This document shows positions 1 to 38,851 of a stretch of DNA of 38,851 bases, piece after piece. A program made the position numbers and the translations under genes. The DNA is from Geothermobacter ehrlichii (GTDB taxonomy: Bacteria > Desulfobacterota > Desulfuromonadia > Desulfuromonadales > Geothermobacteraceae), in assembly GCF_008124615.1 (NCBI RefSeq), contig NZ_VNIB01000019.1:1-38851 (forward strand), in the 5' to 3' direction. How positions within the stretch are numbered: the first letter of the stretch is position 1; every line of letters starts with the position of its first letter. The notes under the pieces are model-generated. The model was not told the origin of the DNA and searched no databases. It saw only the letters and a list, made by a program, of their open reading frames with translations.

Positions 1-640
1 CACGAGTGTACTTCCTTCTCTTCGAAACCATGCCAGTCCTCCTGACGCTGTTGTAGCAGCTTTTCGGACTGTCCACAATTTCGGGGGAAGGTCAATACAC
101 TTCCCGGCGGGCAACATGAGGTGTCCCCCATTTTTCAGCCAGCAAGCGCAGGTCGGTCCTTTCCATCTCCAATCCTCCCCGGTATCAACAGAAACATTTC
201 CGCCGCCAAACCCAAAACCGACTGCCAAGTGACATCCCTGGCCGTCCTGCAACATCTTAATGACGACGGGAGCTTTCTGCCTGGTAAATGCAGGAAGAGG
301 GCATGCGCTCGGACCGGAAATTTTGCAAAGAGAGAACAGAAGTCAGGAATTCCTCCATATTTGCCCCCCAGAGGCCGATCTGCCACCCAGTGCACAAAGG
401 GGCGCACCAAAGCCAGATCACGCAAAGACGGAGGCATTCCGGCCTGTTCGTGACGAATCCAGACAACAGCTTAGGCTACCAGAGACGACACTTCGTCAAG
501 CCTTCGCTTACAACTGTCGACCCTCACGCCGTCAGACCATCTTTCCATCAGTCAAACAAATATCAAATTCAGACCTGCGTGAAAAAAAATCTTTCCACCC
601 ATCTTTCCACCAAACTCTCATTTTTGCAGAAAATCAAAAA
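1..640. other. Region with no supportable gene
   Basis: Several short overlapping open frames exist on both strands, but none has a good ribosome binding site, a recognisable domain or protein-like composition. The right part is less GC-rich than the genes and holds a short degenerate repeat: ATCTTTCCAY occurs near 538, 589 and 601. The segment may be a decayed gene or the flank of something outside the window. I see no RNA gene in it. Confidence 0.4.
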
Positions 641-676
641 AACAAGGGCCTAGCCAGAATTGGCTAGGCCCTTGTT
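641..676 (-). terminator. Rho-independent terminator after tadA/tRNA-Ser
   Basis: A perfect 16-bp stem (641-656 with 661-676) closes a 4-nt loop. Read on the minus strand it is followed by a run of seven T, and it lies just past the 3' end of tRNA-Ser(CGA). It therefore ends minus-strand transcription from the tadA/tRNA-Ser unit. Confidence 0.9.
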
Positions 677-682
677 TTTATT

Positions 683-770
683 TGGCGGAGGGGGTGGGAT
701 TCGAACCCACGGTGCCTTTCGGCACAACAGATTTCGAGTCTGTCACCTTCGACCGCTCGGACACCCCTCC
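683..770 (-). tRNA. tRNA-Ser(CGA)
   Basis: The minus strand folds as a class II tRNA: acceptor GGAGGGG pairs with CCCCTCC, the anticodon loop is CTCGAAA (anticodon CGA, reading UCG), there is a long variable arm with a GCC-GAAA-GGC hairpin, and the T arm contains GGTTCGAATCC. Discriminator G is followed by an encoded CCA (685-683). It begins 6 nt after the tadA stop codon, so it may share that transcript, and a strong terminator follows it. Confidence 0.96.
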
Positions 771-776
771 GAACTG

Positions 777-1283
777 TCAGTCCGTCTTTCCTTTCTGCGC
801 CCTGGCGGCCTTCTTCTCCGCACGCAGACGGCGGAAAAAGCCGCTGAGCAGGGAGCTGCACTCCTGTTGGAGCACACCCTCGACCACCTCGACCCGGTGG
901 TTGAACCGGTCGTCCCGATGCAGTTCGTAAATCGAGCCGACTGCTCCGACCCGCGGATCCCGGCAGGCGAAAACCAGCCGCGGAATGCGGGACAGGATGA
1001 TCGCCCCCATGCACATGACACAGGGTTCCAGAGTCACGTAGAGCGTCGTCTCCAGCAACCGCCAGGAGCCGAGACGTTCCGCCGCCTGGCGGATGACCAG
1101 CATCTCGGCGTGCGCCGTCGGATCCTGGTCGCATTCGCGCCGGTTGTGTGCCCTTGCGACAATACTATCGCCCCGGGTGATGACCGCCCCGATCGGAACC
1201 TCGCCGATCCCGGCAGCCCGTTCCGCTTCGATCAGGGCCTGCTGCATCATCGCCTGATCGATTTCACTCCATAAAGGCGCCAT
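777..1283 (-). CDS. tadA: tRNA-specific adenosine deaminase TadA
   Basis: TadA deaminates adenosine 34 to inosine in tRNA-Arg(ACG), allowing one tRNA to read three CGN codons. The 168-residue protein has the cytidine/deoxycytidylate deaminase zinc site: HAE (His58, Glu60 as proton shuttle) and PCVMC (Cys88, Cys91). The C-terminus after about residue 150 is a basic tail rich in Lys and Arg. The first ATG has only a weak Shine-Dalgarno sequence; an ATG pair at residues 12-13 is the other plausible start and would begin nearer the usual family N-terminus. tRNA-Ser(CGA) follows directly. Its expected substrate tRNA-Arg(ACG) is encoded about 460 bp upstream on the same strand. The family call is secure; the exact start is not. 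Confidence 0.95.
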   Translation of the reverse strand: MAPLWSEIDQAMMQQALIEAERAAGIGEVPIGAVITRGDSIVARAHNRRECDQDPTAHAEMLVIRQAAERLGSWRLLETTLYVTLEPCVMCMGAIILSRIPRLVFACRDPRVGAVGSIYELHRDDRFNHRVEVVEGVLQQECSSLLSGFFRRLRAEKKAARAQKGKTD

Positions 1284-1455
1284 TCACATCACCCGGACCG
1301 CAACTGCGGAGGCTACTTTTAACACGAACCGGCATCCAGAAACAAGCCTCTTCCGTCCCCCTCCGGGGACATGCAGCCCGGCCGTGAAAAACGCTTAAGA
1401 AATTCGCCGATCCGTCGAAAAGGGTAGCAACCGCCAAAAAGACCAGGAGGAGAAA

Positions 1456-1674
1456 ATGGCCCGCACACAAGCCAACCAGATCTGCATCGACAAACGGGAC
1501 CGGGTCACCAACCTGCTGGGGCTCTTCACCCTGCTCGCCCTCGCCGTCTACCTCGGCACCCTGGCGCTGCAAGCACTGAACGGTCCGGACATCATCACCA
1601 GCCTCTCCGAGCCGGCCATGTTTGCGCCCTCCGACGCCATCGTCGCCGACCTCGGCCAGCCTTGGCGCCACTGA
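1456..1674 (+). CDS. Small single-pass membrane protein, unknown function
   Basis: This is a 72-residue frame preceded by a strong ribosome binding site (AGGAGG, 5 nt before the ATG) and followed by a rho-independent terminator, so it looks genuinely expressed. The N-terminus is polar and basic (residues 1-18). Residues about 19-40 (LLGLFTLLALAVYLGTLALQ) form one hydrophobic helix, and the C-terminal 30 residues are soluble and rich in Pro, Ala and Ser. I recognise no family. It runs against the surrounding minus-strand tRNA/tadA genes, so it is a separate transcription unit. The open frame on the opposite strand here is judged a shadow because it lacks a start signal. Confidence 0.6.
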   Translation: MARTQANQICIDKRDRVTNLLGLFTLLALAVYLGTLALQALNGPDIITSLSEPAMFAPSDAIVADLGQPWRH

Positions 1675-1701
1675 ACCCGGGAAACAGCCAACTCCAAACG
1701 A

Positions 1702-1732
1702 AAAGGGCTACGGATGCAATCCGTAGCCCTTT
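1702..1732. terminator. Bidirectional terminator between small ORF and tRNA-Arg
   Basis: A 14-bp stem (1702-1715 with 1719-1732) closes a 3-nt loop. On the plus strand it ends in TTTCTCTT, 27 nt after the small ORF. On the minus strand it ends in TTTTCGTTT, downstream of tRNA-Arg(ACG). It can serve both convergent units. Confidence 0.85.
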
Positions 1733-1740
1733 CTCTTAAG

Positions 1741-1817
<77 letters not shown>

Positions 1818-1853
1818 AGAGAGAAGCGTTTATCTCCTACTTTCGGCTTCTTG

Positions 1854-2363
1854 TCAACCCTTTTTTCCTTCCGCCGGGATGTAATCGACCAGACTGAAGG
1901 TATAGCGGGGATGTTTGAAGGCGTGGGTGTTCGGATAGAGACTGAAGAGCCAGCCATCGAACACCATCTTGCCGTTCTCCTTGATTTCTACCTGGACAGC
2001 CGGATTCCGGGTATCGTTGCTCATCGAAGTCAGCTTCCTGCCGTCCATTACGAAATGGGGCAAAAAGGCGTTGACCTTGAAGGTTATTCCGGCCCCGGGG
2101 AGCTCGAAAGAGTGCCCGATGTCGACCGTGTAGACCTCCTCGGTACCCGCATCCTTGTCTCTGACACTGATCTTGACCGCCTTCCAGTGTCCCTTGACCG
2201 AATCGGGAACCTCGACCGGCGTGGTGCTCTTGCGCACCTGAACCTCCGTTTTCGCCGGCCTGGCCTCGACTTTGGGCTTCTTCTCTTCCTGCTTGCCGCA
2301 ACCGCCCAGGCCGAAAGCGGCGAAGACGGTCACGACGAAAATCACGAGACCAGCTCTTTTCAC
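1854..2363 (-). CDS. DUF2155-like lipoprotein
   Basis: The gene encodes 169 residues from a GTG at 2363, with GAGGTG about 7 nt upstream. A longer in-frame extension exists but would run through tRNA-Ser(GCT), so I reject it. The N-terminus is a lipoprotein signal: VKRAG, a hydrophobic stretch, then lipobox LGGC with Cys near residue 22. A Lys/Glu-rich linker follows (residues about 24-45). The rest is a beta-rich domain ending with GWLFSLYPNTHAFKHPRY, which resembles the conserved end of DUF2155 proteins; that assignment is from memory of the motif. It is likely anchored in the periplasm or outer membrane. Function is unknown. It lies between two tRNA genes without an obvious functional partner. 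Confidence 0.75.
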   Translation of the reverse strand: MKRAGLVIFVVTVFAAFGLGGCGKQEEKKPKVEARPAKTEVQVRKSTTPVEVPDSVKGHWKAVKISVRDKDAGTEEVYTVDIGHSFELPGAGITFKVNAFLPHFVMDGRKLTSMSNDTRNPAVQVEIKENGKMVFDGWLFSLYPNTHAFKHPRYTFSLVDYIPAEGKKG

Positions 2364-2529
2364 GATCAGGCACCTCGCTGTCACGCAGACATCGTGCCGG
2401 AGCCTTTCCCGCCAGCTGCGAGATCCGACTGCGTGATTGAAAATGACAAAGGGGGAAGGATTCGCCCACTTCGTCGCCGCCATCACGGCAACTCCTGCGT
2501 CGGCTCCCCTCCGCTCGCTGCCGCCGGCT

Positions 2530-2566
2530 TTTTGTCCACAGGATACGCTCGCTCCGCTTCGAATCC
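2530..2566 (-). repeat. Copy 1 of 37-bp repeat downstream of tRNA-Ser(GCT)
   Basis: This 37-bp segment matches 2744-2780 at 31 of 37 positions. On the minus strand it starts GGATTCGAAGCG and ends GGACAAAA, lying 25 nt past the 3' end of tRNA-Ser(GCT). The start resembles a T-arm sequence (GGTTCGAATCC), so it may descend from a tRNA 3' half; that origin is inference. Confidence 0.6.
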
Positions 2567-2591
2567 CTCTTCGGAACTTGCGTGTTGATTG

Positions 2592-2681
<90 letters not shown>

Positions 2682-2743
2682 GTGTCTACCTAGATCTTTT
2701 CGGCAAGCAGGTTAGATAATTAAATGTTTTTCTGCAGAATACG

Positions 2744-2780
2744 TTTTGTTCACCGGACGCGCTCGCTACGCTCCGAATCC
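2744..2780 (-). repeat. Copy 2 of 37-bp repeat downstream of tRNA-Ser(TGA)
   Basis: This copy matches 2530-2566 at 31 of 37 positions and begins 31 nt past the 3' end of tRNA-Ser(UGA). Its end also forms an 8-bp stem (ACCGGACG with CGTCCGGT) with sequence closer to the tRNA, but no T-run follows, so it is not a classical terminator. Confidence 0.6.
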
Positions 2781-2811
2781 TGCCACGACCGTCCGGTTCC
2801 TATTTTGAATG

Positions 2812-2897
2812 TGGCGGAGGAGGTAGGATTCGAACCCACGGAACTTTCGCTCAACGGTTTTCAAGACCGCCGCCTTAAACCACTCGGCCACTCCTCC
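2812..2897 (-). tRNA. tRNA-Ser(TGA)
   Basis: This is a class II tRNA: acceptor GGAGGAG pairs with CTCCTCC, the anticodon loop CTTGAAA gives anticodon UGA (reads UCN), and the variable arm contains GAGC-GAAA-GTTC. An encoded CCA follows (2814-2812). It starts 13 nt after the serS stop codon, too close for its own promoter, so it is probably processed from the serS transcript. It is a substrate of that enzyme. Confidence 0.96.
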
Positions 2898-2910
2898 GTT
2901 GTCGCCGCTC

Positions 2911-4203
<1,293 letters not shown>

Positions 4204-4240
4204 TCAGAACGAGTATATCTAACACCAATCCGGGGGCAGG

Positions 4241-4831
4241 TCAAGCAGGGTCGTCCTCTCGCCGCCCCCCCCTCACCCACCACTCGTGATCGTCATCGAA
4301 CCACCAGCGGCTGGAATCGGTCTCCCAGATAACCTCCGCCAACCTGCGCGCCGCACAGGTCCGCAGCCGGTCGCAACAGGAGGGATACCACTGGTCGGCA
4401 TAGCGGTTGCCGAGGTCCTTGTACTCCTTCAGGGCCAGGATCATTTCCAGCTGGTCGGCGTCGTTGGCCAGCTGCGCCTCGCGCGTCCGTTTTTCGACGA
4501 ACTCCTGCCACAGCCCCCGGTAGTCTTCCCCGAACGGGAGGGTCCGCGCCAGATCCTCCACCGCCTGCCGCTCGTCGCTGCGAACGTATTTCTTGTGCAC
4601 GTAGTTCAGATCCCCGGTTCGCGCCTCGGGCAGGTCGTGAAACAGGCACATCTGCACCACCCGGCCGGTGTCGACCCCGCCGTCGAGATGTGCCAGTACA
4701 TAACCGATCATGGCGGTGCGGAAGCAGTGCTCGGCCACCGACTCGGCCCCGGAACCGAGAAACTGGAAACCGGTACGCGGCGTCCGCTTGAGCATGCCGG
4801 TTTCAAAGAGAAAATTCGCCAGATTCTTCAT
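4241..4831 (-). CDS. HD-domain phosphohydrolase (YfbR/HDDC2-like nucleotidase)
   Basis: The 196-residue protein carries the metal-dependent HD fold pattern: SVAEH (His35), HDLPEARTGD (His65, Asp66, Glu69, Asp74) and NDADQLE further on. This combination is typical of the YfbR/HDDC2 branch, whose members dephosphorylate deoxynucleoside 5'-monophosphates; substrate specificity here is inferred. The C-terminal 25 residues are Trp- and Asp/Arg-rich and are probably a lineage-specific tail. The ATG at 4831 has GGAGG 9 nt upstream; a GTG nine bases earlier abuts that site and is less likely. It lies 58 nt before serS and downstream of the transporter gene on the same strand. Confidence 0.85.
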   Translation of the reverse strand: MKNLANFLFETGMLKRTPRTGFQFLGSGAESVAEHCFRTAMIGYVLAHLDGGVDTGRVVQMCLFHDLPEARTGDLNYVHKKYVRSDERQAVEDLARTLPFGEDYRGLWQEFVEKRTREAQLANDADQLEMILALKEYKDLGNRYADQWYPSCCDRLRTCAARRLAEVIWETDSSRWWFDDDHEWWVRGGRREDDPA

Positions 4832-4900
4832 CGCAGACACCCTCCCCGAAAAACGGTCTGCTGCCGTTATAGCACGGCAACAGAGATGACCGGAACGACC

Positions 4901-5773
4901 TTATCCGAAGCGGATGAGAAAAACCCCGGCCAGAATCATGCAGGCGGCCAGAAACCGGATGCGCCCGCAGGTTTCGCCGAGAAACAGCACGCCGATCAGC
5001 ACGCCGATCAGCAGGCTGACCTGCCGCAGGGGAACGGCATAGCTCATCGGCGCCAGCTTCAGCCCGAACCTGAAGGTGAGAAAGGAGCTCATCATCACCG
5101 GTCCGCTGCAGAGAATGATCAGCCGGTTCCGCCGCCATTCGGCCAGCAGCCTCCCCGGCGCGTCGAACGGCAGGAGCATGAGGGTCAGATAGACAAACAT
5201 CGACATCACCAGCAGGTAGGTGAAATACAGGGGGGGATAGCCGGAAACGCCCAGCTTGTCGGTCACGGCGCCGACCGAATAGACGAATCCGGCCGCCAGC
5301 GCCGCCTGCACCGAGGCATCGCCGAGACGCCGGAAGGGACGCAGCACCTCGTCGAGGGCCAGCCGCCGCAGCTGCACGCAATAGGCCCCGGCTGCGATGC
5401 AGACAATGCCGGCCAGACCGACGGCGCTCAGCCGCTCACCGAGAAAGAGAAAGCCCCAGAGCGGGACGTAGAGCATGGCGGTCTGCGACAGAGGATAGGT
5501 CAGGGAAAGGTCACCCTCCCGGTAGGCCCGGCCGTTGAAGAGATGATAGGACACGAAGCAGAAACCGCCGGCCAGGGCCAGCAGCAGGGTCCGCCAGTCG
5601 GGCACGGGAAAAGGCTGCGGCAGAAACAGCAGGAGCAGGTTGAGCAGGCCGCCGGAACAGAAGAACATCCACCAGATGAAAATCGTCTTGTCGCGGCTCT
5701 GCTTGACCAGAAGGTTCCACAGGGCGTGCGCCAGGGCCGACAGCACGATGAGTATGAAGGCGAAGGTCGTCAC
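4901..5773 (-). CDS. DMT/EamA-family transporter
   Basis: The 290-residue protein is almost entirely hydrophobic, with about ten predicted transmembrane helices in two similar halves of five, as in the drug/metabolite transporter superfamily. The first half contains the recurring helix-end motifs ALWNLLVK and PLSQTAMLYVPLWGFLFLGE; the second has PLRQVSLLIGVLIGVLFLGE at the matching place. That duplicated pattern identifies EamA repeats. The substrate cannot be told from sequence. The GTG start at 5773 has only a weak ribosome binding site. A short inverted repeat lies about 40 nt upstream and may be an operator. Confidence 0.88.
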   Translation of the reverse strand: MTTFAFILIVLSALAHALWNLLVKQSRDKTIFIWWMFFCSGGLLNLLLLFLPQPFPVPDWRTLLLALAGGFCFVSYHLFNGRAYREGDLSLTYPLSQTAMLYVPLWGFLFLGERLSAVGLAGIVCIAAGAYCVQLRRLALDEVLRPFRRLGDASVQAALAAGFVYSVGAVTDKLGVSGYPPLYFTYLLVMSMFVYLTLMLLPFDAPGRLLAEWRRNRLIILCSGPVMMSSFLTFRFGLKLAPMSYAVPLRQVSLLIGVLIGVLFLGETCGRIRFLAACMILAGVFLIRFG

Positions 5774-5813
5774 CGGAGCATTCTAACCGAAGGCCGGTGG
5801 AGAGCGAAGCGTT

Positions 5814-5830
5814 TTTTAGCCAGACTAAAA
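5814..5830. promoter_or_regulatory. Short inverted repeat upstream of the DMT transporter
   Basis: TTTTAG-CCAGA-CTAAAA is a 6-bp perfect inverted repeat with a 5-nt centre in the gap before the transporter start. Its size and position suit a protein-binding site. No cognate regulator is in the window and the site could be fortuitous. Confidence 0.3.
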
Positions 5831-5870
5831 CATGGCGCTTTGACTCCCCCTGCTCTGCTGGTAAGCTGAA

Positions 5871-6082
5871 TCCTGAATCAATGAGCTCATCATCGGCGAA
5901 TAGCGCAAGTCATTGACCTGCCTGCGGTTTGCAAAAATCACCGGCGAACCTGTGGGTGCGCCCTGGATTTTTGCAAACCGCATTCAAACCAAGCACTTGC
6001 ACTCTTCATCCGGCATGAACTTGCACTCTTCATCCGGCATGAACTTGCACTCTTCATCCGGCATGAACTCACTGATTCAGGA
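5871..6082. mobile_element. MITE-like palindromic element before fumC
   Basis: Two arms form a long imperfect palindrome. The outer 20 bp (5871-5890 versus 6063-6082) match at 18 of 20 positions, and the innermost 16 bp (5924-5939 versus 5966-5981) match perfectly. If only one copy of the 24-bp tandem unit in the right arm is counted, both arms are exactly 69 nt and 52 of 69 positions pair. The 26-nt centre makes its own hairpin, GGCGAACC-TGTG-GGTGCGCC. No coding capacity is visible. I found no clear target-site duplication. The element ends 8 nt before the fumC Shine-Dalgarno sequence, so it must be transcribed in, or must define, the fumC leader. Confidence 0.75.
5995..6066 (+). repeat. Three perfect tandem copies of a 24-bp unit
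   Basis: The unit starting ACTTGCACTC and ending GGCATGA occurs at 5995-6018, 6019-6042 and 6043-6066 without a mismatch. It lies in the right arm of the palindromic element, whose left arm has only one degenerate counterpart (near 5887-5910). Two units therefore look like a recent expansion. A multiple of three, it could be read through without a frame change, but no coding role is apparent. Confidence 0.95.
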
Positions 6083-6102
6083 GAACGAAAAGGAGGAGCC
6101 AG

Positions 6103-7473
6103 ATGGAACGCTATCGCACCGAAACCGATTCCATGGGGGCCATGCAGATACCCGCCGACGCACTTTACGGCGCCCAGACCGCCCGCGCCGTCGAAAACTT
6201 TCCCGTCTCCGGGTGGCGCCTATCGCGGCCGATGATCCGGGCCCTGGGCCTGATCAAGCAGCAGGCGGCGCTGACCAACGGCGAGCTGGGCCTGCTGCCG
6301 GCCGAACTGGCGGCGGCCATCGCCGGGGCCGCCGGCGAGGTGGTGGACGGCCGACACGACGAACACTTTCCCGTCGATATCTTCCAGACCGGATCGGGGA
6401 CCAGCAGCAACATGAACGCCAACGAGGTCATCGCCAGCCTGGCCGGCCGCCAGCTGGGCCGAAAAGTACATCCCAACGACCATGTCAATCTGGGACAGTC
6501 GAGCAACGACGTCTTTCCCACCGCCCTGCACCTGGCGGCGACAGCCGAGGTTCACGACCGGCTGCTGCCCGCCCTGTCGCGACTGCGCGACCGGCTGGCG
6601 GCCAAGGCCGACGATTTCGACGACATCGTCAAGCTGGGACGCACCCACCTGCAGGACGCCGTCCCCATCCGGCTCGGCCAGGTCTTCTCCGGCTACGTTC
6701 GGCAGCTCGAACTGGGCGTCCGACGCATCCGGCAGGCCACCGAAGGACTGCTCGAACTGCCCCTGGGCGGCACCGCCGTCGGTACCGGCCTCAACACACA
6801 CCCGGAATTCGCCCCCAGAACCTGCTCTCGCCTGGCCGAGGTCACCGGCCACCCCTTTGTCGAGGCAACCAACCATTTCGAGGCGCAGGCGGCGTGCGAC
6901 GCCGCCGTGCAGCTGAGCGGCGCCCTGCGGACCTGCGCCGTCAGCCTGTTCAAGATCGCCAACGACATCCGCTTTCTGGCCAGCGGACCACGGGGCGGCT
7001 ACGGTGAGCTGAAGCTGCCGGCCGTCCAGCCCGGATCATCGATCATGCCCGGCAAGATCAATCCGGTGATGGCCGAAAGCCTGTTGCAGGTCTGCGTCCA
7101 GGTGATCGGCTTCGACAGTGCCATCGGCCTGGCCGGCCTGTCGGGCAATTTCGAGCTGAACGTGATGCAGCCCCTGCTGGCACACAACCTGCTCGAGGGC
7201 ATCCGCCTGCTGGCCAACGCCGCACAGCTGTTCGCCGACCGCTGCGTTGACGGCCTGCAGGCCGACCGCGAACGGTGTGAAGAGATGGTCGAGAAGAGTC
7301 TGGCCATGGTCACGGCGCTGGCGCCGGAAATCGGTTACGACCGGGCGGCCGACCTGGCCAAGCAGGCCTTCGCGGAGGGAAAGACCATACGCGAGATCTG
7401 CCTGGAAAAGGAGATTCTGCCGGCCGAGCGACTCGAAAGGCTGCTCGATCCGCGACCGCAGACCGGTCCGTAG
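6103..7473 (+). CDS. fumC: Fumarate hydratase, class II
   Basis: FumC interconverts fumarate and L-malate without an Fe-S cluster, in the TCA cycle or its reductive branch. The 456-residue length and motifs are typical: QTGSGTSSNMNANEV (95-109), GRTHLQDA with the base-site His182, and the superfamily signature GSSIMPGKINP (311-321) with the catalytic Ser. The ATG has a perfect AGGAGG 6 nt upstream (6091-6096). It is the only large plus-strand gene in the left half and appears monocistronic. Its leader contains the palindromic element at 5871-6082, so fumC expression may be affected by that structure. A hairpin follows the stop. Confidence 0.97.
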   Translation: MERYRTETDSMGAMQIPADALYGAQTARAVENFPVSGWRLSRPMIRALGLIKQQAALTNGELGLLPAELAAAIAGAAGEVVDGRHDEHFPVDIFQTGSGTSSNMNANEVIASLAGRQLGRKVHPNDHVNLGQSSNDVFPTALHLAATAEVHDRLLPALSRLRDRLAAKADDFDDIVKLGRTHLQDAVPIRLGQVFSGYVRQLELGVRRIRQATEGLLELPLGGTAVGTGLNTHPEFAPRTCSRLAEVTGHPFVEATNHFEAQAACDAAVQLSGALRTCAVSLFKIANDIRFLASGPRGGYGELKLPAVQPGSSIMPGKINPVMAESLLQVCVQVIGFDSAIGLAGLSGNFELNVMQPLLAHNLLEGIRLLANAAQLFADRCVDGLQADRERCEEMVEKSLAMVTALAPEIGYDRAADLAKQAFAEGKTIREICLEKEILPAERLERLLDPRPQTGP

Positions 7474-7481
7474 AAAGGGAG

Positions 7482-7507
7482 CAGACGGCAGCGGAACCGG
7501 CCGTCTG
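7482..7507. terminator. Hairpin between convergent fumC and rnd
   Basis: CAGACGGC (7482-7489) pairs with GCCGTCTG (7500-7507), and the loop has a further CGG/CCG pairing. It fills the 44-bp gap between convergent genes. There is no strong T-run on either side (minus strand CTCCCTTTCT), so termination is likely but not textbook. Confidence 0.55.
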
Positions 7508-7517
7508 AACGTTGCGG

Positions 7518-8636
7518 TCAAAGGCAGGCCAGCAGCTCGGCGCCGAGCACCTGCCGTTGCCAGTCGCGCATCCCCTCGATCGCCTGCAGCTCTGTCTCGC
7601 GCCGGGGATTGAGGCGGGCCACCGCCTCGAGCAGGCTGTTGTTGATCAGCACCCCGGGGTCGAGCCCGAGGTCCGCCGCCTTCGCCGTCCGCCAGGCCTT
7701 GAGCCGGGCCAGTCGCTCCTCCACCCGCGGATCCCGCTCCTGCCGGCCGCGACGCGGAAAACTCGGCAGCCGCTCGACCGGCAGGCTCAGCCCCTCCTCC
7801 ACGCAGCGCAACAGCTCCCGCCCGTAGCGGTCGATCAGCTTCGGAGACAGCCCCTCCAGGCCGGCCATGGCGCGCAGGGTCCGCGGTGCCGCCGTCGCCA
7901 CCGACAGCAGGCTCTTGTTGCCGATGATGCGAAACGGCGGCACGTCGCGCCGCCGGGCCCTTTTGTCCCGCCAGCGAAGCAGGGCTTCGAGAATGGCGAG
8001 CTGCCGTCTGCCCAGGCGGCCGGCCCCCTTGAAACGCATGAAGAGAGGTCCGTCGCCGTTCTCGAAAGCGACTTCCTGCAGCAGCCGGCATTCCTCCTCG
8101 AGCCAGAACAGGCGGTCGAGCTGCCGCAGACGCTCTTCCAGCAGGCCGGCGAGCCAATCCAGAAAGGCGGTGTCGCCGGCGGCGTAGGCGACCATCTCCT
8201 CCGGCAGCGGCCGGACGGTCCAGTCGGCTCGCTGGTACTTCTTGTCGATCTCCAGCCCGAAGTACTTGCCGAGCAGGTCCGCCAGGCCGATCTTCTCTTC
8301 GCCACAGAACTGCGCCGCCAGCATGCTGTCGAACAGGCCGCGCACCTGCAGGTCGAAATCGCGCCGCAGGCAGCGCAGATCGTAGTCGGCGGCATGAAAG
8401 AGCTTGCGGATCGCCGAATCTTCCAGTGGCGCCCGCAACGGCTCCAGGTCGGGCAGCGCCAGGGGATCGACCAGGGCCGTCCGCCCGGCGGCGGTGAACT
8501 GCAGCAGGCAGACCTTCTCGGTGTAGTGATGCATGCTGTCGGCCTCGAGGTCGACGGCGATCACCGGCTGCTCGCCGAGAAAGCGGGCGAATTCCCGCAG
8601 CTCGCGGGTCGTGTCGATAATCGGTGTCTTGTTCAT
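7518..8636 (-). CDS. rnd: Ribonuclease D (3'-5' exoribonuclease)
   Basis: RNase D trims tRNA and other stable RNA 3' ends. The 372-residue protein has the DEDDy exonuclease fold in the first about 190 residues: VIAVDLEADS (Asp and Glu), HAADYDLRCLRRDF, and YAAGD near residue 176. An HRDC-type helical domain follows around residues 205-285 (RQLAILEALLRWRDKRARRR). A second HRDC-like segment is plausible at the C-terminus. The start overlaps the mutY stop as ATGA, indicating translational coupling with mutY. The tRNA-processing role is consistent with tRNA genes nearby, but they are 4 kb away and not in the same unit. Confidence 0.92.
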   Translation of the reverse strand: MNKTPIIDTTRELREFARFLGEQPVIAVDLEADSMHHYTEKVCLLQFTAAGRTALVDPLALPDLEPLRAPLEDSAIRKLFHAADYDLRCLRRDFDLQVRGLFDSMLAAQFCGEEKIGLADLLGKYFGLEIDKKYQRADWTVRPLPEEMVAYAAGDTAFLDWLAGLLEERLRQLDRLFWLEEECRLLQEVAFENGDGPLFMRFKGAGRLGRRQLAILEALLRWRDKRARRRDVPPFRIIGNKSLLSVATAAPRTLRAMAGLEGLSPKLIDRYGRELLRCVEEGLSLPVERLPSFPRRGRQERDPRVEERLARLKAWRTAKAADLGLDPGVLINNSLLEAVARLNPRRETELQAIEGMRDWQRQVLGAELLACL

Positions 8637-9739
8637 AGGCTCGCCATGGTGCCAGAATCACCTGCGGGCGTCCAGTCTTTCAAGAGCGCCAGCGCCTTCC
8701 TGTGGGCGCCATGCAGCGGATACTCCGGAGAGGCGGCAGGGGCCCAGACAGACGCCTCCCCTTCGGCGATCCGACGATCGGGGCACGCCTCAGCCACAAA
8801 AAGGGAGAGCCGCAGACGAAAGTGGGAATAGACATGCCTGACTTCACCGACGGCCGCCACCTCCCCTTTTCCGCCGAGTTCGGTCAGCAGTCGGCGAGCC
8901 GCCTGCTCCGCGCTCTCACCGGATAGAGGCTCACAATTCGGGAATTCCCAAAGTCCCGGCAACATGCCCGTAAGCGGACGCCGTCGCAACAGCAACGCCC
9001 CGTCCCGGCGCAGCGCCAAAGCCACCTGCCGCCGCAACGGAACCGGTTTGCGGCGGGAGGTAACAGGCAGCTCCCGTTCCAATCCCAGCCTCAAGGCCTG
9101 GCAGAGCCCGGCAAGAGGGCAAGCCTGGCATGCCGGCTGTCGCGGCAGACAGACTCCGGCCCCGAGGTCCATGATCGCCTGGGCGTAATCCCCGGGGCGT
9201 TCGACGGGAGTCAACACTTCGGCCCATCGCCAGAGTCTCTTTTCCGCGGCACTGGAACGGGCGGGCTGCCGCAGGGCGAAAAGCCGGCAGAGGATCCGCC
9301 GCACGTTACCATCAAGAATCGGCGCCGATTTTTCAAAGGCGATGGAGAGGATGGCGCCGGCGGTGGAACGGCCGATTCCCGGCAGGGAAAGAACTTCCTC
9401 CATGGTGGCGGGGAAAACACCTCCGAAATCCTCTACCAGACGTACCGCCGCCGCGTGCAGGTTGCGGGCGCGCCGGTAATAGCCGAGTCCGGCCCACAGC
9501 TCGATGACCGCCTCCACCGGAGCCGCCGCCAACGATTCGATATCGGGAAAGGAGGCCAGAAATCTTTGGTAGTAGGGGATGACCGCCGCCACCGTCGTCT
9601 GCTGCAGCATGATCTCGGAAAGCCAGACATGGTAGGGGTCGCATGTCCGCCGCCAAGGGAGATCACGGCCGGATTCGGCGTACCAGGCCAGCAGACGATC
9701 GGCGACTTCGGCGGGGTTGAAGGGGAGAGGTTCGGGCAT
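8633..9739 (-). CDS. mutY: A/G-specific adenine DNA glycosylase MutY
   Basis: MutY removes adenine mispaired with 8-oxoguanine. The 368-residue protein shows the HhH-GPD fold: SEIMLQQT with the catalytic Glu, helix-hairpin-helix LPGIGRSTAGAI (Ser in place of the EndoIII Lys, as expected for MutY), and LDGNVRR with the catalytic Asp. The [4Fe-4S] loop is C-x6-C-x2-C-x5-C (CLPRQPACQACPLAGLC). Residues about 235-360 form the C-terminal NUDIX-like domain that reads 8-oxoG. It is coupled to rnd by a 4-bp overlap. A palindromic repeat separates it from hisC upstream. Confidence 0.96.
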   Translation of the reverse strand: MPEPLPFNPAEVADRLLAWYAESGRDLPWRRTCDPYHVWLSEIMLQQTTVAAVIPYYQRFLASFPDIESLAAAPVEAVIELWAGLGYYRRARNLHAAAVRLVEDFGGVFPATMEEVLSLPGIGRSTAGAILSIAFEKSAPILDGNVRRILCRLFALRQPARSSAAEKRLWRWAEVLTPVERPGDYAQAIMDLGAGVCLPRQPACQACPLAGLCQALRLGLERELPVTSRRKPVPLRRQVALALRRDGALLLRRRPLTGMLPGLWEFPNCEPLSGESAEQAARRLLTELGGKGEVAAVGEVRHVYSHFRLRLSLFVAEACPDRRIAEGEASVWAPAASPEYPLHGAHRKALALLKDWTPAGDSGTMASL

Positions 9740-9744
9740 CAGTT

Positions 9745-9868
9745 TTCACCACGGAGACACCGAGGACTGCTTGATGGTCAGCACACAATCCCGGTACATT
9801 TTCGGACTTCTGGAAAATCTGGCATCAACTTAAGGATTTTCTCCGTGTCTCTGTACCTCCGTGGTGAA
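9745..9868. repeat. CACGGAG-type palindromic repeat, full copy
   Basis: TTCACCACGGAG at 9745-9756 and its exact inverse at 9857-9868 bound a 124-bp segment. Inside each end lies a second GACAC.GAG-like half. It fills the hisC-mutY gap. Related arms occur in the next three gaps upstream, so it is a dispersed non-coding element. Confidence 0.7.
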
Positions 9869-9874
9869 TGATTC

Positions 9875-10924
9875 CTACCCGATCTCTGCCAGCGCCGCCA
9901 GCACCACGTTCATCTCCGCGTCGGTGCCGATCGAGATGCGCAGTCCGTGAGCGAGCAGCGGATCGGAGAAATGGCGCACCAGGATCCGGCGCGCGAACAG
10001 GGCCTCAAAAACCCTCCGGCCGTCGCCGTCGGGCGGCGAGGCGAAGAGAAAATTGGTGTGCGAATCGATCACCGTGTAGCCGAGCCGGCGCAGTTCGGCG
10101 GCGACCCGCTCACGGGTGGTGCGGATGCGGCCGACCGTGGCGCGCAGCCAGTTCTGGTCACGCAGCGCCGCTTCGCCCGCCGCCAGCGCCAGCCGGTCGA
10201 GATGGTAGTGGTCGCGGATATTGTCGAGCGCCGCGACGATCTCCGGCCGGGCAACGGCCAGCCCGAGCCGCATTCCCGCCAGGGCGTAGCTCTTCGACAG
10301 GGTACGGGTGACCACCAGGTTCTCGTGGCGGCGCACCAGCTCGAGGGCGTTGGCGTCGGCAAAGTCGACATAGGCCTCGTCGACCACCAGCAATCCTGTG
10401 CAGCGGCTGGCCAGTTCCTCGATGTAGTCGTTGGCGAAAGCAAAACCGAGCGGCGCGTTGGGACTGGTGAGAAAGAAAAGCCGGCCGTCGTAGCGTTGCG
10501 GAAAGTCGGCGATGCGAAAATCCTCCGTCAGACCGAAGGTGCGCACCCTGGCTCCCTGGATCGCCGCCAGGGTGGCGTAGTAGGAGTAGGAGGGATGCAC
10601 GTAGCCGATCTCCTCGCCTTCGGCGGCGCAGGCGCGGATCAGGTTGTTGAGCAGCTCGTCGGAGCCGTTGGCGGCGATCACCCAGGACGGATCGAAACCG
10701 TACAGCTCGGCTGCCACCTGCCGCAGCCGGCGGCTGGCCGCGTCCGGATACTGGCGCAGCGCGGCCCCGTCCCCTTCCAGCTCCTCCCGGATCGCCGCCA
10801 CCACCTGCGGCGACGGCGGATAGGGGTTCTCGTTGGTATTGAGCTTGATCCAGCCTTCTTCCTGCGGCTGGAAGCCGGGCACGTAGCCGGCCATCTCGGC
10901 GATGTCTTTGCGAAGATAGGACAT
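9875..10924 (-). CDS. hisC: Histidinol-phosphate aminotransferase
   Basis: HisC is a PLP-dependent class I/II aminotransferase that converts imidazole acetol phosphate to histidinol phosphate. The 349-residue protein has [13 protein letters not shown] near the N-terminus, the ANGSDELL cofactor loop, VVDEAYVDF with the PLP-binding Asp, and the Schiff-base lysine in [16 protein letters not shown]. The usual SPNNPTG loop reads SPNAPLG. The ATG at 10924 has AAGGA 9 nt upstream; an upstream extension to 11005 lies in repeat sequence and is rejected. No other his genes are near. It sits between mqnC and mutY on the same strand, separated from each by repeats of the CACGGAG family. Confidence 0.9.
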
Positions 10925-10942
10925 ATTTGGAAATCCTTCCGG

Positions 10943-10971
10943 TTCACCACTGAGCCACGGAGGACACAAAG
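10943..10971. repeat. CACGGAG-type repeat, single arm
   Basis: TTCACCACTGAGCCACGGAG followed by GACACAAAG is one arm of the family seen at 9745-9868 and 12112-12182, here without a clear partner arm. It lies in the mqnC-hisC gap just upstream of the hisC ribosome binding site. Confidence 0.55.
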
Positions 10972-10996
10972 CTTGAATCCCCCTCACCCCTGCCCC

Positions 10997-11010
10997 CTCC
11001 CTCAAGGGAG
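10997..11010 (-). terminator. CTCCCT/AGGGAG hairpin after mqnC
   Basis: A small hairpin (CTCCC-TCAA-GGGAG) lies 11 nt past the mqnC stop inside a CCCCTCACCCC-rich tract. This kind of C-rich tract with a central hairpin is a common intergenic sequence in many bacteria. There is no T-run, so its role as terminator is doubtful. Confidence 0.3.
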
Positions 11011-11020
11011 AAGGGAAATT

Positions 11021-12085
11021 TCAATACTCTTCCAGAATCTCGTATTCGGTCGTCCGCCGCGCCGGGACGAATCCGGCGTCGCGGGCCAGGGCGATGATCT
11101 CCTCCTTCGACATGCGGAAACGGACGCCGGCGGCGGCGACCACGTTCTCCTCCAGCATGGTGCCGCCGAGATCGTTGGCGCCGAAAAAGAGGGACACCTG
11201 CGCCATGCGCGCCCCTTGGGTCACCCAGCTGGCCTGGATGTTGTCGATGTTGTCGAGCACCACACGCGACAGGGCCAGCACCTTCAGGTAGGGAACACCA
11301 CCGAGCTTTTCGCCCCCCAGCTCGGTGTTGTCGGGCTGGAAGGTCCAGGGAATGAAGGCGGTGAAGCCACCGGTGCGGGACTGGATCTCCCGGACGCGAA
11401 ACAGGTGTTCGACGATGTCCCGCGGCCCTTCGCCGCTGCCGAACATCATGGTGGCGGTGGTACGCATGCCGAGGCGATGGGCGATCTCCATCACTTCGCC
11501 CCACTGCCGCCAGCCGATCTTGTTCGGTGAGATCCGCCGGCGAACCTCGTCGACCAGCACCTCGGCCCCGGCACCGGGCAACGACCTCAGTCCCGCCGCC
11601 TGCAGCCGTCTCAGGCACTCTTCGACGCTCAGCCCCGACAGCCCGGCGATGTGGACGATCTCGGCCGCCGACAGGGAATGGATCTGCACCTGGGGGAATC
11701 TCCGCCGGATCTGCCGGAACAGCTCCTCGAACCAGTCGATCGCAAGCGTGGGGTGCAGCCCGCCCTGCATCAGCAGCTGGGTGCCGCCATGCTCGACCAG
11801 TTCCTGCACCTTGGCCAGGATGGCTTCATAGTCGAGCAGGTAGGCATCCTCGGCGCCGGCGTCGCGGAAGAAGGCACAGAAGCGGCATTTCGACTCGCAG
11901 ACGTTGCTGTAGTTGACGTTGCGATCGACGACAAAGGTGACCCGGTTCTCCGGGTGCTTGCGCCGGCGCACCCCATCGGCCAGCCGGCCGAGCTGCAGCA
12001 GTTCGGCCTCGGTCAACAGCCAAAGCGCTTCGTCGCGGTCAATGGGCTCAGCCGAGTCCAGTTTGTTTTCGATCAGTTCAAACAT
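11021..12085 (-). CDS. mqnC: Cyclic dehypoxanthine futalosine synthase (radical SAM)
   Basis: MqnC cyclises dehypoxanthine futalosine in the futalosine route to menaquinone. The radical SAM cluster motif is CESKCRFC (C-x3-C-x2-C). Other family features are VNYSNVC before it, MQGGLHP, LPGAGAEVLVDEVR, and the FIPWTFQPDNTEL segment. I place the start at the ATG at 12085 (354 residues), matching the family N-terminus. An earlier in-frame ATG at 12127 would add 14 residues, but it lies inside the CACGGAG repeat and has no Shine-Dalgarno sequence; the inner ATG has only a weak GGATGG. mqnE, its paralogue and pathway partner, is directly upstream on the same strand. Confidence 0.92.
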   Translation of the reverse strand: MFELIENKLDSAEPIDRDEALWLLTEAELLQLGRLADGVRRRKHPENRVTFVVDRNVNYSNVCESKCRFCAFFRDAGAEDAYLLDYEAILAKVQELVEHGGTQLLMQGGLHPTLAIDWFEELFRQIRRRFPQVQIHSLSAAEIVHIAGLSGLSVEECLRRLQAAGLRSLPGAGAEVLVDEVRRRISPNKIGWRQWGEVMEIAHRLGMRTTATMMFGSGEGPRDIVEHLFRVREIQSRTGGFTAFIPWTFQPDNTELGGEKLGGVPYLKVLALSRVVLDNIDNIQASWVTQGARMAQVSLFFGANDLGGTMLEENVVAAAGVRFRMSKEEIIALARDAGFVPARRTTEYEILEEY

Positions 12086-12111
12086 CCAACCATCCGCTTG
12101 CGCGGCTCGCT

Positions 12112-12182
12112 CGAACCACTGAGACATGGAGGCATTCTGAATGCTCTCTTCTCAGTACCTCCGTGACTCCGTGGTGAAATTA
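12112..12182. repeat. CACGGAG-type palindromic repeat between mqnE and mqnC
   Basis: The left arm (AACCACTGAGACATGGAGG, near 12113-12131) and the right arm (CCTCCGTGACTCCGTGGTGAA, 12158-12178) are inverted and about 75 percent similar. The element overlaps the last codon of mqnE and supplies the alternative upstream ATG of mqnC. Confidence 0.6.
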
Positions 12183-13244
12183 TTTCAGTTCGTTATACAG
12201 CGTATCCCGCTCCACCGGCGTGCGCCCCGCTTCGCGAATCAGCCGCTCGATCCCTTCCCGGCTCATCGCCTGCGGCGAATCGGCGCCGGCATCGTGGCCG
12301 ATCTTCTCCTCGACCACGGTGCCGTCGAGATCGTTGACTCCAAAACAGAGGGCGGTCTGTGCGATCTTCAGTCCCAGCATCACCCAGTAGGCCTTGACGT
12401 GCCGGAAATTGTCCAGGTAGAGCCGGGCGATGGCCAGGGTTTTCAGAGCGTCGACTCCACCTACTCCGCGCGCCCCCGGCACCCGGGTGTTGTCCGGCTG
12501 AAAGGCCAGCGGAATGAAGGCCTGAAAGCCGCCGGTGCGATCCTGCAACTCGCGGATCAGCCGCATGTGTTCGACCCGGTCGGCATACGATTCCAGGTGG
12601 CCGAACAGCATGGTGGCGTTCGACTTCAGACCGGCACGGTGAGCGGTCTCCGTCACCTCGAGCCAGCGCTCGCCGCTGATCTTCTCCGGACAGATGCGCT
12701 CCCGCACCCGCCGCACCAGGATTTCCGCTCCGCCCCCCGGCATGGAGCCGAGACCGGCGCCCTGCAGCTCGGCGATCACCTCCCCGACCGGCAGACCCGA
12801 GATGCGGGCGAAGTAATCGATTTCCACCGCCGTGAAGGCCTTGATGTGCAGCCTCGGGTCGACGTCGCGAATGGTCCGCAGCATGTCGAGATAGAAGGCG
12901 AACGGCAGTTCTGGATGCAGGCCGCCGACGATGTGGATCTCAGTCGCCCCGGCGGCGCTGGCCTCGCGGACCTTCGCCGCCACCTGTTCGAGAGCCAGGG
13001 TGTAGGCCCCCGGCTCACCGTCTTCCTTCGAAAAGGCGCAGAAAGTGCAGCGATTGACGCAGAGATTGGTGTAATTGATGTGCCGGTTGACGTTGAAGTA
13101 GACCTTGTCGCCGTTTTTGCGCCGGTTGGCCACCGCCGCCAGCTCGCCAATGGCGAGCAGGTCGTTCGATTCGAACAGGGCGAGGGCCTCGGCATCGGAA
13201 ATGCGGGTATTTGTCTCTACTTTTTCTTTCAGGGCCTCGAACAT
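12180..13244 (-). CDS. mqnE: Aminofutalosine synthase (radical SAM)
   Basis: MqnE joins SAM-derived adenosyl radical to 3-[(1-carboxyvinyl)oxy]benzoate, giving 6-amino-6-deoxyfutalosine. The 354-residue protein is paralogous to MqnC. It has VNRHINYTNLC, the radical SAM motif CVNRCTFC, IVGGLHPELPF, MPGGGAEIL and FIPLAFQPDNTRV. The last elements separate MqnE from MqnC. The start has a modest GGA/GAG region upstream. It is transcribed in the order mqnP-ubiX-mqnE-mqnC. Presence of the pair indicates the futalosine pathway; mqnA, mqnB/D and mqnL are not in this window. Confidence 0.93.
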   Translation of the reverse strand: MFEALKEKVETNTRISDAEALALFESNDLLAIGELAAVANRRKNGDKVYFNVNRHINYTNLCVNRCTFCAFSKEDGEPGAYTLALEQVAAKVREASAAGATEIHIVGGLHPELPFAFYLDMLRTIRDVDPRLHIKAFTAVEIDYFARISGLPVGEVIAELQGAGLGSMPGGGAEILVRRVRERICPEKISGERWLEVTETAHRAGLKSNATMLFGHLESYADRVEHMRLIRELQDRTGGFQAFIPLAFQPDNTRVPGARGVGGVDALKTLAIARLYLDNFRHVKAYWVMLGLKIAQTALCFGVNDLDGTVVEEKIGHDAGADSPQAMSREGIERLIREAGRTPVERDTLYNELK

Positions 13245-13270
13245 ATTCTCGATTCCAACAACATTTTCCG

Positions 13271-13337
13271 CCGAGTCACAGAGCCACGGAGAAAACCAGA
13301 CAGACCTGAAGTTCCCGGTGCCTACGTAACTCCGCGG
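13271..13337. repeat. Degenerate CACGGAG-type repeat between ubiX and mqnE
   Basis: GAGTCACAGAGCCACGGAG near 13273-13291 resembles the arms at 10943 and 12112, and ACTCCGCGGTCA near 13329-13340 is a decayed inverse arm (about half of the positions agree). The element has probably lost its function and abuts the ubiX stop codon. Confidence 0.4.
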
Positions 13338-13940
13338 TCAGGCCTTCTCTCCCCAGCGTCCGAACAACCGGTGCTCGACTCCCAGCTGATCGAGCACCTT
13401 GCCGACGACAAAATCGATCAGGTCGCCGACCGTCTGCGGCTGCTGGTAAAAGCCGGGCATCGCCGGCAGGATGACCGCCCCGGTGCGACAGAGCCGCAGC
13501 ATGTTTTCCAGGTGGATGGCATTGAGCGGCGTCTCCCTCGGCACCAGGATCAGCTTCTTTCCCTCTTTCAGAACGACATCCGCCGCACGCTCCAGCAGAT
13601 TGTCAGCCAGCCCGGCGGCGATCCGCCCCAGGCTGCCCATGGAGCAGGGGCAGACGATCATCGCCTGCGGCGCACTGGTGCCGGAAGCGACCGGGGCGAA
13701 AAAATCGTCGAGGGCGTACTGGCACAGCCGCGTGTCAGCATCGAAATACTGGCGCAACCTTTCCTGGCTGCGCCCGACGTCAGCCGGCAGCTCGAGTCCG
13801 GTCTCCAGTCGGACGACCTTTCTGCCGGCGTCGGTCAGCAGCACGGCCACTTCGTGCCCAGCCGTCAGCAGTTCCCGCACCAACCGCAACCCGTAGGCGG
13901 CGCCGGAAGCCCCGGTGATGCCGACCAGCATCCTGCTCAT
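13338..13940 (-). CDS. ubiX: Flavin prenyltransferase (UbiX/MqnM-type)
   Basis: UbiX-family enzymes attach a dimethylallyl group to FMN to make the prenylated flavin used by UbiD-type decarboxylases. In this setting the likely client is the menaquinone decarboxylase MqnL, so the gene may be called mqnM; that is inference. The 200-residue protein starts MSRMLVGITGASGAAYG (FMN-binding GASGA), and later shows CPCSMGSLGRIAAGLADNLL and LVPRETPLNAIHLENM, all typical. The ATG at 13940 has AGGAG about 7 nt upstream. It begins 13 nt after the prenyltransferase gene and is surely co-transcribed with it. Confidence 0.93.
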   Translation of the reverse strand: MSRMLVGITGASGAAYGLRLVRELLTAGHEVAVLLTDAGRKVVRLETGLELPADVGRSQERLRQYFDADTRLCQYALDDFFAPVASGTSAPQAMIVCPCSMGSLGRIAAGLADNLLERAADVVLKEGKKLILVPRETPLNAIHLENMLRLCRTGAVILPAMPGFYQQPQTVGDLIDFVVGKVLDQLGVEHRLFGRWGEKA

Positions 13941-13953
13941 CGTCCGTCTCCTC

Positions 13954-14829
13954 TCACACCAGCGCATCGGTCAGGGTGAAAAGAAAGATGGTGACGCTGA
14001 TGTAGCCGTTCATGTTGAAAAAGGCCGCATCGAGCCGCGACAGGTCGTCCGGCCTGACCAGCAGGTGTTCGTAGACCAGCAGCCCGGCGACGATCAGCAC
14101 GCCAACAAAGTAGATCAGGCCCAGCCCCTCGATGCTGAGCAGGGCAAGCAGCAGCAGGATCATGGTCAGGTGAAACCAGCGCGCCAGGCCAATCGCTTTT
14201 TCCGGTCCCAGCTTCACCGGAATCGAGTGCAGCCCCGCCTGCCGGTCGAAATCGAGGTCCTGCAGGGCGTAGAAGATATCGAACCCGGCCACCCAGAAGA
14301 GCACCGCCAGTCCCAGCGCCACCACCTGCCAGCCGATATCGCCGCGCAGGGCGATCCAGGCCCCGATGGGCGCCGCCGCCAGACAGACGCCCAGAACAAT
14401 GTGGGCATAGGCGGTGAACCGCTTGCACCAGGAGTAGAGAAAGAGAAAGAACAGAGCCACCGGCGCCAGCTTCAGGCAGAGCGGGTTGAGCTTCCAGGCA
14501 GCCAGCAACAGCAGGGCAAAGGAGAGCAGGACAAAGATCCAGGCCTCGGCCTTGCTGACCCTTCCGGCCGGGATGTGCCGCTGCGCCGTGCGCGGATTGG
14601 CGGCGTCGATGCGGGCGTCGATGATCCGGTTCAGCCCCATGGCGCCACTGCGTGCCCCGACCATCGCCAGACAGATCCAGAGGATCTGTCCTGCCGTCGG
14701 CGCCTTGCCGCTGGTCAAGGCGGCGATCACCATGCCCATCAGGGCAAAAGGAAAGGCGAACACCGTATGCGAGAACTTGATCATCTCCAGCAGCGCTCGC
14801 ACCTTGCCGGGAACTGCACTCAGGATCAT
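13954..14829 (-). CDS. mqnP: UbiA-family prenyltransferase, probable MqnP
   Basis: This is an integral membrane polyprenyltransferase of 291 residues with about eight hydrophobic helices. The first Asp-rich motif is NRIIDARIDAANPRT (N-x3-D-x3-D) and the second is ALQDLDFDRQAGLHS, which bind the Mg-prenyl diphosphate. In the context of mqnC, mqnE and ubiX it most likely prenylates 1,4-dihydroxy-6-naphthoate (MqnP) rather than 4-hydroxybenzoate. The ATG has GGAG 8 nt upstream. A possible weak promoter lies at 14862-14891 (TTGTGT, 18-nt spacer, TAAACT). It is the first gene of the menaquinone group. Confidence 0.92.
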   Translation of the reverse strand: MILSAVPGKVRALLEMIKFSHTVFAFPFALMGMVIAALTSGKAPTAGQILWICLAMVGARSGAMGLNRIIDARIDAANPRTAQRHIPAGRVSKAEAWIFVLLSFALLLLAAWKLNPLCLKLAPVALFFLFLYSWCKRFTAYAHIVLGVCLAAAPIGAWIALRGDIGWQVVALGLAVLFWVAGFDIFYALQDLDFDRQAGLHSIPVKLGPEKAIGLARWFHLTMILLLLALLSIEGLGLIYFVGVLIVAGLLVYEHLLVRPDDLSRLDAAFFNMNGYISVTIFLFTLTDALV

Positions 14830-14911
14830 GGGGTCACTCCAGGGTAGATTCGGAAATCAACAGTTTACACCCAGTTTCGCCGTCGACACAAGGCATGGTA
14901 ACTCTCCGCAC

Positions 14912-14940
14912 GCGGCAAAACCTGGCAGACGGGATATAAT
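14912..14940 (+). promoter_or_regulatory. Candidate sigma-70 promoter for the 119-aa gene
   Basis: A perfect TATAAT at 14935-14940 lies 40 nt before the start codon at 14981. The -35 region is poor (GCGGCA with a 17-nt spacer), so this would depend on the -10 box or an activator. Confidence 0.45.
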
Positions 14941-14980
14941 GGAAGCAGATGCTGGCATCAGCGAAGAAAGGGGCAAACTC

Positions 14981-15340
14981 ATGAACGGAAACGAAATTCT
15001 GCAGAGCATCAGCGCCAGCCGGACCGAAAACAGCCGGTTCATCCGTTGGTGGCGCAAGGAAAACGACTTTGTCGACTACGAACTGCTGACCGATTTCCTC
15101 CATCGCCTGCAGGCAGGTGAAGAGTTCGCCGGTTTCGAACTGCTCGACACCGAGCAGATGTGGGAACTGCTGCAGAAGATCGCCGGCGACCGCGTCCGGC
15201 GCGAACTTCGCACCAAGGGGGACTATCTGGTCTGGACCGGGGGGAAGGGCACCGAAAGGGAGACCCTAGAGCTGGTTTTCAGCGACGAAAGCATCATGCA
15301 CGTCTTCAATGAAGAGACCCGCGACATGACCCTGCACTGA
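14981..15340 (+). CDS. Conserved-looking protein of unknown function (119 aa)
   Basis: The frame is open further upstream, but the ATG at 14981 has AAGGGG 7 nt before it and a TATAAT box 40 nt upstream. The protein is soluble, acidic and helix-rich, with no signal peptide or membrane segment and no cysteine. It starts MNGNEILQSISASRTENS and contains many Glu, Trp and Leu (WWRKENDF, LLDTEQMWELLQKIAGDRVR). The C-terminal half looks beta-rich (YLVWTGG, LELVFSDESIMHVFNEE). I recognise no family. It is monocistronic, lies between the menaquinone genes and nuoN, and ends at a bidirectional terminator. Confidence 0.75.
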   Translation: MNGNEILQSISASRTENSRFIRWWRKENDFVDYELLTDFLHRLQAGEEFAGFELLDTEQMWELLQKIAGDRVRRELRTKGDYLVWTGGKGTERETLELVFSDESIMHVFNEETRDMTLH

Positions 15341-15372
15341 ATACCGCCACCCAGGCGACCACGCACACCACG

Positions 15373-15407
15373 AAAAAAGCCCTCCGCAACGCGGAGGGCT
15401 TTTTTTC
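15373..15407. terminator. Bidirectional terminator between the 119-aa gene and nuoN
   Basis: AGCCCTCCGC (15378-15387) pairs with GCGGAGGGCT (15391-15400) around an AAC loop. A-run and T-run flanks lie on both sides (AAAAAA before, TTTTTTT after). It ends the plus-strand gene and, read in reverse, the nuo operon. Confidence 0.93.
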
Positions 15408-15425
15408 TTGCGGCAGGCAACCGGC

Positions 15426-16886
15426 TCAGAACAGAGCCATCTTCGCCATTTCCATGATCTTGCCAGGGACGACACCGAGATAGAGCACGCCGACGATGGC
15501 CAGAACGATGGAGATCACGGTACCGACGTTCATATTGACCCAGCCGTAGTCCTCCTGCGGCTCGCGGAAGTACATGTAGACCATGACGCGCAGGTAGTAG
15601 TACAGGGAAATGGCCGAGTTGAGCACGCCGAGGATGGCCAGCCAGATGTAACCGGCCTTTACGGCGCCTGCGAAGATGTAGAACTTGCCGGCGAAACCGG
15701 CGGTCGGCGGCAGGCCCATCAGGGCGAAGAGGAAGATGGTCATCGCCACGCCGAGGAAGGGCCGCTTGTAACCGAAGCCGGAGAAGCCTTCCAGGGTCAG
15801 GTTTTCTTCCCCCTGCTTGCCGGCCAGTACCAGCACGGCGAAGGCGCCGAGGTTCATGAAGGTATAGGCCAGCATGTAGAAGAGGATGCCGGAAATACCG
15901 ATCGCGTTGGCGGCCACCAGGCCGACCAGGGCGTAGCCAGCGTGGGCGATGGAGGAGTAGGCCAGCATCCGCTTCAGGTTGGTCTGGTAGATGGCGGTGA
16001 CGTTGCCGATGAACATGGTGAGCACGGCAAGGAACCAGAGCAGGCTGGTCCAGTCGGCCTGCAGTCCGCCCAGACCAAGAATGAAGACCCGCATCAGGGC
16101 GGCGAAGGCGGCGGCCTTGGGGCCGGCGCTCATGAATGCGGTGACCGGGGTCGGAGCGCCCTGGTAGACGTCGGGGGTCCACATGTGGAAGGGAACCGCC
16201 GCGATCTTGAACAAAAAGCCGATGGCGAGCAGCAGCATGCCGGCAATGGTCATCGGGTTGGCCAGCATCTTGCCGTGCGCCGAAAGGTAGAAGCCGATGT
16301 CGGCGACGTTGGTGGTGCCGGCGACGCCGTAGAGCAGTGCGGTGCCGTAAAGCAGGAACCCGGTGGAAAAGGCGCCGAGCAGGAAGTACTTCAGACCCGC
16401 CTCGTTTGACCGCAGCTGGCCGCGGAACATGCCGGCCAGGACATAGAGGGAGATCGAGAGAACCTCGAGACCGAGAAAGATGGTCATCAGATCGGTTCCT
16501 GAAGCCATCCACATGCCGCCGGCGGTCGTGAACAGAATCAGCGGGTAGAACTCACCGACCGGATAGCCTTCACGATGCAGGTAGTTGTCCGACATCAGCA
16601 CCGTGAGAAAGGCGGCGATGAGAAAGATGATGTTGAAGAAGGTGGCGAAATTGTCGAGCGCCACGTGCCCGGCGAAACCGAGTTCCGGGTGATTCCAGGC
16701 GTTGATGCTCACCACGAAAGTCACCGCCAGGCCGACGAGACTGATCAGCGCAGCCGGGGTGGTCTTGCCCCGCGGCATGAAGACGTTGATCATCAGCAGA
16801 AGCATGCCAAAGCAGCAGAGGACCAGCGAGGGCATGATCGCTGCCATGTTGACGTTCTGCAGAGCCATTTGCACCAGATTTTCCAT
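15426..16886 (-). CDS. nuoN: NADH-quinone oxidoreductase subunit N
   Basis: NuoN is one of three antiporter-like proton-pumping subunits in the membrane arm of complex I. The 486-residue protein has about 14 hydrophobic helices. The conserved segment HMWTPDVYQGAPTPVTAF followed by a Lys-containing helix (MSAGPKAAAFAALM), and MLAYSSIAHAGYALVG later, identify the subunit family. The start has AAGGAG 8 nt upstream. It is the last gene of the nuo operon, 43 nt after nuoM and just before a terminator. Confidence 0.97.
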   Translation of the reverse strand: MENLVQMALQNVNMAAIMPSLVLCCFGMLLLMINVFMPRGKTTPAALISLVGLAVTFVVSINAWNHPELGFAGHVALDNFATFFNIIFLIAAFLTVLMSDNYLHREGYPVGEFYPLILFTTAGGMWMASGTDLMTIFLGLEVLSISLYVLAGMFRGQLRSNEAGLKYFLLGAFSTGFLLYGTALLYGVAGTTNVADIGFYLSAHGKMLANPMTIAGMLLLAIGFLFKIAAVPFHMWTPDVYQGAPTPVTAFMSAGPKAAAFAALMRVFILGLGGLQADWTSLLWFLAVLTMFIGNVTAIYQTNLKRMLAYSSIAHAGYALVGLVAANAIGISGILFYMLAYTFMNLGAFAVLVLAGKQGEENLTLEGFSGFGYKRPFLGVAMTIFLFALMGLPPTAGFAGKFYIFAGAVKAGYIWLAILGVLNSAISLYYYLRVMVYMYFREPQEDYGWVNMNVGTVISIVLAIVGVLYLGVVPGKIMEMAKMALF

Positions 16887-16929
16887 CGAAATGCTCCTTC
16901 GGAAGCTTGTTCAACGGCCTCCGCCGTAA

Positions 16930-18486
16930 TTAGTCGACCTTGTGCTGTGCCGGCTGGACGGTTTCGACCACGGCCACCTGCTGCTTGCCCTTGATCTGCC
17001 CGATGAGCTGCTCGAGGGCGGGGTTCATCTTCTCGAGGAAGGTGTTGGGATAGACCCCGATCCAGAAAACGAACAGAAGCAGGGGGAGCATGAGGACGAC
17101 TTCCCGCAGCGACAGATCCTTCAGTTCCTTGTTGGCAGGGTTTTTCAGCTCGCCGAACATCACCCGCTGGAACATCCACAGCATGTAGACCGCGGCGAAG
17201 ATGACGCCGGTGGCGGCAAAGACGGTGAACCAGCGCAGCTCGCTCTCAAAGGCGCCGATCATGATCATGAACTCGCCGACGAAGCCATTGGTGCCGGGCA
17301 GGCCGATGGAGGAGAAGGTCACGATCATGAAGATGGTGGCGAACACCGGCATCTGCTTGGCCAGGCCGCCGAACTCGGCGATCAGGCGGGTGTGGCGGCG
17401 CTCGTAGATGAACCCGACGATGAGGAAGAGCGCGCCAGTCGAGATGCCGTGGTTGATCATCTGCATCATGCCGCCGGCCATTCCCTGCAGATTCAGCGCG
17501 AAGATGCCGAGCATGACGAAACCGAGGTGGCTGACCGAGGAATAGGCGACCAGGCGCTTGACATCCTCCTGCACCATGGCGACCAGAGCGCCGTAGATGA
17601 TGCCGACGACGGAGAGGAAGGCGAGCACCGGCAGGCACTGCTGCAGGGCGTCGGGGAAGAGCGGCATGGCGAAGCGCACATAGCCGTAGGTGCCCATCTT
17701 CAGCAGGATGGCGGCCAGGATGACCGAACCGGCAGTCGGCGCGTCGGTATGGGCATCAGGCAGCCAGGTGTGCACCGGGAACATCGGCACCTTGATGGCG
17801 AAGCTGAAAGCGAAGGCGAGGAAGAGCCAGAGCTGGTACTGCGCCGGGATGTTCACCTGGTAGAAGTGGGTGATGCTGAAGCCCTGGTCGAAGGGCACGC
17901 CGCTCTTCTGGGCGAAATAGTAGACGAAGATAATGGCCACCAGCATCAGCAGGGAGCCGACAGCGGTGTAGATGAAGAACTTGATGGCCGAGTAGATGCG
18001 CTTGGCGCCGCCCCAGATGCCGATCAGGAAGTACATCGGAATCAGCATCAGCTCCCAGAAGACGTAGAACAGGAAGAGGTCGAGGGAGATGAAGGCGCCG
18101 AGCATGGCCGTTTCGAGCAGCAGGAGCAGAGCCATGAAGCCCTTGACGTTCTTCTCCACGGCCTGCCAGGTCGACAGCACGGTGATCGGCATGATGAAGG
18201 TCGTCAGCATCACCAGCCAGAGGCTGATGCCGTCGATGCCGACGTTGTAGTTCATCTGGAAGTAGTCACCAATGCTGATCCAGTTGGCGAACTCGGTGTA
18301 ATGCATGCCACCTGAGGTCTTGAAGACCGGATCGAAGGCCAGGGGCAGGCTGATGAAGAAGGTGATCAGGGTGAAGACCAAGGTCAGTCCCTTGAGGACC
18401 GCCTCATTCTCACGCGGGATCAGGAGGACGACGATCATCCCCAGCAGGGGGAAGAAGGTCATCAGGCTCAGAAGATGCTCGGACAT
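16930..18486 (-). CDS. nuoM: NADH-quinone oxidoreductase subunit M
   Basis: NuoM is the second antiporter-like pump subunit. It has 518 residues and about 14 membrane helices. PVHTWLPDAHTDAPTAGS and LVAYSSVSHLGFVMLG are the conserved helix-7/8 and helix-11/12 regions; a Glu in the ETAMLGAFISLDLFLFYVFW stretch corresponds to the key proton-channel glutamate. AAGGAG lies upstream of the ATG. The soluble C-terminus is Gln- and Lys-rich. The gene lies between nuoL and nuoN with short gaps. Confidence 0.97.
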   Translation of the reverse strand: MSEHLLSLMTFFPLLGMIVVLLIPRENEAVLKGLTLVFTLITFFISLPLAFDPVFKTSGGMHYTEFANWISIGDYFQMNYNVGIDGISLWLVMLTTFIMPITVLSTWQAVEKNVKGFMALLLLLETAMLGAFISLDLFLFYVFWELMLIPMYFLIGIWGGAKRIYSAIKFFIYTAVGSLLMLVAIIFVYYFAQKSGVPFDQGFSITHFYQVNIPAQYQLWLFLAFAFSFAIKVPMFPVHTWLPDAHTDAPTAGSVILAAILLKMGTYGYVRFAMPLFPDALQQCLPVLAFLSVVGIIYGALVAMVQEDVKRLVAYSSVSHLGFVMLGIFALNLQGMAGGMMQMINHGISTGALFLIVGFIYERRHTRLIAEFGGLAKQMPVFATIFMIVTFSSIGLPGTNGFVGEFMIMIGAFESELRWFTVFAATGVIFAAVYMLWMFQRVMFGELKNPANKELKDLSLREVVLMLPLLLFVFWIGVYPNTFLEKMNPALEQLIGQIKGKQQVAVVETVQPAQHKVD

Positions 18487-18538
18487 GAAACTCGCTCCTT
18501 GCGTTGCGCTTTTTCTGTAAACCCCAAAAGCCTGGATA

Positions 18539-20509
18539 TCAGACGATATAGACGGCGACGATGATGACCATGCCGATGACCATGGTCATGGCGTAACCGT
18601 GGATCTGGCCGGTCTGCCAGAACCGCAGGGCGCGGCTCAGGCCCTGTACCAGCCAGCCCGTGCCGTTGACGATGCCGTCGATGATCGGCAGGTCGAACCC
18701 TTTCCAGCAGTAGCGGCCGAGCCGCTTGGTGGCGTTGACGAACAGGCCGTCATAGAGCTCGTCGACGAACCACTTGTTGAAGATCGCCACGTAGAGCCAC
18801 TTGAACCGGGCCACCAGCACCGCCGGCAGGCCGGGGTTCTTCACGTACATCAGCCAGGCGAGGAAGATGCCGACCAGGGCCACACCGATGGAGGCGCCCA
18901 TCAGCGGGAACTCGTAGGCGTGCAGGGCATGCTGGCTGTGGATGCCGAACAGCTCCTGGGTATGCTCGAAGACCGGCGCCAGGAAATGCTCGAAGTGGTT
19001 GGCGCCGCCCAGCGCCTTCGGAATGCCTATCCAGCCGCCGACCAGCGCCAGCGCGCCGAGAACGATCAGCGGCAGGGTGATGACGAACGGCGACTCGTGC
19101 ACGTGGTCCTTGGCCCGGGCATCGGTCCGCTGCTCGCCGAAGAAGGTCATGAAGACCAGGCGGAACATGTAGAAGGCGGTCATGCCGGCGGCGGTGAAGC
19201 CGATCAGCCAGAGAATCCAGCCGCCGCGGGTCGAGGAGAAGGCCCACCAGAGGATCTCGTCCTTGGAGAAGAAGCCCGACAGGCCAGGAATGCCGGCGAT
19301 CGCCAGGGTCGACACAAGGAAGGTCGCGAAGGTAATCGGCATCTTCTTGCGCAGCCCGCCCATGTTCCGCATATCCTGAGGATCGTCATGCAGATGGGCA
19401 TGATGATAGGCGTGGTGCATGGCGTGGATGACCGAGCCGGAGCCGAGGAAGAGGCAGGCCTTGAAGAAGGCATGGGTCATCAGGTGGAAGATGCCGGCGG
19501 AAAAGGCGCCGACGCCCATGGCCAGGAACATGTAGCCGAGCTGGGAGACGGTCGAATAGGCCAGCACACGCTTGATGTCGTTCTGCGCCAGGCCGATGGA
19601 GGCGGCGAAGATGGCGGTGGCGGCACCGACGATGGCCACGACCATCATGGTGTCGGGAGCCATGGCGAACAGGGTGTTCATCCGGCCGATCATGTAGACA
19701 CCGGCGGTGACCATGGTGGCGGCGTGGATCAGGGCCGAAACCGGGGTCGGACCTTCCATGGCGTCCGGAAGCCAGGTGTAGAGCGGAATCTGCGCCGACT
19801 TGCCGGTGGCGCCAAGGAAGAAGCAGAGGGTGACGATGGTCACCACCACGCCCCCGGCGGGCAGCAGGTGAGCGTTTTCGGCGATCTTGGTAAACTGCAC
19901 CGTCCACACGCCATGCTCGCCCAGGGCCCAGAAGAGGGTGAACAGGCCGACCAGAAAACCGAAGTCACCGACACGGTTGACGACGAAGGCCTTCTTGGCG
20001 GCGTCGCCGGCGCTCTTCTTCTCGAAGTAGTAGCCGATCAGCAGGTAGGAGCAGAGACCGACACCTTCCCAGCCGACGAACATCACCAGGGCGTTGTTGC
20101 CCAGGACCAGCATCAGCATCGAGAAGCAGAAGAGGTTCAGGTAGGAGAAGTAGCGATAGAACCCTTCCTCGCCGTGCATGTAGCCGTTGGAGTAGAGGTG
20201 GATCAGGGAACCGACACCGGTCACCACCATGATCATCAGGGCGGAGAGCGGATCGAGCAGGAAGCCCCAGTCAATCTGCAGCTTGCCCGCGCTCATCCAC
20301 GAGGCGATGATCACTTCATGCACCTTCTGCGGGTCTTCCAGCAGGCGGAAGAAGAGCATGCAGGAGACCACGAACGAAAGACCGATGGCGCCGGTCGCGA
20401 TCGTTCCGATCACCTTCTCATTCTTGATCTTCTTGCCCAGCAGCCCGTTGATGATGCTGCCGACGAGCGGGAAGAACGGAATGAGCCAAATCAGACTGTA
20501 ATCTTGCAT
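18539..20509 (-). CDS. nuoL: NADH-quinone oxidoreductase subunit L
   Basis: NuoL is the distal pump subunit with the long lateral helix. The 656-residue length is typical. The N-terminal part has about 14 helices with TWLPDAMEGPTPVSALIH, the conserved pump core, and VLAYSTVSQLGYMFLAMG. The His-rich loop HAMHHAYHHAHLHDD (near residue 360) is longer than in many NuoL proteins. The last about 170 residues contain the amphipathic lateral helix and the final anchoring helix (MTMVIGMVIIVAVYIV). AGGAG precedes the ATG. Confidence 0.97.
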   Translation of the reverse strand: MQDYSLIWLIPFFPLVGSIINGLLGKKIKNEKVIGTIATGAIGLSFVVSCMLFFRLLEDPQKVHEVIIASWMSAGKLQIDWGFLLDPLSALMIMVVTGVGSLIHLYSNGYMHGEEGFYRYFSYLNLFCFSMLMLVLGNNALVMFVGWEGVGLCSYLLIGYYFEKKSAGDAAKKAFVVNRVGDFGFLVGLFTLFWALGEHGVWTVQFTKIAENAHLLPAGGVVVTIVTLCFFLGATGKSAQIPLYTWLPDAMEGPTPVSALIHAATMVTAGVYMIGRMNTLFAMAPDTMMVVAIVGAATAIFAASIGLAQNDIKRVLAYSTVSQLGYMFLAMGVGAFSAGIFHLMTHAFFKACLFLGSGSVIHAMHHAYHHAHLHDDPQDMRNMGGLRKKMPITFATFLVSTLAIAGIPGLSGFFSKDEILWWAFSSTRGGWILWLIGFTAAGMTAFYMFRLVFMTFFGEQRTDARAKDHVHESPFVITLPLIVLGALALVGGWIGIPKALGGANHFEHFLAPVFEHTQELFGIHSQHALHAYEFPLMGASIGVALVGIFLAWLMYVKNPGLPAVLVARFKWLYVAIFNKWFVDELYDGLFVNATKRLGRYCWKGFDLPIIDGIVNGTGWLVQGLSRALRFWQTGQIHGYAMTMVIGMVIIVAVYIV

Positions 20510-20555
20510 TGACCTCTATCTCCTCTCGGATCACTGAAAACTGGCGAAATCAGCC

Positions 20556-20858
20556 CTACCACTTGAGCAGGTTGATGTCATCGACCTCGATGGTCTCCTT
20601 GTTGCGGAAGAAGGCAATCATCAGGGCCAGACCGACAGCCGCCTCGGCCGCGGCAACGGCCATGACGAAAAAGACGAAGATCTGGCCGTCCATGTTGCCC
20701 AGGTGGCGCGACAGGGCGATGAATGAGAGGTTGACCGCGTTCAGCATCAGCTCGATGCACATGAAGATGACGATGGCGTTACGCCGGGTCAGCACCCCGA
20801 AGGTGCCCAGGGAAAACAGAATCGCGCTCAACACCAGATAATGGCCTACGGTTATCAT
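20556..20858 (-). CDS. nuoK: NADH-quinone oxidoreductase subunit K
   Basis: NuoK is a three-helix membrane-arm subunit (MrpC-like). The 100-residue protein has the conserved membrane glutamate in [14 protein letters not shown] and a second one in [18 protein letters not shown]. The size is exactly typical. GGGAG precedes the ATG. It lies 46 nt before nuoL and 23 nt after nuoJ. Confidence 0.97.
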
Positions 20859-20881
20859 CTCTATCTCCCGTTGGGTTCAGA

Positions 20882-21382
20882 CTAGACTTCTTTTTTCGCC
20901 AGGATGACGGCGCCGACGATTGCGACCAGCAGCAGAATCGAGGCGATCTCGAACGGCAGCAGAAAATCGACGAACATCGCCTTGCCGATCAGCTCGGTAT
21001 GCCCCTGGCGCAGCACCACGTCGCGGGTGATCTCCCCGACCGCCCGGGTCGGCTCGCCCCGCTGGATGAAGAAGACGCTGACCAGAAAGACCAGAGCGCT
21101 GCCGATGGTTCCCCAGGCGACGTGGGTCGGCTTCTTGTACGGTTCGACGCCCATGTTCAGGAGCATGATCACGAACAGGATCAGCACCATGATGGCGCCG
21201 GCGTAGACCATCACCTGGATGGCGGCCATGAACGGCGCGCTGAGCATCACGTAGAACACGGCCAGGCAGAAGAAGGTGTTGACCAGAGCCAGAGCGCTGT
21301 TCACCGGACTCTTGGCCGTCACCACGATCAGGCCCGACAGGACGGCGACCAGGGCCACAAGGTAGAAGAAAAGTACTTGCAT
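20882..21382 (-). CDS. nuoJ: NADH-quinone oxidoreductase subunit J
   Basis: NuoJ is a five-helix membrane subunit that takes part in coupling quinone reduction to pumping. The 166-residue protein has the family signature SPVNSALALVNTFFCLAVFY and VMVYAGAIMVLILFVIML, which contains the pi-bulge helix. AGGAG precedes the ATG. It ends in a Lys-rich tail (ILAKKEV). The 12-nt gap after nuoI shows tight operon packing. Confidence 0.97.
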   Translation of the reverse strand: MQVLFFYLVALVAVLSGLIVVTAKSPVNSALALVNTFFCLAVFYVMLSAPFMAAIQVMVYAGAIMVLILFVIMLLNMGVEPYKKPTHVAWGTIGSALVFLVSVFFIQRGEPTRAVGEITRDVVLRQGHTELIGKAMFVDFLLPFEIASILLLVAIVGAVILAKKEV

Positions 21383-21394
21383 GGGTCAACACTC

Positions 21395-21796
21395 CTATTT
21401 CGTATTGAGCAGCCGCTGTTTGTCGAACACGAAATCATCCCGGTGGTAGTTAGCCAGTTCGTAGTTGCCGGTCATCTCGATGGCTTCAACCGGACAGGCC
21501 TCGACACAGTAACCACAGAAGATGCAGCGCAGCAGATCGATCTGGTAGACCTTGGGATACTTCTCGCCTTTCTCGTTCTCGGCCGACTCGACAGTGATGC
21601 ACTTGGCCGGGCAGACCGTCGGACAGAGATAGCAGGCCACGCACTTTTCCCGGTCCTGGGTGGGGACCAGCCGGTGCAGGCCGCGGAAACGTTCCGACGG
21701 CTGAAGCTTGACCTTCGGGTACTGCACCGTCGTCGAGTGGCCCGGGAGAAGATGCTTGAACGTGATGCTCAGCCCTTGAATGAACTCTTTAATCAT
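21395..21796 (-). CDS. nuoI: NADH-quinone oxidoreductase subunit I
   Basis: NuoI carries the two [4Fe-4S] clusters (N6a, N6b) that pass electrons to NuoB. The 133-residue protein has CVACYLCPTVCP and CIFCGYCVEACP, two complete C-x2-C-x2-C-x3-C-P motifs. A short amphipathic N-terminus contacts the membrane arm. GAGG precedes the ATG. It lies 30 nt after nuoH. Confidence 0.98.
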   Translation of the reverse strand: MIKEFIQGLSITFKHLLPGHSTTVQYPKVKLQPSERFRGLHRLVPTQDREKCVACYLCPTVCPAKCITVESAENEKGEKYPKVYQIDLLRCIFCGYCVEACPVEAIEMTGNYELANYHRDDFVFDKQRLLNTK

Positions 21797-21826
21797 CAGT
21801 ATGTACCTCGTAAACAGGTTGAGAAC

Positions 21827-22864
21827 TTACTGCTGCAGAACCACAACGATCCCGGTCACCAGGATGTTGGCCAGGGCCAGGGGCAGAAGCACCTTCCAGC
21901 CCAGCTTCATCAGCTGGTCGTAGCGGACGCGGGGGAAGGTGGCGCGAATCCACATCAGGAAGAACATGAAGGAGAAGATCTTTCCGAGCAGATTGACCGG
22001 CCCCCAGGGCGTCGGTCCGGACCAGCCGCCGAGGAACAGGGTCGACAGGATGGCCGCCACCACGATCATGTTGGCGTACTCCGCCATGAAGAACAGGGCG
22101 TACTTCATGGAGGAATATTCGGTACAGAAACCGGAAACCAGCTCCGACTCGGCTTCGGGCATGTCGAACGGGGTCCGGTTGATCTCGGCGGTGCCGGTGA
22201 TCAGGAAGAGCAGGAAAGCCAGCGGCTGCTTCCAGATGTACCAGTCGAGGATCGAGCCGCTCTGCAGGGCGACGATCTCGCGCAGGCTCAGGGTTTCCGA
22301 AAGCATGAAGACGGCGACGATCGCCAGGCCGGCGGCCAGCTCGTAGGAGATCATCTGCGCTGAGGCGCGAACGCCGCCGAGCAGGGAGTACTTGCTGTTG
22401 GACGACCAGCCGGCCAGGGTGATGCCGTAGACGCCGAGCCCGGCCATGGCCAGAATGTAGAGGATGCCGATGTTGAGATCGGTGATCTGCAGCGGAATGG
22501 CGTAGGCCTTGCCGCCGAAGTTCACCACCAGGTCGCTGCCGAACGGAACCACGGCGATGGTGATCAGCGACGGAATCAGGATCATCATCGGCGCCAGGAT
22601 GAAGGGAATCTTGCTCGCCTGGGTCGGGATGATGTCTTCCTTGAAGAAGAGCTTGATGCCATCGGCGATCGGCTGCAGCAGACCGTGCCAGCCGGTCAGC
22701 ATCGGACCCAGGCGGGTCTGCATGTGGCCGATGACCTTCCGCTCGACCCAAGTCGCATAGGCGACGATGCCCATGGTCAGTCCGAAGACCACCAGAATCT
22801 TCACCGCCATGGCAATGATGAACAGCAGCGGCGCGTTCGACAGGCTCAACATTTCAGCAGTCAT
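21827..22864 (-). CDS. nuoH: NADH-quinone oxidoreductase subunit H
   Basis: NuoH forms much of the quinone-binding chamber at the junction of the two arms. The 345-residue protein has about eight helices. Conserved segments include WVERKVIGHMQTRLGPM near the N-terminus and NRTPFDMPEAESELVSGF in the acidic loop facing the quinone site. AGAGG precedes the ATG. The quinone is probably menaquinone given the mqn genes upstream of nuo; this is inferred from context. Confidence 0.97.
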   Translation of the reverse strand: MTAEMLSLSNAPLLFIIAMAVKILVVFGLTMGIVAYATWVERKVIGHMQTRLGPMLTGWHGLLQPIADGIKLFFKEDIIPTQASKIPFILAPMMILIPSLITIAVVPFGSDLVVNFGGKAYAIPLQITDLNIGILYILAMAGLGVYGITLAGWSSNSKYSLLGGVRASAQMISYELAAGLAIVAVFMLSETLSLREIVALQSGSILDWYIWKQPLAFLLFLITGTAEINRTPFDMPEAESELVSGFCTEYSSMKYALFFMAEYANMIVVAAILSTLFLGGWSGPTPWGPVNLLGKIFSFMFFLMWIRATFPRVRYDQLMKLGWKVLLPLALANILVTGIVVVLQQ

Positions 22865-22921
22865 GTGTCTTCCTCTTTACGCTTTATCGAGAGAGTTGGT
22901 GTGACTCTGTCCGTGTGAGAA

Positions 22922-25393
22922 TCAGCCCTTCGCGACCTCGGCCGCAACCACCGCTTCGCCGCGGAAGACCCGGTTCAGACCGGTTCCCGCGAAGTGACTG
23001 GGGGCGAAGAGCAGCCCCTTCGGCAGCCGCGCCCCGACCTTCGCCTTCAGCTTCAGGTCGACGCCGCCGGCCTTGACGGTGACGCTGTCGCCGTCCTTGA
23101 TGCCCAGCTCGGCGGCATCCTCCCGTCCCAGTTCGACGTAGGGCTCGGGCACCGCGGCCAGCGGGCCGTCGGCGTGGGTGGTGGTGCTGCCGGAATGGTA
23201 GAGGGAGCTGCCGGTGGTCAGCAGGAAACGTCCCTCGGCGCTCTTGCCGCCGCCGACGGCAACCAGATTGCGGGTTTTGGGTGCCAGTTTCTCGCCGCCC
23301 CAGACCACGCCCTGCGGGCCGATCTCGTCAAGACCGATCTGCGGGTAGTCGGCCAGCCCGGCGCACAGCTCGCCGAAGACCTCGGCGGGTCCGGCGGGCG
23401 CCTGGGCTCCCAGTTTTTCCAGCAGGGCGCCGAAAATGGCATAATCCGTACGCGCCTCGCCTGGGCTGGTGATACCGGGACGAACCCGCTGGATGCGCCG
23501 TTCGGCGTTGGTGAAGGTTCCATCCTTCTCGGCGAAGGAAGCGGCCGGCAGCACCACGTCCGCCTTGGCGGCGGTGGGCGACAGGAAGAGATCCTGCACC
23601 ACCACGAAGCCGGCATTGGCCAGGGCCTTCTCCACTCGGTCGCCGTCCGGGTAGGTCGTCAGCGGATCCTCGCCGATGATATACAGGCTGCCGAGCTTGC
23701 CTTCGGCGGCTGCCGCCAGCATCGCCTGGGCACCCAGTCCATCTTCTTTCGGCAGCACGCCGAGGTCGATGGCGCCCTGGCTGTTGGCCTTTTCACCGCA
23801 GACGTAGAGGCCGGCCTCTTCCTGGTCGGCCAGCCCGGCCAGCAGGGCCAGGTTGGCGGCAGCAAGCCCCAGTTCGCGGCTGGCCGGCGTGTAGGGCAGA
23901 CCGTAGCCGAGCAGGATCGCCCCCTTCTGAGCCTCGGCAAGCCGCTCGGCGGCGGCGACAATCGCTTCGGCCGACACACCGGTCCGCTCGGCGACCCTGG
24001 CCGGAGCGAATTCGGCCATCGCCTGCTTGAACTCGTCAATACCGGACACGCCTTCGGTCCTGGCCTTGCCGCCTTCGAGCAGTGCCACGCACATGGCGTT
24101 GAGCACGTCGACTTCCAGGCCGGGACGGGTCAGCAGGGTTTCGGCGTTGGGCAGTTTGGTGAACTTGCCCTTCTTGTCGGCCAGAACCAGCAGCTTCGCT
24201 TCGTGCCGCTTCACCGCCTGGTTGACCACCATGCCGAACACCGGGTGGGTCTCGTAGAAATCGGAACGGATGCTGAGGATCACGTCCGCCGTCTCCACCT
24301 GGGGGAAGGTGCCGGTCGAGGCGGTCAGTCCGAGCACGTCCTTCACCCCTTCGGTCAGGACCTTGTAGCACTCGCCGCCACTGTGGTCCAAGCTGGTGAC
24401 GCCGGCGGCGTCGGCGAGCCTCTTCAGCAGGAAGAACTCCTCGTTGGTCAGCCTCGCCCCCGTGATGATGCCGGCCCCTTTACTGTCCTTCAGTCCGTTG
24501 GCTACAGCCTCCAGGGCCTCGTCCCAGCTCGTTTCGACAAGTTCTCCCCCCTTACGTACGAGCGGCCGGGTCAGGCGCTGGTCACTGTTCACATACGAAT
24601 AGCCAAAACGGCCGCGGATACAGAGGTTGCCGTCGTTGACGCCGTTCTTGTCGTTGAAGCGGATGGTCTGGACCTGGTTGTCCTTCACACCCAGGGTCAG
24701 GGTGCAGCCGTTGCCGCAGTAGCCACAGACGGTGTCGACCTCCTTCAGCTGCCAGGGACGGGCCTTGAACTTGAAGGGGCGCGGCAGCAGGGCCCCGACG
24801 GGGCAGAGGGAGACGCACTGGCCGCAGAACTCGCAGTGCAGACCGCGATCGAAGGCGGTGGCGATCTTGGTTTCGAAACCGCGCTCGACAAAGGAGTAGG
24901 AGCCGTGGGCGACGATTTCGTCACACACCCGGACGCAGCGGCCGCAGAGGACACAGCGATTCATGTTCCGCTCGATGAACGGATTGTTCTCGTCGGTCGG
25001 GTAGTGAAACTTTTCACCCACGAAGCGGTTGGTGACAACCTCGTACTCGTAGGTCAGGTCCTGCAGCTCGCACTCGCCACCCTTGTCGCATACCGGGCAC
25101 TCGACCACGTGGTTGACCAGCAGGAACTCGAGCACGGTCTTGCGGACCTTGCGAATCTCCTCGGAGGTCGTGGTCACCACCATGCCCTCGGTCACCGGGG
25201 TGGTACAGGACGGGATCAGCCGCCCCTTCATCTGCTCGACCTCGACCAGGCAGACCCGGCAGGCGCCGAAGGGGAGCAGCTTCTTGGCATAGCAGAGCAC
25301 CGGGATGTCGATGCCGGCTTCCCGGGCCGCCTCATAAATGGTGTAGGTCTTGGGAACCGTGACCTGTTTGCCGTCGATTGTCAGATTAACCAT
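22922..25393 (-). CDS. nuoG: NADH-quinone oxidoreductase subunit G with an added FDH-like [4Fe-4S] cluster
   Basis: NuoG is the large Fe-S subunit of the NADH-oxidising arm. The 823-residue protein begins with a [2Fe-2S] domain (Cys34, 45, 48, 63) and the His-Cys3 site (His95, Cys99, 102, 108). Two full ferredoxin motifs follow: Cys147/150/153/157 and Cys187/190/193/197; many complex I NuoG proteins retain only one cluster here, so the second is of formate dehydrogenase type. A further site, Cys223/226/230/258, is the N7-like cluster in the molybdopterin-oxidoreductase fold. No molybdenum ligand is expected. GAGG precedes the ATG. Gene size and motifs agree with Geobacter-type NuoG. Confidence 0.96.
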   Translation of the reverse strand: MVNLTIDGKQVTVPKTYTIYEAAREAGIDIPVLCYAKKLLPFGACRVCLVEVEQMKGRLIPSCTTPVTEGMVVTTTSEEIRKVRKTVLEFLLVNHVVECPVCDKGGECELQDLTYEYEVVTNRFVGEKFHYPTDENNPFIERNMNRCVLCGRCVRVCDEIVAHGSYSFVERGFETKIATAFDRGLHCEFCGQCVSLCPVGALLPRPFKFKARPWQLKEVDTVCGYCGNGCTLTLGVKDNQVQTIRFNDKNGVNDGNLCIRGRFGYSYVNSDQRLTRPLVRKGGELVETSWDEALEAVANGLKDSKGAGIITGARLTNEEFFLLKRLADAAGVTSLDHSGGECYKVLTEGVKDVLGLTASTGTFPQVETADVILSIRSDFYETHPVFGMVVNQAVKRHEAKLLVLADKKGKFTKLPNAETLLTRPGLEVDVLNAMCVALLEGGKARTEGVSGIDEFKQAMAEFAPARVAERTGVSAEAIVAAAERLAEAQKGAILLGYGLPYTPASRELGLAAANLALLAGLADQEEAGLYVCGEKANSQGAIDLGVLPKEDGLGAQAMLAAAAEGKLGSLYIIGEDPLTTYPDGDRVEKALANAGFVVVQDLFLSPTAAKADVVLPAASFAEKDGTFTNAERRIQRVRPGITSPGEARTDYAIFGALLEKLGAQAPAGPAEVFGELCAGLADYPQIGLDEIGPQGVVWGGEKLAPKTRNLVAVGGGKSAEGRFLLTTGSSLYHSGSTTTHADGPLAAVPEPYVELGREDAAELGIKDGDSVTVKAGGVDLKLKAKVGARLPKGLLFAPSHFAGTGLNRVFRGEAVVAAEVAKG

Positions 25394-25432
25394 CGTATCC
25401 TCTTATCCGCTTCAGCAGTTCGGCTGAGAGAG

Positions 25433-27214
25433 TTAGTCAATTGCCATGAAACGGCAGGCGTCGTAACAGGAGGTGCACTCGGTGCACTTGTCGCGATCGA
25501 TGTAGGCGACCTTGCCCTTTTCCCAGGTGACGGCATCGACCGGACAGACCTTCTTGCACAGACCGCACTTCTTGCAGGCATCCTCGATCACGCGGAAGTG
25601 CAGAAGCGGCTTGCAGACGTGCGAGGGGCACTCCTTGTCCTTGATGTGCGCCTCGTACTCGTGCCGGAAGTAGCGGATGGTCGAAAGAACCGGGTTCGGC
25701 GCCGTCTGGCCGAGACCGCACAGCGACGATTTCTTGATGTCGTAGGCCATGTCCTGCAGCAGCTCGATGTCGCCTTCCCGCCCTTCGCCGGCACAGATGC
25801 GCTCGAGGATCTCGAGCATGATCTTCAGGCCGATGCGGCAGGGGATGCACTTGCCGCAGGACTCGCGCCGGGTGAAGGTGAGGAAGAAGCGGGCGACGTC
25901 GACCATGCAGGTGGTCTCGTCCATGACGACCAGGCCGCCCGAGCCCATCATGGCGCCGGCCTTGATCAGCGAATCGTAATCGACCTCGGCATCCAGCGCC
26001 TCGGCCGGCAGACAGCCACCGGAAGGACCGCCGGCCTGTACCGCCTTGAACTTGCGGTTGTTCAGAATGCCGCCGCAGACGTCGTAGATGACCTCGCGCA
26101 TGGTGACGCCGGCGGGAACCTCGACCAGACCGGTGTGCTTGACCTTTCCGGTGACGGCGAAGATCTTGGTGCCCTTGGTCCCCTCGGTACCGATGGAGGC
26201 GTACCAGTCGGCTCCTTTCTGCAGGATGTAGGTGACGTTGGCGTAGGTTTCGACGTTGTTGATGTTGGTCGGCTTGCCCCACAGGCCGCGCACCGCCGGG
26301 AACGGCGGACGCGGACGCGACATGCCGCGGTGGCCCTCGATCGAGGCCATCAGGGCCGTCTCCTCGCCGCAGACGAAGGCACCGGCGCCGGCCTTGATCT
26401 TCAGATGGAAGGGGAAGCCGAGCCCCATGCAGTCATCGCCGAGAATCCCCCGCTCGTAGCAGGTATCGATGGCCATCTGCAGGCGCTTGATTGCCAGCGG
26501 ATATTCGGCGCGGACATAGACATAACCGTGGCTGCAGCCGATGGCGTAGGCGGCGACCATCATCCCCTCGATGATGCAGTAGGGGTCGCCCTCGAGCAGA
26601 GAGCGGTCCATGAAGGCCCCGGGGTCACCCTCGTCAGCGTTGCAGATCAAGTACTTCAGCTTGCCGGGAGTGGCCTTGCAGAAGGACCACTTGACACCGG
26701 TGGGGAAACCGCCGCCGCCGCGGCCGCGCAGACCCGAGCGCTTGACCTCCTCGATCACCTCCTCCGGCTGCATGGTTACCGCCCGCTTGATCGCCTCGAA
26801 GCCGCCATGCTCGATGTAGTCCTCGATGCTCTCGGCGTCGATGCGGCCGCAGCGGGAGAAGATGGTGCGGTGCTGCTTCTCCAGAAACTTCGAGTAATAG
26901 GGACCGGCGGTCTTCTTCGGCACCGGCTCGCCGCCGATGATGTGCTCCTCGACGATCTGCGGCACCAGCTCGGGGGTGACGAAATCGTAGGTCACGCCCT
27001 CCTGGCCGGGAATGAGAATGTCGACCAGGACATCGTTGGCGCACAGCCCGCGACAGCCGGTCTTCTTGATTTCGCAGCGCTTGCCGACCTTGGCATCTAT
27101 ACCGTGTTTCTTGAATTCCTCTTCGAAGGCCTCGGCAACCTTCATCGAACCGGAAGCGATGCCGCCGGTGCCGGTACAGATGAGAACTTCAACAGTCTGA
27201 GCAGTTTCGGCCAT
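25433..27214 (-). CDS. nuoF: NADH-quinone oxidoreductase subunit F with extra N- and C-terminal Fe-S domains
   Basis: NuoF binds NADH and FMN and carries cluster N3. At 593 residues it is longer than the usual about 430. Residues 1-90 are a thioredoxin-like ferredoxin domain with Cys13, Cys47, Cys54 and Cys58; the expected second Cys of the first pair is Gly18. The core has GLRGRGGGGFPTGVKW, NADEGDPGAFMDR and, for N3, ESCGKCIPCRIG. The final about 50 residues add two [4Fe-4S] motifs, CKKCGLCKKVCP and CTECTSCYDACR. Such extended NuoF proteins resemble HydB/HndC of NAD-linked hydrogenases. GGGG precedes the ATG. Confidence 0.96.
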   Translation of the reverse strand: MAETAQTVEVLICTGTGGIASGSMKVAEAFEEEFKKHGIDAKVGKRCEIKKTGCRGLCANDVLVDILIPGQEGVTYDFVTPELVPQIVEEHIIGGEPVPKKTAGPYYSKFLEKQHRTIFSRCGRIDAESIEDYIEHGGFEAIKRAVTMQPEEVIEEVKRSGLRGRGGGGFPTGVKWSFCKATPGKLKYLICNADEGDPGAFMDRSLLEGDPYCIIEGMMVAAYAIGCSHGYVYVRAEYPLAIKRLQMAIDTCYERGILGDDCMGLGFPFHLKIKAGAGAFVCGEETALMASIEGHRGMSRPRPPFPAVRGLWGKPTNINNVETYANVTYILQKGADWYASIGTEGTKGTKIFAVTGKVKHTGLVEVPAGVTMREVIYDVCGGILNNRKFKAVQAGGPSGGCLPAEALDAEVDYDSLIKAGAMMGSGGLVVMDETTCMVDVARFFLTFTRRESCGKCIPCRIGLKIMLEILERICAGEGREGDIELLQDMAYDIKKSSLCGLGQTAPNPVLSTIRYFRHEYEAHIKDKECPSHVCKPLLHFRVIEDACKKCGLCKKVCPVDAVTWEKGKVAYIDRDKCTECTSCYDACRFMAID

Positions 27215-27242
27215 GGGATACCCCTGTGCAAACGGACCGGGT

Positions 27243-27740
27243 TCAGTCCATCTTCTGGTATTTCTCGATAACTTCGTTCAGCTTTTGAACCGACATGGAA
27301 CCGTAGGTCGCGTCGTTGACCATGATGACTGGAGCCATGCCGCAGGCACCGATGCAGGCGACGTACTCACAGGTAAACTTCAAATCCTCGGTCGTCTCGG
27401 CGTGACCGATGCCGAGAAGCTCCTGGATCTTGTCACCCAGGCGGGTCGCCCCCTTGACATGGCAGGCCGTACCCATGCAGACTCGTACGATGTACTTGCC
27501 ACGCGGCTCCAGGTGGAACTGGGCGTAGAAGGTCAGCACGCCGTAGATCTGGCTCGGGTAGACGTTGAGCCGCTCGGCGGCCAGGAAGACCGCCTCCTCG
27601 GGCACGTACCCGTAATGGTCCTGGATCTCCTGGAGCACCGGCATCAGCGCCCCGAGCATGTCCTGGTACTTGTCTAGAATGGCGTTGCAGGGCCCGAGGT
27701 CGATTTCCTGCTCGGCTACTTTTTCTGCAGATTCGCTCAT
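27243..27740 (-). CDS. nuoE: NADH-quinone oxidoreductase subunit E
   Basis: NuoE is the thioredoxin-fold subunit with the off-pathway [2Fe-2S] cluster N1a. The 165-residue protein has VCMGTACHVKGA (C-x4-C) and CIGACGMAPV (C-x3-C), the complete ligand set. An N-terminal helical part precedes it (ALMPVLQEIQDHYGYVPEEA), typical of the family. GAGGAAG precedes the ATG. It lies 28 nt before nuoF and 23 nt after nuoD. Confidence 0.97.
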   Translation of the reverse strand: MSESAEKVAEQEIDLGPCNAILDKYQDMLGALMPVLQEIQDHYGYVPEEAVFLAAERLNVYPSQIYGVLTFYAQFHLEPRGKYIVRVCMGTACHVKGATRLGDKIQELLGIGHAETTEDLKFTCEYVACIGACGMAPVIMVNDATYGSMSVQKLNEVIEKYQKMD

Positions 27741-27763
27741 GGCTAGCTTCCTCGCTGATCGCT

Positions 27764-28942
27764 TTAGCGGTCGATCTCGCCGAGAACGACGTCCAGGGTA
27801 CCGATGATGGCGATGACGTCGGCAATCAGGGCCCCTTCGACCATCTGCGGCAACGCCTGCAGGTTGACGAAGGAGGCCGGACGGATACGCATGCGGAAGG
27901 GACGGGGCGACCCGTCGGAAATCAGGTAGAATCCGGTTTCACCCTTGGGATTTTCGACACCGACGTAGACCTCGCCCGGCTCCGGCTTGAAACCCTCGGT
28001 AATGATCTTGAAATGGTGGATCAGACCCTCGATGGTGTTGACCACGTCCTTCTTGGGCGGCAGCACGATCTTCGGGCAGTCGGCGAGAATCGGCCCCGGC
28101 TTTAGGCGGTCGAGGCACTGGTGGATGATCTTGCACGACTCGCGCATCTCGTCGAGACGCACCTTGTAACGGGCCCAGGTATCGCAGTCGGTGTGGGTGA
28201 CGACCCTGAAATCGTAGGTTTCGTAACCGCAGTAGGGCTGGTCGCGCCGCAGGTCCCAGTCAACGCCGCTGCCACGCAGGGACGGCCCGGACAGGCCGAC
28301 ATCGATGGCATCTTCCGGCTTGATCACCCCGACCCCCATCACGCGCTTCTGCCAGATCTTGTTACCGGAGAGCAGGCCTTCGTAGGTGTTGATGTTGTCC
28401 GGCATTTCGTTGATGAAATCGCGGATCTCCTTCTCGATCCCGTCCGGCAGATCGGCGGACAGACCGCCGACGCGGAAATAGTTCGAGGTCATGCGGGCAC
28501 CGGAGATCTTCTCGTAGAAGTCCATGATCCGCTCGCGCTCGCGGAAGCAGTAGAGGAAGACGGTCATGGCGCCGATATCGAGAGCATGGGTCGCCAGCCA
28601 GACCAGGTGACTCTTGATGCGGGTCAGCTCGGCCAGCATGACCCGGACCACGTTGGCCCGTTCGGGAATCTGGTCGCTGATGCCGAGCAGCTTCTCGACT
28701 GCCAGGACATAGCCCAGGTTGTTGTGCATCGGCGCCAGGTAGTCGAGACGGTCGGTCAGCGGCAGCACCTGATGGTAGGTCCGGTACTCGGACAGCTTCT
28801 CGACCCCGCGATGGAGAAATCCGATGTGCGGCGTCGCCTTGACAACCACCTCGCCGTCAAGCTCGAGCACCAGCTGGAGCACGCCGTGCGTCGACGGGTG
28901 CTGGGGCCCCATGTTGATGGTCATTGTTTCGAGATTCGCCAT
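27764..28942 (-). CDS. nuoD: NADH-quinone oxidoreductase subunit D
   Basis: NuoD is the 49-kDa homologue that builds the quinone site with NuoB. The 392-residue protein starts close to MGPQHPSTHGVLQL, the conserved loop whose His and Tyr-equivalent positions line the quinone pocket. RVGGLSADLPDG and GSGVDWDLRRDQPYCGYE are also typical. It ends DVVLGEIDR, the canonical NuoD C-terminus. It is separate from nuoC here, not fused as in E. coli. GAGG precedes the ATG. Confidence 0.98.
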   Translation of the reverse strand: MANLETMTINMGPQHPSTHGVLQLVLELDGEVVVKATPHIGFLHRGVEKLSEYRTYHQVLPLTDRLDYLAPMHNNLGYVLAVEKLLGISDQIPERANVVRVMLAELTRIKSHLVWLATHALDIGAMTVFLYCFRERERIMDFYEKISGARMTSNYFRVGGLSADLPDGIEKEIRDFINEMPDNINTYEGLLSGNKIWQKRVMGVGVIKPEDAIDVGLSGPSLRGSGVDWDLRRDQPYCGYETYDFRVVTHTDCDTWARYKVRLDEMRESCKIIHQCLDRLKPGPILADCPKIVLPPKKDVVNTIEGLIHHFKIITEGFKPEPGEVYVGVENPKGETGFYLISDGSPRPFRMRIRPASFVNLQALPQMVEGALIADVIAIIGTLDVVLGEIDR

Positions 28943-28988
28943 GTCTGCCTCGTCTTTATATGCTCAGATGAAGATTTTGATTCCGGAA

Positions 28989-29471
28989 TCAGGAGAGCCT
29001 GCCCTGGTAGGGCTCGCGGTCAGGCCCCTGCACGGGATAGTCCTTGCGCAGCGGATGTCCTTCCCAGTCGTCCGGCAGCAGGATGCGCCGCAGGTCGGGA
29101 TGCCCCTTGAAGTCGATGCCGAACATGTCCCAGACCTCACGCTCGAGCCAGTTGGCGGCGCTCCAGATGCCGACGACGGAGTCGATACGGCAATCGGCCT
29201 CCTCGACCGGCGCCTTCAGCCGCAGCCGCTGATGGGCGCCGATGCTGTAGAGGTGGTACACCACCATGAACCGGGGAGTCTCGCCCAGATAGTCGACCCC
29301 GCAGACATCAGTCAGAAAGTTGTAGCCACACTCCTCCTTGAGGAAGGCACAGACGGCGAGGATGTCCTCCTTCCTGACCGTGACCGAGGTCTGCCCCCGA
29401 TGCTCGGCGACATCGAGCACACTCTCCTTGAACCGTTCCTTCAGCTTCGCTACCGCCGGATGTTCACTCAT
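28989..29471 (-). CDS. nuoC: NADH-quinone oxidoreductase subunit C
   Basis: NuoC is the 30-kDa structural subunit of the peripheral arm. The 160-residue protein from the ATG at 29471 matches the family size. A longer frame to 29546 overlaps the end of nuoB and lacks a ribosome binding site. The signature near the C-terminus is EREVWDMFGIDFKGHPDLR, followed by LLPDDWEGHPLRKDYPVQG. An AAAGGA lies 11 nt and an AGAGG 2 nt upstream of the ATG. Confidence 0.96.
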   Translation of the reverse strand: MSEHPAVAKLKERFKESVLDVAEHRGQTSVTVRKEDILAVCAFLKEECGYNFLTDVCGVDYLGETPRFMVVYHLYSIGAHQRLRLKAPVEEADCRIDSVVGIWSAANWLEREVWDMFGIDFKGHPDLRRILLPDDWEGHPLRKDYPVQGPDREPYQGRLS

Positions 29472-29520
29472 GGCCTCTATTGTCCTTTTGAAATTTTGCA
29501 GTATCTGAGGGTTGGACGGA

Positions 29521-30027
29521 TCAGGCCTCGCTGATCCTTTCGCCAATGCCGATGGCCGACCCGAAGGAATTGCGCTCCTTCATGATCTTCTCCTGCAGCT
29601 TCATGATGCCGTAGAGGAGACCTTCCGGCCGGGGCGGACAACCGGGGACGTAGACATCGACGGGAAGCGCGGTATCGATGCCCTGAACCGTGCTGTAGGT
29701 GTCGAAGATCCCGCCGGAACAGGCACAGGCCCCCATGGCGATGACATATTTCGGCTCGGGCATCTGTTCGTAGACGGTCTTGATCACCGGCAGCATCTTC
29801 TTGGTGACGGTGCCGGCAATGATGATGCAGTCCGACTGCCGTGGCGAGGCGCGGAACAGAATGCCGAAACGGTCGAGGTCGAAACGGGCGGCGCCGGCAG
29901 CCATCATCTCGATGGCGCAGCAGGCCAGACCGAAGGTCATCGGCCAGAGAGACTTGGCCCGCGACCAGTTGACCAGCTTGTCGAGGGTGGTGGTTATGAC
30001 GTTGTTACCGAGCGTTTCTACTCCCAT
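29521..30027 (-). CDS. nuoB: NADH-quinone oxidoreductase subunit B
   Basis: NuoB carries the terminal cluster N2, which reduces quinone. The 168-residue protein has [10 protein letters not shown] (the tandem Cys pair), MGACACSGG and [11 protein letters not shown], all four ligands. The ATG at 30027 has AAGGAG 7 nt upstream. The frame is open further upstream, but that part overlaps nuoA in another frame. Start and nuoA stop overlap by 10 nt, so translation is probably coupled. Confidence 0.97.
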
Positions 30028-30374
30028 TCCAGCGCTCCTTTTTTCCAGACGTAAACGTAGCCGACGAGGAGAATGATGATGAAGACTCCCATTTCGACAA
30101 AGCCGAACAGGCCGAGTCGCTTGAACATGACCGCCCAGGGATAGAGGAAGACCGCCTCGATGTCGAAGACGATGAAAAGCATGGCAATGATGTAGAACTT
30201 GATCGACAGACGCTCCCGCGCCGAGCCGACGGGCGGCATGCCACACTCATAGGGCGCCAGCTTGACTTCACTCGGTTTCTTCTGGCCGATCAGTCTCGAC
30301 AAGACGATCGAGCCGACGGCAAAGGCTACCGCGATGACAATCAGAACGAGGATCGGCAGATAACTGTCCAGCAT
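30018..30374 (-). CDS. nuoA: NADH-quinone oxidoreductase subunit A
   Basis: NuoA is a three-helix subunit near the quinone chamber and the first gene of the operon. The 118-residue protein starts [11 protein letters not shown] from the ATG at 30374, which has a strong GGGAGGAG site 6 nt upstream. The conserved loop is [19 protein letters not shown] with the reactive Cys. [20 protein letters not shown] is the second helix. The ORF extends further upstream, but the start is fixed by this site. Confidence 0.97.
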
Positions 30375-30458
30375 GTAGAGCTCCTCCCAACAGCGTTTGA
30401 TTAGCTGATGCCCTGGCTGAAGGCGCAAGGATAGCGTTTACGGATTTTAAGCGTGTGC

Positions 30459-30487
30459 AAGGTAGGATAATTGCGCCCCAATGTCAA
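30459..30487 (-). promoter_or_regulatory. Sigma-70 promoter of the nuo operon
   Basis: On the minus strand TTGACA (30487-30482), a 17-nt spacer and TACCTT (30464-30459) lie about 85 nt before nuoA. The -35 box is perfect and the -10 box is fair. Nothing else in the gap fits better for this strand. Confidence 0.7.
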
Positions 30488-30494
30488 GGAAAAA

Positions 30495-30510
30495 ATACAG
30501 TATACTGTAT
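30495..30510. promoter_or_regulatory. Perfect 16-bp palindrome upstream of the nuo promoter
   Basis: ATACAGTATACTGTAT is a perfect palindrome ending 8 bp upstream of the nuo -35 box. The distance suits an activator or a repressor at the edge of RNA polymerase. It also lies 24 bp upstream of the candidate promoter of the divergent kinase, so one factor could control both. The regulator is unknown. Confidence 0.55.
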
Positions 30511-30533
30511 GCAATGCACCTGCCGTTTTTCCC

Positions 30534-30562
30534 TTTAAAAACGAGCGGTTACCAGATAAAAT
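30534..30562 (+). promoter_or_regulatory. Candidate promoter of the hybrid kinase
   Basis: TTTAAA (30534-30539), a 17-nt spacer and TAAAAT (30557-30562) form a weak sigma-70 match. The leader would be about 175 nt. It contains a 7-bp hairpin (CATCCAT, 30581-30587, with ATGGATG, 30599-30605) followed by a TTTTT tract that might attenuate transcription. The rest of the gap shows nothing more. Confidence 0.35.
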
Positions 30563-30742
30563 TCACCTCGTAAACATTACCATCCATCCCGGTGCGGCAT
30601 GGATGAATTTTTCTTCATCACACCCGGAGGCCCAAGCTCCTGCCGCCGCCCCCTGACCTCGAAAAGCCCCGCCCCCTTTTCCCTTCAGAAAGTTCGCCCG
30701 CATGCCGACAGATAGAACAGAAACTCTGCCCCGGGGGACTAC

Positions 30743-32494
30743 ATGGCCAATCCAGCATTCGATGTCCGCGAGGAAAAAAACATCGCCCTGCCTGAATACG
30801 ACCGGCACCTTGCCGACCTTCTCAGCCGCGCCACCCTGGCCTTTCTGCGTCACGGCGACCTGGCCAGCATGGCTCAGACCCTCCTGCAGGCCGCCCACGA
30901 CAAGCTGCTGGCCGACGGCGGGCTGATCTTCGATTTCGACCCCCGGGGTCAGCCACGACTGTTGGCCGCCATCGCAGGAAGCTGGAACCGGAACCTGGCC
31001 CCCGACCCGGCCGATCCCGACGCCTGGCTCGGCGGCTTCCCCCAGCCCTTCCTTCGCCTGCCGCTGGAACGCGGTGAAACCCTGCTTTACGGTGAACCGC
31101 CGGCAATCGGTACCCTTGGGCAACCGATGCCGCACACTATCTATTCCATGCTCGCCATCCCGCTGGAGAACGAAGGGACCGCCATCGGCAGCGTCTTTCT
31201 CTTCAACCGTCCCCAGGGATTCAACGCCGAGTCCTGTCGCAACGCCGAAAATCTGGCCCACGCCATCGGCCTGGCCATCGCCGCCGCCCGGGAACGCCTG
31301 ATGCGCCAGCAGACCGAAACCGAGCTGCGCCAGGCCCAGAAGATGGAAGCCCTCGGTCAGCTGGCTGCCGGCGTCGCCCACGACTTCAACAACATGCTGA
31401 CCGTCATCAACGGCTATGTCTCCCTGGTTCACCGGTCGCTGCCGGAGGATGACGAGCATCGACAGGAACTCGACATCGCTCTCGAGGCTGGCCGGCGCGC
31501 CGCCGACCTGGCGCGGCAGCTGCTGGCCTTCAGCCGCCGTCAGATGCTGCAGCCGCAGGTGATCGACCTGAACGATCATCTCGACCGGCTGCAGAAGCTG
31601 CTGCGGCGTCTCATCCGGGAAGACATCCGTTTTCAGGTGAAGCTGACATCCGGACTTCCCTACATAAAGGTCGATCCCGGACAGCTGGAACAGATCCTGA
31701 TGAACCTGGTCATCAACGCCCGCGACGCCATGCCCCAAGGCGGCGAACTATGCATCAGCACCGGCACCAGGGTCTTCGACCCGGCCTTTGTGAAACAGCA
31801 TCCGGGAGCCAGACCCGGCCACTATGTCTGGTTCAGCGTGCGCGACAGCGGCGCCGGCATAGCGCCGGAAGATCTGGACCGCGTCTTCCAGCCTTTCTTC
31901 ACCACCAAGGAGAAAGGCAAGGGAACCGGTCTCGGACTGGCGACCGTCTACGGCATCGTCAAGCAGAGCGGCGGCTACATCACCGTCGACAGCCAACAGG
32001 GAGCGGGAACCACCTTCACTGTCTACCTGCCGGCAACCAGCGAGGGACCCCGCGACGATACCCGTCCCGACCTGCCCGCCATCCGCTCGATCAGGGGCCG
32101 GATCCTGCTGGTCGAGGACGACCGCGATGTCCTGCACTACGCGACCAGAGCCCTGCTCGCCCATGGCCTCGAAGTGACTCCGGCCCAGGACGTGCAGCTG
32201 GCCATCGACCTGTTCTCCGACGATCCGCAGGGCTTCTGCCTGCTGGTCACCGACATGGTCATGCCGACCCTGAGCGGTCCCCTGCTGGCGAAAAGGCTGC
32301 GCCGCATCCGGCCGGATCTGCCGGTCCTCTTCCTCTCCGGCTACGGCCAGGTCACCTTTGAAAACGATTTTCTTCAGGGGGAAAAGGGGGCCTACCTGGC
32401 CAAGCCCTTCACCAGCGAGGGGCTGGTACGCAAGATCGGGGAGGCCCTCGCCGCGCGGCAGGCCGGCAACGGCGACATGCCAGACCGCCAATAG
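30743..32494 (+). CDS. GAF-domain hybrid histidine kinase with C-terminal receiver
   Basis: The 583-residue protein has no membrane segment and is probably cytoplasmic. Residues about 25-185 are a GAF-like sensor. A coiled linker (186-200) leads into the HisKA domain with phospho-acceptor His213 in VAHDFNNML. The ATPase domain has the N box [10 protein letters not shown] (Asn325), DSGAGI (G1) and [13 protein letters not shown] (G2). The receiver starts near residue 452 with RILLVEDD, phospho-acceptor Asp504 in VTDMVMP, and Lys554 in AKPF. This order is common in sensor proteins of deltaproteobacteria. A GGGGG tract lies about 7 nt before the ATG. It is divergent from nuo; no output regulator is adjacent. 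The signal is unknown. Confidence 0.92.
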
Positions 32495-32668
32495 AGGCTC
32501 GGCGGCAAACCGCCGACATGCGGAACATCAGGCGTGCTCAAGAATCGAGGGTCGAAACATGAGCACAAAGGCGCAGGCGGGACTTTTTTGGCGTGCTCCA
32601 TGCCACCGCTACGGTGACATGGCATTTAAGAAAGAAAGCGCTTTCCCGCGACCGACAAGGTACCGACC

Positions 32669-33059
32669 ATGTCTCTGCCGCCCCATTTCTACAAGCAGAT
32701 GTTCGTCCATCTGGCCGAGGGGTCTATTTCGTCGACACCGAACGGCACATCCTCTACTGGAACCGGGCCGCCGAACGGGCACCGGCCATGCAGCGGAGAA
32801 ACTGCGGCAGGGGCTGGAGAACGGACTCTGTCCGACAACCGGAGAACCGCTCACGGCCATCTTCGGCGTCACCACCGTCATCACCGAGGACACGACGGAA
32901 AGCCTGATCGAGCAGGCCGACCGGGCGCTTTACCGGTCGAAACGGAAAGGGTGCAACCGGGTGACCTTCTATGCGCGCGGCGACCGGGAAACGGTCAGTC
33001 CTTCATCCGCGTCGCCTCGAACCGATTCATCCCCGCCAGCAGAAGACCGAGGGCAATGA
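32669..33059 (+). pseudogene. Decayed PAS-GGDEF diguanylate cyclase
   Basis: Pieces in three frames line up with one protein. The first frame starts at the ATG at 32669 (FYKQMFVHLAEG). A one-base loss in a G-run near 32720 shifts to a frame reading VYFVDTERHILYWNRAAE, a clear PAS start. Near 32795 a further break moves to a third frame reading LTAIFGVTTVITEDTTESL, then EQADRALYRSKRKGCNRV, the typical end of a GGDEF domain. The remaining PAS and the GGDEF signature region itself are missing, so there is a large internal deletion as well as frameshifts. The tail overlaps the rnfE end on the other strand. Confidence is high that it is not functional; the exact right boundary is uncertain. Confidence 0.75.
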
Positions 33060-33594
33060 AGGCTCCCGGCGGCAGGATCATCAGCAGCAGAGGCTGGTAA
33101 CCGGCGCCGAACAGGGAGATGCCCAGCAGGCTGCCGCCGCCGATGACTTCCCGGACGCTGCCCAGCACGAACAGCCCGAGGGTAAAGCCGAGCCCCATGC
33201 CGATACCGTCGGCGATCGACGGCAGCAGGCCGTTCTTGGAGGCAAAGGCCTCCGCCCGCCCGAGAATCAGGCAGTTGACGACGATCAGGGGGATGAAGAT
33301 GCCAAGCGCCTTGTAGAGGTCGTAGACATAGGCCTCCATGCAGAGCTGCACCACCGTCACGAACGAGGCGATGATGACGATGAAGGCGGGGATGCGGACA
33401 CCGGCCGGAATCAGCTTGCGCAGCAACGCCACGGTGATGTTGGAACAGACCAGCACGAAGGTGGTCGCCAGCCCCATGCCCAAGCCGTTCTCCGCAGAGG
33501 TGGTGACGGCGAGGGTCGGACACATGCCCAGCAGCAGCTTGAAAACCGGGTTTTCCCGCCACAGGCCGCGAACGAACACATCTGCGAGACTCAT
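32995..33594 (-). CDS. rnfE: Rnf complex subunit E
   Basis: RnfE is an integral membrane subunit of the ion-translocating ferredoxin:NAD oxidoreductase. The 199-residue protein has about six helices. It starts with RGLWRENPVFKLLLGMCPTL, and has VCSNITVALL and VNCLILGRAEAFASKN, conserved in RnfA/RnfE with membrane Cys residues that hold a [2Fe-2S] cluster together with RnfA. Its start overlaps the rnfG stop by 4 nt. It is the last gene of the operon; I see no strong terminator after it. Confidence 0.96.
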   Translation of the reverse strand: MSLADVFVRGLWRENPVFKLLLGMCPTLAVTTSAENGLGMGLATTFVLVCSNITVALLRKLIPAGVRIPAFIVIIASFVTVVQLCMEAYVYDLYKALGIFIPLIVVNCLILGRAEAFASKNGLLPSIADGIGMGLGFTLGLFVLGSVREVIGGGSLLGISLFGAGYQPLLLMILPPGAFIALGLLLAGMNRFEATRMKD

Positions 33595-34196
33595 TTCGCC
33601 TCCTTTTGCGCCGCAACGATCTGTTGCCGGTGGTCACGGTAGAACTCGAGGCCGGAGCGGATGGCGCCGACCACGGCACGCGGTGAAATGGTAGCGCCGG
33701 TGATCTGGTCGAAATCGCCGCCGTCCTTCTTCACCCGCCAGTCGGCATTGTCCAGGCCCTTGCCCTTGAACTGCTCCTTGAACCAGGACTCGACGATCTT
33801 GGCGCCCAGGCCAGGCGTCTCGGCATGGGACAGGATCTCGATGCCGCTCAGCCGCCCGGCGGGCTCGATGCCGACCATGATGTCGATATTGCCGCTGTAG
33901 CCGTCGGGAGCAGTCACCTTGAAGGCGATGCCGTTCAGCCTGCCGTCCTTGCGGCCGAGAAAGAAGGTCCGGTAGACGGGCTGCCCCTTCTTGTCGGTTC
34001 CCATCTGCAGGGAGCGGGTCTCGGCGTCCGGGCTGTTGTCGAAGGGGGGAAGAACGGCCTGCAGCGCCCGCACCATCTCCAGACGCCGCTGTTCGGCGAT
34101 CGGCGCCCGGGTGACGGCCTCGACCAGCGAAAGAATCAGGCCGGCACCGGCGGCTATCAGGGTCAGAACGACGGCCAGTCGCACCGTTTCACGCAT
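33591..34196 (-). CDS. rnfG: Rnf complex subunit G (flavoprotein)
   Basis: RnfG has one N-terminal membrane helix (residues about 8-27) and a periplasmic FMN-binding domain. FMN is joined covalently to a threonine; here the site is in DQITGATISPRAVV. The 201-residue length is normal. HAETPGLGAKI is also conserved. It lies 4 nt after rnfD and overlaps rnfE by 4 nt, so it is coupled to both. Confidence 0.96.
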   Translation of the reverse strand: MRETVRLAVVLTLIAAGAGLILSLVEAVTRAPIAEQRRLEMVRALQAVLPPFDNSPDAETRSLQMGTDKKGQPVYRTFFLGRKDGRLNGIAFKVTAPDGYSGNIDIMVGIEPAGRLSGIEILSHAETPGLGAKIVESWFKEQFKGKGLDNADWRVKKDGGDFDQITGATISPRAVVGAIRSGLEFYRDHRQQIVAAQKEAK

Positions 34197-34200
34197 CGGT

Positions 34201-35190
34201 TCACCCCTTTTCCGTCACCAGGCCGAATTTCTTCGGCTTCAGGTAGCGGTCAATCAGCGGCGTCGCCGCATTCATCAGCAGTATGGCGAAGGACACCCCC
34301 TCCGGGTAGCCGCCGAACAGCCGGATGAGCACCGTCAGCAGACCGCACCCCGCCCCGAAGACCAGCATGCCGCGGCTGGTCACCGGGGTGGTGACCATGT
34401 CGGTCGCCATGAAAAAAGCCCCGAGCATCAGGCCGCCGGTCAGCAGATGGAACACTGGATCGGGATAACGGCCCGGATCGACCAGCCAGAAAGCACCCGA
34501 CAGCAGCACCACGGTGCCGAGATAGGCGACCGGGACATGCCAGGTGATCACCTTCTTCCTCAGCAGGTAACCGGCCCCGAGCAGCAGGGCGAAGGCCGAA
34601 ACCTCGCCTAGGCTGCCGCCGCTGTCGCCGAGGAAATAGCCGAGAAACCCGGCCTGCAGGTCGGCCGGCAGGGCACCGTGGAGCATGACCGCCTCCTTGG
34701 CACGGCCCAGGGGCGTGGCGGTCGTGACCGCATCAATCGCCGAGCCCAGCGGCGCGGGACGGGTCCAGCTGGTCATCTGCACGGGAAAGGAGATCAGCAG
34801 CACCACCCGCGCCACCAGTGCCGGATTGAAGGGATTGCAGCCCAGTCCGCCGTAGACCTGCTTGGCGATGACGATGGCGACAAAGGCGCCAAACAGGCTC
34901 ATCCACCAGGGGCTCGACGGCGGCAGGTTCATTGCCAGCAGAATGCCGGTCAGCGCGGCGCTGCCATCCTGGATGGTCAGCGGGCGCTTCATCAGTTTCT
35001 GACAGGCCACCTCGAAGGCGACACAGCCGAGAGTGCAGATCAGCAGCGTGGCCAGAGCCGGCAGACCGAAAAGATAGACGGCCACGGCGCACGCCGGCAG
35101 CAGGGCGAAAATCACCTGGCGCATGATCTGCTCGGTGCTCGCCCCGGAAGCGATGTGCGGAGAACTGGAAAGATAGACCGGAGACGACAC
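34201..35190 (-). CDS. rnfD: Rnf complex subunit D (flavoprotein)
   Basis: RnfD is a multi-helix membrane subunit related to NqrB, with FMN bound covalently. From the GTG at 35190 it has 329 residues. GAAAGGG lies about 6 nt upstream and the start falls 2 nt after the rnfC stop. An open frame upstream overlaps rnfC and is rejected. The covalent flavin site is DAVTTATPLG. Other conserved segments are VYGGLGCNPFNPALV and GGYPEGVSFAILLMN. About nine helices are seen. Confidence 0.95.
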   Translation of the reverse strand: MSSPVYLSSSPHIASGASTEQIMRQVIFALLPACAVAVYLFGLPALATLLICTLGCVAFEVACQKLMKRPLTIQDGSAALTGILLAMNLPPSSPWWMSLFGAFVAIVIAKQVYGGLGCNPFNPALVARVVLLISFPVQMTSWTRPAPLGSAIDAVTTATPLGRAKEAVMLHGALPADLQAGFLGYFLGDSGGSLGEVSAFALLLGAGYLLRKKVITWHVPVAYLGTVVLLSGAFWLVDPGRYPDPVFHLLTGGLMLGAFFMATDMVTTPVTSRGMLVFGAGCGLLTVLIRLFGGYPEGVSFAILLMNAATPLIDRYLKPKKFGLVTEKG

Positions 35191-35192
35191 GA

Positions 35193-36509
35193 TCAACCCT
35201 TTCTTCGCCGGGCCGTGATGGCCGCTTTCGCGTGGCGAATGCTCTGGACCAGCGGCAGGGCCGCCGGACAGGAATAGGAACAGCAGCCGCACTCGATGCA
35301 GTCCAGCGCTCCCAGAGCCTCCGCCTCGTCCATCATCTCGAGCCGCGCGTAGGCGGCGATGCTGGTCGGCAGAATGCGCGCCGGACAGGCCTGGACGCAG
35401 CGGGCGCAGCGGATGCACGGCCCCTCCGGCCGCTTCAGCACCTGCTCGGCGGTGAACAGCAGCAGGCCCGAAGTGCCCCGGGTCGCCGGCACGTCGAGCG
35501 ACAGCTGGGCCATGCCCATCATCGGGCCGCCCATGATGATCTTGGCCGGTTCGGCCAGGGTTCCGCCGCAGGCCTCAACCAGGTGGCGCAGCGACATGCC
35601 GATGCGGATGCGCAGGTTCTTCGGCTGCTTCACGGCGGCGCCGGCCACGGTGGCTATCCGCTCGATCAGGGGCCGGCCGCGCAGCACGGCATCGGCGATG
35701 GCGGCGCAGGTGCCGACATTCTGCACCACCACGCCGACATCCATCGGCAGACCGCCGGAAGGAACTTCCCGGCCGGCAATGGCGCTGATGAGCTGCTTTT
35801 CCGCCCCTTGCGGATACTTGACTTCCAGCGGCACCACCTCGATGGACCGATCAGCACCGAGCGACGCCATCCGTTCGATGGCGTCGGGCTTGTTGGCCTC
35901 GATGCCGAGAAAGGTCCGTTCGACCCCGAGAATCTTCTGCAAAATGGCGATGCCGTCGAGAATGCGTTCGCTCTCCTCCAGCATCAGCCGGTGGTCGGCG
36001 GTCAGGTAGGGCTCGCACTCCACCCCGTTGAGAATCAGGGTATCGATCGGCTTTTCCGGCGGCGGGCTCAGTTTGACGTGGGTGGGAAAGGTCGCTCCGC
36101 CCATGCCGACGATACCGGCGTCACGGATGCGGCCGCGCAGCTCGTCGACGGTCGCTGCGGCCGGGTCGAGAAGCGGCATCGGCTCGTCCCAGGCGTCCTC
36201 GCCATCGGCCCGGATGACCACGGCCGGCAGGGCGCGTCCCGAGGGATGCGGCCGCGGCTCGACGGCGACCACCTCGCCCGACGTGGGCGCGTGAACCGGC
36301 ACCGAAACAAAGCCGCCGGCCTCGCCGATCACCTGCCCCTTTCGCACCCGGTCCCCGGCCTGCACGCAGGCGGTGGCCGGCGCCCCGATGTGCTGCGACA
36401 GGGGGACAACCAGTTCTTCCGGCAGCGGGCAGTCCTCGATGGCCCTGGTCGCGGTGAATTCCTTGCTGTCGGGCGGATGCAACCCGCCGGAAAACGTTTT
36501 CATGCGCAT
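35193..36509 (-). CDS. rnfC: Rnf complex subunit C
   Basis: RnfC is the NADH-handling subunit, facing the cytoplasm. The 438-residue protein has an N-terminal barrel-sandwich domain (about 30-105), then a NuoF-like Rossmann domain that holds FMN and NAD(H) (GIVGMGGATFPTHVKL, NGVECEPYLTADHRLM). Near the C-terminus are two [4Fe-4S] motifs, CIRCARCVQACP and CIECGCCSYSCP. AGGA lies 9 nt before the first ATG; a second ATG two codons later is possible. It follows rnfB by only 6 nt. Confidence 0.96.
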   Translation of the reverse strand: MRMKTFSGGLHPPDSKEFTATRAIEDCPLPEELVVPLSQHIGAPATACVQAGDRVRKGQVIGEAGGFVSVPVHAPTSGEVVAVEPRPHPSGRALPAVVIRADGEDAWDEPMPLLDPAAATVDELRGRIRDAGIVGMGGATFPTHVKLSPPPEKPIDTLILNGVECEPYLTADHRLMLEESERILDGIAILQKILGVERTFLGIEANKPDAIERMASLGADRSIEVVPLEVKYPQGAEKQLISAIAGREVPSGGLPMDVGVVVQNVGTCAAIADAVLRGRPLIERIATVAGAAVKQPKNLRIRIGMSLRHLVEACGGTLAEPAKIIMGGPMMGMAQLSLDVPATRGTSGLLLFTAEQVLKRPEGPCIRCARCVQACPARILPTSIAAYARLEMMDEAEALGALDCIECGCCSYSCPAALPLVQSIRHAKAAITARRRKG

Positions 36510-36515
36510 GGTCGA

Positions 36516-37388
36516 CTATCCTGCGACTTTCTCGTTCGCACCTGCATCCACGTCGGACGAAACGTCGGTTCCCGGCGCCCGGAAGCTGCTCCCTTCCGGA
36601 TAGCCCTGACGAAAATCGCGGATGCACCTGGTCGGGCACTTTTCCACTCCGGGGCCGGCCTGCTCGTGGTGCTCGTAGACCACCCGGGCGAGAAAGTCCT
36701 CGATAACGTAGGCCTCCGGGGCCGTCTTCCTGCAGATCTGGCAGGCGATGCAGCCCACCTCGCAGTACTTGCGCACCGCCGCCCCCTTGTCGTGACTGTT
36801 GCACAGCACATGCACCGTCGCCTCCCGCGGCGCCATGGCGATCACCTGGCGCGGACAGACGGCGACACACTTGCGGCATCCGGTGCATTTTTCCCGGCTG
36901 ATCACGGCAAGCCCGTCGGCGGTCATTTCGATGGCACCGAACGGACAGGCCCGCTCGCAGCTTCCCAGGCCCAGGCAGCCGCCGGGACAGGCCTTGGGCC
37001 CGTCGGCCAGCTTCTGGGCGGCGTTGCAGTCGGCCAGCCCGAGATAACGATACTTCTCCTTCGCCTTGCGGTTGTCACCCTGGCAGCGGACCACCGCCAC
37101 CTGGGGCACGGCCGCCTCCGCCTCCACTCCCATGATACGGGCGATCGCCTCGACCGTCCCCTGTCCGCCCGGCGTACAGAGAGAGGGCGACACCCCGTCC
37201 TCGACCACCGCCTTGGCGTAGGCACCGCAGCCCGGATATCCGCAGGCACCGCAGTTGGCGCCGGAAAGAACGTCGATGATGGCCGACTCCCGCTGGTCGA
37301 CCTCGACGGCGAACTTGCGCGCCGCCGCTCCGAGGGCCAGAGCCGCCAGCAGGCCGATACCGCCCAGACTTGTCACTGCTGCAATCAT
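36516..37388 (-). CDS. rnfB: Rnf complex subunit B (ferredoxin-type)
   Basis: RnfB accepts electrons from ferredoxin. The 290-residue protein begins with one membrane helix (IGLLAALALGAAARKF). A four-Cys Fe-S domain follows (ANCGACGYPGCGAYAK and a later Cys). Then come ferredoxin-like modules, CLGLGSCERACPFGAI and CTGCRKCVAVCPRQVI, and a third Cys-rich block, CEVGCIACQICRKTAPEA. The tail is about 60 residues with CPTRC. The ATG at 37388 has AAGGAAG 7 nt upstream; an upstream extension into rnfA is rejected. Extra clusters are common in anaerobe RnfB. Confidence 0.95.
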   Translation of the reverse strand: MIAAVTSLGGIGLLAALALGAAARKFAVEVDQRESAIIDVLSGANCGACGYPGCGAYAKAVVEDGVSPSLCTPGGQGTVEAIARIMGVEAEAAVPQVAVVRCQGDNRKAKEKYRYLGLADCNAAQKLADGPKACPGGCLGLGSCERACPFGAIEMTADGLAVISREKCTGCRKCVAVCPRQVIAMAPREATVHVLCNSHDKGAAVRKYCEVGCIACQICRKTAPEAYVIEDFLARVVYEHHEQAGPGVEKCPTRCIRDFRQGYPEGSSFRAPGTDVSSDVDAGANEKVAG

Positions 37389-37407
37389 GTGCTTGCTTCC
37401 TTGTCGC

Positions 37408-37989
37408 CTATCCCTTGACCAGTCCGGCAAATCCCATGAACGCCAGCGAAAGCAGGCCGGCCGTCACCAGGGCGATGGCGGTCCCGCGAAAGCTCCGGGG
37501 CACCGGACAAAGGTCGATGCGCTCGCGCAGTCCGGCGAACAGTACCATGGCCAGTGTGAAGCCGAGGGCCGCACCGATGGCGAACACGACACTTTCCAGG
37601 AAGGAATAGCTCTTCTGGATGTTCAGAACGGCCAGACCGAGCACAGCGCAGTTGGTGGTGATCAGCGGCAGGAAAATACCGAGCGCCTGGTAGAGCACAG
37701 GACTCAGCTTCTGCACCGCCATCTCCACCAGCTGCACCAGCGAGGCGATGACCAGAATGAAGGCGATGGTCTGCAGATACTCGATATTGAAGGGAACGAG
37801 GATGAAATACTGGATAAGCCAGGTCACCACCGCCGCCACGGTCATGACGAACGTCACCGCCATCCCCATACCCAGCGCTGTGTCAACCTTCTTCGAAACG
37901 CCGAGAAAAGGGCAGATGCCGAGAAATCGGGCCAGCACGAAGTTGTTGACGAAAATCGCGCTGATCAGAATGAGGACCAGTTCAACCAT
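37408..37989 (-). CDS. rnfA: Rnf complex subunit A
   Basis: RnfA is a membrane subunit paralogous to RnfE. The 193-residue protein has six helices, with [18 protein letters not shown] and [13 protein letters not shown] containing the membrane Cys residues. GGGAG precedes the ATG. It is the first gene of the operon. The order A-B-C-D-G-E is that of gamma-proteobacterial rnf/rsx, not the C-D-G-E-A-B order of clostridia. Confidence 0.97.
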
Positions 37990-38010
37990 GGCGCGTCAGC
38001 TCCCTGCAAA

Positions 38011-38023
38011 TTGGTCAGACCAA
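38011..38023. promoter_or_regulatory. GntR/FadR-type operator at the rnf start site
   Basis: TTGGTC-A-GACCAA is a perfect 13-bp palindrome. It fits the TGGTnnnACCA pattern bound by FCD-type GntR regulators (PdhR, FadR, LldR families). It lies just downstream of the -10 box of the rnf promoter, over the likely transcription start, a repressor position. The regulator gene is not in the window. Confidence 0.6.
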
Positions 38024-38025
38024 AC

Positions 38026-38055
38026 CTTATAAAACAGGGCTCAGGGCCCTGTCAA
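38026..38055 (-). promoter_or_regulatory. Sigma-70 promoter of the rnf operon
   Basis: On the minus strand TTGACA (38055-38050), an 18-nt spacer and TATAAG (38031-38026) lie about 40 nt before rnfA. The spacer contains CAGGGC-CCTGA-GCCCTG, a further inverted repeat that may be a second control site. Confidence 0.75.
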
Positions 38056-38149
38056 ATGAATATCTTCGTAAAGGAGATCCATGAACGCACCGCCGGCTGT
38101 CGGGGACGGCAATCACCCCGGCCGCCGGCGTCCGGTTCACCAATTTCGC

Positions 38150-38179
38150 AAAAGGGGATTCCGGCCCGCAAGAATCCCC
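38150..38179 (-). terminator. Terminator after the SCP2-like gene
   Basis: GGGGATT (38154-38160) pairs with AATCCCC (38173-38179). On the minus strand the hairpin is followed by TTTTGCG. It lies 10 nt past the stop of the SCP2-like gene and separates that unit from the rnf promoter. Confidence 0.6.
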
Positions 38180-38188
38180 ATCTCCTGC

Positions 38189-38518
38189 TCAAGCCTTGCC
38201 GCAGGCGGCGAGCAGAGTCTGCAGGGCGGCCGGGTTGTTCGACTTGATTTCACCGGCAAGAAAATCCTTGACCCCGGGCCGGTAACCCTGGTTCCAGATC
38301 CGGTCGAGAAAGGCCGCCGAGGTCTTGCAGACACAGTCGGCCGTCTCCGTCGCCTTGCCGTCCACCACCCGGCAGCCTTCGGGCGACAGGAAAACCGTCT
38401 TTTTCACCTCGTCGACCGAAAAATAGAAACTGGTCTCCTTGTCCACCTTGCCGGCCCCGCACAGCCGTTCCATATCGCTGAACAACGCGTCGATCATGCT
38501 CCCTCGCAAAGAATCCAT
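38189..38518 (-). CDS. SCP2 sterol-binding-like small protein
   Basis: The 109-residue protein looks like a stand-alone SCP2 domain, a hydrophobic-pocket fold that binds lipids or acyl-CoA. Support comes from a strand pattern in TSFYFSVDEVKKTVFLSPEG, an ETADCVCKTS segment, and the C-terminal GYRPGVKDFLAGEIKSNNPA, which resembles the usual KxFLxGKIKxxG motif. The start is uncertain: GTG at 38524, ATG at 38518 and an ATG seven codons inside (with GAGG upstream) are all possible. It follows the etfA end by about 70 nt on the same strand and may share its transcript, consistent with acyl-CoA metabolism. Confidence 0.75.
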   Translation of the reverse strand: MDSLRGSMIDALFSDMERLCGAGKVDKETSFYFSVDEVKKTVFLSPEGCRVVDGKATETADCVCKTSAAFLDRIWNQGYRPGVKDFLAGEIKSNNPAALQTLLAACGKA

Positions 38519-38587
38519 ATTCACCCAGGGGCCAGGGCGAAAGGCCCGGGAGAACCCTTCAGCCTTGCCTTTGACCGTCTTTCAATT

Positions 38588-38851
38588 TCACCCCGCCAGC
38601 TTCTCCGTCAGCGCCGGCACGAACTGCTTGACGTCCGCCACCACCAGAACGTCCGCCACCTCGCCGATCGGCGCCTCGGGGTCGGTGTTGATCGCCAGGA
38701 TGAAGTCCGATTTCTTCATCCCCGCCAGGTGCTGGATCGCCCCCGATATGCCGCATGCCACGTACAGCTTCGGCGACACCGTCTGCCCGGTGGTCCCCAC
38801 CTGACGGTCATGCGGAACCCAGCCGGCATCGACCACCGGACGACTGGCCGC
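38588..38851 (-). CDS. etfA: Electron transfer flavoprotein subunit alpha (C-terminal part)
   Basis: Only the last 87 codons and the stop are inside the window; the gene continues past the right edge. The sequence is a clear EtfA C-terminal FAD domain: [38 protein letters not shown] and [17 protein letters not shown]. EtfA with EtfB passes electrons between acyl-CoA dehydrogenases or bifurcating partners and quinone or ferredoxin pools. Its closeness to rnf suggests a link to ferredoxin/NAD balance, but the two are separate transcription units. Confidence 0.95.

Follow-up and report, generated by a model that had tools for sequence, protein, structure and literature searches.

The DNA analysed here, called the window below, is a 38,851-nt stretch of the Geothermobacter ehrlichii genome and is part of contig C19 of a host assembly of 3.24 Mb in 33 contigs. 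Directly upstream of a gene that we call fumC lies an imperfect palindrome (5872-6081) whose right arm carries three perfect 24-bp tandem units (5995-6066). The features of the locus are as follows.

4901-5773, minus strand: divergent neighbour, a membrane transporter-like protein.
5840-5867, plus strand: probable fumC promoter, TTGACT (5840-5845), 16 nt, TAAGCT (5862-5867), ending 4 nt before the element.
5872-6081, plus strand: whole element, read as a 162-bp MITE with two extra 24-bp units (210 bp), from alignment to 36 other copies in the same genome and an HMM match.
5872-5885, plus strand: left terminal inverted repeat, 14 bp, CCTGAATCAATGAG, with one change relative to the family tip CCTGAATCAGTGAG and to IS1380-family ends.
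5924-5939, plus strand: left half of a perfect 16-bp inner stem, from sequence and fold.
5966-5981, plus strand: right half of the same stem, from sequence and fold.
5995-6018, 6019-6042 and 6043-6066, plus strand: a 24-bp unit in three perfect tandem copies, present once in the aligned copies from other sites.
6068-6081, minus strand: right terminal inverted repeat, 14 bp, whose minus strand reads CCTGAATCAGTGAG.
6091-6096, plus strand: AGGAGG ribosome binding site of fumC, from sequence and folds, outside the hairpin.
6103-7473, plus strand: fumC, a 456-aa protein of the class II fumarase/aspartase superfamily; best NCBIfam match TIGR00979 (fumC_II), below its cut-off.

The name fumC for 6103-7473 is likely from these sequence matches, and the product of the divergent neighbour (4901-5773) is presumably a transporter of the EamA/DMT type. 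The 6103-7473 protein also satisfies PRK12273, a broader model for the aspartate ammonia-lyase subfamily.

The palindrome had been recognised in the preliminary description, and its architecture was borne out. Two sets of inverted repeat arms (5898-5950 with 5955-6007, and 5871-5910 with 6043-6082) are each 75% complementary, and in the inner stem GCGGTTTGCAAAAATC (5924-5939) pairs perfectly with GATTTTTGCAAACCGC (5966-5981). The predicted RNA fold of 5871-6082 had an energy of -89.9 kcal/mol, compared with -53.5 ± 4.1 for shuffled sequences (n=200; z -8.9), and none of the 200 shuffles folded as well. Comparison with the other copies placed the ends of the element at 5872 and 6081, the outer T (5871) and A (6082) being flank. 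The end points first given (5871-6082) each took in one flanking base too many, the element without its extra units measures 162 bp rather than 164 bp, and 9 nt rather than 8 separate the element from the AGGAGG. The HMM matched the window copy at 5872-6023 and 6042-6081. An Rfam scan of 5700-6200 gave no match above chance; its sole match had E = 4.1 and lay under the gathering score.

A search with the element plus flanking DNA hit dozens of sites in the host genome. Near-full-length copies number about 38, the window copy included. An iterated profile, with orientation assigned by score, aligned 36 other copies over their length, and their 162-bp consensus spans CCTGAATCAGTGAG to CTCACTGATTCAGG. 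One more near-full-length copy (L079, on contig C3) was found around a lone tip and was left out of all later counts. Pairwise identity among 31 of the host's copies averaged 81% (67-93%). The tip pattern matched 77 times in the host genome and its reversed control not once. Single tips and shortened members (46 to 105 bp) are also present. Five of the shortened members keep both tips: L082 (C4:12339), L089 (C8:110924), L088 (C15:62640), L087 (C15:17866) and L078 (C1:12057). Two diverged copies on different contigs, L038 and L040, have common flanks, as if each sat within a longer repeated sequence.

Members of the family occur in other genomes of the order. At E <= 1e-8 they were found in 40 of 136 genomes from nine families, and an earlier search at E <= 0.001 had matched 15 of 58 genomes, the host counted in both. 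Together with the copies in the host genome, this supports the earlier proposal of a dispersed element. In two relatives the tip pattern matched, with at most one mismatch, 81 times (G003) and 103 times (G004); each yielded about 200 first-look candidates, of which 14 were scored.

We examined the context of 37 copies with a gene caller of our own making. No copy falls within a called gene, five overlap a gene end by 5 to 45 nt, and for one no gene was called on the left. At L003, L007, L017, L018 and L026 the adjoining called gene ends within the element, and at L003, L017 and L018 that end falls at the TGA of the tip CCTGA. Of the 26 copies between co-directional genes, 16 point the same way as the genes and 10 the other way, with no clear bias.

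The flanks were compared for target duplications. With boundaries taken mechanically from the alignment for all 37 copies, the last five bases of the left flank agreed with the first five of the right flank at 115 of 185 positions, against 58.7 ± 6.3 when shuffled (z 8.9). The 5-bp duplication is perfect in 5 of the 37 copies (0.33 expected) and matches at four or more of its five bases in 18 (2.5 expected); at lengths of 2-4 or 6-10 bp the 37 copies gave no signal. An alternative run on 34 copies, from which L024, L038 and L040 were left out and in which the ends of L013, L014, L022, L023 and L027 were moved one base by hand, gave z 9.0 and seven perfect duplications. At the window copy the duplication is a poor one (tgaat/agaac, 3/5). 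The 14-bp tips have a mean conservation of 0.90 and 0.92 (31 copies), as befits terminal inverted repeats. The consensus, at 162 bp, is well within the 500 bp of a short non-autonomous element and contains no transposase gene. A target duplication of fixed length, dispersal and an empty site in relatives (at one locus only, fumC) are further features of a MITE. The preliminary description had left the choice at "MITE or REP-like"; the 5-bp duplications and IS1380-type tips favour the first, and the same evidence, with no significant element match at five of the seven Y1 transposase loci, speaks against the second.

IS1380-family transposases are of the DDE type; the ends of these ISs begin with CCT, and their insertion makes short duplications. 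We searched 58 genomes of relatives with the IS1380-family model NF033539 and then sought IS ends with the MITE tip pattern. The model matched in 21 of the 58 genomes, in 7 of them over the cut-off. Twelve loci with a match over the cut-off were fetched, and both ends were located at 10 of them (six genomes, four with two each); L096 and L102 gave one IS end only. The ten ISs with both ends are 1694-1702 bp long. In three of the ten CCTGAATCAGTGAG is exact at both ends, the other seven departing from it by one or two bases at one end or at both, and 5-bp duplications are perfect at eight. Because the MITE tip had itself served as the query for the ends, the duplications are the one independent line of evidence for them. 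The transposase of G047 is covered end to end by NF033539 (297 bits, cut-off 180). IS and MITE are found in one genome in G017, G047 and G053; in G008, G016 and G041 the IS is present with no MITE match. The ISs have 14-bp tips and a 5-bp target duplication in common with the element but are about 1.7 kb long and encode a transposase, whereas the element has 162 bp and no transposase gene. A blastn-short comparison of MITE and IS interiors gave no convincing similarity beyond the tips.

We treated an intact partner IS in the same genome as supporting, not defining, an IS1380-dependent MITE. The host genome has no intact IS1380 transposase and contains a fragment only (C6, 51.5 bits, one TAG stop). 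Searching five genomes (G000, the host, to G004) with the G047 transposase, a search run without a positive control, gave no match, and no transposase was recognised by eye beside the unpaired tips of the host genome (sites read; frames listed for L076 and L085). With a fragment only in the host and no match in G000-G004, the mobilising enzyme of this lineage is one that we infer; draft assemblies can lose repeated ISs. From the tips and duplications the mobilising transposase is likely of the IS1380 family. In our searches of open-licence papers we found no published link of the element, or of its order, to IS1380.

We next compared the fumC locus with those of relatives, which were found in 26 of 30 genomes; 20 loci were taken, the host's included. 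A DNA signature of the divergent neighbour's start was present at 16 of the 20. The pattern TTGACA/T-N15-18-TAnnnT occurred in 14 of 19 fumC upstream regions (own included, L136 skipped), with a spacing of 16 or 17 in every match; shuffles had a mean of 0.11 and a maximum of 2, although we settled on the pattern with the sequences already in view, and the shuffles preserve nothing beyond base composition. The TAAGCT of the window is a weak -10. A general scan of the region returned 0 promoters and 0 terminators (shuffles average only 0.6 terminator-like sites); the putative promoter is proposed from its conservation only. An inverted repeat, TTTAGCCAGACTAAAA, lies upstream of it at 5815-5830 and is possibly an operator; similar sequences occur in 9 of 19 fumC upstream regions, own included, by a pattern chosen after looking. 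At L127 and L128 (G003/G004) the tip-like sequences CCTGATTCAGG and CCTGATCCAGG stand just before the fumC -35, by chance or as a remnant.

The element itself matched significantly only at the window's fumC locus and was absent from the 19 others (in L136, 100 positions are masked as N). In G003 and G004 TAAGCT runs directly into a short leader, an empty site; in the window the order is TAAGCT, GAAT, element, leader. From the end of the promoter pattern to the first matched fumC residue there are 235 nt in the window, 30 in G003 and G004 and 55-98 in the other eleven loci with the pattern.

With only 4 nt between the insertion and a probable, conserved promoter upstream of it, the element is expected to form almost the whole mRNA leader. 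Transcription of fumC would then begin within the element or next to it, giving the mRNA a long hairpin at its 5' end. The preliminary description had allowed for either a leader or a block of upstream transcription; the probable promoter upstream of the insertion favours the leader, and a block is unsupported since the neighbour is divergent and no terminator-like site was found in the region (an absence that says little). In predicted folds the ribosome binding site had a mean unpaired probability of 0.47 with three, two or one units and of 0.46 without the element, so that masking of this site by the element is not predicted.

Two properties of the family are less usual for a MITE: its interior is conserved order-wide, and its two arms covary strongly. 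We aligned 48 copies, comprising 31 of the host's 38 and 17 of 28 loci fetched from relatives (nine genomes); the loci dropped were incomplete matches and a few that came close to full length. The arms were paired in 89.7% of cells, as against 27-44% with the partner slid. Changes on both sides of a pair occurred in 118 cells versus 40.9 ± 4.9 when shuffled, and in 29 pairs versus 15.6; with the partner slid by 1-3 columns, which keeps relatedness, there were only 15-26. The excess was also seen within the 31 host copies alone (46 versus 17.5 ± 3.4) and within the relatives' copies (51 versus 16.0). Conservation of the interior (0.88) is close to that of the tips, and some mismatches are constant (C.T in 48/48, A.G in 45/48).

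These patterns point to a hairpin maintained by selection or by templated repair. The constant mismatches speak somewhat against templated repair, though they may simply be ancestral. The hairpin family could on this account be a selected RNA or DNA module that, once inserted in leaders or between the genes of an operon, is kept for mRNA stabilisation or processing, for example as an RNase III substrate, which is compatible with a MITE origin. Covariation, a conserved interior and constant mismatches all lend themselves to such a reading, but related copies inflate covariation, templated palindrome repair or selection on mobile DNA could also give it, the copies between co-directional genes have no clear orientation preference, and the other fumC loci lack the element; we consider it unlikely, though worth keeping in mind.

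The claim of two extra perfect 24-bp copies in the right arm was confirmed. The three units are identical in every letter, and Tandem Repeats Finder reported 5995-6069 with a period of 24, 3.1 copies and 100% matches. Among 98 genomes, own included, the exact unit junction occurred only as the window's two junctions, and no second tandem array was detected, although a strongly diverged one would escape the junction search. Further junction matches in G000, G003 and G004, with two or three mismatches, were read as ordinary single units. The exact pattern ATGAACTTGCACTCTTCATC had three matches in genome contigs, in unrelated organisms, which we attribute to chance. An ancestral dispersed element with one arm expanded later, as first suggested, is in keeping with these results.

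The 24-bp unit is bounded on both sides by a 3-nt direct repeat, ACT (GC-ACT...TGA-ACT-CACTG), which suggests that the array probably arose by slippage there. The units being identical, the event is recent relative to the divergence of the family. A recent event would also suit other routes, namely aberrant repair linked to transposition, unequal crossing-over, or selection favouring binding sites in several copies, and BOX elements of pneumococcus vary likewise, with unequal crossover discussed for them in the available text (PMC3049150); the ACT repeat, however, suits slippage, and other expanded copies were not detected in the 98 genomes; we consider a non-slippage origin unlikely.

We regard it as very probable that the element is a 162-bp MITE with 14-bp IS1380-type tips, mobilised in trans by an IS1380-family transposase, that inserted into the fumC leader and later acquired its array, most likely by slippage. 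A more far-reaching version is improbable by our estimate: an order-wide mobile leader module in which fixed pairs and mismatches would mark a working RNA or DNA structure, which would have replaced the native fumC leader where transcription starts and in which the number of 24-bp units might act as a length-variable dial on fumarase expression.

Two further explanations retain hardly any credence. The first is a REP/BIME origin, with mobilisation by a Y1 tyrosine transposase (RAYT): the element is palindromic, intergenic and dispersed, and the host genome (G000) has seven Y1_Tnp (RAYT/IS200-type) matches. To our knowledge REP/BIME elements make no target duplication, and the 5-bp duplications and IS1380-type tips speak against it. 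No significant element match was found at the five Y1 loci fetched of the seven (best E 0.54), and the element has 162 bp where REPs are given as 20-40 bp in the text available (PMC3733652). The second, that the hairpin has been a riboswitch or attenuator of fumC since ancestral times, has a strong structure directly before the ribosome binding site to recommend it but is contradicted by its absence from the 19 other fumC loci (L136 with its masked stretch), the lack of an Rfam match above chance and about 37 copies elsewhere in the genome; a regulatory role taken on later may still be conceivable.

For the MITE we propose the following history. An IS1380-family transposase, acting in trans on the 14-bp tips and making a 5-bp target duplication, would have mobilised the element, which would have spread through the host genome and across the order, with most or all insertions in intergenic spaces. 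One copy would have inserted 4 nt behind the fumC -10 box, at the very beginning of what is transcribed, with no damage to the fumC promoter or ribosome binding site. A 24-bp stretch in the right arm of that copy would later have been duplicated and then triplicated, most likely by replication slippage at the ACT repeat, helped by the hairpin. The sequences themselves show the dispersed family, its tips and 5-bp duplications, the empty site in two relatives and an array in this copy alone; the identity of the transposase, the promoter, the transcribed leader and slippage are our deductions. Any effect on fumC is conjectural.

The element belongs to a known kind, the MITEs, with unusually wide conservation, and the nearest published analogues that we found, as far as the available texts go, are Chunjie, BOX and MITEPye1. 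The Chunjie MITE of Geobacter uraniireducens (one named copy and 37 more) is likewise a short inverted-repeat element with conserved tips, direct repeats, size variants and partial copies; it measures 178-235 bp rather than 162 bp, and the likeness seen is one of overall architecture (PMC10969869). BOX elements of Streptococcus pneumoniae have IS-like tips, likened to those of ISSpn2, an RNA fold, a variable internal tandem module and a possible 5' leader location, but their modules vary at many loci, whereas one expanded copy was found in the window's family (PMC3049150). MITEPye1 of Paracoccus yeei is another MITE whose tips link it to an IS family; it forms a long stem-loop and is mostly intergenic; it differs in being linked to IS1182 and in having 1-3 copies in chromosomes (PMC11578231). 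Multicopy intergenic sequences, some of them palindromic, are described in Geobacter and Pelobacter genomes, and the present family may be among them, as far as those sources were available (PMC2700814, PMC2996986, PMC3543383).

An abundant repeat of the order, for which we found no name, thus gains a likely mobilising transposase family and a mobilisation that can be tested. At fumC the insertion appears to have exchanged the leader but kept the promoter before it and the ribosome binding site after it. With its conserved interior and the covariation of its arms, the family raises the question of whether some bacterial MITEs may be kept for their structure.
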